This document shows, piece by piece, positions 1 to 64,000 of a stretch of DNA of 64,000 bases. The translations under genes were made by a program, and so were the position numbers. Within the stretch, counting starts at the first letter, position 1. Every line of letters starts with the position of its first letter. Below the pieces are notes generated by a model. The model was not told where the DNA came from. It saw only the letters and a program-made list of their open reading frames with translations, and did no database searches. Source of the stretch: Kluyveromyces lactis (taxonomy: Eukaryota; Ascomycota; Saccharomycetes; Saccharomycetales; Saccharomycetaceae); NCBI RefSeq assembly GCF_000002515.2, contig NC_006042.1:558001-622000 (forward strand), in the 5' to 3' direction.

Positions 1-8
1 CAGATATC

Positions 9-1640
9 ATGATTAGAGCTTCAATTCGTGCCAGTTCGAGGGTTTCTAGCCGTTTACTTGCTTGTAAGAACTGTTATGTCCCTGTCTCACAAAGAATCAC
101 TAGTGCGTTGGTATCAGGATCCGCTGTTAATAACAACATTAGATTCTACTCGGATAAACCTCAACCAAAGTTGACTGTTGAGAATTATCCAAACATTAAA
201 CGTTTGGAATCATTCAAGAAGTTGGGTAAGGAAGATCTAGACTATTTCAAAACCATTCTCTCTCAACAAGAGATCTTGGAAGCGAATGAAAACGAAGACT
301 TGGCTTTTTATAATGAAGATTGGATGAGGAAATACAGAGGCCAATCCAAACTAGTTCTAAGACCAAAGACTACTGAACAAGTTTCAAAGATCTTGAAATA
401 CTGTAATGAACAAAACTTAGCTGTTGTACCACAAGGTGGTAACACTGGTCTTGTTGGTGGCTCTGTACCAGTCTTCGACGAAATTGTGTTGAGTTTGACT
501 CAGTTGAACAAGATTAGAGAATTCGACGAAGTCTCTGGTATTTTGAAATGTGATGCTGGTGTCATCTTGGAAGCCGCTGATATGTTCTTGGCAGAACGTG
601 GCTACATTTTCCCAATGGACCTGGGCGCCAAAGGCTCCTGTCATGTTGGTGGTATAGTAGCCACTAACGCTGGTGGGCTAAGATTATTACGTTATGGCTC
701 ATTGCATGGAACAGTATTGGGCCTAGAGGTAGTGCTACCAAACGGGGAGATCGTTAACAGTATGAACGCTTTGAGAAAAGATAATACTGGCTATGATCTA
801 AAACAATTATTTATCGGATCTGAAGGTACCATCGGTGTTGTTACTGGTGTTTCCATCTTGTGTCCAATTAGGCCAAATGCATTTAATGTCTCATTCTTAG
901 GTGTTGAAAGTTACGAAGCTGTTCAAAAAGTTTTCGTTCAAGCCAAGAAGGAGCTGGGTGAGATTTTGTCAGCCTTTGAATTCATGGATTTGAAATCTCA
1001 AAACTTGACAAAAATACATTTAGCAGACATGGACCATCCATTGGCTGATGACCATCCATTCTACATTTTAATTGAAACTTCTGGTTCTAAGAAGGAACAC
1101 GACGATGCAAAATTGGAAGCCTTCTTGGAAAGCGCCATGGAAGACGGTTTGGTCGTTGATGGTGTTGTTGCTCAAGATGAAACTGAATTGAAGAACTTGT
1201 GGCAGTGGAGAGAAATGATCCCAGAATCCTCCCAAGCCGGTGGAGGTGTATACAAATACGATGTTTCCTTGCCATTGAAGGACCTATATTCCTTGGTGGA
1301 CGCTGCAAATGCCAGATTAGAGGAACATGGATTGTTAAGCATAGACGACGAGTCCAAGCCAGTGATATCCGCCGTTGGATACGGTCACGTGGGTGATGGT
1401 AATCTACATTTGAACGTTGCCGTAAGGAGATATACCAAAGAGGTTGAAAAATGTCTAGAACCATTTGTTTACGAATTCGTCTCTTCAAAGAATGGTTCCA
1501 TCAGTGCTGAGCATGGTCTCGGTTTCCAGAAGAAAAACTACATCGGATATTCTAAGTCCGAACAAGAAATCAAGATGATCAAACAACTGAAGAATTTGTA
1601 TGATTCAAATACCATTCTAAACCCATACAAGTATGTTTAG
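9..1640 (+). CDS. DLD2: Mitochondrial D-2-hydroxyglutarate / D-lactate dehydrogenase (Dld2-type)
   Basis: FAD-dependent oxidoreductase of the GlcD/VAO family, which oxidises D-2-hydroxyglutarate or D-lactate to the 2-oxoacid. The 543 residues compare with about 530 in S. cerevisiae Dld2. Residues 1-50 are rich in Arg and Ser with no acidic residue and contain RFYS, a typical presequence end, so import into the mitochondrial matrix is likely. The PCMH FAD-binding domain starts near residue 110 and shows [10 protein letters not shown] at about 141. The C-terminal cap carries [11 protein letters not shown] near 460 and SAEHGLG near 500, as in the family. The start is the first ATG, eight bases into the window, so the promoter lies outside. 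The next genes, YDL177C and YDL176W homologues, match the S. cerevisiae order and favour DLD2 over its paralogue DLD3, which lacks a presequence. Confidence 0.93.
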
Positions 1641-1955
1641 AGAGACAATTCAATCCAGTGGCTGTGCAATGACAGACAATGTACAACACATAGGGTAGGA
1701 GAACAAGCTTTCTATGTATAGATCCCAAAACGTACTTTAAACAGTTCATTACGTATATAATATATTCACATTTTCAATAAACACTGATATATAGTAGCAA
1801 ACGATTATGCAAATCAATTGACTCATAAAAAAACTGAAGACTTTGACTGACTTGCAATTCCTTTCAATCTTGGCGTCATTACGAAAGTAATCGTTAAACA
1901 CAGTAATTTCGTCAGTACTGTATATTTGTGGCTTAATCAGTGGCACTTTTCTTGA

Positions 1956-1962
1956 TTAGTAA
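1956..1962 (+). promoter_or_regulatory. Candidate Yap1-type site (TTAGTAA)
   Basis: TTAGTAA is the reverse form of the Yap1 response element TTACTAA. It lies about 310 bases upstream of the aldo-keto reductase start, a class of gene often induced by oxidative or carbonyl stress. The motif is short, so chance occurrence is possible. The rest of the 1641-2269 gap is the 3' flank of DLD2 and AT-rich leader with no other gene. Confidence 0.3.
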
Positions 1963-2111
1963 TTAAGGTTCAAGAGTCATAGAGATGTAAAGACAACAGC
2001 AAGGCCAATACTGAACAAAAAGACATAAAAAAGACATTATTAAGGGAAAAGTTAGCACGCGATTGTTAACTCGACACCGGCAACTGCGGTTGCATCAATT
2101 TGAGCCGAACA

Positions 2112-2122
2112 TATAAAAGGGG
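2112..2122 (+). promoter_or_regulatory. TATA box overlapping a stress element (AGGGG)
   Basis: TATAAAAG at 2112-2119 runs directly into AGGGG at 2118-2122, the core of the STRE bound by Msn2/Msn4-type factors. It lies about 150 bases upstream of the aldo-keto reductase ATG. That is a normal distance for a yeast core promoter, and the TATA plus STRE pairing fits an inducible gene. Confidence 0.5.
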
Positions 2123-2269
2123 AGCGTTTTTATACCCTAATACAACTGTTGGGAGCGGAAATCAATTGTTGTCTATACAATTTCAATTGTTACTTCATTC
2201 AACACTAATAAGCATTCCACACCGTCGGAAACCACATTCATCAGGTTCACCAGGCTTATAATTAATATC

Positions 2270-3199
2270 ATGACTACTCAAAAGTTCTTTACTTTGTCTA
2301 ATGGAAATAAGATTCCTGCAGTTGCTATTGTAGGTACAGGTACTGCTTGGTACAAAAGCGAGGAGACAGATGCCACTTTCTCCCAACCATTGGTTGATAT
2401 TGTGAAGAAAACATTGGATACTGTCCCAGGTGTTGTGCACATTGATGCTGCAGAGATATACAGAACTTATCCTGAATTGGGTGCCGCTTTGAAGGATACA
2501 AAGAAGCCAAGAGATGAAATCTTCATCACTGACAAGTATTCTACTTTGAAACAGCTTTCTGAGAACCCTAAAGTTGCCTTAGAGACATCATTGAAGAAGC
2601 TCGGTGTTGATTACGTGGACTTGTATCTATTGCACTCTCCTATAATTAAGGAAAGCAAATTGGATGTCGAGGCTAATTGGAAGTATTTGGAAGAACTATA
2701 CAAGTCTGGAAAGGCTAAGAACATCGGTGTTTCAAACTTTGCTGTAAAAGATTTGGAGAAATTGCTTGCAGTGGCAGAGGTTAAACCGCAGGTGAACCAA
2801 ATTGAATTCTCTCCATTCTTGCAAAATCAAACTCCCGGTATTGTTGAATTCAGTCAAAAGAATGGTATTTTACTTGAGGCCTACTCACCATTAGGTCCTT
2901 TGCAAAGAAGACCAGAAGATGCTGATAAGCTACCTTTTTACCAATATATCGCTGAATTGTCAAAGAAGTATAACAAGAGTGAGGCTCAAATCTTGTTATC
3001 ATGGGTCTATGAGCGTGGAATCTTGCCAGTAACTACGTCTTCGAAGATCGAAAGGATCCAACAAGCGCAAGATATCTTTAGTTTTTCTTTGGCTAATGAG
3101 GAAGTCCAAAAGATCACTCAATTGGGTTTGCAACATCCAGCTTTGAGATTATACTGGACTGACGTATACTCAAAATACGATTCTGAATCCCAGAAGTGA
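2270..3199 (+). CDS. Aldo-keto reductase, YDL124W-like NADPH-dependent alpha-keto amide reductase
   Basis: AKR-family (beta/alpha)8 oxidoreductase that reduces aldehydes and ketones with NADPH in the cytosol. The S. cerevisiae homologue YDL124W reduces alpha-keto amides and has a similar length (about 312 versus 309 here). The full catalytic tetrad can be placed: Asp59, Tyr64 (in HIDAAEIYRTYPELG), Lys89 (FITDKYS) and His122 (LYLLHSP). The family signature continues with GVSNFAVKDL, a QIEFSPFLQ strand and EAYSPLGPL. A C-terminal TSSKIERIQ segment fits the 2'-phosphate binding region for NADPH. The first ATG gives a standard AKR N-terminus. The promoter holds a TATA box, an STRE and a Yap1-like site. 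It sits between DLD2 and YDL177C homologues, which is an interleaved ancestral order. Confidence 0.9.
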   Translation: MTTQKFFTLSNGNKIPAVAIVGTGTAWYKSEETDATFSQPLVDIVKKTLDTVPGVVHIDAAEIYRTYPELGAALKDTKKPRDEIFITDKYSTLKQLSENPKVALETSLKKLGVDYVDLYLLHSPIIKESKLDVEANWKYLEELYKSGKAKNIGVSNFAVKDLEKLLAVAEVKPQVNQIEFSPFLQNQTPGIVEFSQKNGILLEAYSPLGPLQRRPEDADKLPFYQYIAELSKKYNKSEAQILLSWVYERGILPVTTSSKIERIQQAQDIFSFSLANEEVQKITQLGLQHPALRLYWTDVYSKYDSESQK

Positions 3200-3392
3200 T
3201 TATTCCATCTCAGTATGTTATGTCAATGAACACTGGCTCTGAGAGCACACATCTTTTTAATAGGCTTGTTAAACATCTGTTGACTATATTTACAAGTATT
3301 GCTTTACGTGATACTATTCCTTTAGGATAATGTCGTATATACATATTTTCGTTTGCAGAATGAGGTTCATATAGGAAACTTTTAAAATATAG

Positions 3393-3914
3393 TTAAGGCA
3401 AGAACTTCCCTTTCTTCAAGCTTTCCACAGCTGTGGTTGAAATATGTCGGAATCTAGCGGGCCCCAATGCTGTCCCACCGTACCATCTTGTAACAACAAC
3501 TAAAACATTAGCAATATGACTTCTTTCTAACAAGGTTAAAAGTCTTTGTCCTGCACCAGCCTCACCACAGTCATTTGATCCTTGTTGTATATTCTTTAAC
3601 ATTGCCGGCCCTGTCAGTTCACCAGGCACTGTCAATGAACCCCTTTTCCTCTTCTTATTTCCTTTCTTATTGTGCTCGGGGGGTATAATATCTGCCGTTC
3701 TCCATGCATACATATGCTTGTGCGTTGCCTTTTGGACGGCCTTATTTTTTTCCACTAATACCTCCAGTAACTTATCAACTTCAGACAGGTTCTTGATAGC
3801 ATGGCACCTTGCTTGAAACTTGGATTTTCTATCTACCAAAACTTCGGATTCGTTCCACCCTATACCTGTCATGTATCTTCTGGTAATTCTTAGATAACTA
3901 TAAGATCGTAGCAT
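3393..3914 (-). CDS. IMPACT / UPF0029 family protein, YDL177C homologue
   Basis: A 173-residue protein of the IMPACT-N/UPF0029 fold, the same length class as S. cerevisiae YDL177C (about 170). The family signature is clear: an N-terminal strand with SEVLVDRKSKFQARCHA, a middle HKHMYAWR, and the glycine-rich block DCGEAGAG followed by VVVTRWYGGTALGPARF. The fold is shared with Yih1/IMPACT, which restrains Gcn2 by binding Gcn1, but this protein lacks the N-terminal RWD domain needed for that activity. Its own role is unknown. It is convergent with the aldo-keto reductase (193-base gap) and divergent from the YDL176W homologue. The last residues are short, as in YDL177C. Confidence 0.88.
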   Translation of the reverse strand: MLRSYSYLRITRRYMTGIGWNESEVLVDRKSKFQARCHAIKNLSEVDKLLEVLVEKNKAVQKATHKHMYAWRTADIIPPEHNKKGNKKRKRGSLTVPGELTGPAMLKNIQQGSNDCGEAGAGQRLLTLLERSHIANVLVVVTRWYGGTALGPARFRHISTTAVESLKKGKFLP

Positions 3915-4258
3915 AAGATGTCGACCTTTACCATAAGTATCAAATCGCCGATGTATATTAATTTCTGTCCACCTGCTTGAATAGATGTGTGACCTCCTCG
4001 ATTGAGCACGCTCCGCATGTGTTCATGACAGTATTGGGGTCTAGATAACCTTCATAATTTTACGTTGTTGTGTTCTCTGCTGCTTATGAATTTCTATATC
4101 GTCTGTCCTTTTATATCGAAGATTTAGCGATGAGGTTTTAGTCTTTCAATTTCACAAAACTCAATAGATGAACGTTATTCAGTCGAACTAAGACGTTTAA
4201 GTGAAAACACCCAGAAGGTGGAACGCTATCCTTATAATATCCAGCCAAGATTACCTGA
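3915..4258. promoter_or_regulatory. Divergent promoter region, YDL177C / YDL176W homologues
   Basis: This 344-base AT-rich gap lies between two divergent starts. I see no strong TATA box and no recognisable specific factor site; it is presumed to hold both promoters. Confidence 0.35.
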
Positions 4259-6289
4259 ATGCAATCGAATTTCACCTTTTTGGTTTCACAACCATCATGT
4301 TCGAAGACAACTCCTTCAGGTTACCGAGCTTTCCAATGTAAAGATGACAGGATCCATCCTTTGAAGGTAAACACCAAAAATCGGGCTGCTGATACCAATA
4401 GCATAATACAAAAGTTCTGTTATCTACGACCAAGGAGTATGCCTATTGTACCGACATCAAAATATCTGCACAATCAAGAGCATTCAGACTTTCTTTTGGT
4501 TGCAAGGAATAATGGCATAATCGAAATAATAAAGGACTACAATTTTAAGGTAACCAATAACGTTCCTTTACGACCAGATTTTCTACTATTTTGCGTACCA
4601 ATGACTTCGAGTATAACTACAAATGATACAACCATTGTTGGTTTAGAGTATAAAGATAAGTTTCTATATGTATGTTCTGCGGTTGGTGACATATTTGGGT
4701 TCATATTGAACTTACCAGACGATTACGTTCAAGACGAAGAATTTCAAGCATCACCTTCCTATAAACGGTATAGAGATTCTTTCTCTTGGAGATCGGACAT
4801 AGTACAATCTTCTGACGCAACAGCTGCAGAACGGAGCTTAAAAGAAATCACTCGATTCAGAAAAGAACATAGTTGTGGCCACATTTGTTATTATTGTTAT
4901 CCTATCAATGAAGACGGATTCTTCCATGAAACGATAAAACAATGGTATCCCGACCCTGTACCGACATTTTCAAATTGTTTTGTTACGTTTTTGAGGACAG
5001 ATGTTAGCTCATTTCATATCAACCCGATGGACAGATTCAGTGTCATCACCGTGGCACCGCAGACGCCGTTAACAATTCACAAAATACTCTTACCTGAGGT
5101 GTATACGACATTCTTCTCAGAATTTGTAAAGCTTAAAGATGAGTACTTCTCCAAAAAGCACAGAAGGGTTTCAGAACCTTCCAGTTTTGATTTTATGTCA
5201 AGAGCGGTTCATGGGACAGCTTTTCAAGAATATTTGAAGAGAGATCGTTCAAGCTTTGTCATGGAACAAGATGTTAGGGTATGGAGGGGAATGCTGGTTT
5301 GCGATATGGTTTGTGAATTCAAATGCTCCTCCGTTTGGAGGCAAAAACAAGGTAATATGAAAGATGGCTTACATGAATTGTTCTTTTATGACAAAAAACA
5401 AGAAGCAAATAATCGCAATGAAAGCGATTCTGTTGCTAGAAATGAAACTGTAGTCGACTTGGAGCTGGATTCCCAATCATTCTCATTACTTGGAGTTTCT
5501 ACCGAGATATTAGATAATCATACCCAACACCAATCTAATATAACACAAACTGAACGGTTTCTAAAATTCTTGCGGAAACAGACGTTCCCTATAAATTTCC
5601 AAGTGGTAAAGACAGTAAGCCTCGACGGTGAAACAAATTCGACAGGGTATGAAGCTGCAACTTCTTTTCTTACAGATACTTACAGAGATATGGATGTTGT
5701 TGTTGTGGACAAATTTTTAAGTGTAAACGCTTTTCGTCCTAAATACGTGGACGAGCCTCTGATGAAGTTAGATTCAATACATGACTATCTGGAAGTAAAT
5801 GAAGAAGACAGAGATGCTCATGTAGCTTTAAATAATCTCTCCTCATTCATCAAGTTTTTCATGCTTACTGATTCCCTTTGCATGATTTGGGATATCAATG
5901 GAATATTGTTGGTGGATAGATTTCAGCTAAGAAGTACAAGGAATCTACTACATAACGATGTCGGGGCTGTTAAAGTAATAAACTTCCGTGTAGGAATAGT
6001 GAATGATATTGGGTTAGTTTTAAATCAGTTCAAACAAGATGGTTCTGACTATTATATTGAGTTTTATTCCATCTTAACAACGTTAACGGGAGATATCGCA
6101 CTACTGAGGGGTGAATTCAAAGTTGGCCAACGATTAGGTACTATGAAGATATTAGATAGTTTGAGAACGCAACAATCGGATAACTTTGTTGACCAAATAT
6201 TGATTACAAACTACTCACTATCCAATAAAAGAGACGCTGGAATGGTAATTCCTGAGGTTTTTAAAATGAATAAAAGATCCAAAACTTAG
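4259..6289 (+). CDS. YDL176W (Ipf1) homologue, protein of unclear function linked to the GID complex
   Basis: A 676-residue protein without a domain I can name. Position and length match S. cerevisiae YDL176W (about 708 residues), which lies between YDL177C and AIR2 in the same orientation. The S. cerevisiae protein has been linked with the GID ubiquitin ligase that degrades fructose-1,6-bisphosphatase; that is literature knowledge, not visible here. The sequence looks globular, with alternating short beta-like stretches (such as FLLVARNNGIIEIIKDYNF and SLCMIWDINGILLVDRFQL) that suggest a beta-propeller-like fold. This is inference. No signal peptide or membrane span is evident. The first ATG follows directly after TGA in another frame. 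Confidence 0.75.
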   Translation: MQSNFTFLVSQPSCSKTTPSGYRAFQCKDDRIHPLKVNTKNRAADTNSIIQKFCYLRPRSMPIVPTSKYLHNQEHSDFLLVARNNGIIEIIKDYNFKVTNNVPLRPDFLLFCVPMTSSITTNDTTIVGLEYKDKFLYVCSAVGDIFGFILNLPDDYVQDEEFQASPSYKRYRDSFSWRSDIVQSSDATAAERSLKEITRFRKEHSCGHICYYCYPINEDGFFHETIKQWYPDPVPTFSNCFVTFLRTDVSSFHINPMDRFSVITVAPQTPLTIHKILLPEVYTTFFSEFVKLKDEYFSKKHRRVSEPSSFDFMSRAVHGTAFQEYLKRDRSSFVMEQDVRVWRGMLVCDMVCEFKCSSVWRQKQGNMKDGLHELFFYDKKQEANNRNESDSVARNETVVDLELDSQSFSLLGVSTEILDNHTQHQSNITQTERFLKFLRKQTFPINFQVVKTVSLDGETNSTGYEAATSFLTDTYRDMDVVVVDKFLSVNAFRPKYVDEPLMKLDSIHDYLEVNEEDRDAHVALNNLSSFIKFFMLTDSLCMIWDINGILLVDRFQLRSTRNLLHNDVGAVKVINFRVGIVNDIGLVLNQFKQDGSDYYIEFYSILTTLTGDIALLRGEFKVGQRLGTMKILDSLRTQQSDNFVDQILITNYSLSNKRDAGMVIPEVFKMNKRSKT

Positions 6290-6452
6290 AAGTCTTTCAA
6301 CAATGTAAGTCAAAATAATCTATACGTTTACGTGAATAGCAGCTAATATAAACCCTAATTAATATAATGGTAATCCTTGTAGAAGATGTACAACAATCAT
6401 GAAATAGCAGAAGTAAAAAAAAAATGAGGTGCTGATAATTAACCGCCCCTAA

Positions 6453-6866
6453 TCATACACTTTCTGTGTATGGTGGGGGAGAACCCTTTGGCACATCCTG
6501 AGCGTAGTTATTTGGTTCATATCTTAGAGGAATCTGAGTTCTTGGCAATAGAGGATCTTCTACACCAGTGGGTTGATGAGAAACGGTCGTTACCGCAGAT
6601 GGGCTTCCATATCTTTGTCCGTCATTCCACCCTTGCTCATAATAATAACGTGTTTCGGTATCCGTCCTTAGCGGTGACGTGACGGTAATATAATAAAAAG
6701 CATGAATCATTCCAGGGAGGAACCCAAACATAGTTAGCAACACGTTTAATAGTAAGTCACTGGAACATAAACCCGATCTCAATCCCACGGCAATCGGTGG
6801 GAATATTATGGCAACAATATAAAGTATCAAATCTGATACAGTACAGCAGATACAGCACAGACACAT
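6453..6866 (-). CDS. SNA4: Vacuolar Pmp3-family membrane protein Sna4
   Basis: A 137-residue member of the Pmp3/UPF0057 family of small two-span proteins; S. cerevisiae Sna4 has 140 residues. The N-terminus MCLCCICCTVSD is Cys-rich, as in Sna4, and leads into span 1 (LILYIVAIIFPPIAVGL). Span 2 is LLLNVLLTMFGFLPGMIHAFYYI. The cytosolic tail ends in PPPYTESV, a PPxY motif of the kind bound by WW domains of the Rsp5 ubiquitin ligase, which sorts Sna-family proteins through multivesicular bodies to the vacuole. In S. cerevisiae SNA4 (YDL123W) adjoins YDL124W. Here the two are separated by two genes and SNA4 is flipped, so a local rearrangement has occurred on one lineage. Confidence 0.92.
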   Translation of the reverse strand: MCLCCICCTVSDLILYIVAIIFPPIAVGLRSGLCSSDLLLNVLLTMFGFLPGMIHAFYYITVTSPLRTDTETRYYYEQGWNDGQRYGSPSAVTTVSHQPTGVEDPLLPRTQIPLRYEPNNYAQDVPKGSPPPYTESV

Positions 6867-7370
6867 GTTTCAAAAGCTTTTGATAATACACTGCTGGGAG
6901 TATAAGGGAAACCTACGAGGCTCTTCTTCTGTATCCCAATGTTGTGAATTGAGATGATTAATAGGTATGATTCATTGTTCAAATTTTGACAATTATCAAC
7001 TAAAGAAAACTATGGGAAACGCCATACATATGACAAAAATGATTGAAGCCACATAGACCATTTGTGAATGCTTATACCGAAACAAGTACAGGCTTTTGAA
7101 AGCCAGTAGCGAATGTATATCTTGACACCCCTTTGACAAGCTATATCTCGTTATCTAAATCAACATGGAAGGAAAATGAAGTCACATGGTAAATTAAGTA
7201 TACACGTACATCTTAGAATTTTTGTTTTTCTGTAGTGATATGCTTTGGATGATAGTTGATTGATTAATCGCCTGATGAGGGATCGTTGATATCAAACAAT
7301 ATAACGAATATAATATAATAATCTATTTAGTTAGATCGTTGAGTTTATGCGTCCTTGCTCTTCTTTCTCT
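6867..7370. other. Intergenic, SNA4 promoter side; no gene seen
   Basis: This 504-base AT-rich stretch holds the SNA4 5' flank (SNA4 reads leftward). I see no ORF with coding character, no tRNA and no distinctive motif. Composition changes sharply to a more GC-rich stretch at about 7371. Confidence 0.4.
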
Positions 7371-7684
7371 TGTTGCATCCAACCTCCCCAAGAGGTCGCA
7401 ACATAGCTCAGCCTTTTATACTCGACTTATATACTCGGATGGTCGTCAGACTTCGTCATGGCAACTCGTTGCCTCCATGCCCTTGTAGGTCCTGTGCAGC
7501 TACCGTCCTCCACGCGCACTCAAGACCATCACGTGACAGTCTATGATCCATCTATGCCATCCCTCTGGATACCACAGGATCCATATGCCCAGTCACTGAC
7601 GTCTTGGAACTCTGCCGTGTGCTGGCTAGCCCACATGACCTCTCGTCTGGCTTGTCCTCAGTCTATATTACGACATTTCCAACA
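7371..7684 (-). mobile_element. Probable solo LTR of a Ty-like retrotransposon
   Basis: This 314-base block starts TGTTG and ends CAACA, the classical LTR termini. It is richer in G and C than its surroundings and lies against the 5' side of a tRNA gene, the favoured target of Ty elements. Read on the minus strand it starts TGTTGGAA, and TATA-like sequences (TATATAAG and TATAAAAGG) fall about 70 bases before its end, as expected for a U3 followed by a short R-U5. No internal region and no second LTR are present, so it is a fossil solo LTR. I find no matching 5-base target duplication at the two ends, which suggests an old insertion or slightly misplaced borders. The exact family is not recognised. 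Confidence 0.5.
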
Positions 7685-7689
7685 AATTT

Positions 7690-7763
7690 GGTTCCTTGGC
7701 CCAGTTGGTTAAGGCACCGTGCTAATAACGCGGGGATCAGCGGTTCGATCCCGCTAGGAACCA
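7690..7763 (+). tRNA. tRNA-Ile (anticodon AAU)
   Basis: A complete 74-base tRNA gene without an intron. The acceptor stem pairs GGTTCCT with AGGAACC, followed by discriminator A. The A box is in TGGCCCAGTTGG and the B box is GGTTCGATCCC. The anticodon loop CTAATAA places AAT at 7724-7726, giving anticodon AAU, which reads ATT and (as inosine) ATC. The sequence differs from the S. cerevisiae tRNA-Ile(AAU), as I remember it, only in the acceptor stem. Confidence 0.97.
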
Positions 7764-7766
7764 TTA

Positions 7767-7771
7767 TTTTT
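7767..7771 (+). terminator. RNA polymerase III terminator of tRNA-Ile
   Basis: A run of five T bases lies four positions past the mature tRNA end, the standard Pol III stop signal. Confidence 0.85.
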
Positions 7772-8004
7772 ATCGCTCTCTATTTTTGGCTCAGTTTATT
7801 ATTTGACAAGTACTAGTGTCTGTGGAAAGCCTAATATATAAGCCTCGCGGAAACAGCAGCCGAGAAAACGCAGTTGGCTTGCAACTATTTTTTCATCTTT
7901 CCATAAATTACGCTAGTTAGTACAATATTGTTCAAAATCTCTGCTATTCTTCTGAGACGAGACTTGGTTACACATATATATGTATTTGGGGTATCTATAT
8001 TGAA

Positions 8005-9054
8005 TCACCTTCTCTTTTTGAAACCGGAGTAGGAGTTATACTTTCTATATCTATCGTTTGAGGGTTGATATGAGCTGCTCCCATAACGAGGAATATTGAC
8101 GTTAGGATTTCTTGGGAAATCTAACGGATGTGATCTCGTTGGTTTTGGTGGTAAAACTTTACCCTTGACTGTAGGAGCAGGTGCGTTTGATGAGCCATTA
8201 CTGTGATTATAGTTGGACCTTTTGGACTTTTTGTTATATGGAGGAGCATAAAAGTTAGATGGCTTTGCATCACCGTAGTCCATAGCTGGTTGTTTCTTAT
8301 TTTTGTTATTATTATAATAGTAGTTATCCTCACCGTCATAGTTGAAATCGTAGGTGTCATAGTCATAGTCGTCATATGTGTACTCGTTTGCCGTCCTCTC
8401 TTTGTATTCTTTCAAATTCCTGCCATAATCCTGCCTTACAGATGACGGAAGGTTGTTTCCAGCAAACGCAGAACCGTCATCGTTAGGTACCCTAGAAGAC
8501 CTAGCCGACATACAATCATCCCCGAAATGTCCTTTTCCACCGCAGTTATAGCAGAATATCAGATGCAAGGGCATAAGTCTTTTCTGTTTGGAGTCCTTGA
8601 GACAATAACTCCTCCAAATACTCGGACATCTATCTCTTGAATGCTTGCTGCTATTACAAAGCGTGCAAAACACACGCTTCCACTTCACAGGACAGTGTTG
8701 TCTGTAATGACCGGGCTCATTACAGTGCGAGCATCTCATCGTCTTTGGACAATGTGTCGAATAATGATCATCCATCACACCGCAATATGAACATATCACA
8801 TGAGGACAATTTTTCTTCAAATGACCCCTCTGCGAACAGTTGTTACATTTGGGTAGTGGCTCTACTATTCCATCCTCACCATCCTCAATACCAAAATACC
8901 GTCCTTGCCCACGTATCTCTCTTAACTTCTCCGGATCAGAATCAACCTCAGTTATGCTTGGTGCTATTATTTTATCTCTGTCGGTGATTTCATAACTCGG
9001 GCTGGAATCCTTGAAAAAAGGAAGTGTATCTGCAGTTTCAACTTCCGAAAGCAT
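8005..9054 (-). CDS. AIR2: Zinc-knuckle RNA-binding subunit of the TRAMP complex (Air1/Air2)
   Basis: RNA-binding partner of the Trf4-type poly(A) polymerase in the nuclear TRAMP complex, which tags aberrant RNAs for exosome decay. Five CCHC zinc knuckles are visible in order: CNNCSQRGHLKKNC, CSYCGVMDDHYSTHC, CSHCNEPGHYRQHC, CTLCNSSKHSRDRC and CYNCGGKGHFGDDC. Between knuckles 4 and 5 lies IWRSY, matching the IWRxY motif that contacts Trf4. The N-terminus has IRGQGRYFG, a conserved Air block. The C-terminal third is disordered, rich in Tyr, Asn and Asp. The start is the ATG at 9054 (MLSEVETAD); reading 12 bases further upstream would need a TTG start. The gene adjoins both the YDL176W side (AIR2) and THS1 (AIR1 in S. 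cerevisiae), so it is the single ancestor of both. Confidence 0.93.
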   Translation of the reverse strand: MLSEVETADTLPFFKDSSPSYEITDRDKIIAPSITEVDSDPEKLREIRGQGRYFGIEDGEDGIVEPLPKCNNCSQRGHLKKNCPHVICSYCGVMDDHYSTHCPKTMRCSHCNEPGHYRQHCPVKWKRVFCTLCNSSKHSRDRCPSIWRSYCLKDSKQKRLMPLHLIFCYNCGGKGHFGDDCMSARSSRVPNDDGSAFAGNNLPSSVRQDYGRNLKEYKERTANEYTYDDYDYDTYDFNYDGEDNYYYNNNKNKKQPAMDYGDAKPSNFYAPPYNKKSKRSNYNHSNGSSNAPAPTVKGKVLPPKPTRSHPLDFPRNPNVNIPRYGSSSYQPSNDRYRKYNSYSGFKKRR

Positions 9055-9134
9055 TAGTGTTTTCAATAGTTATTGGCTCACTCTAGATATCTGAACTATC
9101 TAAATACTGCAATCTCTGTATATCTTTTATTGTG

Positions 9135-9154
9135 CGAGATGAGACGAGATGAGA
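9135..9154 (+). promoter_or_regulatory. Tandem PAC-like motif
   Basis: CGAGATGAGA occurs twice without a gap. It resembles the PAC element (GCGATGAG) that marks ribosome biogenesis and RNA-processing promoters. It lies 80-100 bases upstream of the AIR start, which fits that class of gene. The match has an inserted GA relative to the consensus, so assignment is tentative. Confidence 0.4.
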
Positions 9155-9176
9155 TTGTACGTTTTCTATTTGAAAT

Positions 9177-9383
9177 ATGATTTTTTTCATTTCACTTTTG
9201 TCAAGTACGAAGTATTTTTTTTTCTTATGGGGCCATAGTAAAGAATTTGACGAGCGTCAGGAAGCCATAGATGATATGTTAGACTATATTGATGCCTGGA
9301 AATTTGAGGATAGGTGGTTGCGATTAGCACTTTTAGGAGGGATGATGATTATAGTCCCGGTTCTTGCCATTAATACTGAATAA
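9177..9383 (+). CDS. Unrecognised small ORF, possible tail-anchored protein
   Basis: A 68-residue ATG-started frame between divergent AIR and THS1. I do not recognise it. The first 18 residues are hydrophobic and aromatic. The middle (EFDERQEAIDDMLDYIDAW) is acidic and helical in character. The end has a hydrophobic run (LALLGGMMIIVPVLAI), so it could span a membrane once near its C-terminus. The second half looks more protein-like than a random frame, while the first residues derive from a T-rich tract and may not be real. No splice signals were found that would give it another first exon. S. cerevisiae has no gene I know of at this position. It could be a species-specific gene, a relic or chance. 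Confidence 0.35.
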   Translation: MIFFISLLSSTKYFFFLWGHSKEFDERQEAIDDMLDYIDAWKFEDRWLRLALLGGMMIIVPVLAINTE

Positions 9384-9802
9384 AAAAAAACATGTGAGCA
9401 CAATATATAAGACAGCATTCTGGTCATCAAAACTCCAAGAACAGAAATCCACTAAAATGATATAATACTGTAACCTCAGTAAGGTCCGAAACCAAATGGG
9501 AGAATGTTTCCAATATTTTCCACTGGTACATTAGTATCAATTTGATACATTATGAAGAGTACTCACGTGACCATCGTCCACTATGATTTTCGATCTCATC
9601 GTTGATCTCTGAAAAGAAAGAAAAAAAATTTCGAAAAAGAGATTTGAACACACAAATCGTTAAAACCAAAAGTTCAGTCATACGAATTTGCACACACATA
9701 CGGAAGGAAGATTTCAACCAATTCTTCCGTGTACTATTATTACAGCAGGCCTCCCTTTCTGATAGCCATAAGATATAAGAAGAACTCAAAAAGCAAAACA
9801 GT
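9384..9802 (+). promoter_or_regulatory. THS1 upstream region with an E-box
   Basis: This 419-base AT-rich region ahead of THS1 contains TCACGTGA at 9563-9570, a Cbf1-type site about 235 bases before the ATG. I see no other gene or hairpin. Confidence 0.4.
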
Positions 9803-12037
9803 ATGAGTGCTGACAACGGGGTGAAAGTCGTTGCGGAGCAGGTACAAGATTTGTCCTTGGCAGGTGAGAACAAGGCTGTTGAAGCTCAAGCTGAGAAACC
9901 ACTAGTGAATAAGAAAGAAAAGAAGAAGGAGAAGCACAATGGTAAGAACCCATTATATTTGGACCCTCAGCCAGCGTTCATTGATGAACGTATACAAATG
10001 TTCGACCGTTTAAAGAAGGAATACGATGACAAAGTTGCAGCAGCACCACGCGTTGCATTAACCGTAGTCTTGAAGGATGGATCCACTAAGGAAGCCACCG
10101 CATGGGAAACTTCACCAATGGACATTGCTCAACAGATTTCAAAGTCTTTCTCTGAAAGACAATGTATTTCCAAGGTTAACGGCGAGTTATGGGATTTGGA
10201 GAGACCTTTAGAAGGTAATGAAGGTGATGAACTTAAGGTTGAATTCTTTGATTTTGAATCTGACACTGGTAAGAAAGTGTTTTGGCATTCTTCTGCCCAC
10301 GTCTTGGGTGAAGCATGTGAATGTAACTTAGGTGCTCACATCTGTTTAGGACCTCCAACTGATGACGGGTTCTTCTACGAGTTTGCATGCAGAGATTCAA
10401 TGGATGCCGATTCTCCAGAAAGAACTGTGTCACAAGCTGATTTCCCAAACTTGGAAAGTGTTTCCAAGAACGTCATCAAGCAAAAGCAAAGATTTGAAAG
10501 ACTCGTCATGTCTAAGGAAAATTTATTGAAGATGTTCCATTATTCCAAGTATAAGACTTACTTGGTTAGTACCAAGATTCCGGATGGAGGCGCCACCACC
10601 GTCTACAGATGCGGGTCCTTGATCGATTTGTGTACTGGTCCACATATCCCTCATACTGGTCGTATCAAGGCCTTCAAGCTATTGAAGAACTCTTCTTGTT
10701 ACTTCTTGGGAGACAACAACAATGACTCATTACAAAGAATCTACGGTATCTCTTTCCCAGATAAGAAATTGATGGATGCTCATTTGAAATTCTTAGCTGA
10801 AGCTTCCATGAGAGATCATAGAAAGATCGGTAGAGAACAAGAATTGTTCTACTTCAATGAGATGTCTCCGGGTTCTTGTTTCTGGCTGCCACACGGTACC
10901 AGAATTTACAACACTTTAGTTGATTTGTTGAGAAGCGAATACCGTAAGAGAGGTTACGATGAAGTTATCACTCCAAACATGTACAACTCCAAGTTGTGGG
11001 AAACTTCTGGTCACTGGGCTAACTACAAAGAAAATATGTTCTCCTTCGAAGTTGAAAAGGAAACATTTGGTTTGAAACCAATGAACTGTCCCGGTCATTG
11101 TTTAATGTTTAAGGCTCGTGAACGTTCTTATAGAGAATTGCCATGGAGAGTTGCTGATTTCGGTGTCATTCACAGAAACGAATTCTCCGGTGCTTTGTCT
11201 GGTTTGACTCGTGTAAGAAGATTCCAACAAGACGATGCTCACATTTTCTGTACCCAAGACCAAATCGAAAATGAAATCGCTAACATTTTCGATTTCTTAA
11301 AATACGTTTATGGTGTGTTCGGTTTCGAATTCAAGATGGAACTATCCACTAGACCAGAAAAATACGTTGGTGAACTAGAGACCTGGAACAATGCGGAATC
11401 CAAACTTGAAACTGCTTTGAAGAAGTGGGGTGGTAACTGGGAATTAAATCCAGGTGATGGTGCTTTCTACGGTCCAAAGATCGATATCATGATTTCCGAT
11501 GCCCTAAAGAGATGGCATCAATGTGCTACCATTCAATTGGATTTCCAACTACCAAATAGATTTGAATTGGAATTCAAAACCAAGGAATTGGAAGGTAGCG
11601 ACAATTACGAAAGACCGGTCATGATTCATCGTGCTATCTTAGGTTCTGTGGAAAGAATGACTGCTATCTTGACGGAGCACTTTGCTGGTAAGTGGCCATT
11701 CTGGTTATCTCCACGTCAAATCCTTGTCGTACCAGTCGGTGTTAAATTCCAAGAATATGCTCAAGAAGTTCGTGACAAGATGGTTGAAGCTGGCTTCTAC
11801 GCAGACGTTGATCTCACCGGTAATACCCTACAAAAGAAGGTCAGGAACGGTCAAATGTTGAAATATAACTTCATTTTCATTGTTGGTGAACAGGAGATGA
11901 CTGAAAAATCCGTTAATATCAGAAACAGGGATGTTATGGACTTACAAGGTAAGAACGCCACCGTTCAAGTAGACGCTGTCATTAACCAATTGTCCAAGTT
12001 GAAGGAAGAAAAGAGAGCTGATAATGTCTTGGCTTAA
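9803..12037 (+). CDS. THS1: Cytosolic threonyl-tRNA synthetase
   Basis: Class II aminoacyl-tRNA synthetase that charges tRNA-Thr in the cytosol; 744 residues against about 734 in S. cerevisiae. A basic Lys-rich N-terminal extension (about 30-47) is followed by a TGS domain (about 70-135). The editing domain contains [10 protein letters not shown] with the HxxxH zinc or editing motif. The catalytic core shows motif 2 ([20 protein letters not shown]), the MNCPGHC zinc-ligand segment, and motif 3 ([14 protein letters not shown]). A C-terminal anticodon-binding domain follows. Codon choice is strongly biased, as expected of a highly expressed gene. There is no presequence, so the mitochondrial enzyme must be another gene. 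The neighbours AIR and RCI37 match S. cerevisiae chromosome IX. Confidence 0.97.
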
Positions 12038-12436
12038 AGGAATATCCAAACCGATCATATATTTGTCAACAGAAATTCTAATTTATTAACCTTTCAACAG
12101 TTATAGTTTGTCAACACTATCTCGTCGTTTTAACTCCCTTACCATGCAAGTCGTATATTTAAGCTAACTATCTTTTCTGTCTCTTAACTCATGTATATTG
12201 TTAGATATAAACTAATATAAATTTCACTAATTATCATCGGAAATAATATGAATGATGGACCTTTTTAATTCGTTGTCATAGATGGAATATAGCTCTACCG
12301 GAGCAATCAAGCCTTCTGTTAAGTGTGATTTGTTCTGTTGTCATGTATGATGTTTGAAAATTTATCTCTTTTTACAAGTACTCTCCTTTGTTCTGCGTGA
12401 TGCAGGATAATCCTGATAAGATTTCTGCGAACTTCA
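12038..12436. other. Convergent intergenic region, THS1 / RCI37
   Basis: This 399-base gap lies between two convergent stops and is AT-rich, with ordinary 3' untranslated sequence. No gene is supported; the short frame overlapping the RCI37 end lacks coding character. Confidence 0.4.
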
Positions 12437-13330
12437 TTATTTATAATTGGTATCGCTGTTATCATAATCATGTTTTCTAATTTCTTCCCATGATTTACCA
12501 TTCTTTGTGTCTACAGCGGTGTTCTCCTTTCTAATTTTGTCCCACGATGACAGAGTGGGTTCCTGTGTCTCTGTGTCATTGAATGGATCATAATCATCCC
12601 TCGGAGTCACCTGAGAAGGTGGGGTAGTTTGAGAGACACCAGTCTTTGGCACACCTTCCTTCTTATCGTATTGAGGTCCTGTATATAGCCCCATTGGGTC
12701 CTTGTTGTCGAATAAAACTGAGGAGTTTCTCACGCCAGAATTGCCTTCCTTCAATTTGTCCATTACAAGTCTGGGATCAGGAATTCTTCTTTCTGGATTC
12801 TTATATGTCATGTAATAATAGTTCGCCCATCTGGTAGGCATTCCCATGTTTAATAGCTTTAGAATTTCGTACTGCTTCTGTCGACTACTTTTTGGCAAAT
12901 GCGGATCATCTTCCAGTATGTCTGGTTTAGCAGCCTTAAGTTTAGATTTGTACGCCAAGGAGCCACCAGCTTGTGTGCCAATAAACATAGATAAGAATCC
13001 TAGAGCAAAAGCTCTAGTAACTTTTGTCCCTTTTATAGCTCCAGTTTTCATGTATTGATTAACGAAAGGAATACCAGTAACTATTGCAAATGCACCCCAC
13101 CCAGACCATAATTGGGCCCTTGCTACTGAAAGATAGGTCTTAGATAGTTCCAATCGATCCTTAGGATCCAATACTTTGTCCTTCTCGTAAAATTCCAACG
13201 CATTGTCATACGCTTTTTTAAACCATGGTGAATTCACAACAGCTGGGTTTTGCATCGCTTTATCTACACCAAATCCCATTGGGAATGATCTCTGTGAGTT
13301 TTGTTGCGTTTCTGCGTTATCTCCCTGCAT
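12437..13330 (-). CDS. RCI37: Mitochondrial respiratory-chain-interacting protein Rci37 (YIL077C homologue)
   Basis: A 297-residue protein matching YIL077C/Rci37 (about 320 residues) in position, strand and character. The S. cerevisiae protein is mitochondrial and found with respiratory chain complexes; its precise role is unsettled. Two hydrophobic segments are visible at about residues 75-95 (WSGWGAFAIVTGIPFVNQY) and 105-125 (TRAFALGFLSMFIGTQAGGSLAY), consistent with an integral inner-membrane protein. The last 100 residues are polar and Pro/Asp-rich and include a short repeated SWDKIRKE / SWEEIRKHD element. The start is the only suitable ATG. It is convergent with THS1 and divergent from BUD23 with about 565 bases between starts. 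Confidence 0.85.
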   Translation of the reverse strand: MQGDNAETQQNSQRSFPMGFGVDKAMQNPAVVNSPWFKKAYDNALEFYEKDKVLDPKDRLELSKTYLSVARAQLWSGWGAFAIVTGIPFVNQYMKTGAIKGTKVTRAFALGFLSMFIGTQAGGSLAYKSKLKAAKPDILEDDPHLPKSSRQKQYEILKLLNMGMPTRWANYYYMTYKNPERRIPDPRLVMDKLKEGNSGVRNSSVLFDNKDPMGLYTGPQYDKKEGVPKTGVSQTTPPSQVTPRDDYDPFNDTETQEPTLSSWDKIRKENTAVDTKNGKSWEEIRKHDYDNSDTNYK

Positions 13331-13693
13331 TACTTCCTATGAAGATCGAAACTTCCAAAAATGTCTGTTAAAAAAAAAGCAGAACTCGCTCGTTATTCTA
13401 ATAGTTCGTACACTTGCAAAACTACAGCTTCCAATGCGCTTCTGATGTTGTTATTTAACATTCTCAGTTTACCATAACTTCACTTTATCTTAACATTCAA
13501 ATTATCGATCATCCCTTATGTATATTTACGCAAACAACGGTAATTTAACAAATATGCCACATAATGCGAAATATTCCAAAACTTAGCCGATTATACTGAT
13601 CAATACAACAGTAAAAGAGCATTAGGCGCTATACTGAATGTGATAGTAAGGACTTGTAATCTTATATCTACTAGCTTGATACGTTCCCTATTG

Positions 13694-13764
13694 CACGTGA
13701 CCACATTCTTTACTACAACCAAGTTTCTTTTCCGAACGTTTGATTCAAAATTTTAAAGCTCATC
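13694..13764 (+). promoter_or_regulatory. E-box plus RRPE/PAC-like cluster ahead of BUD23
   Basis: CACGTG lies at 13694-13699, AAAATTTT at 13747-13754 and GCTCATC at 13758-13764. The last two resemble RRPE and the reverse of the PAC core (GATGAG), a pairing typical of ribosome biogenesis genes; BUD23 is one. Short motifs, so moderate confidence. A four-codon upstream ORF starts at 13796. The rest of 13331-13895 holds the RCI37 promoter and no gene. Confidence 0.45.
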
Positions 13765-13895
13765 TCGGTCATCGCCAAACATTTACGAACTAACAATGGC
13801 TACTTGAGCAAGCTGTTTGCATTGATATGCTCTGTTAATCAACTGACGGGAATAAAGTATAATAGGATAACAATTACAAGAAGTTTGAGATCGAA

Positions 13896-14699
13896 ATGTC
13901 ACGTCCAGAAGATTTGGCACCACCAGAAGTGTTTTACAATGACAGTGAATCTAAGAAGTATAGTGGCTCCACAAGAGTGCAACATATTCAAGCTAAAATG
14001 ACACTTCGGGCCTTAGAACTTCTCAACCTGCCACATACATCATATATCTTGGATATTGGGTGTGGGTCTGGTTTAAGTGGTGAAATCATCACTGAAGAAG
14101 GACATATATGGTGTGGATTAGACATTTCTCCTAGTATGTTAGCTGAAGCGCTAGAAAGAGAAGTTGAAGGTGATCTTATGTTACACGATATAGGTCAAGG
14201 TATTCCATTTAGAGCAGGTGTATTTGATGCGGCAATTAGTATATCTGTGATTCAATGGTTATGTAATGCGGACACATCGTACAACGATCCAAAGAGAAGG
14301 CTCATGAGGTTCTTCAATACACTATTTGCTAGTTTGAAGAAAGGAGGAAAATTTGTAGCACAATTCTATCCAAAGAATGATGATCAAATAGACCAAATCT
14401 TGGGAGCAGCAAAAGTAGCTGGATTCTCTGGTGGCCTTGTCATTGATGATCCCGAGTCCAAAAAGAACAAGAAGTACTACTTGGTATTAAGCTCCGGATC
14501 TACAGAACAGAATGAACAAGTCAACTTGGATGGTGTTAAGATGGATGCAGATCTAATGGTAAAGAGAGAGCGTAAAAAGAAACTAGTTGAATCAAGTAAG
14601 GATTACATCAACAGAAAGAAGGAGGTGATGAAAAAAAGAGGTAGAAAGGTAGCTCTCGACTCGAAGTTTACGGGTAGAAAGAGAAGACCTAGGTTTTAG
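13896..14699 (+). CDS. BUD23: 18S rRNA N7-guanine methyltransferase Bud23
   Basis: Methylates the N7 position of a guanosine in 18S rRNA (G1575 in S. cerevisiae) with Trm112 as partner, and assists small-subunit export. The 267 residues are close to the S. cerevisiae length (275). The N-terminus MSRPEDLAPPEVFYND and the block GSTRVQHIQAKMTLRALELL are nearly identical to the known protein. The SAM-binding motif I is ILDIGCGSGLSGE at about residues 50-62. A Rossmann-type core runs to about 200, and the C-terminus is a basic tail ending KFTGRKRRPRF that fits nucleolar targeting. The neighbour IMG1 is the same as in S. cerevisiae. Confidence 0.97.
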   Translation: MSRPEDLAPPEVFYNDSESKKYSGSTRVQHIQAKMTLRALELLNLPHTSYILDIGCGSGLSGEIITEEGHIWCGLDISPSMLAEALEREVEGDLMLHDIGQGIPFRAGVFDAAISISVIQWLCNADTSYNDPKRRLMRFFNTLFASLKKGGKFVAQFYPKNDDQIDQILGAAKVAGFSGGLVIDDPESKKNKKYYLVLSSGSTEQNEQVNLDGVKMDADLMVKRERKKKLVESSKDYINRKKEVMKKRGRKVALDSKFTGRKRRPRF

Positions 14700-15008
14700 T
14701 ATGGTCTTGCATATATAGAATTAGTAGATACGCACTTAATACAATCAGCAAACATGGACTGAAACGTTATCATTCATTCACCATTTTCCGTGTCTATTGC
14801 ATCTGCCATGATCAAAACGTTTAAAATGATCATCAAACCTATGTTGTAGTTTTCCATAGAAAGAACATTCGAAAATTTTGGTTAAAAAAGATGGAAACAT
14901 AAGTACCTAAGAGTTAAGAAAGCACTGAAGCGCAGTTTATATTTGAGTTTAAGCCTTTACTACCCGTCAGATCAAGTTCCCATTCCAAAACTATATTAGT
15001 CCCATACA
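14700..15008 (+). other. Intergenic, BUD23 / IMG1
   Basis: This 309-base gap between genes on the same strand holds the BUD23 3' flank and IMG1 promoter. No gene or clear motif is seen. Confidence 0.35.
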
Positions 15009-15524
15009 ATGTTAAAGAGACTACTACCTACCGTTATCAGACAATCTGTTAGAAGTTATCAACTTCCAGCTAAGAGTGGAAGAAAGATTATTCCAGTTTA
15101 CCCACCAGTTGAAAGAATATCCTCCCCATTAGTAGTGAAGACTCTAGCTGATCATGATCTAAAACAACTTGACCCAACTGGTGTAAAAACAGAGATGGTT
15201 TCAAAGAAAAACCCAAATCGTCTACGTGCAGGTGATGTTCTTCGTGTAGTTTACGATTCCAAGAAATGCAACTACGATAGTTTTACTGGATATGTGCTAT
15301 CGGTAGACCGTAAGCCAATAGTACAAGACACATCCATTCTATTAAGAGATTATATTTATAAAACCTGTGTGGAAATGAGAGTGCCAATCTTCTCACCATT
15401 GGTAGAGAGAATTGATTTGATTAGAAGAGCGGATGGTAAGAGACGCAGAAGTAAACATTATTACATCAGAAACACCAGATTGGATGTCGGAGATTTGGAA
15501 GCAAGTATGAGAAAGAAGAAATGA
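15009..15524 (+). CDS. IMG1: Mitochondrial large-subunit ribosomal protein bL19m
   Basis: Mitochondrial ribosomal protein of the bacterial L19 family, needed for mitochondrial translation and mtDNA maintenance. The 171 residues compare with 169 in S. cerevisiae Img1. Residues 1-25 ([18 protein letters not shown]) are basic and amphipathic with RSYQ as a probable processing region. The L19 core shows [16 protein letters not shown], followed by [11 protein letters not shown] and the [20 protein letters not shown] strand typical of L19. The basic tail with [10 protein letters not shown] completes the fold. BUD23 lies upstream on the same strand, as in the S. cerevisiae YCR047C-YCR046C pair. Confidence 0.94.
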
Positions 15525-16420
15525 GCACATTCACACTATCAAACACTTGCTGAATTTTCATAAAATGAAACATGTACATAGAAGCAATTCAAACATATAG
15601 TAAGTAATGCTCGATATCAATGCAAACCCAAAGACAAGGAAGATTCAAAGTTGAAAGAGCTCCAGAGTTGAACCATAATGCAAGGTACTCTATGCAGGTC
15701 CAGCTTCTCTAGGTAAAGTTATTTGTATCATTAGCATGTCGGGTGGATATATAATTGTATAATCTGTAAAATAAAAAGGCGGATTATGCTAGTCCTTATA
15801 CCTCATCAAGTGCATCCAATAAGAAAGGAAAATCATGAGAAAGGATAAGCATAAGAAAGGATTTGTACGCTCTATCTAAAACAAAGCTGCATTGAGTGAG
15901 CAAGTTGCTCTATTAGAAATGAAAAGATTACAAGCAATTTTGGTCCGCATTTTTGATAATTTATGAAGGTTCTTGATTGGTTCAAAAAAGTAGTGGTATA
16001 ATGTTATGAAAGCCGTACCAGCCGTCTCTATTGAAAAAAAATTGAAATAAGCTGACATTAAAAAACAACCATAACAGGTAAGGCAGCACGCCCGCATTTT
16101 TGATCTCGTGGATGGTTGCGCCACGATGCAATGAAACTGTTACAATAATCAATGATAAAAAATAGATCTTCTTTTATTAACTTGTCATGACATAGAATAA
16201 TGTGAGACAAAATAACTCACCATGAAAGGTAGATTTGGTACGTTAGATCTGCTTCATTTCATTTCGTACAAGGCAGTGCTGTAAAAAAAAAACAGTTAAT
16301 AGTATATGGGTCAAAATTATTCACAAGAAGGATGTGATGAGGGTGAAAATAGAATTGTACGCCTTGTAGTGTGAAGGCAATATCGTATTTCACCTCAGCT
16401 AGATTGAATTCTTCAAAAAT
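15525..16420. other. Convergent intergenic region, IMG1 / RCF2
   Basis: This 896-base gap lies between convergent stops and is long for two 3' flanks. The longest frame inside (15876-16124, minus) is Cys and Phe rich without conservation I can recognise, and it looks like chance. No RNA gene, repeat or LTR end was found. Confidence 0.35.
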
Positions 16421-17086
16421 TCAATCATATTTAAAAATCTTGGCCTTAACTCTGTCTTCGTTACTTCTGTAACCAGCGGTTGCAGCCATCTCTTCTTCCT
16501 TCTCAGCATGCTCCAAAGCCGCTTGCCAACGACGGTCTCTAGCCTCCTTCTTTTGATCTGGATGTAGCTTTTCCTCGTACATAGATAAACCAATTGAGGC
16601 TAGTAACAAAATCACAGTTATACCTTGAGCATACATTCTTGCCTGCACAGCCTTTTGGGCTTTGGTCATGTATAAGTCCCTATCAACCAATTTCCAGGAT
16701 CCATACAAGGAAGCAGCCCATGCACCAACAATGATCTTGTACTTATTGTTGGACAAACCTTCGACCAATTTTTCGCTCATAGGCAGGTTCTTCCATCTGT
16801 TATGTTCAGCAAGAATATCACTGGACGAAGAGTCACCATACATTTTCTTATCAAAACTGTTAGAAGATTCTTCAGCGACAATAGAAGCCAAAAGAGTTGG
16901 AGGCGTGATGAATAAAGCAGTCTTGACAGACCATGTCATAGCCTTTGGATTGAATTTAGGATAACGATGGGGTAAAAACCTGAACATAGCTGCAGAAATT
17001 AACAGACCTGCAGCTGCACCTTTAACACCACCCATCAGGGTGTAGTGACGATGAGCATCAATTTCTTCTCTTGTTAAAATCTTCAT
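16421..17086 (-). CDS. RCF2: Respiratory supercomplex factor Rcf2
   Basis: Inner mitochondrial membrane protein that associates with cytochrome c oxidase and the III-IV supercomplex. The 221 residues match S. cerevisiae Rcf2 (224). The N-terminus MKILTREEIDAHR is characteristic. Hydrophobic segments lie at about 18-38 (MGGVKGAAAGLLISAAMF), 50-68 (WSVKTALFITPPTLLASIV) and 118-130. The HIG1 domain is C-terminal, with KAVQARMYAQGITVILLLAS carrying the QxRx-type HIG1 signature. A charged tail follows. There is no cleavable presequence, as in Rcf2. The next gene inward on the YNR order is TIM23, from which it is separated here by the RRT12 homologue. Confidence 0.93.
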   Translation of the reverse strand: MKILTREEIDAHRHYTLMGGVKGAAAGLLISAAMFRFLPHRYPKFNPKAMTWSVKTALFITPPTLLASIVAEESSNSFDKKMYGDSSSSDILAEHNRWKNLPMSEKLVEGLSNNKYKIIVGAWAASLYGSWKLVDRDLYMTKAQKAVQARMYAQGITVILLLASIGLSMYEEKLHPDQKKEARDRRWQAALEHAEKEEEMAATAGYRSNEDRVKAKIFKYD

Positions 17087-18686
17087 CTTGCTGTGCTGGT
17101 TTTTTCGTCTTTCAGTTACTTATCTCTTAAGCTAACTTTTGATTCCCTTAGTTTAAATAAGGTGATAAATATCGAATTAATACTGGAACAAAATCCTAAT
17201 ATATCCCGATATTTATTTTAGCCAAGAGGATAAGCATTAACAAATTTTAACTGTCAAACGATATATATATATATAATTTGAAATGATTCTGTAAACGAAT
17301 AAACCGAGAGAATGCTCTTCCTTATATACGATACTTTTAAATTCCCTCCCTGCCTTTGTTCCAATTATACTTTAATTTTGGTTCGATTTTACTTTTTTAC
17401 TTTTTTCCTTCCCGTATGATAAATATTCTTTGTTCCTTTATTTCTTTTTCCTGCAATATCGTATACGATTTAGGATTTATGATTGTCCATGAGGCACTGC
17501 TACTGATGTTACGTAATTTTGGCAGTTAGCCAAACCCTATATCTCTCGTTCTTGTTGCCAGCCCATGAACAGGCTCAGCGTAACCTGTTCATTGCTATCA
17601 ACGTATCAATGAACCATTCGATTGAAATTTCTTCCAAAGGTCAGACAAGTTTTTGTCTGAAAATAACTCCGTCAATTAGAAAGTGACTATGTTCATTACA
17701 CTGATGTTCAAAATCAATCCATACTTTAGCGAAGCTAATACCTAAGTGGGACCAGCCGAACGAACTGTCCTACTCAGAAGGATTTGCGCGTGCATACGGA
17801 GATAGTGGTTTTAGTAGTTGTTACCTGAGAAGAAGCCGGTCGGAATTTGCCACGGTTGTGGCTCCACATTTCCTTGACACAAAGTTTCCTGTGATATGAT
17901 TGGTCAGTCACACATGTTTAAAAAAAAAGGAAGAGCAGAGAATATGCATCGACTAACCCTAACAGCTGGAACCTACCAGATTCATCCAATAGAGTTACAG
18001 GATCTTCGAAAAGCTTCAGTTTTGGACCTAAGGCATCGGATCGTTCGGATAATATCCATTGCAATTAGTGCAGTGTTGCGTTCATTAGCCTGACCTTTTA
18101 ATACAAGGGAGAGTGATTACCATTTTGAGAAATCGCCGAAATACTATTTTTCAGGTTTCTACTCTTAAGAAAAAGAGCTTAATATGTGGAAAGCCTTTGC
18201 TTTGAATATGGCCAGCAGAGTTTTGTACATCACTCTGTTTTGACGTAACCGATATGTATACTAGCTTGAGTCTCTACTGAAATACTTGTAAAATGAACGC
18301 ATATTAGACTATTGAAGATTTTTTTCAACTAGTTAATAAGCGAACACTGATACGTCATTTTTTTTTATTTTTTTCATGGATCGTTTTGTTCGACTCTTCG
18401 ACTCTTCGGATATTATCTGACGCGCGACACAAAATAATAATGTGAACACTTAAAAAGTATGCGACTTTAATCATGTCCCTGGTTCGACACACTATTCGTT
18501 AGACAATGACAGGGTTCCGAGTTCTTAAATCGTACAATTTACCACAATAACTGAAAATGGATTTAGTAGAAAAAATGTGTATTAAGGCAACTAACCTCCA
18601 TCCCTAGTCTTGTCAACAATATTTGCAGAAAGAGATAAGATTGCAAGATAGTTAACTACCAGCAGAGAAAATATTCAACAGTCAGA
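17087..18686. promoter_or_regulatory. Long divergent intergenic region, RCF2 / RRT12
   Basis: 1.6 kb without a supported gene. It contains a perfect 9-base inverted repeat (ATGAACAGG at 17565-17573 and CCTGTTCAT at 17584-17592, loop of 10), an ATTGG (CCAAT-type, Hap2/3 class) at about 17898, several T-rich and A-rich tracts, and two tandem CGACTCTT units near 18392. A 65-residue frame at 17896 looks like chance. The length suggests an extended promoter for the RRT12 homologue or an unrecognised RNA gene, but I found no snoRNA boxes or tRNA. Confidence 0.35.
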
Positions 18687-20213
18687 ATGCGAGGTATCTT
18701 GACTCTTTTTGTTATTTGGCTTCATTTTGTTTATCCTGTCATATGTACTGAATACCTTGTTAGCTTGAAGACTCCAAGAGCTTTAAGGTATGTTTTCAAC
18801 TTTAAAATCGGCGGGTCCAGTGTCAAGGAATTGATAGAATCGAAGATCCACAGAGAATTCTCATTCGGTAAGTTCAATGCCATTTCTGTTGATATTCCTC
18901 CTGTTCTAGCGGATAAGTTGAAAGATGTACCATTTATAAGTGATGTTGTGGCTAATGTGAAGATTAGTTTGTTCGATGAGTTCCCACAAATCGCTTCAGG
19001 ATTAAACAATGATCAATATGACTTCGAAACTGAAGATGAGGAAGAGGCAGAAGAAGATGAGGGGAGTGATACTTATGAAGATGATGATAATTACGACGAG
19101 GATACAGACAATGGAGATACCGATTTTAGCGATGACTTCATCTCACAATCTCGAGCTCCAAGACATCTAGCAAGAATTTCTCGAAGAGCACAGTTACCAG
19201 TCATCGAGAAAGATGATACCTCATCTGGATTGAAATACCATTACCATGAAGAACACCAGGGTGAAGGGGTTTTCGTTTATGTACTTGATAGTGGAGTTAA
19301 TCATGACCATCCCGATTTCGAAGGAAGGGCTATGAAAGGTATTGATACTACTGGAGAAGGCTCCGGAGATCTCGTAGGACATGGTACCCATGTTGCAGGT
19401 TTAATCGGTTCCAAGACTTATGGAGTGGCCAAGAAAGTTAATATTGTTGAAGTGAAGGTCCTAGATTCCATGGGAAAAGGCACTGTCACAAATATCATCG
19501 AAGGATTGGAATATGTCGTGAACCAATGCATCGGAAAGAAGAGAAAATGTGTCATAAACATGAGTCTCGGTGCACCAGGAACCCATTCGATTTTAGATAA
19601 AGCTGTTTCAGCAGTAATCGAAGAGGGTGTCGTGGTTGTTGTTGCTGGAGGAAACAGTGGATTGAACGCATGTTGGTACAGTCCTGCTAAGGTCAGGAAA
19701 GCAATTACTGTGGCTGCAATGGACGATAGAACCGATCTAATGGCACCATTCTCAAACTGGGGCGCTTGTATTGATATATGGGCTCCTGGTGTCAACGTGA
19801 AATCCCTTTCCAATAAAGGCCGGGGCACTTTTGTATTGAGTGGAACATCAATGGCATCTCCAATAGTAGCAGGTGCAGCTGCCATCTATTTGGATCAAGG
19901 TGCAGACCCTGCTGAAGTGAGAAAGATATTGAGTAAGACTGCTACGAGAGGTGTTTTCAAGAAGAGAGCTATTGCTGTAAGACCAAGAACTCCAAATAAG
20001 GTTCTCTATACAGGAAACAATCAAGAGGATGATGAATTTGCTTACGCAGTTTACCCGATGATTGATGAGATAAAATTCATGGATCAGTTAAAGCAAGCTA
20101 CAAGTCGAGTGAAACCGCCAAGTGGCGAGATGATTAATCTAGTAACACATGATAGAAAGATACTTAAACCACGATTGAGTAAGTTCCTAAAAAAAGTGAG
20201 TAACAATTCTTAA
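18687..20213 (+). CDS. RRT12: Secreted subtilisin-family serine protease, Rrt12-like
   Basis: Subtilase of the proteinase K/Prb1 group; 508 residues versus about 491 in S. cerevisiae Rrt12, which acts in formation of the dityrosine layer of the spore wall. Residues 1-20 form a hydrophobic signal peptide. Residues 21-97 match an inhibitor I9 propeptide. A strongly acidic linker (about 112-150) comes before a basic stretch ending near SRRAQLP, a likely maturation region. The catalytic triad is complete: Asp201 (YVLDSGVNHDHPDF), His232 (GHGTHVAG) and Ser388 (GTSMASP), with oxyanion Asn323 (AGGNSG). The C-terminal 90 residues are polar and end basic. The BUD23-IMG1-RRT12 run equals YCR047C-045C, which supports RRT12 over PRB1 or YSP3. 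Confidence 0.88.
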   Translation: MRGILTLFVIWLHFVYPVICTEYLVSLKTPRALRYVFNFKIGGSSVKELIESKIHREFSFGKFNAISVDIPPVLADKLKDVPFISDVVANVKISLFDEFPQIASGLNNDQYDFETEDEEEAEEDEGSDTYEDDDNYDEDTDNGDTDFSDDFISQSRAPRHLARISRRAQLPVIEKDDTSSGLKYHYHEEHQGEGVFVYVLDSGVNHDHPDFEGRAMKGIDTTGEGSGDLVGHGTHVAGLIGSKTYGVAKKVNIVEVKVLDSMGKGTVTNIIEGLEYVVNQCIGKKRKCVINMSLGAPGTHSILDKAVSAVIEEGVVVVVAGGNSGLNACWYSPAKVRKAITVAAMDDRTDLMAPFSNWGACIDIWAPGVNVKSLSNKGRGTFVLSGTSMASPIVAGAAAIYLDQGADPAEVRKILSKTATRGVFKKRAIAVRPRTPNKVLYTGNNQEDDEFAYAVYPMIDEIKFMDQLKQATSRVKPPSGEMINLVTHDRKILKPRLSKFLKKVSNNS

Positions 20214-20263
20214 TATATTGACATACATAATATACACTTTGTTTTCGTTTTAGAGCAAGAAAT

Positions 20264-20288
20264 CGTTTCGTTTCGTTTCGTTTCGTTT
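20264..20288 (+). repeat. Pentanucleotide microsatellite (CGTTT)5
   Basis: Five exact tandem copies of CGTTT lie about 50 bases past the RRT12 stop. The rest of the 20214-20911 gap between the convergent RRT12 and TIM23 is AT-rich with no gene seen. Confidence 0.85.
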
Positions 20289-20911
20289 CAGGAAGACACA
20301 TGCCCTTTTATTCACATGATATTAATTTATGAGCAAACTAGTGATGAAGTGTCTTCCTTCGTTAGACCATTTCGTTGTAAGTTCGTCACAAATGCTGTTA
20401 TAATTTGTTATAATTGCTAGAGTACCAGCAAGGCCCGCCTGGAGAGGCAGATAATAGAAAAGAAAAATATTGACGAAAGATGACTTTATTAAAATATATA
20501 CAAGACCATGTATCTCTAAACAAGCTGCTGCTTTATTTCTAGCTCACTCTTTGATGCTTGATTTCAGATATCGACAGTCTCAAGAATGGTGTAGAAAATG
20601 GTAATGGAGTAGGAAAACATGCATGGCGAGAATGGTGCTGTGGTGGAACATAGCATGAATTTGCTAAAATTGTCATCATATTGTACATTATACGAAAGGG
20701 GAATTCAACATGCAAACGTAAGATAAAATTGGATGAAATGGGCGGTCAGTAAATACGAGACATTAGGGGCATATTTCACATTTGAAACAGGATCCTCATG
20801 CAAACCATTTCTAAGACCCAATGTAATAGTAGTGTAGAATGAAAGGAAACGAAAAAAAAAGTTTATCGTGTGTTTATATATCCACAGGTTTATCCTTTTC
20901 TTTCTTTCAAC

Positions 20912-21571
20912 TTATAAGATTACAGACTTGATACCGCACCATCCTGCAGCAGCAGCAGCCATCAAAGCGGATGCGTAACCCATTGGTTTCAATCCTCTAG
21001 AAGATCTGAAAATAGCACCAGTTAAAGCACCAGCTGCCACTGAGCCAGCAACATCATGCTTACCTCTGAAAGAATCGATCACTGAGTTGATCAAGTTGTA
21101 AGTTAAGGCCAACACACCAGCATTGTTACCCAAAAATGGACCTCTTCTTGTGATATGGTTTAATACTGTATTCAATTGCAATTTACCTGGTGAGTTAGGT
21201 GGGATGTTCTTCAACCCTTCAATGAACCCATAAGAACCACCAAGACCTAAACCAACCAAGTATACAGCACCAGTACCGTAACATAAATCGTCTGTCCAAC
21301 CTCTAGATGGAATCAAACCTTGAGAACCTTCCATTGAAGAAAGCTGTTCTTCTTCCAAATCCATATACTCAACACCACGCTCTAGCCCTGCTAATGGGTG
21401 AAGCTGTGATGGACTTAATCCTCCTGGAACAGAAATAACGTTCGACACATTCGAAATTGATGATGGATCGAATCCTAGAGTTTGTTTCAGTTTATCATCA
21501 TTTTGTTCAACTGGTGTAGTATTTTCTTGTGAGTCTGTAGATGACTTCTTACCACCGAAGAGCCAAGACAT
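20912..21571 (-). CDS. TIM23: Presequence translocase channel subunit Tim23
   Basis: Core of the TIM23 complex in the mitochondrial inner membrane. The 219 residues match S. cerevisiae (222). The N-terminal half is a soluble intermembrane-space domain with MSWLFGGKKS, HPLAGLERGVEYMDLEEEQLSS and the invariant QGLIPSRGWTDDLCYGTGAVY leading into span 1. Spans 1-4 follow with GxxxG packing motifs. LQLNTVLNHITRRGPFLGNNAGVLAL contains the loop and Tim17/22/23 signature, and GAIFRSSRGLKPMGY marks the final region. No presequence is expected. The gene is divergent from ACC1 as in S. cerevisiae YNR017W/YNR016C, but a small ORF and a very long leader lie between them here. Confidence 0.98.
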   Translation of the reverse strand: MSWLFGGKKSSTDSQENTTPVEQNDDKLKQTLGFDPSSISNVSNVISVPGGLSPSQLHPLAGLERGVEYMDLEEEQLSSMEGSQGLIPSRGWTDDLCYGTGAVYLVGLGLGGSYGFIEGLKNIPPNSPGKLQLNTVLNHITRRGPFLGNNAGVLALTYNLINSVIDSFRGKHDVAGSVAAGALTGAIFRSSRGLKPMGYASALMAAAAAGWCGIKSVIL

Positions 21572-22580
21572 AGCTATACTTTATTATTATTATTATTAGC
21601 CTTAGTTTATATGGTATCGGTCAAAGGATGAAAAATCAGGAAGAGATTAGACCCGGTCCGTATTCGACAATAATGAAGCCCTGTATTTATCGGAGTATTG
21701 CCTTGATAGACTGAAATGCAATGGTAACCTAGCAAAATACCAATACGGAAAAGATGTCTTTGTCTTAGTATCTACAACTCAAACCTTCGAGGGTGATTCA
21801 ACGTATCATACTACTACTTTAAACACTTTTCGATTGTAAAATTATATTTCACTAATTTTTCAAAATTTCAAAATATTTCAAGAACTACGGTTTTTTTTTT
21901 CTTCCTCTTGTTTCTTCTTGCTTCACAAGAGACTCTGTGATTTCAAGACCATTCAAGGTAAAATCAACGAATCGTACAAAATGATGATTCATGTAACCGG
22001 AACCGTTCTGCAGATGTAGCTGACCTCTGTTTTGAGCGCAGCGAAGGGTAAACAGAGAGAAAAAAATTTGTCATTTCATTTAGCATTTCTAGCGACAAAA
22101 AAAATATTTAAAACTGACGCCCGCCATGAGACAATGTTATTTCACACGACATTGCAAAAGTTATCACTGGGTTTCCAAACAGATATCAACTGAGGTATCT
22201 TTGGATGAAACTTTACCTACGCAGATTGATAGAAATCTGTAAAAAGGAGCGCATTGCCCTTAAATTCGTACAAAGAATACAAAGGAAAATTGGGGATTTG
22301 TTAGGAAACGACTTTTCTGAAATTATACATTTTCAAACCAGTATATATATATAAAGGGATCCGTATAAACCTTTCATATCAATGTACTGTCGCTAATGTT
22401 TTTTTTTAAAATCGCCTGGGATAATTTGTGAAAGCATTTCAGATACTAAGGTAGCATACATGCACTAACGCATTTCAAGGCTTCACACTTTTGAATAAAC
22501 ATAAATTTAATATAAAGAGTGCAGTTTTACATGAAAAGGACGCTGGAACATATGTCAGTCTGCCCCTCAGAAAAACTCCG
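21572..22580. promoter_or_regulatory. TIM23 upstream region with a hairpin
   Basis: About 1 kb without a supported gene. A perfect 8-base inverted repeat, CTCTGTTT at 22025-22032 and AAACAGAG at 22050-22057, could form a hairpin with a 17-base loop. A C-box-like ATGATGA (21981) and a CTGA (22020) occur nearby, but no flanking terminal stem pairs them, so a snoRNA is not supported. Confidence 0.3.
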
Positions 22581-22694
22581 ATGAATAATTTAGAGAATCA
22601 TCAATTTTCATTCTCTGATGATTTGTTACACTGTGATTACACGATAAAACACAAGCTGTTAACCCGCTTTATGACGAAAAGTTTCACCCAGTGA
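22581..22694 (+). other. Possible upstream ORF of 37 codons
   Basis: An ATG-started frame ends 18 bases before the ATG of the next small ORF and is in the same frame. The frame is open further upstream to about 22491 but without ATG. It could be a translated leader peptide that controls the downstream ORF, an older N-terminal part of it, or chance. No transcript evidence can be seen. Confidence 0.25.
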
Positions 22695-22712
22695 TTGAAA
22701 TACAAACAAAAA

Positions 22713-22970
22713 ATGGCAGAACGTAGTGCTAGAGTCCAATTTGATTTGTTCGAGTCCGAAAAAGTGTTGTTGCGACACAAATGGATCAGAATATTAGAGG
22801 AGATTGACTCCGAAGTCTCAGTGACGCTTGGATTTGATCTATACAATACTAAGAAAGAGGATACGAAGTTGCACCACTGCGAGTTGAAGAAGGTGAACCA
22901 AATGAGAGTCGGTTACGACGAGTTCCTATTGAAGAAAATTAAGGAAGCTGGAATACAAAATGCGAAATGA
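22713..22970 (+). CDS. Unrecognised 85-residue protein
   Basis: The ATG start follows an A-rich leader, a favourable yeast context. The product is charged and probably helical throughout, with LFESEKVLLRHKWIRILEEIDSE as a probable amphipathic helix and a basic C-terminus (VGYDEFLLKKIKEAG). No membrane span, signal peptide or Cys motif is present. The amino-acid balance (many Glu, Lys, Leu and few codon oddities) looks like a real small soluble protein, possibly a binding partner of a larger complex. I do not recognise the family. S. cerevisiae has no gene I can name between TIM23 and ACC1. A fast-evolving small gene lost or unannotated elsewhere is the simplest view. Confidence 0.55.
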   Translation: MAERSARVQFDLFESEKVLLRHKWIRILEEIDSEVSVTLGFDLYNTKKEDTKLHHCELKKVNQMRVGYDEFLLKKIKEAGIQNAK

Positions 22971-25020
22971 TTTCTATCAATCTAAATTTTCATTCCAACA
23001 GCTGCTCACCCCTTGTATGCTTAACGCTTTTTTCTATACCGTTGTAACAATTTGTCTATAACTTAACTATCTTTCTCTCATGTCAGTCAGTTTATACTAT
23101 TTCCGCTTTTTTTTTTCTGACGTCTTGTAGTCGCAAACCACAAGAAACCGCAAGTCACGTGATCTCAAACCCTCATCTATCGCTAATCTATTCTAAAATC
23201 CAATCGTTGCAGCTTTCACATAAATAACCGCTGTATATCAACCGAATACAACTACTCCATTTCCTTCATTCAAAGATTTGTTCCCTTAAAACGCCAAACG
23301 TTCTTTCAGTCTAAAACCAAGCGCATTGCGGTTAATTGCTATTATCTGCCCAGATATAACACACTTCTTATCCTAAATTCTGTTGCATACCGTTGCTGTC
23401 AACGTGACGTGTACCAAATTGTTGGTACATGAATCATCTTGAACGACCACGGATAGTATGAACTTATGGGATCTTTATGAAATGTTCTACAGAAAAACAA
23501 AAATCCAACAACGATCCCAACAAGTTTTCAAACTTTTTCTTTCCCAAAAAAAAAATAGTGCTATGAAATTTCAAGTATGGTGAAATCACCACATCGTTTG
23601 GATGAAATGCCTAGACTGGGATGTAGAATGGATAGAACCAAGTTTTTTTTTTTTTTCTCTTCTCATCTTTTTGTTTGTTTTGTTAGTTTAGTTGAAATTT
23701 TGTCTAGATGAAGTGAAATGCACTCGGCGGCTTTTTATAAAGAAGAGGTTTTCCTGCTATTTTTTTCAAGCAAAGGGGTTTAAATAAACTTCGTGAATTT
23801 AAATTATATCAATTCTCTAAATCTTCTTAGGTTTTTATACATTGTATTTTCTGTCTTTCTGAAACCTCTTGACTCACTTTCAATTGATCAGTACTCTGTG
23901 GAAACTCATCAAGAGAAAGGGCTAACTAGAAGAGATAAGATATTTTAAAGATATCCAAGGAATAATTTTAGTTTGAAACTGAATTACTCAATATACACAA
24001 CAAACAACAACAACAACTTGTATTGAGAATATTTATTTGTTCATCCTATCATATTCATTCTGATTTCCTGTTAATATTGACAATAGGAGTTTCACACAAT
24101 TAAATCTGTCCCTTTTTGAGTACAACTATTACTAAAAGGTCATCAGCCCTCTGACAATTAATATCTGGATATTGCGTCAATTGTATTGAACGCATTTGCC
24201 TAGTAATACTATTTTTTTACCCTTCACGATTTTAATTTTGAGGTTATAAAGTTTAAAGAGACTTTTTTGTCCGTGAAAAGATGTATGTATAAACTAAACT
24301 AAACTATTACTAATAATGAAAACCTCTTTGGAGTTTATTTTTTGACAAGTTGAGATTGACATTGGAAACAAAGAATTACTGGAACCGCCTTACTCCTCTA
24401 TTATTACTTTTCAACCAATTGTTTCTCAGAAGATTTTATCTTAATATCAGTTTTTGAGAAAATGAAGATTGTTGGGGAAAAAATACGATACTGCATATTT
24501 TGAAATTTTGAAACCGTTTCCTTTTGTACACGATTATTGCGCTAAGGTTTTTCAATGGGTTCTACTTGTTCGTTTTTGAACTTTATTTTTTGGTTGAACG
24601 AAAGTTGAAAATTGAAAATCCAATGTTTTTATGCACAATTGAGGATGGCGACTGGTAAACGACAGAAGCATCAACTCCATTTCGTCTAGTGTATGTGTGA
24701 AACCTGTCATCTGTGAAGAATAGGTATATTGTTTAGCAACGAGAACAACTAACGTTGGTATTCCTTAGAAAGCGAAACTGATAGTGTGGCTAGAAAATCC
24801 CCACATTGTTCACATCTTTCAAGCCTTCGTTTAGTACTACATTGTTCATCGCACAATAATAATATTGCCGATAATCTCATAACTGCAGCGTTCCACAGCA
24901 ATATATAGGCATATGTGAACGATTTTTGCCGAGTTACAGTTTTATTTTCAGCCCACATTCGATATTACATCACTGTTCCCCTTCATTGTCTGTCTGCTGT
25001 CAAAAACTAAAACTTCATAG
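22971..25020 (+). promoter_or_regulatory. ACC1: Very long ACC1 leader/promoter region
   Basis: About 2 kb without a supported gene, the longest gap in the window. It has GTCACGTGAT at 23154-23163 (Cbf1-type E-box), TGACGTC near 23118 (CRE-like), long T tracts (about 23644 and 23890), an ACAAC repeat near 24001, and ATGTGAAC at 24913, a weak relative of the inositol/choline-responsive element known to drive fatty acid synthesis genes. GTATGT at 24691-24696 is a possible 5' splice site. Nothing here reads as a protein or known RNA. Confidence 0.4.
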
Positions 25021-25035
25021 AGGTTAAAGAAAGTT

Positions 25036-25275
25036 TTGTTAAAAAGAGTAAGCATAAACCGAATAGTACGTTTGCTAGTTTCTTTTTTTCAGAAACTTTC
25101 TATTATTATCATTATTGTAACATTGATCAAATTGACTAACTTAACTCTTTACAGACTGTTCCCGGTTTTAGCTAGACATTCTCGGTTCATTCCGCTCGCC
25201 AACAAATTTACAGTTCATTTTAGCATATTTTCACCAAGACTATTCCATTCTACACGCAATATATTAAGAAGCAAA
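25036..25275 (+). CDS. HFA1: Non-AUG N-terminal extension of ACC1 (candidate mitochondrial presequence)
   Basis: The frame is open from the stop at 25018-25020 up to the ACC1 ATG with no ATG inside. Possible initiators are TTG at 25036 (G at -3), ATA at 25054, or the ATT cluster at 25102-25116. The product is rich in Arg, Lys, Leu, Ser and Ile, has no Asp or Glu, and ends SPRLFHSTRNILRSK just before the normal start, which looks like a cleavable matrix-targeting signal. In S. cerevisiae the separate paralogue HFA1 makes mitochondrial acetyl-CoA carboxylase from a non-AUG start; here one gene could serve both compartments. A TGACTAAC...TTTACAG at 25132-25154 could instead be a 3' splice site within the region. 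Confidence 0.65.
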
Positions 25276-28200
25276 ATGAGTGAGGAAAATCTTTCTGAGG
25301 TTTCAATCTCTCAAAGTAAACAATACGAAATTACTGAATATAGCGATAGACATTCCAAGTTGGCTTCTCATTTCATTGGTCTGAACACTGTGGATAAGGC
25401 AGATGATTCTCCATTGAAAGAGTTTGTCAAATCACATGGTGGTCATACTGTGATCTCAAAGGTTTTGATCGCTAACAATGGTATCGCAGCCGTTAAAGAA
25501 ATCAGATCGGTTCGTAAATGGGCCTATGAAACCTTCGGCGATGAAAGAACTGTTCAATTCGTGGCCATGGCCACTCCAGAAGATCTTGAAGCCAACGCAG
25601 AATACATTCGTATGGCTGATCAATATATCGAAGTTCCCGGTGGTACCAACAATAACAATTATGCAAACGTTGACCTAATTGTTGAAGTTGCCGAAAGAGC
25701 TGATGTAGATGCAGTTTGGGCAGGTTGGGGTCATGCTTCAGAAAACCCACTACTCCCTGAAAGGCTAGCCGCTTCTCACAGAAAGATTATATTTATTGGT
25801 CCACCAGGAAATGCCATGAGATCTCTCGGTGATAAGATCTCGTCCACTATCGTTGCCCAACACGCTAAGGTTCCTTGTATCCCATGGTCTGGTACTGGTG
25901 TCGATGAAGTTCATGTTGATAAAGAAACTAACTTGGTCTCTGTCGAAGATAAAGTATACCAAGAAGGTTGTTGTTCGTCTCCAGAAGACGGTCTAAAGAA
26001 AGCCAAGGAAATTGGTTTCCCAATTATGGTCAAGGCTTCCGAAGGTGGTGGTGGTAAAGGTATCAGAAAAGTCGAAAATGAAGATGAGTTCCTGTCTTTG
26101 TACCAACAAGCTGCTAATGAAATTCCTGGTTCTCCAATTTTTATTATGAAGTTGGCTGGTAAGGCTCGTCATTTGGAAGTTCAACTTTTGGCTGATCAAT
26201 ATGGTACCAACATCTCTCTATTTGGTCGTGATTGTTCTGTTCAAAGACGTCATCAAAAGATTATCGAAGAAGCTCCTGTAACTATCGCTAAGCCAGATAC
26301 CTTCACTGAAATGGAAAAAGCAGCCGTCAGATTAGGTCAATTGGTTGGTTACGTTTCTGCTGGTACCGTCGAATATTTATATTCTCATGATGAAGACAAG
26401 TTCTACTTCTTGGAGTTGAACCCAAGATTACAAGTTGAACATCCAACCACAGAAATGGTTACTGGTGTTAACTTGCCGTCTGCCCAGTTACAAATCGCTA
26501 TGGGTATTCCAATGCACAGAATCAGAGATATTAGATTGTTATACGGTGTCGATCCAAAATCTGCATCCGAAATTGACTTTAACTTCTCTACACCTGAGTC
26601 TGCTAAAACTCAAAGAAAACCAACTCCTAAAGGTCACTGTACTGCCTGCCGTATCACATCCGAAGATCCAAATGAGGGTTTCAAACCATCTGGCGGTGCT
26701 TTACACGAATTGAACTTCCGTTCTTCTTCCAACGTTTGGGGTTATTTCTCTGTTGGTAATAATGGTGGTATCCATTCATTCTCTGACTCTCAATTCGGTC
26801 ATATCTTCGCCTTCGGTGAAAACAGACAAGCTTCAAGGAAACATATGGTTGTTGCTTTGAAGGAATTATCTATCAGAGGTGATTTCAGAACTACGGTTGA
26901 ATATTTAATCAAATTATTGGAAACCGAAGACTTCGAAGACAATACCATCACGACTGGGTGGTTGGATGATTTGATTTCTCAGAAAATGACAGCTGAAAAG
27001 CCTGATAGAACCCTATCTGTCATTTGTGGTGCCGCTACCAAGGCTCATATTGCCTCCCAAAAAGCCAGAGAAGATTACATCTCATCTTTGAAGAGAGGCC
27101 AAGTTCCAAACAAATCATTACTACAAACAATGTACCCAATTGAATTTATTCATGATGGTATGAGATATAGATTTACTGTTGCTAAATCAGCCGACGATCG
27201 TTATACTCTATTCATTAACGGTTCCAAGTGCGAAGTTGGCGTAAGGAAGTTATCTGATGGTGGTTTGTTGATTGCCGTTGGTGGTAAATCACACACCATT
27301 TACTGGAAGGAAGAAGTTGCTGCTACCAGATTATCAATCGACTCTAAGACAACTCTACTAGAGGTTGAAAATGATCCAACACAACTCAGAACTCCATCTC
27401 CTGGTAAATTGGTCAAGTTTTTGGTCGAAAACGGTGATCATGTTATTGCTGGCCAACCATATGCCGAAGTTGAAGTTATGAAGATGCAAATGCCATTGAT
27501 TTCTCAAGAAAATGGTGTCGTTCAGTTATTGAAACAACCAGGCTCTACTCTGGCCGCCGGTGACATTCTAGCCATCTTAACTCTAGATGACCCTAGTAAA
27601 GTCAAACATGCTAAGCCTTACGAAGGCATGCTACCAGAATTGGGTGCTCCAATCGTTGAAGGTACCAAGCCTGCATACAAATTTAAATCTTTGGTCACTA
27701 CTTTGGAAAACATCTTGAAGGGATACGACAATCAAGTTATTATGAATGCTTCATTGCAGCAATTAATTGAAGTGTTGAGACAACCAGAATTACCATACTC
27801 TGAATGGAAATTACAAGTTTCTGCTTTACATTCAAGATTACCACCTAAGTTAGACGAAATGCAAGAACAATTGGTCACCCGTTCATTCAAGAGAAATGCG
27901 GATTTCCCAGCAAGACAACTAGAAAAGATGTTAGAAGCTGCCTTAAATGATCCTAACGTTGACCCATTGTTTAGCACTACCATTGAACCACTTGTTGATA
28001 TTACTACCCGTTACTCTAAGGGACTTGCTGCTCATGAACATTTTGTCTTTGCCACTTTCTTAGAAAACTATTACAATGTCGAAAAATTGTTCTCTGGGCC
28101 AAACATTCGGGAAGAAGACGTCATCTTAAAATTGCGTGATGAGAACCCTGACGACTTGGAGAAGGTTGTTTTAACCGTCCTAGCTCACTCCAGAGTATCA

Positions 28201-31200
28201 GCCAGAAACAACCTGATCCTTGCCATTTTGAAGCATTATCAACCGCTATGCAAATTGAGCTCTGAGGTAGCCGCTGCTATCGAACAACCATTGAAACACA
28301 TCGTCGAATTAGAATCTAAGGCCACCGCTAAGGTTGCTCTACAAGCCAGAGAAATTTTGATTCAAGGTGCTTTGCCATCTATCAAGGAGAGAACAGATCA
28401 AGTTCAATACATTCTTAAGTCATCTGTTTTAAGCACTTCATATGGTTCATCCGAAACGAAGCGCACAAAACCTGATTTAGAAGTTTTAAAGGACTTGATC
28501 GATTCCAACTATGTTGTTTTCGATGTGTTGGCCCAATTCTTGACAAATCCAGATGATGCCGTTTCTGCTGCTGCTGCCGAGGTCTACATTAGAAGAGCAT
28601 ACAGAGCGTACACTATTGGTGATTTGAAGCATCAAAAGTCTTCTGGATCACCTGTAGTTGAGTGGAAGTTCCAACTTCCATCTGCTGCATTCACCTCATT
28701 GCCACAGGTTAAGAGTAAATTGGGTATGAACAGAGCTATTTCTGTCTCTGATTTGACTTATGTCTCTGACGGTGAAAACCAACCATTAAGAACTGGTTTG
28801 TTGATTCCTGCTAGACATCTAGATGATGTTGATGGTATTTTGTCGTCAGCTCTATCTTTAATTCCTTCTCATCATATGTCTACTGGCCCTGTCCCAGACA
28901 GATCTGGCTCTTCAGCCAGCTTGTCTAATGTTGCCAATGTTGTTGTGTCTTCAACTGAAGGATTTGAATCTGAGTCGGATGTTTTAAAGAGACTCAGAGA
29001 GATACTCGATTTAAACAAGCAATCATTAGTTGACTCTGCTATTCGTCGTATTACCTTCGTGTTTGGATACAGTGATGGTACATATCCAAAGTACTATACC
29101 TTCCGTGGTCCAAATTACAATGAAGATGAAACAATTCGTCACATTGAACCAGCTCTAGCTTTCCAACTTGAACTAGGTAAGATGTCGAACTTCAATATCA
29201 GACAAATATTTACTGAGAACAGAAACATTCATGTCTATGAGGCCGTTGGTAAAAACTCTCCGGTTGACAAGAGATTCTTTACCAGAGGTATTATCAGAAC
29301 AGGTCGTATTAGTGACGACATTTCCATCCATGAATATTTGACTTCAGAAGCTAACAGATTAATGAGTGACATTTTGGACAACTTAGAGATCATTGACACT
29401 TCTAACTCAGATCTTAACCATATTTTCATTAACTTCTCTGCTGTATTTGACATTTCGCCAGAAGCTGTTGAAGCTGCCTTTGGCGGTTTCTTGGAAAGAT
29501 TTGGCAGAAGATTGCTCAGATTACGTGTTGCCGCTGCTGAAATCAGAATTATTATCAAGGACCCTCAAACTGGCACCCCGGTTCCAATCAGAGCGTTGAT
29601 CAACAACGTCTCGGGCTTTGTTGTGAAGACTGAATTGTATACAGAGATCAAGAATGCACAAGGTGAATGGATTTTCAAATCTTTAGATAAACCAGGTGCT
29701 ATGCATTTGAGACCTATTGCCACTCCTTATCCTGCAAAGGAGTGGTTACAGCCAAAACGTTACAAGGCTCATTTGATGGGAACCACATACGTTTACGATT
29801 TCCCAGAGCTATTCCGTCAAGCCACCGTGGCACAATGGAAGAAACACTCTCCAAAGACCAAGTTGTCAGACGATTTTTTCATTGCAAATGAATTGATTGA
29901 AGATGAAAATGGTGAATTAACTGAAGTTGATCGTGAACTTGGTGCTAATAACATCGGTATGGTTGCATTCAAGGTTACTGCAAAAACTCCAGAATACTCT
30001 CATGGCCGTCAATTTGTCATAGTCGCCAATGATATCACTTTCAAAATTGGTTCGTTCGGTCCACAGGAAGATGCCTTCTTCAACAAGGTTACTGAATATG
30101 CAAGAAAGCGTGGTATCCCAAGAATATACTTATCTGCCAATTCAGGTGCAAGAATTGGTATTGCCGAAGAGCTTGTTCCATTGTTCCAGATTGCTTGGAA
30201 TGATGAAAAAGATCCAGCAAAGGGTTTCCAATACTTATGGTTGTCAGATGAGTCTCTTGAAGAACTCAAATCTAAGGGTAAAGACAATGCTGTTGTTACC
30301 GAATGTGTTGTTGAAGAAGGTAAGGTCAGAAACGTCATTACTGCTATTATCGGTTCGGAAGATGGTCTTGGTGTTGAGTGTTTGAAGGGATCCGGTTTAA
30401 TTGCAGGTGCCACTTCAAGAGCGTACAAGGATATCTTCACGATCACCTTAGTTACTTGTAGGTCTGTGGGTATCGGTGCTTATCTAGTCAGATTAGGTCA
30501 AAGAGCCATTCAAATCGAAGCACAGCCAATCATTTTAACCGGTGCTCCTGCCATCAATAAGCTTCTTGGTAGAGAAGTTTACTCTTCAAACTTGCAATTG
30601 GGTGGTACTCAGATCATGTACAACAATGGTGTTTCACACTTAACTGCTCCAGATGATTTGGCTGGTGTTGAAAAGATCATGGACTGGTTATCTTACATTC
30701 CTGCCAAACGTGATCTACCGGTTCCTATTTTGGAATCTGAAGATAAATGGGACAGAAAAATTGACTATGCTCCATCTTTAAACGAACAGTACGATGTTAG
30801 GTGGATGATTGCAGGTCGTGAATCTGCCGATGGTTTCGAATATGGTCTTTTCGATAAAGGTTCCTTCCAAGAAACCTTGTCTGGTTGGGCCAAGGGTGTT
30901 GTTACAGGTAGAGCCCGTTTAGGTGGTATTCCATTAGGTGTTATTGCCGTTGAAACAAGAATTGTCGAAAATTTGATTCCTGCTGATCCTGCTAATCCTG
31001 ATTCTACCGAAATGTTGATTCAAGAAGCCGGCCAAGTTTGGTATCCAAATTCCGCGTTCAAGACAGCCCAGGCTATCAATGACTTCAATCATGGTGAACA
31101 ATTGCCATTAATGATCCTAGCCAACTGGAGAGGTTTCTCTGGTGGACAACGTGATATGTACAACGAAGTTTTGAAGTATGGTTCTTTCATCGTTGATGCA

Positions 31201-31971
31201 TTGGTTGATTACAAACAGCCTATAATTACATACATTCCTCCAACTGGTGAACTAAGAGGTGGTTCTTGGGTTGTTGTTGATCCAACTATCAATGCTGACC
31301 AAATGGAAATGTATGCTGATATAAACTCAAGAGCTGGTGTTTTGGAACCAGAAGGTATGGTCGGTATCAAATACCGTAGAGAAAAATTGTTGGCTACTAT
31401 GGCAAGATTAGATGACAAGTACAGAGAGTTGAAAGCCAAGTTGGCCGATTCCACTTTGACTCCAGAAGAACATCAAGAAGTATCAAAGCAGCTTGCTATC
31501 CGTGAGAAGCAATTGTTGCCAATTTACCATCAAATTACAGTACAGTTTGCTGACTTGCATGATAGATCCGGTCGTATGTTGGCAAAGGGTGTGATCAAAA
31601 AGGAATTGGACTGGCCAGAAGCTCGTCGCTTCTTTTTCTGGAGATTAAGAAGAAGATTAAACGAAGAATATTTGATGAGAAGATTAAATAACGAGCTAGG
31701 ATCTGCTTCTAGACTAGAGAAAATGGCAAGAATCATATCATGGTACCCAGCTTCTGTGAGCCAAGATAACGACAGAGAAGTTGCTACTTGGATCGAAGAA
31801 AACTACCAATTCTTGGATGAACAAGTTAAGAGTCTGAAGTTGGAAGCTTTCGCACAAAATTTGGCAAAATCTATCAGAAACGACCGTGAAAATTCCATCA
31901 ATGGTTTGGCGGAAGTTTTGAAATTATTGTCTGCCAAAGACAAAGAAAAGCTTCAAAAAGCTTTGGAATGA
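25276..31971 (+). CDS. ACC1: Acetyl-CoA carboxylase
   Basis: Multidomain biotin enzyme that makes malonyl-CoA, the committed step of fatty acid synthesis. From the ATG at 25276 it has 2231 residues against 2233 in S. cerevisiae, and the start (MSEENLSEVS) aligns with the cytosolic protein. The order is biotin carboxylase (about 55-560, with EGGGGKGIRKV and ELNPRLQVEHPTTE), biotin carrier domain with biotinyl Lys736 in VMKMQMP, the large central region, and carboxyltransferase beta and alpha halves (about 1500-2200, with NSGARIGIAEE and WRGFSGGQRDMYNE). MNRAISVSDL places Ser1156 in a Snf1/AMPK consensus, equivalent to the inhibitory Ser1157. An in-frame non-AUG extension precedes it. It is convergent with DUS2, as in S. 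cerevisiae. Confidence 0.99.
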   Translation: MSEENLSEVSISQSKQYEITEYSDRHSKLASHFIGLNTVDKADDSPLKEFVKSHGGHTVISKVLIANNGIAAVKEIRSVRKWAYETFGDERTVQFVAMATPEDLEANAEYIRMADQYIEVPGGTNNNNYANVDLIVEVAERADVDAVWAGWGHASENPLLPERLAASHRKIIFIGPPGNAMRSLGDKISSTIVAQHAKVPCIPWSGTGVDEVHVDKETNLVSVEDKVYQEGCCSSPEDGLKKAKEIGFPIMVKASEGGGGKGIRKVENEDEFLSLYQQAANEIPGSPIFIMKLAGKARHLEVQLLADQYGTNISLFGRDCSVQRRHQKIIEEAPVTIAKPDTFTEMEKAAVRLGQLVGYVSAGTVEYLYSHDEDKFYFLELNPRLQVEHPTTEMVTGVNLPSAQLQIAMGIPMHRIRDIRLLYGVDPKSASEIDFNFSTPESAKTQRKPTPKGHCTACRITSEDPNEGFKPSGGALHELNFRSSSNVWGYFSVGNNGGIHSFSDSQFGHIFAFGENRQASRKHMVVALKELSIRGDFRTTVEYLIKLLETEDFEDNTITTGWLDDLISQKMTAEKPDRTLSVICGAATKAHIASQKAREDYISSLKRGQVPNKSLLQTMYPIEFIHDGMRYRFTVAKSADDRYTLFINGSKCEVGVRKLSDGGLLIAVGGKSHTIYWKEEVAATRLSIDSKTTLLEVENDPTQLRTPSPGKLVKFLVENGDHVIAGQPYAEVEVMKMQMPLISQENGVVQLLKQPGSTLAAGDILAILTLDDPSKVKHAKPYEGMLPELGAPIVEGTKPAYKFKSLVTTLENILKGYDNQVIMNASLQQLIEVLRQPELPYSEWKLQVSALHSRLPPKLDEMQEQLVTRSFKRNADFPARQLEKMLEAALNDPNVDPLFSTTIEPLVDITTRYSKGLAAHEHFVFATFLENYYNVEKLFSGPNIREEDVILKLRDENPDDLEKVVLTVLAHSRVSARNNLILAILKHYQPLCKLSSEVAAAIEQPLKHIVELESKATAKVALQAREILIQGALPSIKERTDQVQYILKSSVLSTSYGSSETKRTKPDLEVLKDLIDSNYVVFDVLAQFLTNPDDAVSAAAAEVYIRRAYRAYTIGDLKHQKSSGSPVVEWKFQLPSAAFTSLPQVKSKLGMNRAISVSDLTYVSDGENQPLRTGLLIPARHLDDVDGILSSALSLIPSHHMSTGPVPDRSGSSASLSNVANVVVSSTEGFESESDVLKRLREILDLNKQSLVDSAIRRITFVFGYSDGTYPKYYTFRGPNYNEDETIRHIEPALAFQLELGKMSNFNIRQIFTENRNIHVYEAVGKNSPVDKRFFTRGIIRTGRISDDISIHEYLTSEANRLMSDILDNLEIIDTSNSDLNHIFINFSAVFDISPEAVEAAFGGFLERFGRRLLRLRVAAAEIRIIIKDPQTGTPVPIRALINNVSGFVVKTELYTEIKNAQGEWIFKSLDKPGAMHLRPIATPYPAKEWLQPKRYKAHLMGTTYVYDFPELFRQATVAQWKKHSPKTKLSDDFFIANELIEDENGELTEVDRELGANNIGMVAFKVTAKTPEYSHGRQFVIVANDITFKIGSFGPQEDAFFNKVTEYARKRGIPRIYLSANSGARIGIAEELVPLFQIAWNDEKDPAKGFQYLWLSDESLEELKSKGKDNAVVTECVVEEGKVRNVITAIIGSEDGLGVECLKGSGLIAGATSRAYKDIFTITLVTCRSVGIGAYLVRLGQRAIQIEAQPIILTGAPAINKLLGREVYSSNLQLGGTQIMYNNGVSHLTAPDDLAGVEKIMDWLSYIPAKRDLPVPILESEDKWDRKIDYAPSLNEQYDVRWMIAGRESADGFEYGLFDKGSFQETLSGWAKGVVTGRARLGGIPLGVIAVETRIVENLIPADPANPDSTEMLIQEAGQVWYPNSAFKTAQAINDFNHGEQLPLMILANWRGFSGGQRDMYNEVLKYGSFIVDALVDYKQPIITYIPPTGELRGGSWVVVDPTINADQMEMYADINSRAGVLEPEGMVGIKYRREKLLATMARLDDKYRELKAKLADSTLTPEEHQEVSKQLAIREKQLLPIYHQITVQFADLHDRSGRMLAKGVIKKELDWPEARRFFFWRLRRRLNEEYLMRRLNNELGSASRLEKMARIISWYPASVSQDNDREVATWIEENYQFLDEQVKSLKLEAFAQNLAKSIRNDRENSINGLAEVLKLLSAKDKEKLQKALE

Positions 31972-32297
31972 TGAACTTTTAATACCAGTTTAAATTAGCC
32001 AATTTTCTCTCTTCATAGAGGTTTTAGTATTTCATGTCAAAAGGACTCTCAAAAGATATTAGTGCTTCAGTTTTTTCTGTTGTTGTTTGTTGAACTGATG
32101 TTACATGAGTGCCTTTAGAGGTCCTTATGCTATGACACATACTTAACGTGTACAATATATATATATATACGAGCTAATAAAGATATGATTGATATATGTG
32201 AAACAAATGAGGAACTTTGAGGAATTAAAGTCTGGTTATATTATCCAGATTTCATTTTCTTGTTCTGTTCATCCGATGTGAGTTCTGAAGCTCTTTT
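31972..32297. other. Convergent intergenic region, ACC1 / DUS2
   Basis: 326 bases of 3' flank with a short TA run near 32155. No gene is seen. Confidence 0.4.
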
Positions 32298-33377
32298 TCA
32301 GTCAGACGTCTTCGTCGATTTGAGATTGTTCAATCTCTGTTTCTCAGCCATTTCCTTTTCACGTTCTTGGATTAAAAATGGTATTGGATCATTCAATGCA
32401 CCGCCACTAGAACCTAATTGCTGACAAACATGTGCAAAGTCAGAGAGTTTACGGCATTGTGTAAAGTATTGATAGAATGGAGATTTCCCGGGAGTCATTC
32501 TATTCATCATATATTTAACATTTGCAGGATGATGGTTGTATTGGTTTGCTATATCCAGGTATTCTTTTACCGCTTTGAACCATGGCAATGGTGATTCAGA
32601 AAAAACTGTTGGATTTCTCTCAGCACAATCCGCCATCATACCACCAATAGTTTTAGGTAGGTTCAGATCACTTCGTAGCTGTTCGAAATGTTCCTTATCC
32701 CTGATAGCACCGTTCATTATTAACGATACCTTATTACGTTCACATATTTCATATATTTTTGGAATATATGCCCGGATTGGAGATTCTCTGTTTCTCATCG
32801 GGGTAGTTCTACAATGAACAGTTAAGTTCGTGATACCAGTTGCACATAATTTTTCCACCAAAGTCAAAGTATCTTCTTCATCTTTTAGGATTCTAATCTT
32901 CACGGAAATAGGTTTCCCATAAATCTTCCCAACTTTCTCAACTAACTCAATCAAAATGGAGCATAATTTATCCGGAGTCTGCAATAGAGCTGCACCCATT
33001 CCAGAATGAATGGAGAAATGTTTAGGACATCCCGCATTTACATCAATACCAGCAACATCCTCAATAACCTTGAGAGCGGCTTCGACAGCGAGCGATGGAG
33101 TTGATGTTCCGATCTGAAATATGAGTTTTCCATGCTCTACTTCTGGAACTGTCCTGAAAACCACACCAGGTTCCGTTCCCTCCCGTTTGGCAGGAATAAT
33201 AAAATCGACAGTCTTCAATGTATCATTAACCTGTCTTTGACACTGTATAAGTTTCTTGTCAATGATTTCTGGGGACCAGACCAAATCTGCGCCGTGCTTC
33301 AAGGCCAACAATCTCGTTGGCAGTTCACCTGCCCTGACCATAGGCGCAAGCACTAACTTTCCTGCATATTGTACCAT
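32298..33377 (-). CDS. DUS2: tRNA dihydrouridine synthase Dus2
   Basis: FMN-dependent enzyme that reduces uridine 20 in the D loop of cytoplasmic tRNAs (SMM1/YNR015W in S. cerevisiae, 384 residues). This one has 359. The start is the ATG at 33377, giving MVQYAGKLVLAPMVRAGELPTR, which aligns with the known N-terminus; the frame upstream would need a GTG. The TIM-barrel has the catalytic-Cys block NAGCPKHFSIHSGMGAAL near 110-127, KIRIL in the phosphate region, and LTVHCRTTPMRNRESP with the conserved His and Arg. Residues 225-240 (SLIMNGAIRD) complete the FMN site. The C-terminal helical domain ends in a charged tail. The double-stranded-RNA domain of animal Dus2 is absent, as in yeast. Confidence 0.95.
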   Translation of the reverse strand: MVQYAGKLVLAPMVRAGELPTRLLALKHGADLVWSPEIIDKKLIQCQRQVNDTLKTVDFIIPAKREGTEPGVVFRTVPEVEHGKLIFQIGTSTPSLAVEAALKVIEDVAGIDVNAGCPKHFSIHSGMGAALLQTPDKLCSILIELVEKVGKIYGKPISVKIRILKDEEDTLTLVEKLCATGITNLTVHCRTTPMRNRESPIRAYIPKIYEICERNKVSLIMNGAIRDKEHFEQLRSDLNLPKTIGGMMADCAERNPTVFSESPLPWFKAVKEYLDIANQYNHHPANVKYMMNRMTPGKSPFYQYFTQCRKLSDFAHVCQQLGSSGGALNDPIPFLIQEREKEMAEKQRLNNLKSTKTSD

Positions 33378-34102
33378 TTTAATTACCACGATAAATCCAC
33401 TAGGATCCTACTCTCAGAAGCGTATATAGTCTACTTGATATCACTTGATTTGTCAAAGCTCATCACATCTTGTCATACCTCATCGCATCTTGAATCAACA
33501 TTTTTTTTCTTCATTTCATTCCGATATTCAAAAGTCACGTGGTACCGTTTGATTCTGTTAGATGCTTCATTCCCTACCGATAGATCAGCTATTAAGATAT
33601 GTGAACATTCAACACAGGAAGACAACACATATATTATGAAACAATACGACCCAAAATATTCTGTAGTGCATTCTCAGCCTCATTGGTTGTCATAACACTT
33701 CTTCATGTCCAGTTGGTAAACAAACACAAACCGAGATATTTTGATCCACCTTGCTACACCTCCAAAACGCGAAGTTTCAAATTTCCTTCCCTAGCAGCTT
33801 ACCTTAGTTACGCGAGTTCAGTGAAAAAAAATGCCTACGTAATAAAAATTCTTATTGCAGGACCAGATCTGAAACATATTTGAACGGAATGCAATAACTG
33901 CACAAATAGTTCACGGTATGAACGTTTAACGTGTTGTTTGTTTTGATATTAGGTTATGTTCATGTCGGTATATAAGAGCTTCATCTAATTGGGTTCGTAA
34001 TTTGGTGGTTGAGACAAGATAGATCAGATAACTAACGCTCATTGAACCGATTCTAAAATAGAAGTCAATACAGGAATAGAAATACATACCGAGTGAGATA
34101 TT
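33378..34102. promoter_or_regulatory. Divergent promoter region, DUS2 / Msb1-like gene
   Basis: 725 bases with GTCACGTGG (CACGTG at 33536-33541). Short frames inside look like chance. No RNA gene is seen. Confidence 0.4.
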
Positions 34103-37100
34103 ATGTTAAAAGTACTTAGAAAAATATCCGGCCATTCAAGTGATGCTGGTAGTGAGAAACCGGCTTCTGCTAGACGGAAAGATGTAAATAAGGACCTAAG
34201 GAAACCGTATGATCCGCAAACTTCACAATACCCACGCCAGGCTCCTGGGAAAGCACCTTTAAGACCTGGCAAGCCACAAGGTGGTAACGGTGCTAAACCG
34301 GAAACTGGTGTAACAGGACCATCGTCAATCTCTTATAATAAGCAAAGACAGAATTATTCTGTGCTGGGGAGCAGCAATGACAGTAATGCGTCTTCTCATG
34401 GATCAATGTCATATATGGGTAAAGACACTCACGAGAGCTTAATAAAACAAAATCGAGTCAACAGAAAAAGAAGTGAACATTATTACATTTATGACTTTGA
34501 AAAATATAGGGGACCCACGGATGAGACCATTGCATCAGATCCCGATTATGACATCTTTCAAATCAAAGATGGGATCAGTGCGTCTTCTGCTAGATATGTT
34601 ATCCATTATTTGACAAACAATTTCAAAGAACAGCTGTTGAACAGATTTTCCCACCAAAATAACAATCTAGATACGGATGTGTTGAAGGCCTCGATGGAAA
34701 TCTTTAAGCCTAATTTGTCGCATTTTTCTAGCTCCGAGATACACCATTGTAAAAAAATAATAAGATCTTTCTTTCCTTGGCAAGGATGCTCCTTAACTGG
34801 AACAGCGCTTGAAAAAGCAATTGCTGAACATTACGGGGATTATTCAAATCCAAAGCATTGGACGAGGTTGATACTGTCACTAAGGATTATATGGTCTCAC
34901 CTTTCCCATGGGATTGTGCCATGGAAATGCTATCAGGATTTTTGTCAGCTTGAATCAAGGAACAATTATCCTACGATGTCTTTTTATAACCTTTTACCTC
35001 AATGTCTTCCTAATCATGATTACACTTGCAGTACGTTCGAGTTTTTAGAAGTACTAGTAGCTATTATTTCGAAGATTGATCTCGTAGTTGACAAAAACGC
35101 ACAAATGGACTTAATTTTCACTGCGGGACAGGTATGCTTTGTAAAAGACCAAAATCTACAAAGACATTTACAGGATAATTCCAAGAATGATCCGGATTTG
35201 ATATCTCTAGGGAAACTGTATTATGCTAGAGGTACTGCGTTACTTCATTTGTTCGTCGCTTATTTGAGATCTTTGGCGGAGGAAGGAAAGATCAAAGACT
35301 TTTATCTCATTGATAACTTCCATATTGACAATTATCCACCACATCCATATAAACCTGTGGCACAAACTGCCTTAACTTTGACTGTTCCGTCTTTTATTGA
35401 CGGCGAGAACGACTTTAATACCTTACTTAAAAATGCAGCAAAAGCACAATCGAGAATATATTCTTCCAACCATTCCTTCTCTAAGCAAGAGAATGCATTT
35501 TTGGATAAATTCGAAGAAGGTCCATACAAAGTGTTTGATACCCTATTCTCCAGATCATCAAAACGTTACCTTTACAAGTTTGATAAGAAGTTTGATCCAA
35601 ATTCTTTAAAACTCTCAAGTGAATCTGGGATGCAACAAGGTTTAGGAACTATAGGCGAAAACGATCAATATGCCGTAGCAACATGGATTGAACATTGTAA
35701 AGGTCAAGATTTTAGTGAATTTTTAAACGTGTTAGACGATAGCGGTCTTGGAGAAGGAACGTTAGCGTTCGACCATACTTCTTTCAATTTTGCCGCTAAG
35801 AAGCAAAGTCAAAAGGAAAACTTCTCGCCTGTGAGAGTTTCTAAAATGGCTTTGTCTGAATGGTTCATTTCATCATGGAAGTACGAAACCTTCCTTCACA
35901 AGGTGCATAACACCTTACTAATCAAGCTAACAAAACGAGTTGGTGATTGTGACTGGTTAGTTCTAAGTACTGATGAAAGAGTCGGTAAGTCGAGCTACCT
36001 AACTCCTCCCTCTTCGAGTGATTCTGCAAAAGCTCTTGAAAATGTCAAAATCCCGGCCATTGATTCCGATAATGCATCTATTAAATCTCGTCCCCCACCA
36101 CCAAACCTTTTGGGAGATAAATCTTCGTCACCATTATTGGATTCGCCAAGTTCTTCCTTGTACTCTAGCGTCTTAAGAAAGCCTGTAAAAGAAGGTATGG
36201 GGTCCGAACAGAAAAATCCCTCTGCTTATAACCGAAACTCTAAGATGAGCGTTGTTACTGCGGCTCCTCCTTCCTCGGTTTCAAGAAGAGAAATAATGAC
36301 ACCCGTTGAAGATAATACCCAAAGTGTCTTTCAACATGACTATCCCAATAATCACCACCTGCCTCCTGTCATGGTGAAAATCAATAACCCATCTTTAGTA
36401 GACCTTGACGCTAATGGCAAAACTTACACTCCATCTAGATCTAGAACTCTTGCACCCGCTGCTACACCAGAGCAAAATATGAATATAGATAAATTTGGTT
36501 CGATGCTGTCTGATCAGCAACGCCTCGTTAAACCATTGGACTTCAGTGTTAAGATAAAATCAACCGTCATAGAGGAAGAAGATTCCCATTCAACTTTGCC
36601 TGAGGATGATGGATTGGAGGTTGACGAAGACGATAGTTTGATAACGACAAACACAATACAAAAGCTTAAAGCACAACTCTCCAATATTTCATCGGATGAA
36701 GAGGAAGAAGATGCAGTGGACGCTGAACTGGAAACAGGACAAGAGGATGAAGAGGAGCAGGAACAGGAGGATTCAACACAACACATGGACTCTTTAGAAG
36801 TCCAAAATGTGGTTGACAATGTTATAGAAACGAAAGAAAACCCATGTACGGATCGTCAGTTTTCAGTTAGCGATGCAAACTCTAAAAGTGATGTTCCTGC
36901 CTTGCAGAACGAAGAGGTATCAGTTGACACTGCATCTATCGCCATAAATTCTGTGGAAATTCCCAGTACACCGGCTAATGATACAGAAACTTCTCTATCA
37001 TCAAAGGAAGCAAATATTGAGGAAAGTAAACCAGAGAAAATTCTTGAACAAGGTTTTGAAAGCGCCAAACCACTTTCTCAGGATGAGCAAAAAAGGGTCA

Positions 37101-37960
37101 GCTGTGATACAGCAGGTTCCTTTCAGGATGCATCTAGCGTGCTGATAAGAGATGATAGTAGTTTAAACTCCGAAACGCACAACACAGGTCAAGAGGATCA
37201 CAATCAATCATCAGTAGCAACTACGGCTGGATCTGCTGTGACCGAAAAACAGAATGTTGATACTGAAATTGGGAGTGACAGAAACTCCAAGGCAATATCA
37301 GAGAGTGACAAAAACGATGAAGCAACTAGCAAGAGTATATCTCTGACTCCAAATAACAGGCTTATGCGAGCCTCTGCTCTTATAGAACCACAGTCTTCTC
37401 CAAATGATATACTCAATGACCTGATTGATAACTACAATGCAGAAAGTTTGGTCACTGTTAGCTCAGAGGGCGCGACTTTGTTCGAACGGATAAAAAGTCA
37501 AATGGAAAGGGTAAGCAACGGTAAAGATCTGCCGCCAATTCCGGCCACGAGGCCAGTCCTGCATAAACTGAAAATGGATGTTGTGAACGAAGAGGATAAT
37601 GATGATAGTCCTTCATCTGAGAGCCTACCCTTAGTGACTCCAACTAAAGGTACAGCAACGATAATGAGCGGATTTTCTTACAATGCAACACCTCCGATGA
37701 AACAGGAAGAGTTCAAATATAATGGTAAGCTGACTTTTCCCCAAGATTCTGTAAACACTTTCTATTCATCTTTGGACCACGACACCGATACGAATGATCA
37801 CGACGGACAAGAAAGTGCAGGCAACGGCGACGAATTTCTTTCCATTGAAAGCGCGGACGAAACAACGGACATTAACGAGGAAAACAAGGCATTCAGGAAT
37901 GTCATGCTAAAAACTAAGAAAAGCTTTAAAAGCTTGAAAAATAAATCGTTAAGGGCATGA
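34103..37960 (+). CDS. Large Msb1/Mug8-like polarity protein
   Basis: A 1285-residue protein. Residues 1-120 are disordered. A globular part at about 125-630 resembles the Msb1/Mug8 (DUF1708) domain: ASSARYVIHYLTNNFKEQLL, then IIWSHLSHGIVPWKCYQDF, SFYNLLPQCLPNHDY, an AGQVCF segment and LLHLFVAYLRSL occur in the same order as in S. cerevisiae Msb1. That protein links Cdc42/Bem1 polarity and Pkc1/Rho1 wall signalling. The second half is low-complexity, with acidic runs near 870-900, many Ser/Thr-Pro sites, and a basic end (LKTKKSFKSLKNKSLRA). Similarity is by eye and weak outside the core. S. cerevisiae has no gene of this size between its DUS2 and YNR014W, so this may be a second, Msb1-like gene lost there, or MSB1 itself moved. 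Confidence 0.6.
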   Translation: MLKVLRKISGHSSDAGSEKPASARRKDVNKDLRKPYDPQTSQYPRQAPGKAPLRPGKPQGGNGAKPETGVTGPSSISYNKQRQNYSVLGSSNDSNASSHGSMSYMGKDTHESLIKQNRVNRKRSEHYYIYDFEKYRGPTDETIASDPDYDIFQIKDGISASSARYVIHYLTNNFKEQLLNRFSHQNNNLDTDVLKASMEIFKPNLSHFSSSEIHHCKKIIRSFFPWQGCSLTGTALEKAIAEHYGDYSNPKHWTRLILSLRIIWSHLSHGIVPWKCYQDFCQLESRNNYPTMSFYNLLPQCLPNHDYTCSTFEFLEVLVAIISKIDLVVDKNAQMDLIFTAGQVCFVKDQNLQRHLQDNSKNDPDLISLGKLYYARGTALLHLFVAYLRSLAEEGKIKDFYLIDNFHIDNYPPHPYKPVAQTALTLTVPSFIDGENDFNTLLKNAAKAQSRIYSSNHSFSKQENAFLDKFEEGPYKVFDTLFSRSSKRYLYKFDKKFDPNSLKLSSESGMQQGLGTIGENDQYAVATWIEHCKGQDFSEFLNVLDDSGLGEGTLAFDHTSFNFAAKKQSQKENFSPVRVSKMALSEWFISSWKYETFLHKVHNTLLIKLTKRVGDCDWLVLSTDERVGKSSYLTPPSSSDSAKALENVKIPAIDSDNASIKSRPPPPNLLGDKSSSPLLDSPSSSLYSSVLRKPVKEGMGSEQKNPSAYNRNSKMSVVTAAPPSSVSRREIMTPVEDNTQSVFQHDYPNNHHLPPVMVKINNPSLVDLDANGKTYTPSRSRTLAPAATPEQNMNIDKFGSMLSDQQRLVKPLDFSVKIKSTVIEEEDSHSTLPEDDGLEVDEDDSLITTNTIQKLKAQLSNISSDEEEEDAVDAELETGQEDEEEQEQEDSTQHMDSLEVQNVVDNVIETKENPCTDRQFSVSDANSKSDVPALQNEEVSVDTASIAINSVEIPSTPANDTETSLSSKEANIEESKPEKILEQGFESAKPLSQDEQKRVSCDTAGSFQDASSVLIRDDSSLNSETHNTGQEDHNQSSVATTAGSAVTEKQNVDTEIGSDRNSKAISESDKNDEATSKSISLTPNNRLMRASALIEPQSSPNDILNDLIDNYNAESLVTVSSEGATLFERIKSQMERVSNGKDLPPIPATRPVLHKLKMDVVNEEDNDDSPSSESLPLVTPTKGTATIMSGFSYNATPPMKQEEFKYNGKLTFPQDSVNTFYSSLDHDTDTNDHDGQESAGNGDEFLSIESADETTDINEENKAFRNVMLKTKKSFKSLKNKSLRA

Positions 37961-38317
37961 GTAGACTATATAATCTACATCTCGTATATAAGATTTAATC
38001 TCTTATTAAAAGAACAGAATCCGAACACCAAGTACCAGTGTATGGATGCATTTGAAGTTAAGTAGCGAGCGGAACCATGCAGGAGCGGCAAAAGGAATCC
38101 TTGCATTCTAAAGCGATCCTCGAAAGAGTAAAACCTTAATCGGAGCTTTACAGGTTTTCTAGTGATATTTGCCGAGAGAAGTGTAAAACATGTTGACAAT
38201 CATAAAAGAAGAGTACATGTGCACATTCACAGGTCTAAAGTTCTTAGGGTATCAAAAAAAAAAAAAACATTTCGACAAAGCTGGAGCAACATAATCTCAC
38301 TTGTTCTTAGACTTCTT
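37961..38317. other. Convergent intergenic region
   Basis: 357 bases between convergent stops with an A13-type run near 38256. No gene is supported. Confidence 0.35.
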
Positions 38318-39241
38318 TCATACTGATCTGTAACGCGGTTTCTGGAACTTGACCGCTAGAGAATTCCTTCTATGGTGATGATTTGTGCATGGAGAAGACA
38401 AATCGAGTGAACATTGCGAAGAATCATCTTCAGTGCATTTGGTGGGGAAATCGATCTTGCATGCGTGCATTGAATTCCTTGGAGAAACAGGTTGTTTTTC
38501 AGTAATGGACCTTGATTCAGAAGGCGAATTGCTATTGTATTCGTCATTATAGTCGTAATCGTAATTGTAGTCGTAATATTCATTGCTAGTTTTTTGCTTG
38601 TCATCATTATCCTGATTGTCCGCTAGAGTTAGCGAACCTGTATTTTCAGAGTAACTGGTATTATCTACACTGTTCTCCATGCTATAATGCTTTCTGAAGG
38701 GGTTTTCTGGGGTAAATTCAGACGTCTCTGACTCCATTAACGTAGGTAACACCTCAGAACCAAAACCCAAGCCAGCACTTGAGCAAGAAGCCGTTCTTCT
38801 TGACCGACACTTGAGCGAAGGACTTGACAATGTGGATTCTGATGCGGGACGCTGGATTGAATTCTGGTGATGCCCCTGCTGTTGTTCGCGTAACTCTAGA
38901 TAATGACCAGGGAGTCGTGTCAAATTACTTTCGCTGAATCTCCGTGCACAAGCAGGAACATGTACAAACCAGTCGTCATGATGATGATAATGACGGCTAT
39001 GTACGCACTGGTACAAGTCGCAGACCTTCATGTTTTTGGATATTTCCGTTTGCAAGGAAGGATTCTGAGACTCCTCACCAAATGCGCATGCGTTAAGTGG
39101 TTCGAAATCGTCCACTCCGTCAGGATGCTGTTGAACCCGCAACAACGTCCCAACGATCTTTGAATCACCTGGTTTCCCGTTCTTAGAATAATGTACTTCC
39201 AACTGTGCCGTAATAGGTCTATTCGTTCGATGCTGATCCAT
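38318..39241 (-). CDS. YNR014W / YMR206W family protein of unknown function
   Basis: A 307-residue protein at the position and strand of the S. cerevisiae paralogues YNR014W and YMR206W, which arose by genome duplication. No catalytic domain is visible. The N-terminal 120 residues hold the most structured part, with ITAQLEVHYSKNG, a hydrophobic VCDLYQCVHSRHYHHHDDWF segment rich in Cys and His, and the short block RRFSESNLTRLPGHY that looks like a basophilic kinase site. The remainder is Ser/Asn-rich with an Asp/Tyr repeat (YDYNYDYDYND). The His/Cys cluster could bind metal, but spacing fits no known finger. Assignment rests mostly on gene order. It is divergent from PHO91. Confidence 0.6.
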   Translation of the reverse strand: MDQHRTNRPITAQLEVHYSKNGKPGDSKIVGTLLRVQQHPDGVDDFEPLNACAFGEESQNPSLQTEISKNMKVCDLYQCVHSRHYHHHDDWFVHVPACARRFSESNLTRLPGHYLELREQQQGHHQNSIQRPASESTLSSPSLKCRSRRTASCSSAGLGFGSEVLPTLMESETSEFTPENPFRKHYSMENSVDNTSYSENTGSLTLADNQDNDDKQKTSNEYYDYNYDYDYNDEYNSNSPSESRSITEKQPVSPRNSMHACKIDFPTKCTEDDSSQCSLDLSSPCTNHHHRRNSLAVKFQKPRYRSV

Positions 39242-39436
39242 ATCGTTTAAAAATTATTACTATGTCGCAATCAATCCTTGTATATTATCTGGGTATTAAA
39301 ACATCTGTATGACGTTCTTTACTCTCGTTGCACAATTCTAAGACCGATCTACCATAAATACATATTCAAATATCTAATAAAGTCGTCGCAGATCATCAGA
39401 AGTTCACATTTATATAACTCATAATATTCTGACGCC

Positions 39437-39462
39437 ATATATATATATATATATATATATAT
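39437..39462 (+). repeat. (AT)13 microsatellite
   Basis: Thirteen exact AT units about 200 bases upstream of the YNR014W homologue start. Such tracts exclude nucleosomes and vary in length between strains. Confidence 0.9.
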
Positions 39463-40177
39463 GCATATAGGCAAATATTATTGTCATGTATACAGATAGA
39501 TAAACGATCCCACAGCAACTCAAAACTCCACAAACATTAAAAAGTGGGAGACCATTCCAGCAAACCGGAAAGACTACGGAAAAATTATCTTGAAACATAC
39601 TTTGTCGACAGCAAGTGGCTAAAACGCCAATGCACCAAAACATATAATTCAATACACATACACACTTTTAGTCTTACATTATCAACTGTAATATTGTCAC
39701 AAAATACATCATAGATGCTTAGTAGATGCTTAAAAATGAAAAGAGTCTGGACTTCAACCCCAGTTCGTCTTTCTTATCTTGCTTCGTTGCCTGAAGCTCG
39801 TATATTCCTTGCTGCTGAATTGAATGAATGATCCAGTTTTGCTGGCCTGATGCCGGAAAGCAAGCCGTAATAGCAGGCTATAGCTCTTCTGACTTCCTTA
39901 ATGGATGGTATCATCACAATACGCGCAGTCACCCCATTTTGCAGTTGCGATTTTCGTTTCATTTCCCTTTTTCCTTTTTTTCCCTAATTTTCCAAAGGGA
40001 GGGGCCTTGTGGAGCTTATTTTGGTACATAAACTGCATAGAATAGTGCGTAGGGAAATTTCAAGACGATCCATTTTCTGATCCGTTCCTGGTTTCGAAAT
40101 ACTTGGGGGCCGTGGGTAGCAGCAATCAGCGAAACCCATGGTTATTATATTTTTACGAGAGGTAAGTTGGTTTGTGT

Positions 40178-40203
40178 CACGTGTATTTTTACCCGGCCAC
40201 GTG
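40178..40203 (+). promoter_or_regulatory. Paired CACGTG E-boxes upstream of PHO91
   Basis: CACGTG at 40178-40183 and again at 40198-40203, start to start exactly 20 bases, about two helical turns, roughly 350 bases upstream of PHO91. The first is preceded by T (Cbf1-like), the second by C (permitted for Pho4). Phosphate-responsive control of PHO91 is therefore possible, though PHO91 is not a classic Pho4 target in S. cerevisiae. Confidence 0.5.
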
Positions 40204-40548
40204 TTTTCCTGCGCTTTCCCTTTGTCTCGCTGGAGACAGCCAAGTAATCTACGGGAAGCATTTATATAGTATGTATTATTATTATCACAATGCGAATAAT
40301 CTTAAATCACACGGTGGTTTATTTAACTTTGTACAGGGCTTCCCTTTCAATACCACCAGGATACAAATATAGCAGGTTTTGTTTACAGTCGATAAAAGTC
40401 AGGAGAGCTTTTTTCAAACTGGTCTGAACAGGGTCATAATCTCACAGTAACAAGCACACAAAATATAAGCTTTGGATTAATTTCCCCCCATTGTTACTGT
40501 TTCTGCGTTTGGTTCCACCGTTTGAAATAAACGAAGTACTGTTCCAAT

Positions 40549-43128
40549 ATGAAGTTCTCTCATTCCTTGCAGTTCAACGCTGTTCCAGAATGGACTACCA
40601 AATATATTGGTTATTCTCAGTTGAAGAAATTGATCTATACATTACAAAAGGAGAAGTTGTATAGATCCACTTCTGAAAGTTCTGACCTGGAAAGTACCCC
40701 ACTGACTACCGCTGTCACGAGGGATTCTTACGAACAGAGATTTATCGATGCGTTGGATAAAGAGTTGGACAAAATCGACTCGTTTTATACCATGCAGGAG
40801 ACGTCGATCTTGGCCAATTACTCTGAAGTGTATGAAGACGTGACTACGTTCCAGAATGAACTGATGAACAGATCGATACATAATACAAGCACTGGTGATC
40901 TGAACAGACAGGGAACAAGGCGATCATCTTCTATCTCTGAATACAATTCACAGCCAGAAATGGATCTTTATTCTGAGGAAGACGATGACGAGGACGGGTT
41001 TTCCATTGGAAACCAAGAGCAGTCTGATGGTCAGAATAAGCAGATCCAGGCTCGAAGAGCAAGAACTGGTTCAGTAGGATCTAGGCTCATGCATTCCATT
41101 ACCAGTGAAATACTTCCAACGCTGTCCAGGGTAACTGATTTCACCACTACTGATCCTATTATGGAACAACAGATTACTTTGAAGAAGAGAATCGTTGCCT
41201 GTTTCACTCAACTTTCAGAATTAAAATCTTTTATCGAGTTGAATCAAACTGGTTTTGCCAAGATCTGCAAAAAATTCGATAAATCTTTGGATAGTAATAT
41301 CAAGACCGATTATTTAAAGAGTTTATCAAAGAAATCGCATGTGTTCAATGAACACACCATTGAGAATTTATCTAATGACATCAATGAAGTCATAGTCATG
41401 TATGCAAAAGCTATTGGATTAATGGACCCTCAACATGAGGTCTTTAACTTCCAAGAAGCTGAAAGAGAGCTTTCCCTTCATTTGAGAGAACACGTTGTGT
41501 GGGAAAGAAACACTGTGTGGAAGGATATGATGAATTTAGAAAGAAAGGCTCAAAATGTCAAAGCTGAAAAGGCTCTGAAGAAAGCTTCTACTGTTACCTT
41601 CAGAAGTATCACGAAAGATACGGAAGGAAATATCGAATTGTTAGACTCGAATGAACTACAATTCCCTCAGACAGTTTCTGAAGTTTTCAAACTATCTCCT
41701 CTGCAATTTATAAGCTTGCTTATTTCTTCAACACAATTGATAAAACTGATCATAATTACCTCCATATTCGTGACATTGTTGTTTATATCTCCAATGAGAG
41801 ACACTTTGCAGAAGAACTGTTTGGCAATCTTGATTTACGCATCTTTACTTTGGGCAACAGAAACTATACCTTTATTCGTTACATCACTCTTAGTTCCTTT
41901 ATTAATTGTTGTTTTCCCAGTTTTAAAGGATACAACGGATGGACACATACTAAACCCAACAGAATCTTCCCAGTATATTTTGTCCACAATGTGGTCTAGT
42001 GTGATTATGTTATTACTAGGTGGTTTTACCTTGGCAGCAGCACTATCTAAATATAACATTGCTAAGGTTCTATCAACTCACATTTTGTCGTCTGCGGGGA
42101 CAAACCCAAAGATTATTCTTTTGACAAATATGGGTGTGGCTTTGTTTGCATCAATGTGGGTATCCAATGTAGCCGCGCCGGTATTGTGTTATTCCATTAT
42201 TCAGCCATTATTAAGAACTTTGCCTAAAGGCAGTACATTTGCAAAATCATTGATTTTAGGTATTGCATTGGCATCCAATATTGGAGGTATGGCATCCCCT
42301 ATTGCTTCCCCTCAAAACATCATTTCGATAGGTATGATGGATCCGCCACCTTCATGGGGCCAATGGTTTATTGTATCATTACCTGTTTGTGTCATTTGTA
42401 TCGTTGTCATCTGGTGTTTACTACTTTTGACTTTCCCTCCGGACAGCAATTTGAAAATTTTGAAATATCATCCAATTTCGGATCCATTCACTGTGCAGCA
42501 GTGGTATATCACGATCGTTACCATACTCACAATCGTATTATGGTGTTTAGCTAACCAATTGAAGGATGTTTTCGGAGAGATGGGTATCATTTCGGTCATT
42601 CCAATGTTGTTGTTTTTCGGAACTGGTATTTTAGATTCTGATGATTTCAACAATTTCATGTGGACTATTGTCATTTTAGCGATGGGTGGAACTACTTTGG
42701 GCAAAGCTGTCACCTCTTCAGGCTTACTCTCAACTATTGCATCGATAATCAAAGAGTCAATTGAAACTAAACCGGTTTTCCAAATCGTATTGATATTCGG
42801 CATCGTCATATTGACTATGGCTACTTTTGTCTCTCATACAGTCGCTGCTATGATCATCGTCCCATTAATGAAAGAGATCGGATCAAATCTACCTGGTGGA
42901 GACCATTCAAGGTTATTAATAATGGTTGCCGCGTTCCTATGTTCAGCAGCAATGGGATTACCTACTTCCGGTTTCCCTAATGTCACTGCAATTTCTATGA
43001 TTGATGATGTCGGTGATCGATATTTGTCGGTTAATAACTTTATCACCAGGGGTGTGCCAGCAAGTATCGTTGCATATTCAGTTATCGTTACTGTTGGCTA
43101 TGCCCTCATGAAAGTAATAGGATACTAA
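40549..43128 (+). CDS. PHO91: Vacuolar low-affinity phosphate transporter Pho91
   Basis: An 859-residue transporter with an N-terminal SPX domain (MKFSHSLQFNAVPEWTTKYI through about 300) that senses inositol pyrophosphates. It is followed by an SLC13/DASS-type anion transporter domain (about 385-859). The SPX region is interrupted by a Ser/Asp-rich insert near 120-165. About 12 membrane spans are visible, with conserved LLWATETIPLFVTSLLVPLL and the re-entrant NIGGMASPIASPQN motif, and a second repeat with GLPTSGFPN. In S. cerevisiae Pho91 releases phosphate from the vacuole. Pho87 and Pho90 share this layout, but the neighbours URK1 and PRP2 identify this as the YNR013C orthologue. Confidence 0.93.
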   Translation: MKFSHSLQFNAVPEWTTKYIGYSQLKKLIYTLQKEKLYRSTSESSDLESTPLTTAVTRDSYEQRFIDALDKELDKIDSFYTMQETSILANYSEVYEDVTTFQNELMNRSIHNTSTGDLNRQGTRRSSSISEYNSQPEMDLYSEEDDDEDGFSIGNQEQSDGQNKQIQARRARTGSVGSRLMHSITSEILPTLSRVTDFTTTDPIMEQQITLKKRIVACFTQLSELKSFIELNQTGFAKICKKFDKSLDSNIKTDYLKSLSKKSHVFNEHTIENLSNDINEVIVMYAKAIGLMDPQHEVFNFQEAERELSLHLREHVVWERNTVWKDMMNLERKAQNVKAEKALKKASTVTFRSITKDTEGNIELLDSNELQFPQTVSEVFKLSPLQFISLLISSTQLIKLIIITSIFVTLLFISPMRDTLQKNCLAILIYASLLWATETIPLFVTSLLVPLLIVVFPVLKDTTDGHILNPTESSQYILSTMWSSVIMLLLGGFTLAAALSKYNIAKVLSTHILSSAGTNPKIILLTNMGVALFASMWVSNVAAPVLCYSIIQPLLRTLPKGSTFAKSLILGIALASNIGGMASPIASPQNIISIGMMDPPPSWGQWFIVSLPVCVICIVVIWCLLLLTFPPDSNLKILKYHPISDPFTVQQWYITIVTILTIVLWCLANQLKDVFGEMGIISVIPMLLFFGTGILDSDDFNNFMWTIVILAMGGTTLGKAVTSSGLLSTIASIIKESIETKPVFQIVLIFGIVILTMATFVSHTVAAMIIVPLMKEIGSNLPGGDHSRLLIMVAAFLCSAAMGLPTSGFPNVTAISMIDDVGDRYLSVNNFITRGVPASIVAYSVIVTVGYALMKVIGY

Positions 43129-43350
43129 TAGTCGGATATCTGTATTAATTTTCTTTTTTTAATATTTAGTATGTTCTTATATTTGGCTTCATTCTATTAC
43201 TGGTAAAGCCGTAAACCCTTACACTTCCTTAGTTCCTTTCAATGACAGTCGATAACTGGTAAGAATTTGAAACTACTACAATTGCAGATACTTAGGGGAA
43301 AATATTAGTTATGCATTACAAATTAAAAAAAAACAACAAAACAGGAAGGA

Positions 43351-44730
43351 CTACTTGCACCCAAAGTAATTTGAGGCAACGAACCGCTTTCTGGCCCAAT
43401 TACATTGATTAGTTCTGATTTTGTCATCGGAAATAATTTCTCCAGCGTATATTTCAACTTGATTATTAGTAGCATTAACTATCCTTCTAATACCGGTTTC
43501 TGTCGCTAGATAAACTACAACCTTAATCTTCTTGAGATCAACATTGTGGTCAGTAAGAACTTGGATTGCCATGATTATCGCTGCACCTGAAATTATCTGC
43601 GCATCCATCAGTAGCACTTGGTTATAATTTTCGATCATTGGTGGAATAAATAAACTGTGCAATTGTGGTTCCCCTGTTCTGGAATCGGATTGAATAAGTA
43701 GCTTACCAACTGCGACGCTAGGAATTGTCTTTCTTAGAGATCTCATGAAACAGTCGCCAGATCTAACAATATTTATAGCTGTGACACGGTCAAAGTCAAC
43801 AAAAACTGGATTATCCAACTGTTTTCCTGTCGGCGTAATAACTTTAGTCGTTTTCAATTTCGTAGGTATATCGTCCAATGCAAAGGATAAAAGTATTGTT
43901 GCTAACCTGTCAAAATAGAATACCCAGTCATCTCTTGAAACGCTTTTGTCTAACAATATAGTCTGTAGAGCCTTCACCTGATTAGTTTGTCTCAACTTAT
44001 GAATTATATTTAAAGAATCAATCGACACAGCGTATGACTCGAGCTTTTGAAGTTCTGCTAAATGCTGCTGCGATTTGAGCTGCAATTTAGACTGAATGTG
44101 ATTAAGTAACATCTCAGTCGCAATGCTGTTATCTGACATGGATGGGATGATTGCATCTGCTGCCTTCATGGTTGGTTTCACGAACCTATCCGCATTTGGT
44201 TTAACAAACTTCTCCCATTGTCTTATGCAACCATGCAAGTCTCTCCCACGAGAGATGATATCCCTTGTCAATCTTCTAGCTAAACATATATCTAAATCTG
44301 CATCCACGTAAACCTTCAAATCCATTAAATCAAGAAGTCTTTGGTCATATAATGCGTAAATTCCTTCAATAACAATAACACTCGCACCATAGATGGTTAA
44401 AAACTTATTTGGAATTCTATCATGATCTGTGAACGAATAGGTTGGGATTTTCACCTTCTTACCTTCTTTCAAAGACAGGATACATTGATAAGCTAGATCC
44501 AAATCTATTGAATCCGGTTTATCGAAATCGTAGTTATTTTCGAAAGCCTGCTTTCGTTCTTCGACGGTTAACGGTTTATAGAAATTGTCCAACGATATTA
44601 ATACTGTCCATGGAGTGTTGATTCTTGTCACGAGTTTGGTAGCAACACTCGTCTTTCCAGAACCTGAACTCCCTCCAATACCAATAACATACGGTGTTGT
44701 CCAAGGTGGTATATAGCCAGAAGAGTTCAT
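43351..44730 (-). CDS. URK1: Uridine/cytidine kinase
   Basis: Pyrimidine salvage enzyme that phosphorylates uridine and cytidine to UMP and CMP; 459 residues against about 501 in S. cerevisiae. The kinase domain (about 12-225) shows the P-loop GSSGSGKT at 20-27, LDNFYKPL with the catalytic Asp region, the DFDKPDSIDLDL block that binds nucleoside, VIEGIYAL, and a lid with ARRLTRDIISRGRD. The C-terminal half (about 240-459) is a uracil-phosphoribosyltransferase-like domain; its SLHSLFIPPMIENYNQVLLMD region lacks a clear PRPP loop, so it is probably structural, as in other eukaryotic uridine kinases. It is divergent from PRP2 with 258 bases between starts, as in S. cerevisiae. Confidence 0.96.
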   Translation of the reverse strand: MNSSGYIPPWTTPYVIGIGGSSGSGKTSVATKLVTRINTPWTVLISLDNFYKPLTVEERKQAFENNYDFDKPDSIDLDLAYQCILSLKEGKKVKIPTYSFTDHDRIPNKFLTIYGASVIVIEGIYALYDQRLLDLMDLKVYVDADLDICLARRLTRDIISRGRDLHGCIRQWEKFVKPNADRFVKPTMKAADAIIPSMSDNSIATEMLLNHIQSKLQLKSQQHLAELQKLESYAVSIDSLNIIHKLRQTNQVKALQTILLDKSVSRDDWVFYFDRLATILLSFALDDIPTKLKTTKVITPTGKQLDNPVFVDFDRVTAINIVRSGDCFMRSLRKTIPSVAVGKLLIQSDSRTGEPQLHSLFIPPMIENYNQVLLMDAQIISGAAIIMAIQVLTDHNVDLKKIKVVVYLATETGIRRIVNATNNQVEIYAGEIISDDKIRTNQCNWARKRFVASNYFGCK

Positions 44731-44988
44731 TCTGGACGCCTTGCAAGCGTTTTATGAACACTAAATGTCCTATGCCTGGAACTGTCTATGTCTGTTTTCT
44801 GATTCAGATAATGTTTATCTGGAAGGTTTCTATCAGTCATTTGGCATAGTTTTCAACATTTGATATTGCAAGAAAGCCACTCGATGTACCTTTCACGATT
44901 AGAAACTAAAGGTGAGGGAAGAAGAAGAAATAAGCGCTACGAAATCAGGTAGAACGCTCTCGCAGCATACCGAATCGCAGTTCATACT

Positions 44989-47622
44989 ATGGGAACCTCA
45001 GGTGATGAAAATGGTACTAAACTTACGGGATCAGGACAGCGCAGAGCGAAGAGAACTTATGAAAGCATAGAATCGGTAAATGCAAATACTAACTCATTCT
45101 CACCTGCAGATCAAGTTTTGGACAGTAGCCCGGACCCTTCATTGAAGGATGGTAAGGCTCATTATTCGGTTAACTCGATTAAGTCAATGGTTGAGCAAAA
45201 AGTTTTGACTAAGAGACAGCGTTCTCAGTTGCACTGGCTGGTTAAAGATCTTCAGATTTTAGAAGATGACATAAAACGTTATGGTTGGAATAACTTAACT
45301 GTTAGTGAACGAGAAGAGATATCGCTGAAAAGAGAGCTATTGAAGCTCTTAAATGAAACTGGAAAAGACTATGCTGAAAATGGAGATACAAGTGGATTCA
45401 AAATGCAAGATGAGGTCGCATCAAAGAAACAACTATTGACCGCCAAACTTCGAAACAAAACCGATAGGGTGAACTGGGAAGAGGAGCAAATGAAGAAAAG
45501 TGTAATTAAGGCAGATGCAGATGAAATCAAAGTTAAGGATTCAGATAATTACGAATTTGTTTTTGATCCTGAGTCCATGATTGATTTTACTGATGATACG
45601 ACAGATATTTTAGAACCTGTTGAAGACGGTAGATTGGCTGAAGCGTTAGAAGAACAAATTAACAAGATGAAGAGTATTAAAGAAACGAGGAAGTCATTGC
45701 CAGTTTATCAATATAGACAAGAAATTTTGGATAGTATTCGGCAACATCAAATTTTGATTGTTGTTGGTGAAACGGGGTCTGGGAAAACCACCCAACTTCC
45801 ACAGTTCCTTGTGGAGGATGGTTACACCAACGATGGAAAATGCGTGGTTTGCACACAACCACGTAGAGTTGCTGCAACTAGTATTGCTTCAAGAGTTGCT
45901 GATGAAATGGATGTAATATTGGGGAAAGAAGTCGGTTATAATATCAGATTTGATGACCGAACAACGCCTGATAAAACAATCTTAAAATATACGACAGATG
46001 GGATGTTACTTCGAGAATTTCTTAATGACCCACAACTATCATCGTATAGTGCAATAATGATTGACGAGGCTCACGAGCGCACGTTATCTACAGATATTTT
46101 GTTGGGGTTGCTAAGGGGTATTTTACAAGACAGAAAAGATCTTCGACTTATAATTTCTAGTGCAACTATGAATGCTACTAAATTCTCCAAGTTCTTCTTT
46201 GATTGTCCGATATTTAATGTTCCTGGTAGACGCTTTCCTGTGGATATTCACTATACACTTCAACCAGAAGGAAACTATATAAATGCTGCGATCACCACCA
46301 TCTTTCAAATTCATACCACCCAAAAATTACCAGGTGATATTTTGGTATTTCTAACTGGTCAAGAGGAAATAGAATCGATGCAAACAAAATTACTTGAGAT
46401 TCTTTCCAAGCTTGATAATACAAAATTTCCAGATCTCTTGGTAGTACCTATATATGCCAATCTTCCTCAAGAACAACAATCCAAAATTTTTGAACCTACA
46501 CCGAAGAACTGCAGAAAAGTAGTGCTTGCGACAAATATTGCAGAGACATCGTTAACAATTGACGGCATAAAGTTCGTGGTAGATCCAGGTTTTGTGAAGG
46601 AACAATCCTATTCAGGAGGAGTTTCAAAGCTAGTGACAGTTCCATGTTCTAGGGCATCTGTTGACCAGAGAGCAGGGAGAGCAGGGAGATTGGGTCCAGG
46701 CAAATGTTTTAGATTATTTACAAAATGGTCTTACTACAATGAGCTTGAAAAAGTACCAAAGCCAGAGATTTTGAGAACAAAATTGAATCAAGTGGTTCTA
46801 CTTTTGCTTTCACTAGGTATCAACGACTTACTTCACTTTCCAATGTTGGACAAACCAAAAACTATCCAGCTAAGCGAAGCCCTCGAAAATTTGTATGCCA
46901 TTGGCGCTCTCAATAGCAGAGGTGCAATCACAAAAGTAGGACAAGTTATGTGTGATTTCCCATGTGATCCTGAATATGCCAAGGTAATATATTCTAGCGT
47001 GTTTGAAGAAAGCTGTAATGGTGTTCTACCTGAAATTGTTACGATTGTCTCTATGCTTCAAGAGAGCAACTCTATATTTGTACCGGGACTCAATTCGGAA
47101 GAAAAGACAAAACTTTTTGGGTCATTGATGCAGTCAAGTGACCACATGCTATACTTGTGGATATATGAACAATGGGAAGAGAATGGATACTCACGAAGAT
47201 GGTGTCAAGATTTCAAGTTGCAACATAAAACAATGAAACGAGTATTGAGGATACGACAACAATTATGGAAATATTGTAGGAAACAAGATTTTCTGCTTAA
47301 GCATGACCAAAACCTTACTCAACTCAAAGAAAACATGCCTCGTTCCGTCATTGAAGCAAAAATCATTAAATGCTTTATATCAGGATTTCCAACAAATATA
47401 GCAAAGCTCTCTAAACAAGGCTATACTAACATAAAGCAAGATTTATCCGTCAGCGTTCACCCATCTAGTGTTATTTTCAACCGAATGAAACAAGAAGGAA
47501 AACCAATGAAATACATCCTCTATCAATCTTTGATGCTTACAAGTAAAGAATTCATTAGAGATTGTATAACATTTGATAAATACGAATGGCTCACTGAAAC
47601 TATGCCACATATTTATAAATGA
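44989..47622 (+). CDS. PRP2: Spliceosomal DEAH-box RNA helicase Prp2
   Basis: ATPase that, with Spp2, remodels the Bact spliceosome before the first catalytic step. The 877 residues match S. cerevisiae (876). Helicase motifs: I GETGSGKT (260-267), Ia CTQPRRVAA, II DEAH (359-362), III SATMN, IV FLTGQEEIE, V ATNIAETSLTIDG, VI QRAGRAGR (about 559-566). The winged-helix, ratchet and OB domains (HA2 and DUF1605) follow, ending at the EWLTETMPHIYK tail. The first 230 residues are charged and disordered, as in Prp2. A TACTAAC near the start (45087) is in frame with a protein of full length, so no intron is inferred. The neighbours URK1 and PHO91 fit. Confidence 0.96.
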   Translation: MGTSGDENGTKLTGSGQRRAKRTYESIESVNANTNSFSPADQVLDSSPDPSLKDGKAHYSVNSIKSMVEQKVLTKRQRSQLHWLVKDLQILEDDIKRYGWNNLTVSEREEISLKRELLKLLNETGKDYAENGDTSGFKMQDEVASKKQLLTAKLRNKTDRVNWEEEQMKKSVIKADADEIKVKDSDNYEFVFDPESMIDFTDDTTDILEPVEDGRLAEALEEQINKMKSIKETRKSLPVYQYRQEILDSIRQHQILIVVGETGSGKTTQLPQFLVEDGYTNDGKCVVCTQPRRVAATSIASRVADEMDVILGKEVGYNIRFDDRTTPDKTILKYTTDGMLLREFLNDPQLSSYSAIMIDEAHERTLSTDILLGLLRGILQDRKDLRLIISSATMNATKFSKFFFDCPIFNVPGRRFPVDIHYTLQPEGNYINAAITTIFQIHTTQKLPGDILVFLTGQEEIESMQTKLLEILSKLDNTKFPDLLVVPIYANLPQEQQSKIFEPTPKNCRKVVLATNIAETSLTIDGIKFVVDPGFVKEQSYSGGVSKLVTVPCSRASVDQRAGRAGRLGPGKCFRLFTKWSYYNELEKVPKPEILRTKLNQVVLLLLSLGINDLLHFPMLDKPKTIQLSEALENLYAIGALNSRGAITKVGQVMCDFPCDPEYAKVIYSSVFEESCNGVLPEIVTIVSMLQESNSIFVPGLNSEEKTKLFGSLMQSSDHMLYLWIYEQWEENGYSRRWCQDFKLQHKTMKRVLRIRQQLWKYCRKQDFLLKHDQNLTQLKENMPRSVIEAKIIKCFISGFPTNIAKLSKQGYTNIKQDLSVSVHPSSVIFNRMKQEGKPMKYILYQSLMLTSKEFIRDCITFDKYEWLTETMPHIYK

Positions 47623-48976
47623 ATCTTTGTATCCCCAGTTAATTGAGGAGTAACATATGCAACATTTTCTAAGAAGCTTTTCAGAACATCACGCCAAATT
47701 GTTGGCGAGTCCACCTATGTTCTGAAAAACCAATTGTAGAATAATCGAAATCAAATCAGTTATTTTTCTAATTACTTCTAATGTTCAACAATTTGCTAGC
47801 TTCCGATTCAGGTGTTAGTATAGATTTTTTGTACTTTCTTCTTCTGTATTCTAAGGGATTGAGATAATGCGATTTATGGATAGTTATTCAATAAAGAATT
47901 CCTGAAATTCAGTGAAAGTTTAAATTGAACACGATAAGCATTAAATCACACTTTAACACAAACCACACTAAAAGATAATTATTACAACGATGTGACTTAC
48001 CTCCAAGTATAACTAGTGCGTTGAACGCTAAAGGCGGGTAAAAAATGAGTCTGTTGCCTGAAGTTTTCTGCAGGAAGCGTTCCTATCGTATGAAAATCAT
48101 GCATAATGATACAGTTCTCAGAAAAAACAGTACAAAAACCCAGTTTGTTCAGTTTTAGGTTTATTTTGCGAGAGTCGCAAAGCAAAGTTTCTGACTACTC
48201 TTCTAAATATTAGAAAATTGGAATATGTCGCTTTGAATCTGTATTTATCTTTGTTCAGTTTCCAGCTATCTTCCACCGCTGTGGATACTGATATCTACAT
48301 TCTACAACACCTTCAACATTCAGCTGAACAGAAGGGAAAATATACTGAGATATATCAAAAGTACATCCAGTCTTTATCAAGCCGTTCTAATTTGACAAGA
48401 TAATCAACTTAGTTATTCTTTTCGGTATATAGTTTAAACTGTTTCGCCAAATAAATACTCTTGTATTTATTAAAAGAAGAAATATCAGTTAGACTTTAGT
48501 AAAGCTTAAAGTTGAGTGAGTATTTTTTCATTAGAAAAGAGTGAGAAAAGATACAAAGTGAGATACCACTATGATAATGAGTAGGGGCTCGAATGCAATC
48601 AGAATGCTGCATCCTGTCGATTGCAATGAAGGAACTGGAATGTGTCGTATCATTTGGGGTTCTACGCAAAAGCTTTAAGAAAACAAAGGTCTCACCTTTC
48701 CGTATAACAAGCTCATGTGCGTCACGGCAGATCACTTATCTATCGGATCCAAAGCTAAATATGGCAAATCCTCTGCACTATTAACCGTCACTTTTGCATC
48801 AGTCAGGTTATGTTTTCATTGAAAAGAAACTGAAAAATTAATGATTTCTCGTTGTATAGCAAAATAAATAGGATTTTGCGACCAGCCAATTTTGTATATT
48901 AACAGGAGTTACCTTGAGATGCCTTTTTACCATTGGCTAGCCATCAATTCATCCCAAACGTAGTAGTTCCACCTAC
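47623..48976 (+). other. Intergenic region, PRP2 / GLO1
   Basis: 1.35 kb without a convincing gene. A 61-codon frame at 48218-48403 begins with TTG, has no ATG, and no splice signals that would join it to an exon; it may be chance. An inverted element around 47680-47725 (TTTTCAGAACAT... and ATGTTCTGAAAA) forms a perfect 12-base arm pair: arms at about 47678-47689 and 47716-47727 with a 26-base loop. No tRNA, LTR or snoRNA signature is seen. Confidence 0.4.
47678..47727 (+). repeat. Inverted repeat downstream of PRP2
   Basis: TTTTCAGAACAT and ATGTTCTGAAAA are exact reverse complements, 12 bases each, with a spacer of about 26 bases, lying 55 bases past the PRP2 stop. In RNA this would be a stable hairpin in the PRP2 3' untranslated region or downstream of it. 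Positions are counted by hand and could be off by one or two bases. Confidence 0.7.
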
Positions 48977-49993
48977 ATGTTCAAGGAAAGATTACTCAAC
49001 ATCCTCAAGCATATACGACCAATGAGTACCGAAACTACTGCCAAATATTATCCAAAAATTGTTGAGTCTGCGCAAGCGGACCAGAGCTTAAAGCTAAACC
49101 ACACATGTTTCAGGGTAAAGGATCCAAAGGTCACTGTTGCGTTCTACCAGGAACAATTTGGTATGAAGCTATTAGATCACAAGAAATTCCCTGACATGAA
49201 GTTTGATTTATACTTCTTATCATTCCCTAATAAGCAGTTTTCGAACAACTCTCAAGGTGCCATTGACGTCTTTAGAGAAAACGGTATTTTGGAATTGACC
49301 CACAATTATGGTACTGAATCTGATCCAGCATACAAGGTGAACAACGGTAATGAAGAACCACACCGTGGGTTTGGTCATATTTGCTTCAGTGTCTCTAACC
49401 TAGAAGCTGAATGTGAAAGATTGGAATCCAATGGCGTCAAGTTCAAGAAGAGATTGACAGACGGTAGCCAAAGGAATATTGCTTTCGCATTAGATCCTAA
49501 TGGGTACTGGATTGAATTGATTCAAAACAACGAATCTGGAGAGGGGAACAACTACAAGTTCAACCATACCATGGTAAGAGTCAAGGATCCAATCAAATCC
49601 CTTGAATTCTATCAAAACGTCCTAGGAATGAAAATCCTTGACGTTAGTGACCATTCAAATGCTAAATTCACGCTATACTTCTTAGGCTACGAAAATGATC
49701 AAAAAGGAATTGCTCGTGGTTCAAGAGAAAGTATCTTGGAGTTGACACATAACTGGGGGACAGAAAATGATCCAGATTTCGCTTATCACACCGGTAATAC
49801 TGAACCACAGGGGTACGGCCACATCTGCATCTCAAACAAGGATCCAGCTACGTTGTGCGCAGAAATTGAGAAACTATACCCAGATATCCAATGGTCTCCA
49901 AAGTTCAATCAAGGTAAAATGAAGAATCTCGCCTTCATCAAGGACCCTGATGGATACTCCATCGAAGTCGTCCCATACGGATTGGGCGTTTGA
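48977..49993 (+). CDS. GLO1: Glyoxalase I (lactoylglutathione lyase), two-domain yeast form
   Basis: Converts the methylglyoxal-glutathione hemithioacetal to S-D-lactoylglutathione. Like S. cerevisiae Glo1 (326 residues) it holds two fused glyoxalase repeats: repeat 1 from NHTCFRVKDP with LELTHNYGTE and GFGHICFSV to about 185, and repeat 2 from NHTMVRVKDP with LELTHNWGTE and GYGHICISN to the end. The S. cerevisiae start (MST...) corresponds to Met16 here (49022). The 15-residue upstream stretch MFKERLLNILKHIRP is basic and amphipathic, and the first ATG has T at -3, a weak context, so leaky scanning could give mitochondrial and cytosolic forms. It lies directly upstream of PFK2 on the same strand; S. 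cerevisiae GLO1 is on another chromosome. Confidence 0.95.
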   Translation: MFKERLLNILKHIRPMSTETTAKYYPKIVESAQADQSLKLNHTCFRVKDPKVTVAFYQEQFGMKLLDHKKFPDMKFDLYFLSFPNKQFSNNSQGAIDVFRENGILELTHNYGTESDPAYKVNNGNEEPHRGFGHICFSVSNLEAECERLESNGVKFKKRLTDGSQRNIAFALDPNGYWIELIQNNESGEGNNYKFNHTMVRVKDPIKSLEFYQNVLGMKILDVSDHSNAKFTLYFLGYENDQKGIARGSRESILELTHNWGTENDPDFAYHTGNTEPQGYGHICISNKDPATLCAEIEKLYPDIQWSPKFNQGKMKNLAFIKDPDGYSIEVVPYGLGV

Positions 49994-50679
49994 AGAGCAC
50001 CAAACTCTCATCTATTTATTTGAAATGTAAATGCAAATTTATGTATCGTTGTATACAATATTCGATATGACACCGTTCAATCGCCATATTACAGCCATAA
50101 CTGCCGGTAATACTGATAAAGATATCCTTTTGAAGTGACATGAAAGCACGTGACTGAGATTAATATAACTCTTCACATTTTTTTTTTTTTAATTTTTCAT
50201 TACGCAGCAAACATGCAGCATCCACTAACTTCAGAGATTCCTGTAAGATAAGTGGTTCGTTATTTTCCGGATTCCAATTTTGGTGGTGCTCCGAAAAGTG
50301 GAAGCTCGTGATCCTACATGCTCACGAAACCCATCATCATGCAATCCACATTAAAGGAAGGGAAAAGGATATTGAACTTTTGACTATTTAGTATAAATGA
50401 AAACTACTTTGTAAGCTTGGACAGAGGAATAATTTCTGATTCGTGCTTCTGCTTCTACTGACTTGCAAACCAGTAAACAAGTTACTGCATTAATCAGTAA
50501 TAATCTGCGTATAGCGAAACTTGTAACCAGTTTCCTCGTAACAAGGTTAGCAGAAGAATTTGCAAGAGGATCAAGTTGATAAAGACGTATATTTAGGTCT
50601 CTGCACGTTTTCAAACTTTTAAGCGAGAATCAAACGATTACAAAAAGGAAAATATTGATACAAGTAATAATAAACTGCA
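49994..50679 (+). promoter_or_regulatory. PFK2: GLO1 / PFK2 intergenic region
   Basis: 686 bases with GCACGTGAC (CACGTG at 50147-50152), a T12 tract near 50180 and several CTTCC or GGAAG cores that could serve Gcr1-type factors. No gene is supported. Confidence 0.4.
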
Positions 50680-53496
50680 ATGACACAATCTTTGCCATTG
50701 TTGAACGGTACGGAAGCGTACAAATTAGTTACGACTCAAGGGTTGTATGATAAGACAGTCAAGTTTTACGAAAAGTATTTGCAATTAGTTCATGACAAGC
50801 GAGTTGGCACATTGACAAATTCTTTAATCACTCTAAAGCTAGTTGTTGATAACAGCTTCAAGCCATTGGATGTTGTTAACGATAAAGATTGGAGGGCCAT
50901 TGTGTCATCAGCATTGGTTTTTTCATGTACAAATATCCAACATTTCAGAGATTTGGCTGCTGGTGAAACGATTCAGGCCTATCCTAACGAAACCAACCCA
51001 ATTGAAATATATTTGAAGGATCCAAACGGATATATCATTGGTATCACTGAAACGAAAAATGCTATTTCTATCAAACCTACGCTGCCTAAGCAATCTGTTG
51101 AGGCCTCTTTGATCTCCTCAAGATCTTCAAGAATAGACATTGCTTCTTCTGGTGTTTCCACTGACAGCTCGTATCCAGCGATTCCAAAGACTGCGAAAGC
51201 GCAAAAGTCCATCGCCGTTATGACATCCGGTGGTGATGCGCCAGGTATGAACGCAAATGTGAGAGCTATTGTTAGAACAGCTATTTTCAAGGGTTGTAAT
51301 GCCTTCGTAGTCATGGAAGGTTACGAAGGTCTTGTAAAAGGTGGTCCAAATTATATCAAGCAGGTTTACTGGGAAACAGTACGTAACTGGTCTTGCGAAG
51401 GTGGTACCAACATTGGTACTGCTCGTTGTAAAGAATTTAGAGAGAGAGAGGGAAGGTTACTTGGTGCTCTTCACTTAATCGAAGCTGGTGTCGACGCTTT
51501 GATCGTGTGTGGTGGTGACGGTTCCCTCACTGGTGCTGATTTATTCAGATCTGAATGGCCTTCTTTGATTCGTGAACTCTTAGATCAAGGAAGAATTAAC
51601 AAAGTTCAATTCGATAGGTACCAGCACTTGAATATTTGTGGTACTGTTGGATCCATCGATAATGATATGTCTACTACAGATGCTACCATTGGTGCCTACT
51701 CGGCATTGGATCGTATCTGTCAAGCAATTGATTACATTGAGGCCACCGCTAACTCCCATTCCAGAGCCTTTGTGGTGGAAGTTATGGGTAGAAATTGTGG
51801 TTGGTTAGCTTTATTGGCTGGTATCTCTACATCAGCTGATTACATCTTGATTCCAGAGAAACCTGCATCATCAAGAGAATGGCAAGATCAAATGTGTGAT
51901 ATCATTTCAAAGCATAGGTCAAGAGGTAAGAGAACAACTATCGTTATTGTTGCTGAAGGTGCCATTTCAGCAGACTTAACTCCTATCTCATCTAAGGACG
52001 TTCATAAAGTCTTAGTGGACAGATTGGGTCTAGATTGTAGAATTACTACACTAGGACATGTCCAGAGAGGTGGTACAGCCGTTGCTTATGACCGTATTCT
52101 TGCAACATTGCAAGGTGTGGAAGCTGTCAATGCAGTTTTGGAATCAACTCCAGATACCCCTTCTCCTTTGATCGCTATCAATGAGAACAAGATCACTCGT
52201 AAGCCTTTGGTTGAATCAGTTCAACTAACCAAATCTGTTGCGGAAGCAATCCATTCCAAGGATTTCAAAAAGGCTATGCAATTGAGAGATTCGGAATTTG
52301 TTGAGCATTTGGATAATTTCATGGCAATCAATTCTGCTGACCATATCGAACCTAAGTTACCAGAACACACCCATATGAAGATTGCTATTGTCAATGTCGG
52401 TGCCCCAGCTGGTGGTATGAACTCTGCAGTTTATTCGATGGCTACGTACTGTATGTCTCAAGGTCACAAACCATATGCAATTTACAATGGTTGGACTGGG
52501 TTAACTAGACACGAATCCGTGAGATCTCTAAACTGGAAGGATCTTTTGGGATGGCAATCCCGCGGTGGTTCTGAAATCGGTACCAACAGACATACTCCTG
52601 AAGAAGCTGATATCGGTTTGATTGCTTACTATTTCCAAAAGTATGGATTCGATGGTATCATCATTGTCGGTGGTTTTGAAGCGTTTGTCTCCTTGCATCA
52701 ATTGGAAAGAGCAAGAGAGAACTATACAGCCTTCAGAATCCCAATGGTTTTGATTCCAGCCACTTTATCCAACAATGTTCCGGGTACCGAGTACTCCCTC
52801 GGTTCGGATACCGCTCTGAACTCTTTGATGCAATACTGTGATATTATCAAGCAATCTGCTGCATCAACCCGTGGTAGAGTTTTTGTTGTTGATGTTCAAG
52901 GTGGTAACTCTGGGTATCTAGCCACACATGCCGCTGTTGCTGTGGGTGCCCAAGTTTCCTATGTCCCAGAAGAAGGTATAAGTTTGGAGCAACTAACGCA
53001 AGATATTGAAAACTTGACGGAATCATTCAGCGAAGCTGAAGGTAGAGGTAAATTCGGACAACTTATCTTGAAGTCCACCAATGCCTCTAAGGTGCTTACT
53101 CCTGAAGTGTTGGCTGAGGTCATTACTCAAGAAGCTGAAGGTCACTTCGATGCCAAATGTGCCATCCCAGGTCATGTCCAACAAGGTGGTCTACCTTCTC
53201 CAATTGATAGAACAAGGGGTACTAGATTCGCCATCAGAGCTGTTGGTTTCATTGAGTCTCAACACAAGGTATTAGCAGCTGAGGCAAATCTGGATGATGA
53301 CGACTTCGACTTTGATACACCAAAGATCATAGCAACTGCATCAGTCTTAGGTGTTAAGGGATCTGACATTGTCTTTAGTTCAATCAGACAATTGTACGAT
53401 TTTGAAACTGAATTGAACAAGAGAACCCCAAAGACTATTCACTGGCAATCGACTAGAACCATTGCGGACCATCTTGTAGGAAGAAAAAAGCTATGA
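50680..53496 (+). CDS. PFK2: 6-phosphofructokinase beta subunit
   Basis: Beta subunit of the hetero-octameric ATP-dependent phosphofructokinase, the key control step of glycolysis in the cytosol. The 938 residues compare with 959 in S. cerevisiae. Residues 1-150 form the fungal N-terminal domain of glyoxalase-like (VOC) fold; DPNGYIIGITE near 109-119 echoes DPDGYSIEVV of Glo1. Two PFK repeats follow. The N-terminal repeat has TSGGDAPGMNA (182-192), GGDGSLTGAD and catalytic Asp327 in SIDND. The C-terminal repeat begins near 567 with NVGAPAGGMNS and serves allosteric regulation. Strong codon bias indicates high expression. INP1 follows, as in S. cerevisiae YMR205C-YMR204C, which supports PFK2 rather than PFK1. 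Confidence 0.97.
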   Translation: MTQSLPLLNGTEAYKLVTTQGLYDKTVKFYEKYLQLVHDKRVGTLTNSLITLKLVVDNSFKPLDVVNDKDWRAIVSSALVFSCTNIQHFRDLAAGETIQAYPNETNPIEIYLKDPNGYIIGITETKNAISIKPTLPKQSVEASLISSRSSRIDIASSGVSTDSSYPAIPKTAKAQKSIAVMTSGGDAPGMNANVRAIVRTAIFKGCNAFVVMEGYEGLVKGGPNYIKQVYWETVRNWSCEGGTNIGTARCKEFREREGRLLGALHLIEAGVDALIVCGGDGSLTGADLFRSEWPSLIRELLDQGRINKVQFDRYQHLNICGTVGSIDNDMSTTDATIGAYSALDRICQAIDYIEATANSHSRAFVVEVMGRNCGWLALLAGISTSADYILIPEKPASSREWQDQMCDIISKHRSRGKRTTIVIVAEGAISADLTPISSKDVHKVLVDRLGLDCRITTLGHVQRGGTAVAYDRILATLQGVEAVNAVLESTPDTPSPLIAINENKITRKPLVESVQLTKSVAEAIHSKDFKKAMQLRDSEFVEHLDNFMAINSADHIEPKLPEHTHMKIAIVNVGAPAGGMNSAVYSMATYCMSQGHKPYAIYNGWTGLTRHESVRSLNWKDLLGWQSRGGSEIGTNRHTPEEADIGLIAYYFQKYGFDGIIIVGGFEAFVSLHQLERARENYTAFRIPMVLIPATLSNNVPGTEYSLGSDTALNSLMQYCDIIKQSAASTRGRVFVVDVQGGNSGYLATHAAVAVGAQVSYVPEEGISLEQLTQDIENLTESFSEAEGRGKFGQLILKSTNASKVLTPEVLAEVITQEAEGHFDAKCAIPGHVQQGGLPSPIDRTRGTRFAIRAVGFIESQHKVLAAEANLDDDDFDFDTPKIIATASVLGVKGSDIVFSSIRQLYDFETELNKRTPKTIHWQSTRTIADHLVGRKKL

Positions 53497-53895
53497 AATT
53501 AAAAACGTATCTGCTTCCTCAAAATTCCCACTGAAATGGATGTATATTATTATGTAAACTGCATTTATAACTCTCAATGACAAACGATTAACATTTATGA
53601 CATATCTAGTTACTACTCACCTCCTGGTATCAATTTATAATCCCTTTTCTCTGGAAAGAGTCCTTCCTACCCTAGTTACTCATTTTTATACTGATCGATG
53701 CGGTGCTTAAAAAAACAATAAATAAATAAAAAAATAACATGCTATTACATACGTAGTCAACGTAAACAAGTGAATTCACCAAAAGACTATAGTCGAAACA
53801 GGATATAATAGGTATATTGAGTGAAGCAACCATCTGGAGCACTGTACATTTGATTGTATTAGAAAGCATTACTCTTAGCTTTACCTTTTTCAAAG
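53497..53895 (+). other. PFK2 / INP1 intergenic region
   Basis: 399 bases, AT-rich, with the PFK2 3' flank and INP1 promoter. No gene or clear motif is seen. Confidence 0.35.
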
Positions 53896-54927
53896 ATGGC
53901 CATTATGGGATCACCAAAGAAGAAATCTTCCGGCCCTTTCCAATCACTGAAGAATTCGTTTCTGCGAAATAAGGGACAGCCACCACAACTGCAACCCTGG
54001 AATCCTCAGGTAAGAACTGATAACACTAAAAGGAAATCTGTACAGAGGACAACTTTGTTCCGTCATGACTATGTGAAGGTGCGAAGTTGGCCGTCCGATA
54101 ATCCAAAAAACATCAATGTAATACTGAGCAAGACTAGCTTCGAAATATATGAAATAGATATGGGAAACTCGAAAGAACGGATGAATTACTTGAGTTTAGG
54201 TAAAAAAGATCAGTTTGTGCATCCAATTCTGCCGAAACTAAAGGTTGGAAGGGTACCGTCGGATCAAAAACAAGAATTTAAAATCATCATTTCCCTATTC
54301 AATCCGGAAAGATTCTGGGAAGTCACATTTTTATCCATTAACCACGGTCGCGTACCTCGTAAAGTTATCAACGACCTTGAGCAAGTGCTATCCAAAATTT
54401 GTCAGTATAACAACAAAGATCCTGACAATGCTTCACTAAAAGACACTAAGAATGATACGAAGGCGATACCCTCGCCGAAGATTGACATCCTCGAAGAAGT
54501 GGATGATTTGGAGTATCTATTGGCTGAGAATGTTCCTGACCAGGAGCAGATACCAGAAGCAGAAAGTCTGGAACTAAATGAATCATCAACCATATCTTCC
54601 ATCAGTATGGAACACTCACTAGTACAGTCTGGAGATGTCGTAAATAAGACATTCAAACAAGCATTAGGAAGAATAAAACCCATTGACTTTAACACAAGAG
54701 CAGAAAGCAGTAGGTACAAAAGGTTCAGCTCTTTTCACTCTGCATTTTTAGATGTTCCTCGCATAAGCGCAGAATATCAACATTCTTTACAAGATAAAAG
54801 ACGGTCGATCAGTGTTCCGACTGCAATTGATTACAAGTCTGTTTCCAATCACGACATGAGAAAGGGTGTTGATTTTGACAAGGTAAGTTGGATGGATGTC
54901 ACATTCGAAGATTTTCCGGAGATATGA
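53896..54927 (+). CDS. INP1: Peroxisome inheritance/retention factor Inp1
   Basis: Peripheral peroxisomal membrane protein that tethers peroxisomes to the mother-cell cortex by bridging Pex3. The 343 residues are shorter than S. cerevisiae Inp1 (420). The conserved core at about 70-165 shows [35 protein letters not shown] and [16 protein letters not shown], a PH-like domain signature of the family. The N-terminus is basic ([18 protein letters not shown]), and the middle has an acidic stretch ([12 protein letters not shown]). [17 protein letters not shown] and RRSISVP near the end match the conserved C-terminal Pex3-binding region. Met4 is an alternative start. The gene is tandem with PFK2 and convergent with TOM40, as in S. 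cerevisiae. Confidence 0.9.
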
Positions 54928-55469
54928 CCGACAATATTGCAGGCATTGTAGCAGTATTCCAGGTTTTTCCTACATGTCAATTTATAACTCAATGCACAAA
55001 CTGAATTATGTATGTGGCGGGTTCTACGTACATTGGACCATAAACTCAACAATTTTTTGTTTAATAATCAAGATATCGTATTGAATATGTTATCGGTATA
55101 TATACATGTATGTATATTTCTTAAGATTAGTGTTGAGTCTTATCATCTTAAGTTGAAAATATCACCATTTGTATTTTGTTATATATACTTGGCTATGAAC
55201 AAGAGTTTGTAGTTTATGATTAAGCATATAAAAGTAGTTTAACAGATATGAATGGGTTGGGTCATTAAAAACATCGCAAGAAACGTTTTAATCGATTTTC
55301 GATACCAATTATCTCTTCTCGTGAGAGGTTAAGTTTGCGTAGTTTGAAGGTATTCTGTGATAAGTTCTGTCAGTTGGTCAGAAATTGAAACATACAGACG
55401 AAAGATATTGGCTAATGCAGAGAAAGTCATTATAACAATTTCTTAGAGGTTACTATTTGTTAGTTTAGT
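54928..55469. other. Convergent intergenic region, INP1 / TOM40
   Basis: 542 bases of AT-rich 3' flank. Frames here are short and lack coding character; no RNA gene is seen. Confidence 0.4.
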
Positions 55470-56633
55470 TTAAGCTGGTGGAGCTTGTAGAGGGTTACCA
55501 TTAATATCTAGACCTTGTTGCATCATTAATAGTTCTTCGCTACCGGCAGTTTCAAATTGTAAACCGGCACCAAGCTTGCTTTCATTCTTGAAATGGTCGA
55601 TTTCACCACAGAATAGAACGGATAATGTTGGTAAGATTTTTCTTTCCAAGAAACAGCCGACCTTACCGTTTGAATCAATGGAACCACGGAACACAGATTG
55701 TCTGTATTCGTACTTACAACCTAAAGTGGTAGCACCTTCAATGGCTGGTTGGAACCCAATAGGTTGGCCGATAACTGGGTCCATGATTGGCAACATGGAG
55801 GCTTGTAGAGAAGTTTCTAGACCAGCTTCCATGTTTGGAGACACCTTTCTCCAGAAAGAGGCGACAGCAGCACCATTAGCTTGCAATTGACCGGAGAAGA
55901 TCCAGTCCTGCTTAGCAGAAACGAAACGTGTCATATAGGACACAGCGGCGTCAGCTGGGGACATAGCTTGACCCTTAGAATAAATAGCTTCCAAACCAAT
56001 AGCCAATTGGGGAGTAATGGACTGTAGAATAGAACCAACAGCAACACCAGTGAAGCTACCGTCACTTGCAGCAGAAGGATTCAAAGTCTTGAAATTCAAA
56101 GAGAAATCAGAAGCCTGGTAATCTTGTTCCAATTGGCACATTGTTGGCTGACCTTCAGAGATTTGTAACGTGACCTTGGTGACATTGTTCTTATCCCAAC
56201 CGTATTGCAGTCTACCGGACAAAGACATTTGGTTATCAACATTACCTTGCATGAACAAGTTATCGTTAGCAAACAAAGCACTGAAGGCATAGTTTGGCAA
56301 AGATTCAGAGCCCATGGAGAAAGTATGAGAGGTTTGGAAAGCTGGGTTGAAGGCAAAAGTCTTGTTCAAATCGGCTCTCAAACCGGTGAAGAAATATTGT
56401 GTCAAGAAAACATCACGAGAAACTTCTTTGTTCAAGTTTTCAACGGTACCAGGATTCACCAACGAAAGAGTTTTTCTATGAGCATGGATGTTGTTATAAG
56501 TATCGATCAAATATGATGAGATTGGGTTGGAAGACCAGAAAGATTCACCTCTTTGTTCTGGGGTAATTGGTGAAATACCTGGCAGAGTAGAGATCTTTGA
56601 AAAATCACCTAGAGGTACTGGAGAATTAGACAT
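55470..56633 (-). CDS. TOM40: Mitochondrial outer membrane import channel Tom40
   Basis: The 19-stranded beta-barrel pore of the TOM complex; 387 residues, the same length as in S. cerevisiae. The N-terminal segment (MSNSPVPLGDFSKISTLPGI) precedes the polar helix with WSSNPISSYLIDTYNNIHAHR, which lies within the pore. The barrel starts near residue 70 with NKEVSRDVFLTQYFFTGLRADL. A conserved beta-signal-like strand is present near the end (LSVLFCGEIDHFKNESKLGAGLQFE), which is recognised by the SAM machinery. There is no cleavable presequence, as expected. Codon choice is biased toward abundant tRNAs. The neighbours INP1 and ERG2 match YMR204C and YMR202W, with CSE2 inserted from the YNR series. 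Confidence 0.98.
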   Translation of the reverse strand: MSNSPVPLGDFSKISTLPGISPITPEQRGESFWSSNPISSYLIDTYNNIHAHRKTLSLVNPGTVENLNKEVSRDVFLTQYFFTGLRADLNKTFAFNPAFQTSHTFSMGSESLPNYAFSALFANDNLFMQGNVDNQMSLSGRLQYGWDKNNVTKVTLQISEGQPTMCQLEQDYQASDFSLNFKTLNPSAASDGSFTGVAVGSILQSITPQLAIGLEAIYSKGQAMSPADAAVSYMTRFVSAKQDWIFSGQLQANGAAVASFWRKVSPNMEAGLETSLQASMLPIMDPVIGQPIGFQPAIEGATTLGCKYEYRQSVFRGSIDSNGKVGCFLERKILPTLSVLFCGEIDHFKNESKLGAGLQFETAGSEELLMMQQGLDINGNPLQAPPA

Positions 56634-57121
56634 ATTAGCGTGATTGGTAACGGCAAAAAGTATTACACTAATCGGAATATATTATTCTTTAGAATTGTCG
56701 AAACCTTGTGGCAAGTAAAACGTTCTCTGTCAATTATTGCTAAAAGGTGTTAAAATCCAAACAAAAAAAAAGGCAACCTGTGTAGATAACTCGCCAGTAT
56801 TCTAAAGTAATATGGTTGAATAGTAGTACTATGAACCTATTTATTAATTTCAATCCGTTCGCAAACACAAATGGAACCGGAATTGTCTAATAACAATTGT
56901 ACTATCGTCTATGGTTGTAACTTACCTCATTTATATTCTTTCGATTGATTATTTTATTCCAAACTCGAAAATTTTCTTGATCATAGGTTACGGAGGTCAC
57001 GTGAAAATAATCTAACTCTTCAACAAAGACCTCATTCGCTGTACGTCAAGTAGGATATTGATATTAATAGTGTTACATAGCATTTGCTTGTGAGGATGAT
57101 GTGTACATATAATGGTCGAAA
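56634..57121 (-). promoter_or_regulatory. TOM40: TOM40 upstream region with an E-box
   Basis: 488 bases ahead of TOM40 containing GTCACGTGAA (CACGTG at 56998-57003), a strong Cbf1-type match about 365 bases from the start. No gene is seen. Confidence 0.45.
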
Positions 57122-57493
57122 TCATTGTTTCTGAATACTTTCTCGCAGTCGTTGTAGGTGTTTTGTCTTTTTTTCAAGTTCAATCTTCTTTTCCTGTATA
57201 TGCAGTTGCCATTGTTCGGGAGTCTTTGAGACTAGCTCAATGGCTGCAGGGTCTTGCTGAAGTAGAGTCTTTGCTGTTTTCAAACGATGCCTTATACTCG
57301 AAGTAGCCGCATCCAGCGAATTTGAACTGTTATTTGGATGCTTACTAATTTGTTTCAAAGAATGGTAAAGGAGTGGTATAAATTCAGTTTGTGTTGATGA
57401 ATGTTTCGTGAGAATTTCATGAATTCGTTTCAAGACATTTAGTTGTTGTTCCCCGGAACTAGGTTCTTGCTCCTTCTCGGTATCACCGGTCAT
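57122..57493 (-). CDS. CSE2: Mediator middle-module subunit Med9
   Basis: A 123-residue protein matching S. cerevisiae Cse2/Med9 (149 residues) in position (YNR010W) and layout: a short polar N-terminus, a helical first half (LKRIHEILTKHSSTQTEFIPLLYHSLKQI), and a C-terminal coiled coil (WQLHIQEKKIELEKKTKHLQRLRESI). Med9 forms a helical bundle with Med4, Med7 and Med21 in the Mediator middle module and helps pass signals to RNA polymerase II. The start is a single ATG; the stop leaves a short basic tail. Conservation in this family is low, so synteny carries much of the weight. Confidence 0.85.
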   Translation of the reverse strand: MTGDTEKEQEPSSGEQQLNVLKRIHEILTKHSSTQTEFIPLLYHSLKQISKHPNNSSNSLDAATSSIRHRLKTAKTLLQQDPAAIELVSKTPEQWQLHIQEKKIELEKKTKHLQRLRESIQKQ

Positions 57494-57775
57494 ATTAAAT
57501 CGTTGATTGGGATGGGTTGGAAGCCTTCTTTTTTTTTACTATTCCTCGTTCCCATTCGACTATTATTGAGAAGTCTTCGAAGATTTCGTTAAGCCTTAAT
57601 TTTTTGGATATATAGCCAACAGATAATTTTATGTAGATTGACAATGATAATATAAAGTGAACCGAGTACTTATATCAATGAATATGTGTGTTTTACTACA
57701 TGCTCTTGCAGGAAATATCTACTTTAAATATAATTGTACGTACAGGCAGCAAGTTCAGCACTTTCCTTCTTTAAT

Positions 57776-58447
57776 TCAAAACTTGTGATTTTGGATCAAA
57801 TTCTTGATCATATCTCTTGCAGTCAAATACACCGTTCTGTATAAGGTGTAGATGTCTAAGGTACTTGAGAAAGTGTCGAGGAATCCAAATGGTAGCATGG
57901 CTGGAATCCATCCCTGGGCCAATTCCAAAGCAAAGGATCCGCTTGGCATGGAATATTGCTTGGCATAACCTTTTTTCAAGTGATGAGTTTGACCTGGTTT
58001 GTAAATTTCAGGTTCCATGTTATATGGCAAACTGGCCCTCTGTTCACCGTAAAGAATGGTGAAATGGTCATCAGCAAAGTGTACACCGGTGTGACCTTCA
58101 GTACCAACGGCACTACCGAAAATAATCAAATACTCGCTGATACTAGCATGCAAGATAATCATTTGACCCATGGCACCACCAGCATTGTTGAACACCCATT
58201 CTTCATCAACCCATTGGTTGATATAGTCATCACCGTAATGTTTGGCCAATGCATCTCTTAAATCTTTTAGCATCACCTTAACATCGAATGTTTCGGATTC
58301 AGCGTCATATTTGCTGATAACAGAATTGGATATCTCGTTCAATGTCTTTGCATCAAAAATGTAGTTGGTTGGCAACCAGGTATATAGTAAACTGTTCAAC
58401 AGATAGTACGCTGTACCTAGTAATAGTGCAATTTTCAAAAGCTTCAT
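57776..58447 (-). CDS. ERG2: C-8 sterol isomerase Erg2
   Basis: ER enzyme that moves the double bond of fecosterol from C8 to C7 to give episterol in ergosterol synthesis; a relative of the mammalian sigma-1 receptor and the target of morpholine antifungals. The 223 residues match S. cerevisiae (222). A single N-terminal membrane anchor spans about 3-23 (LLKIALLLGTAYYLLNSLLY), with a short luminal or cytosolic tip. The cupin-like domain contains EEWVFNNAGGAMGQMIILHAS and SAVGTEGHTGVHFADDHFTILYGEQ, with the conserved acidic residues of the substrate pocket. The membrane-associated C-terminal helices are at 168-215. Two TCGTTTA motifs upstream may mediate sterol control. Confidence 0.97.
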   Translation of the reverse strand: MKLLKIALLLGTAYYLLNSLLYTWLPTNYIFDAKTLNEISNSVISKYDAESETFDVKVMLKDLRDALAKHYGDDYINQWVDEEWVFNNAGGAMGQMIILHASISEYLIIFGSAVGTEGHTGVHFADDHFTILYGEQRASLPYNMEPEIYKPGQTHHLKKGYAKQYSMPSGSFALELAQGWIPAMLPFGFLDTFSSTLDIYTLYRTVYLTARDMIKNLIQNHKF

Positions 58448-58574
58448 GGCGAATTACTAGTTTCGGAACACAAGACAATTTACTCCAAAAAGATAATTTC
58501 TCTCCGTTATATTTCACTTTCTCAACCTTTGGATTAGTAGCTCATCGCCAAATTCACTTTCGCTTATCATACCT

Positions 58575-58595
58575 TATATATATATATATATATAT
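58575..58595 (+). repeat. (TA)10 microsatellite
   Basis: An uninterrupted TA tract about 130 bases upstream of ERG2, which may also serve as its TATA region. Confidence 0.8.
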
Positions 58596-58616
58596 GGATG
58601 TTTTCCATAATTTTTG

Positions 58617-58674
58617 TCGTTTATGCTCATCGGAAATCCATTCGAGACTGAATTTTTCACACAGTACTCGTTTA
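58617..58674 (+). promoter_or_regulatory. ERG2: Two TCGTTTA motifs upstream of ERG2
   Basis: TCGTTTA at 58617-58623 and 58668-58674, start to start 51 bases. They resemble the Upc2-class sterol and anaerobic response elements (TCGTATA, TCGTTYAG). They lie 170-230 bases upstream of the ERG2 ATG, a suitable place for sterol feedback. Short and slightly off consensus, hence moderate confidence. Confidence 0.45.
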
Positions 58675-58921
58675 TATTGAAAACTCAGAAGAAGCTGAAG
58701 AAAGGTACGAAATTCAAGAAACTTACCGAAAGCTTAGTCTTGGAGTAACAAGCTATATGATTTACATTATTAAAGCTTGTTTTACTAATACATATGACCA
58801 TTATTAATGTGACTATATATATGTGTATCTATATAGCCTGTATTTACGAGATGGGGACAGAGAGATGTAGAAAAGAGTGAATTGTGAGTATTATATGATA
58901 CAGGTGGATCTCATTGCTGGT

Positions 58922-59587
58922 TCAAGCACCTGTGCTGAACATTTGTAGTAGTGACTTAGCTGCTTTCACTGATACCGGTGTGTATCCGGATGAGATCGCG
59001 GATGTTGATGCGTATGGTTTTGCCGGGTACCTTTTCTCCGGTGTGATACATTGGATGTGTTGTTGCGAGCACACTGCCAAGTTTGAAGTCCCATTGTTAT
59101 TATTATTAGTTCTTGAAGTAGCTTCTATGGCCGGATTCAATCCAGCCAACTTTCTGGATTTCCTGTCATTTTCGGGTTTCCTTATCTTGTTAGCTGACTG
59201 TTTCTTGCGACTTACTATTTCTGAGAACTTCAGGTGCACTTGTTTGGTTCTGTACTTATAGTACGCTAGCTGAACCCTTGATCTAAGTCTAAGTATATTT
59301 TCATCAGTCAGTTTTGAGTTCTTTTCTGTTAATTCGTTGTTTATCCTTTCTTTAACGTCATGTAGAGCTTGAGGTGGTGTGCTGTAGAACTGGCTGGATG
59401 AAGTTTGAGTGTTTAGGACTGATGCTAATGAAATTTCTGAATTGTTGAACGATTCTGTCGATGGACTATTAGAAGGAGTGTTTAGCTGTGGTCTCACAGA
59501 ACGTTTCCCCTGATGAAGTTTGTTCTCTTGACTCAATACGTTCAGTTTTGAGCTAGATATTTGCCCCAGTGGTAATCTAACTGACAT
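58922..59587 (-). CDS. NRM1: MBF co-repressor Nrm1 (Whi5/Nrm1 family)
   Basis: Represses MBF-driven G1/S genes as cells leave G1. The 221 residues compare with 249 in S. cerevisiae Nrm1. The family signature is the G1/S-factor-binding (GTB) motif at about 100-116, [16 protein letters not shown], followed by a helix [13 protein letters not shown]. The rest is disordered, Ser/Asn-rich, with SP/TP sites (TPSNSPS near 37-43; YSTPPQ near 69; ITPEK) suited to CDK control, and an RxxL-like destruction sequence ([13 protein letters not shown]) at the N-terminus. In S. cerevisiae, WHI5 is a paralogue; location next to CSE2 and LRO1 favours NRM1. An MCB element upstream fits the known negative feedback. 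Confidence 0.88.
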
Positions 59588-60016
59588 TGTAATTGAAAAA
59601 CAGCGAAAACTAACAGTAACTTTGTAAATGCCTAACCGACTACTGTTCTATGATGTGTTGTGAAGCTCCTGGTTCTTGTAATGAATAGCAAATCTTTGAG
59701 AGAGTAAAGGTCTTCCTTGTCAATTATATATCACAATCCTAACAAAGTATTTACAATTGTCTTCTAAACTGTGAGTTTAATAACCAACGGAAATCGGAAA
59801 ATCAGTTAACAGCTGTAGTATATGTAAACAACTGTATTAGGATCTGCTTATTTAGTTTGTTGAAATGTCAATCACTGACTTATTCACTCTGGAATATCAC
59901 TGTGCACAGAGCTAAAAAAGAAATGTGTTCAGCGTATTACCTTTCAGGCCAATAACGAAAACACTAACAAAGACGGTTCTTTGTTTACAATTTGCCCAAA
60001 AAAGTACAACATTTCA

Positions 60017-60027
60017 CGCGTCGCGTT
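60017..60027 (-). promoter_or_regulatory. NRM1: MCB cluster in the NRM1 promoter
   Basis: ACGCGT at 60017-60022 is a perfect MluI cell-cycle box, and the adjoining TCGCGT (60022-60027, reverse ACGCGA) is a near match. They lie about 430 bases upstream of the NRM1 start. NRM1 is an MBF target in S. cerevisiae and fission yeast, so the site supports a conserved feedback loop. The other parts of 59588-60295 show no gene. Confidence 0.6.
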
Positions 60028-60295
60028 CTCGAAAAAATTCCGAAAAATGATGGGAAATGGTGTACGCTAGACTGCGATTTTCAGCGGGCTCAAAACGGAA
60101 CGAGGGTGTCCCTGCCTTGCAGCTCAGTTAGGCCTTGCTGATGTTATCTTCGACTGGCAAGGGTACTTTTTCTTAAGAACTTTGTAAATCCACTCTGTGT
60201 AAGAATTGGACTTCGCTGTTTGAAAAGAAAAATTCAGAAATACACAGAATATAGGACTATAATTGTTACTAGCTTTCTATAGTTTTGATGTTCCT

Positions 60296-62266
60296 TTACA
60301 AGGGGAACTGAATTTGGTTTATCCATTCAGGAAGATCAGATAAGATCCTTTCTTCGATGGTATCACCTTTTCCGCCGGCAATTTTCAGAATATATTCGTT
60401 TAGTTCAGCACTGCCTAAGATATCTACGTGTTCGGCACTCTTGGCGCCCCCACGGATATCGAATCTATCAGGTTGATGTCTCATTTCCACAATTTTGACT
60501 TCAATACCAGCAGGGTTGTAAGCAGAAACGCCTTGCTTCCATTTGTGGCACATTGCATGTGTCATAAGTGGGACTGTTCCGTCACCATCTGCAAAGAACA
60601 CTGGTTGTGGTGAGTCGTAAGCGATAGTCATGTTCAAGTAACTGGATTCAGAATCCTTCTTGTATGTATAAGCACGTTCTGTTGGGTTGTTAATTCCGTA
60701 AAGACAGTATATTTTCATGTTTGGGGCATTTGGTAAGGGAACATCCAATGGATTACTCCAATATGAATGGTATAATTCATTGTTCTTCATTTCTTGCTCA
60801 CTTTTCGCGTACCCGAAAGAATACTGATCAGTGATACGTTTTTGTAACCAGCTTGGTGAGGTGTCTCTAACGTATTGAACGGCGCTGCTCATGGTGAAAT
60901 TTGTCCATGTTGAATTCTCTTTAGCAAGGAAGTTCCCATCGACATCAGCAAATCTAATAAAGTTACCATATGTATCAGTGTTATTGTTAGCAGTTGCATT
61001 ATCCTCTACCGAGAAATCGAGATCACCCCAAATCAATTCACCACCTTTAGGTAACATCGATGGAATTCCTCCCCAAGTTTGTATCATTTCTAATCTTTCA
61101 CGCCTGGAGAAGAATTTCTCCAAACCGTACATAGCTAGGGTGTTTAATTGAATAGTATCCTTCATCTCGCCACTAATCAACGCTGGTACACATTTTGGTG
61201 CACCAAGCAGTGTTCCTGCAATATCAACGAACGCGGCGATGTGTTTATCCACCCATCCCTCACCGCCGTTACCGTACCCTTCACCAGATGCTTCTATCCA
61301 TTTTAGAAAATAGAACACTACTTGTGATCCCATCGAATGGCCAACCAACACAGATTTCTCTCCAGTTTGTTCCAATTGCAACTCGATTTGCATCTTTAGT
61401 TTGGTGAAATAACGATCACGGACTTCTAGATCAAGATATGATAGTCTCCAATCATACGCGGCTGTTACCATCTTATTGCTCTCATAACCAATTGCGCCTA
61501 AGTTTTGAAGCACTTTATTCCATAACCAATAACCTGCCATGAAAAAATCGGCCGCCTCAAACCCTTGAGCTGCACGTAATTTGTAATTTGGTGGATCAAG
61601 ACCGGTCTCGGGATCCAACTTGATGTGTTTTAACCAACAGCTTTTCTCCAAGACCATTGTTTTCAACATATAAAATGAACCCCAAAGCCTTTTCCGGAAA
61701 TAAGGCTCACTATCACATTCCTCATCCTTATACAGCCCCCAGGATTCAATGCCAGTTGAGATGACACCGGGAACTATTACCAACGGATGCTTATCCGTCA
61801 AGTTGAGATCTTTTCTCAACTGTTTTCCAACGGCAAACGATTCAGTCAAGTCCGCTTGTGTGTTGTCAAATTGGAAATCGTCAATCAAACTGGAAACGCT
61901 TTGCGGTAACAGGCCTTTCCAATCACCAACGTAATTTTGGACGGACTCCAACACGTAAAAGTTTTCAAATATATCATTCCTATACTTGTCGGTAGACGAG
62001 CCAAACCAAAGTGCTAGCAGTAAACCCAGCATTGCACCAAAGATGAAGATTAGCCGTCTTGAATCCTTCCAAGATCTTTCTGTTTCGGAGTCATCGGCAC
62101 CATGCTTAACGGAATTGCGTCTTTTCAATTCTCCTCTCACTCCTGAGCTAACGTCAGTAATCGATGATCTCCTGGATCTGCTACCCCTACTTTCACTTGA
62201 TCCGTCGTTTCTTGTGGGTGAGTTCTCCTTTCTTAACGAGTGCGAACGCCTTTTAGTCCTAAGCAT
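60296..62266 (-). CDS. LRO1: Phospholipid:diacylglycerol acyltransferase Lro1
   Basis: ER enzyme that transfers a fatty acid from phospholipid to diacylglycerol to make triacylglycerol. From the ATG at 62266 it has 656 residues (S. cerevisiae 661); five more residues would require a GTG start. The N-terminus (about 1-70) is basic and Ser/Arg-rich on the cytosolic or nuclear side, followed by WKDSRRLIFIFGAMLGLLLALWFG as the single membrane span. The luminal alpha/beta-hydrolase domain, homologous to LCAT, carries Ser311 in GHSMGS, a lid with YDWRLSY, and DGTVPL and the H of AEHVDILG as the remaining Asp and His of the triad. Several N-x-S/T sites (such as NST and NFT) fit a luminal location. 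Confidence 0.97.
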   Translation of the reverse strand: MLRTKRRSHSLRKENSPTRNDGSSESRGSRSRRSSITDVSSGVRGELKRRNSVKHGADDSETERSWKDSRRLIFIFGAMLGLLLALWFGSSTDKYRNDIFENFYVLESVQNYVGDWKGLLPQSVSSLIDDFQFDNTQADLTESFAVGKQLRKDLNLTDKHPLVIVPGVISTGIESWGLYKDEECDSEPYFRKRLWGSFYMLKTMVLEKSCWLKHIKLDPETGLDPPNYKLRAAQGFEAADFFMAGYWLWNKVLQNLGAIGYESNKMVTAAYDWRLSYLDLEVRDRYFTKLKMQIELQLEQTGEKSVLVGHSMGSQVVFYFLKWIEASGEGYGNGGEGWVDKHIAAFVDIAGTLLGAPKCVPALISGEMKDTIQLNTLAMYGLEKFFSRRERLEMIQTWGGIPSMLPKGGELIWGDLDFSVEDNATANNNTDTYGNFIRFADVDGNFLAKENSTWTNFTMSSAVQYVRDTSPSWLQKRITDQYSFGYAKSEQEMKNNELYHSYWSNPLDVPLPNAPNMKIYCLYGINNPTERAYTYKKDSESSYLNMTIAYDSPQPVFFADGDGTVPLMTHAMCHKWKQGVSAYNPAGIEVKIVEMRHQPDRFDIRGGAKSAEHVDILGSAELNEYILKIAGGKGDTIEERILSDLPEWINQIQFPL

Positions 62267-63020
62267 TGTCCTTTCATTCACAAGTTTCTCTTGATAAACA
62301 ATATTATAGCTCCTGATCGTTTCAACTTCAAAAATTCGAAGATTCTAAACAGTTCACAATCGCTGTCCTAACTTTGCAGATATACCGTGGCTGTATGGCT
62401 GTATGAAAGAAATATGTTTTCCCTCAAACCATTGAAATGAGTTGCATTGTTTTGCCATATCTATTAAAGTTCGAAATGTTCCAAGAGATGAGGTGATGCA
62501 GGTATATTGGACAAACAGGCAAACTTGATATAAAAAAAAAAACCCACAACCGTGGTATCGATGTGTTGTCGATCGTTGTTCTAGGAGGTGATACCATCAC
62601 TCCTCAAGGCATAGCATGCGCGCGTCCAGGAAATACAATAATATCACGTGATTATGTATTCATTCTATTTAACTGTCGCATGACTATCCTCAATCCAGCC
62701 TTGTCTTTTCCATGACAAATGCGATCATACTAGGCCTAGAGTCCGCCTATTCCTCCTCTCATGAATTCTCTGAAAAATCTAGTTTCAACATTCCCATCTG
62801 AGTAATACCTACATGTAATGTAAGATTAAACTCGTGCTCTATAATTTCTGTTCTATGGCTCGTATTTCAATTCTTAAAATATCTTGTTACATGTAAAATT
62901 GTAAAATCTTAACCTTTTAAAAGAATCCCTTAAACTGAAGAATCGAAAGATAAACTGTAACACACAGTTAATTCAGCTGCTGATATCACCAAAGAATAAC
63001 TCACACATCGCCGTATTATA
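62267..63020. promoter_or_regulatory. Divergent promoter region, LRO1 / ATG3
   Basis: 754 bases holding ATCACGTGAT at 62643-62652, a perfect palindromic Cbf1-type site about 375 bases from each start. No gene is supported. Confidence 0.45.
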
Positions 63021-63929
63021 ATGTTAAGATCAACACTTTCAAATTGGAGAGAATATCTAACGCCAATATCGCATACTTCGACTTTTGAGACCTCTGGCCA
63101 GTTGACACCGGAAGAATTTGTGAAGGCAGGAGACTATTTGGTTCATATGTTTCCAACGTGGAAATGGAACGGCAACGATTTTCAGAACGTCCATCATAAA
63201 GATTTCTTACCGAACGATAAGCAATTTCTTGTTACCAAGAAGGTGCCTTGTAAGTTACGAGCCAATAACTATCTTGAATTGGATGACACAGAAACGAAAG
63301 ATGTCGGAGACGGATGGGCTTTACAGGAAGAACACAGCCAAGATAGTGAAAGGAAGAGTACAAACAACGCGGACGATTCTGAGTTACCGGAAGAGCTAGA
63401 AGAGTTGCATATTGTCGACGATGGGGATGATGAGGAGTACGATGACCAGTTGTACGATAACGAGTTTGCAGATGATGACATCGTCGATATTAGACCTTCC
63501 ACCTTAAGATTCTACGACTTATATATAACGTACTCGACCTCGTATCGTGTACCAAAGATGTACTTATGTGGGTATGATAATGATGGAACGCCGCTATCCC
63601 CGGATCAGATGTTTGAAGATATAGCAGCAGATTATCGATCCAAGACAGCAACTATCGAGCCACTCCCCTTTTTGAAGGGGAATAATATTTCCGTATCAAT
63701 ACATCCATGTAAGCACGCAAACGTCATGAAGGTACTTATGGAGAAAGTACGGAGTTCAAGAAGCCGTGCGAGGAAAGTCGATCCCCAGACAACCGATGAG
63801 GACTGGGAAGATTTACAATCCGATGTTGATGATGGCTTGCGGGTCGATCAATACCTAGTCGTATTCCTAAAGTTCATAACCAGTGTAACACCAGGCATAG
63901 AACATGACTACACCATGGAAGGCTGGTAG
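63021..63929 (+). CDS. ATG3: Autophagy E2-like enzyme Atg3
   Basis: E2-like enzyme that transfers Atg8 to phosphatidylethanolamine on the growing phagophore. The 302 residues match S. cerevisiae (310). The N-terminal amphipathic region ([33 protein letters not shown]) senses membrane curvature. The acidic flexible region (about 100-160) binds Atg7. The catalytic Cys230 lies in the HPC motif ([11 protein letters not shown]), and the Atg8-interacting motif WEDL sits at 262-265, as in the S. cerevisiae protein. The C-terminal [24 protein letters not shown] block is the family's closing signature. Only about 70 bases of 3' flank follow within the window. It is divergent from LRO1, as in YNR008W/YNR007C. 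Confidence 0.97.
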
Positions 63930-64000
63930 AATGCATCAGTATCGTTTGCAAAACTGTTTTAAATACCAAATTAATTTATAATTCGTAATACTGATTGTAG

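Follow-up and report, generated by a model that had tools for sequence, protein, structure and literature searches.

The single ACC1 gene of Kluyveromyces lactis very probably makes both the cytosolic and the mitochondrial acetyl-CoA carboxylase (ACC), the former from an AUG and the latter from a near-cognate codon upstream of it, with the two roles split later between ACC1 and HFA1. The gene lies within the 64,000-nucleotide stretch of DNA that we analysed (the window), in which the following features frame the argument:

25276-31971, + strand: ACC1, acetyl-CoA carboxylase, 2231 aa, beginning at the AUG of the cytosolic form (open reading frame; Pfam; single full-length ACC match in the genome)
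25021-25275, + strand: in-frame, ATG-less, acid-free extension of 85 codons, predicted to hold a mitochondrial presequence (sequence; background set and simulation; MitoProtII 0.9999 in PMC4263661)
25018-25020, + strand: in-frame TAG, the upstream boundary of the extension (sequence)
24916-25275, + strand: probable 5' leader of 360 nt, AUG-free in every frame (sequence)

The preliminary description of this DNA had reported an ACC1 frame that stays open for 85 codons between a stop and the ACC1 ATG, with neither ATG, Asp nor Glu and with an abundance of Arg and Lys, and the sequence confirms each of these points. Upstream of the ATG at 25276 there are 85 sense codons (25021-25275), bounded by the TAG at 25018-25020, which encode no Met from ATG and no acidic residue, and 17 basic residues (7 Lys and 10 Arg); immediately before the ATG the extension ends in SPRLFHSTRNILRSK. 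ATG is absent in all frames from 24916 to 25275.

As a background for this extension we used 104 ORFs no shorter than 150 aa, drawn from 264 kb of the 10.7-Mb genome, a sample made up of the window and 20 further stretches of its contig; 96 of these ORFs, ACC1 itself included, have a visible upstream stop. Among these 96, ACC1 ranks second for the length of the in-frame extension (the median is 11 codons) and first both for the acid-free tail (85 codons) and for net charge (+17). In extension length ACC1 is exceeded only by L026:5083-6081, whose ATG-less in-frame extension runs to 208 codons and is acidic, with 48 Asp or Glu; this is probably ordinary coding sequence, with the true start or an intron farther upstream. 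When 85-codon stretches were simulated under a first-order Markov model of the region 21573-25275, 75 of 20,000 were open, and none of the 20,000 was both open and acid-free. Because of the ranks among the 96 ORFs and this simulation, we regard the observation of the extension as correct and beyond chance. The length of the AUG-free leader is by itself unexceptional (rank 9 of 94).

Helix amphipathicity was not above that of shuffled sequences at any of the eight starts tried, with 100 to 410 of 1000 shuffles matching the observed moment; an amphipathic helix is a usual, not a defining, trait of presequences. The RNA of the leader at 25100-25290 folds more weakly than shuffles do (z +2.0; 197 of 200 shuffles fold at least equally well), and therefore gives no sign of a hairpin that would aid a weak start; such weak folding fits a leader open to scanning. 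A bacterial-type promoter scan is uninformative in yeast. Near the end of the extension there is one literal match to the MPP/Oct1 processing motif, R-x-[FLI]-x-x-[STG]-x4:

25237-25266, + strand: RLFHSTRNIL, which ends three residues before the AUG (motif match; weak)

In the extended relatives described below, this motif is no commoner around the junction of extension and ACC1 than shuffling would give (3 of 38; mean of the shuffles, 3.8). For that reason its support for a processing site here is weak, and we rejected it as a conserved feature.

ACC1 itself carries the Pfam domains ACC_central, Carboxyl_trans, Biotin_carb_N/C, Biotin_lipoyl and ACCA_BT. The preliminary description had supposed that there is one ACC gene and no separate mitochondrial one, and this held when the ACC1 protein was searched against the whole genome (10,729,447 bases in 7 contigs). 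A single full-length match was returned, at the window locus, and the remaining eight of the nine matches are partial, at 22-44% identity over biotin-carboxylase or biotin-carrier stretches. In the same genome, a short open frame of 437 aa (C3:723086) matches ketoacyl synthase and another of 126 aa (C4:239539) matches an acyl carrier. Each is separate from a long frame of the fatty acid synthesis (FAS) type with the corresponding match (1916 aa and 1387 aa, respectively). Judging by size, the two short frames would encode parts of a mitochondrial type II FAS system. Because such type II FAS-like parts are present, a mitochondrial supply of malonyl-CoA is to be expected, and one gene was found that could provide it.

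Counting ORFs of at least 150 aa, ACC1 is flanked by two genes on the opposite strand: one of the Tim17/Tim23 family on its upstream side (20912-21571) and one for a dihydrouridine synthase on its downstream side (32298-33377). The 3.7 kb between the Tim17/Tim23-family gene and ACC1 (21572-25275) contain no ORF of 150 aa, and beyond the Tim17/Tim23-family gene lies a subtilase-family protease gene (18687-20213; PF00082).

The idea that this gene yields two forms, including its evolutionary reading, is already in print for K. lactis ACC. PMC2704937 (2008), apparently the work that Suomi et al. cite as Turunen et al., noted a putative mitochondrial signal in the sequence upstream of K. lactis ACC and proposed that in yeasts with a single gene the two forms presumably arise from separate starts. 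Suomi et al. (2014; PMC4263661) reported one ACC gene in K. lactis, KLLA0F06072g, with a predicted presequence (MitoProtII 0.9999), and asked the question experimentally: K. lactis ACC with its 5' region, under the ADH1 promoter, rescued an S. cerevisiae hfa1 deletion in 12 of 18 isolates, and without the 5' region in 0 of 18. The 5' region is thus needed for the mitochondrial function of K. lactis ACC in S. cerevisiae complementation, and the authors concluded that a dual ACC gene is ancestral. As far as can be told, KLLA0F06072g is the gene described here, as it likewise has an ORF of 2231 aa (XP_455355 in Table 4 of PMC4263661) preceded in frame by a presequence, and there too a second ACC is lacking (PMC4263661, PMC2704937). 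The extension is 85 codons long in our sequence, compared with 83 aa in the text of PMC4263661 and 86 implied by its table (2317 less 2231). The same table gives 2231 aa for the A. gossypii ACC, a protein (P0035) that is 69% identical to the window ACC1 over the N-terminal half that we compared.

Known systems offer several points of comparison. S. cerevisiae HFA1, like the K. lactis gene, encodes a mitochondrial ACC whose presequence begins at a non-AUG codon (AUU at -372; PMC4263661), but it is a gene of its own that serves mitochondria only. In S. cerevisiae, GRS1 and ALA1 resemble ACC1 in that one gene serves two compartments through a non-AUG start (UUG, ACG), which lies 5' of an AUG in the same frame and has A at -3; they differ in encoding tRNA synthetases and in having shorter extensions, with starts at codon positions -23 and -25 (PMC2909995). 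In a yeast ALA1 reporter, UUG, CUG, ACG and AUU gave about half of the activity of AUG, and an A at -3 is common to the known non-AUG cases (PMC2909995). Four traits of the GRS1/ALA1/HFA1 type are found together in ACC1: an open, AUG-free, in-frame extension upstream of an AUG; a basic, acid-free presequence beyond chance; an in-frame near-cognate codon with A at -3; and no second gene for the mitochondrial enzyme. In ACC of the C. albicans type a presequence likewise precedes the same enzyme, but there it lies inside the annotated ORF (PMC4263661, Table 4), whereas the presequence of the K. lactis gene has no AUG of its own.

To place the extension among relatives we queried proteins with the N-terminal 170 residues, obtained 883 and examined the best 120 of them; the 120 were compared as protein sequences alone, and many are probably metagenome gene calls. 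Among the matches listed, 41 of the 120 start clearly upstream of the ACC1 start (79 were not counted as extended), and 38 of the 120 combine an extension with an internal Met near the cytosolic start, a count made on protein sequences irrespective of the number of ACC genes per species and in which the identical extensions of P0076, P0078 and P0079 each count separately. These 38 extensions contain 355 Lys or Arg and 33 Asp or Glu in 2006 residues, and 18 of them have no acidic residue at all; downstream of the extension, Asp and Glu make up 13% of the same proteins.

The other three of the 120 matches listed (P0068, P0099 and P0107) are extended and, unlike the K. lactis gene, have no internal Met at the cytosolic start. 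P0107 is from Saccharomyces eubayanus and bears a chromosome 13 name, P0099 resembles P0107 by eye, and P0068 is the second copy of Tetrapisispora phaffii, the other copy among the matches listed being P0017. From their names and sequences these three would be dedicated mitochondrial copies of the HFA1 type. A dual gene that later divides its roles predicts this pattern, the internal Met being retained in the 38 and lost from the putative dedicated copies, although the sample of three such copies is small.

As a sequence, the presequence is hardly conserved. Protein searches restricted to the presequence recovered no relative: one gave P0007 itself and nothing else, and another no match at E 10 or better. 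The extension is barely alignable: just 2 of the 38 relatives (P0053 and P0054) beat all 500 shuffles when aligned to K. lactis.

Which codon starts the mitochondrial form is a narrower question, for which the leader offers these candidates:

25132-25134, + strand: UUG, the likeliest candidate non-AUG initiator, in the context AUCAAA-UUG-ACU, which would give a 48-residue presequence (context; N-termini of relatives by eye)
25123-25125, + strand: UUG, an alternative initiator with A at -3 (sequence context)
25102-25116, + strand: AUU/AUC cluster, alternative initiators (sequence; S. cerevisiae HFA1 begins at an AUU, PMC4263661)

The in-frame near-cognate codons with A at -3 include AUU at 25105, 25111 and 25114, AUC at 25108, UUG at 25123 and 25132, and CUG at 25156. 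The preliminary description had proposed TTG 25036, ATA 25054 and the run at 25102-25116, which reads ATT ATT ATC ATT ATT. These codons and their contexts are as described (G at -3 for TTG 25036, A at -3 for ATA 25054); TTG 25123, TTG 25132 and CTG 25156, all in frame with A at -3, were absent from that list. The first two of the earlier candidates we judge less likely than UUG 25132, because a very hydrophobic run, LSIIIIIVTLI (encoded at 25096-25128), would then become part of the presequence. A second reason is that five relatives have N-termini which, aligned by eye, point to 25132.

Translation from UUG 25132 would begin (M)TNLTLYRLFPVLARHSRF... At the place that matches this codon by eye, relatives read MTNFNYRLLFLL (P0007, from its first residue), MTNKFRTLLRFF (P0052), MTNIRTLLRLF (P0061), ITNFNYRLLS (P0104) and LTYINRRLLFLL (P0002); the first residues of P0007 are MTNFNYRLLF, and those of P0052 and P0061 are MTN. 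These five relatives thus seem to share a position occupied by Met, Leu or Ile, the residues that would be expected there of an AUG or a near-cognate codon, and we offer this as a lead. The motif [MLI]T[NY]...R.L[LFR] occurs in 5 of the 38 extended relatives against 0.14 in shuffles, an enrichment that is circular, and hence a lead only, because the pattern was written after viewing those same five sequences.

If the start lies upstream of 25102, the run LSIIIIIVTLI is sufficiently hydrophobic to serve as a signal that halts transfer through a membrane. Starts upstream of 25102, which would include all of the run, or within the AUU cluster, which would include part of it, are less attractive for a matrix presequence; its hydrophobicity might argue either for a downstream start or for sorting to the inner membrane. 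Context and relatives therefore lead us to favour UUG 25132 as the likeliest native initiator. The fuller proposal that it is the sole one, and that its position is common across yeasts, filled by AUG or by a near-cognate (Leu or Ile) codon according to lineage and so tuning the mitochondrial share of one ACC gene, we put forward tentatively, as possible and rather less probable than its contrary.

We infer the exact initiator, the processing site, the native translation in K. lactis and the ratio of the two forms along the following lines. Some scanning ribosomes would initiate at a near-cognate codon (UUG 25132 as the likeliest, else UUG 25123 or the AUU cluster), giving a precursor whose basic presequence would direct import into mitochondria, where this form would supply the malonyl-CoA used in making type II fatty acids and lipoate. 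The majority of ribosomes would scan past these codons and initiate at AUG 25276, yielding the cytosolic enzyme. The division of the two roles between ACC1 and HFA1 would have followed the whole-genome duplication. The central claim of the preliminary description, that one gene gives rise to both enzymes, is supported by the one full-length gene, the basic, acid-free extension, the extended relatives and the published complementation with the K. lactis gene (PMC4263661). The unremarkable helix amphipathicity, the poor sequence conservation of the presequence and the lack of enrichment of the processing motif in relatives speak against it.

One alternative is that the presequence functions when forced in S. 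cerevisiae and is hardly used in K. lactis, where mitochondrial malonyl-CoA would come from another source. The published test was indeed heterologous and ADH1-driven (PMC4263661), and a literature search conducted mostly without full texts found no native K. lactis data for ACC1 (protein, ribosome-footprint or 5'-end); a mapped K. lactis initiator was found neither in that search nor in the available portion of PMC4263661. However, the genome has a single full-length ACC match together with type II FAS-like parts, and an extension with an internal Met recurs in 38 of the 120 relatives among the matches listed, so that we consider scant use in K. lactis improbable.

We give equally little weight to a second alternative, in which an intron in the 5' leader joins an upstream AUG exon to the ACC1 frame, so that the mitochondrial form would start at an ordinary AUG and splicing would set the ratio. 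It was prompted by the string GACTAAC...TTTACAG:

25134-25154, + strand: GACTAAC-N12-AG, a look-alike of an intron 3' end, unsupported as part of an AUG-supplying intron (donor-acceptor tests)

Here GACTAAC (25134-25140) is followed by a CAG that ends at 25154, and GTATGT occurs upstream at 24691 and 24283. The branch site is passable, because the core ACTAAC is carried by 99% of 130 K. lactis introns, whose consensus is TACTAAC (PMC2483917). The peptide TNFNYR, at a seemingly matching place in two relatives (P0007 and P0104), could encode the same splice signals; in K. lactis, the look-alike of branch site and 3' splice site coincides with the codons for TNLTLYR of the presequence. Against splicing as the source of an AUG, none of the 12 donor-like sites at 24200-25130 yields an in-frame AUG-led exon when joined to 25154. 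Across 21573-25275, 5 of 42 donor-acceptor pairs yield one; these five use donors other than GTATGT and would need introns of about 1.5-3.5 kb, whereas K. lactis introns apparently have a median length of 266 nt and a mean of 345 nt (from a row of a PMC2483917 table whose headings are not visible). A consensus donor, branch site and acceptor that join an in-frame AUG exon are therefore not found together at the ACC1 leader, and a term search of the main text of PMC4202332, which surveys the introns of this yeast family, gave no mention of ACC1.

The weakest alternative, that the frame stays open by chance in an AT-rich leader and yields no product, would accommodate the unexceptional AUG-free length, the poor conservation and the unremarkable amphipathicity, but it is already contradicted by the published rescue (PMC4263661) and runs against the simulation, the first ranks of ACC1 for acid-free tail and net charge, and the comparable extensions in 38 of 120 relatives among the matches listed, and we regard it as very improbable indeed.

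Since a dual ACC gene in K. lactis was put forward in 2008 and put to experimental test in 2014, the value that remains is narrow and concerns the codon used, the amount made and the response of the ratio to carbon source. To the published work we add the 38 of 120 relatives among the matches listed that have a basic, acid-poor extension and an internal Met, the three HFA1-like proteins that do not have this Met, and the proposal of UUG 25132 as the likeliest initiator. Read in this way, ACC1 of K. lactis is a clean example of one gene that serves two compartments through a non-AUG start, and an example of subfunctionalisation following genome duplication; it also illustrates that annotated yeast proteomes can overlook mitochondrial forms.
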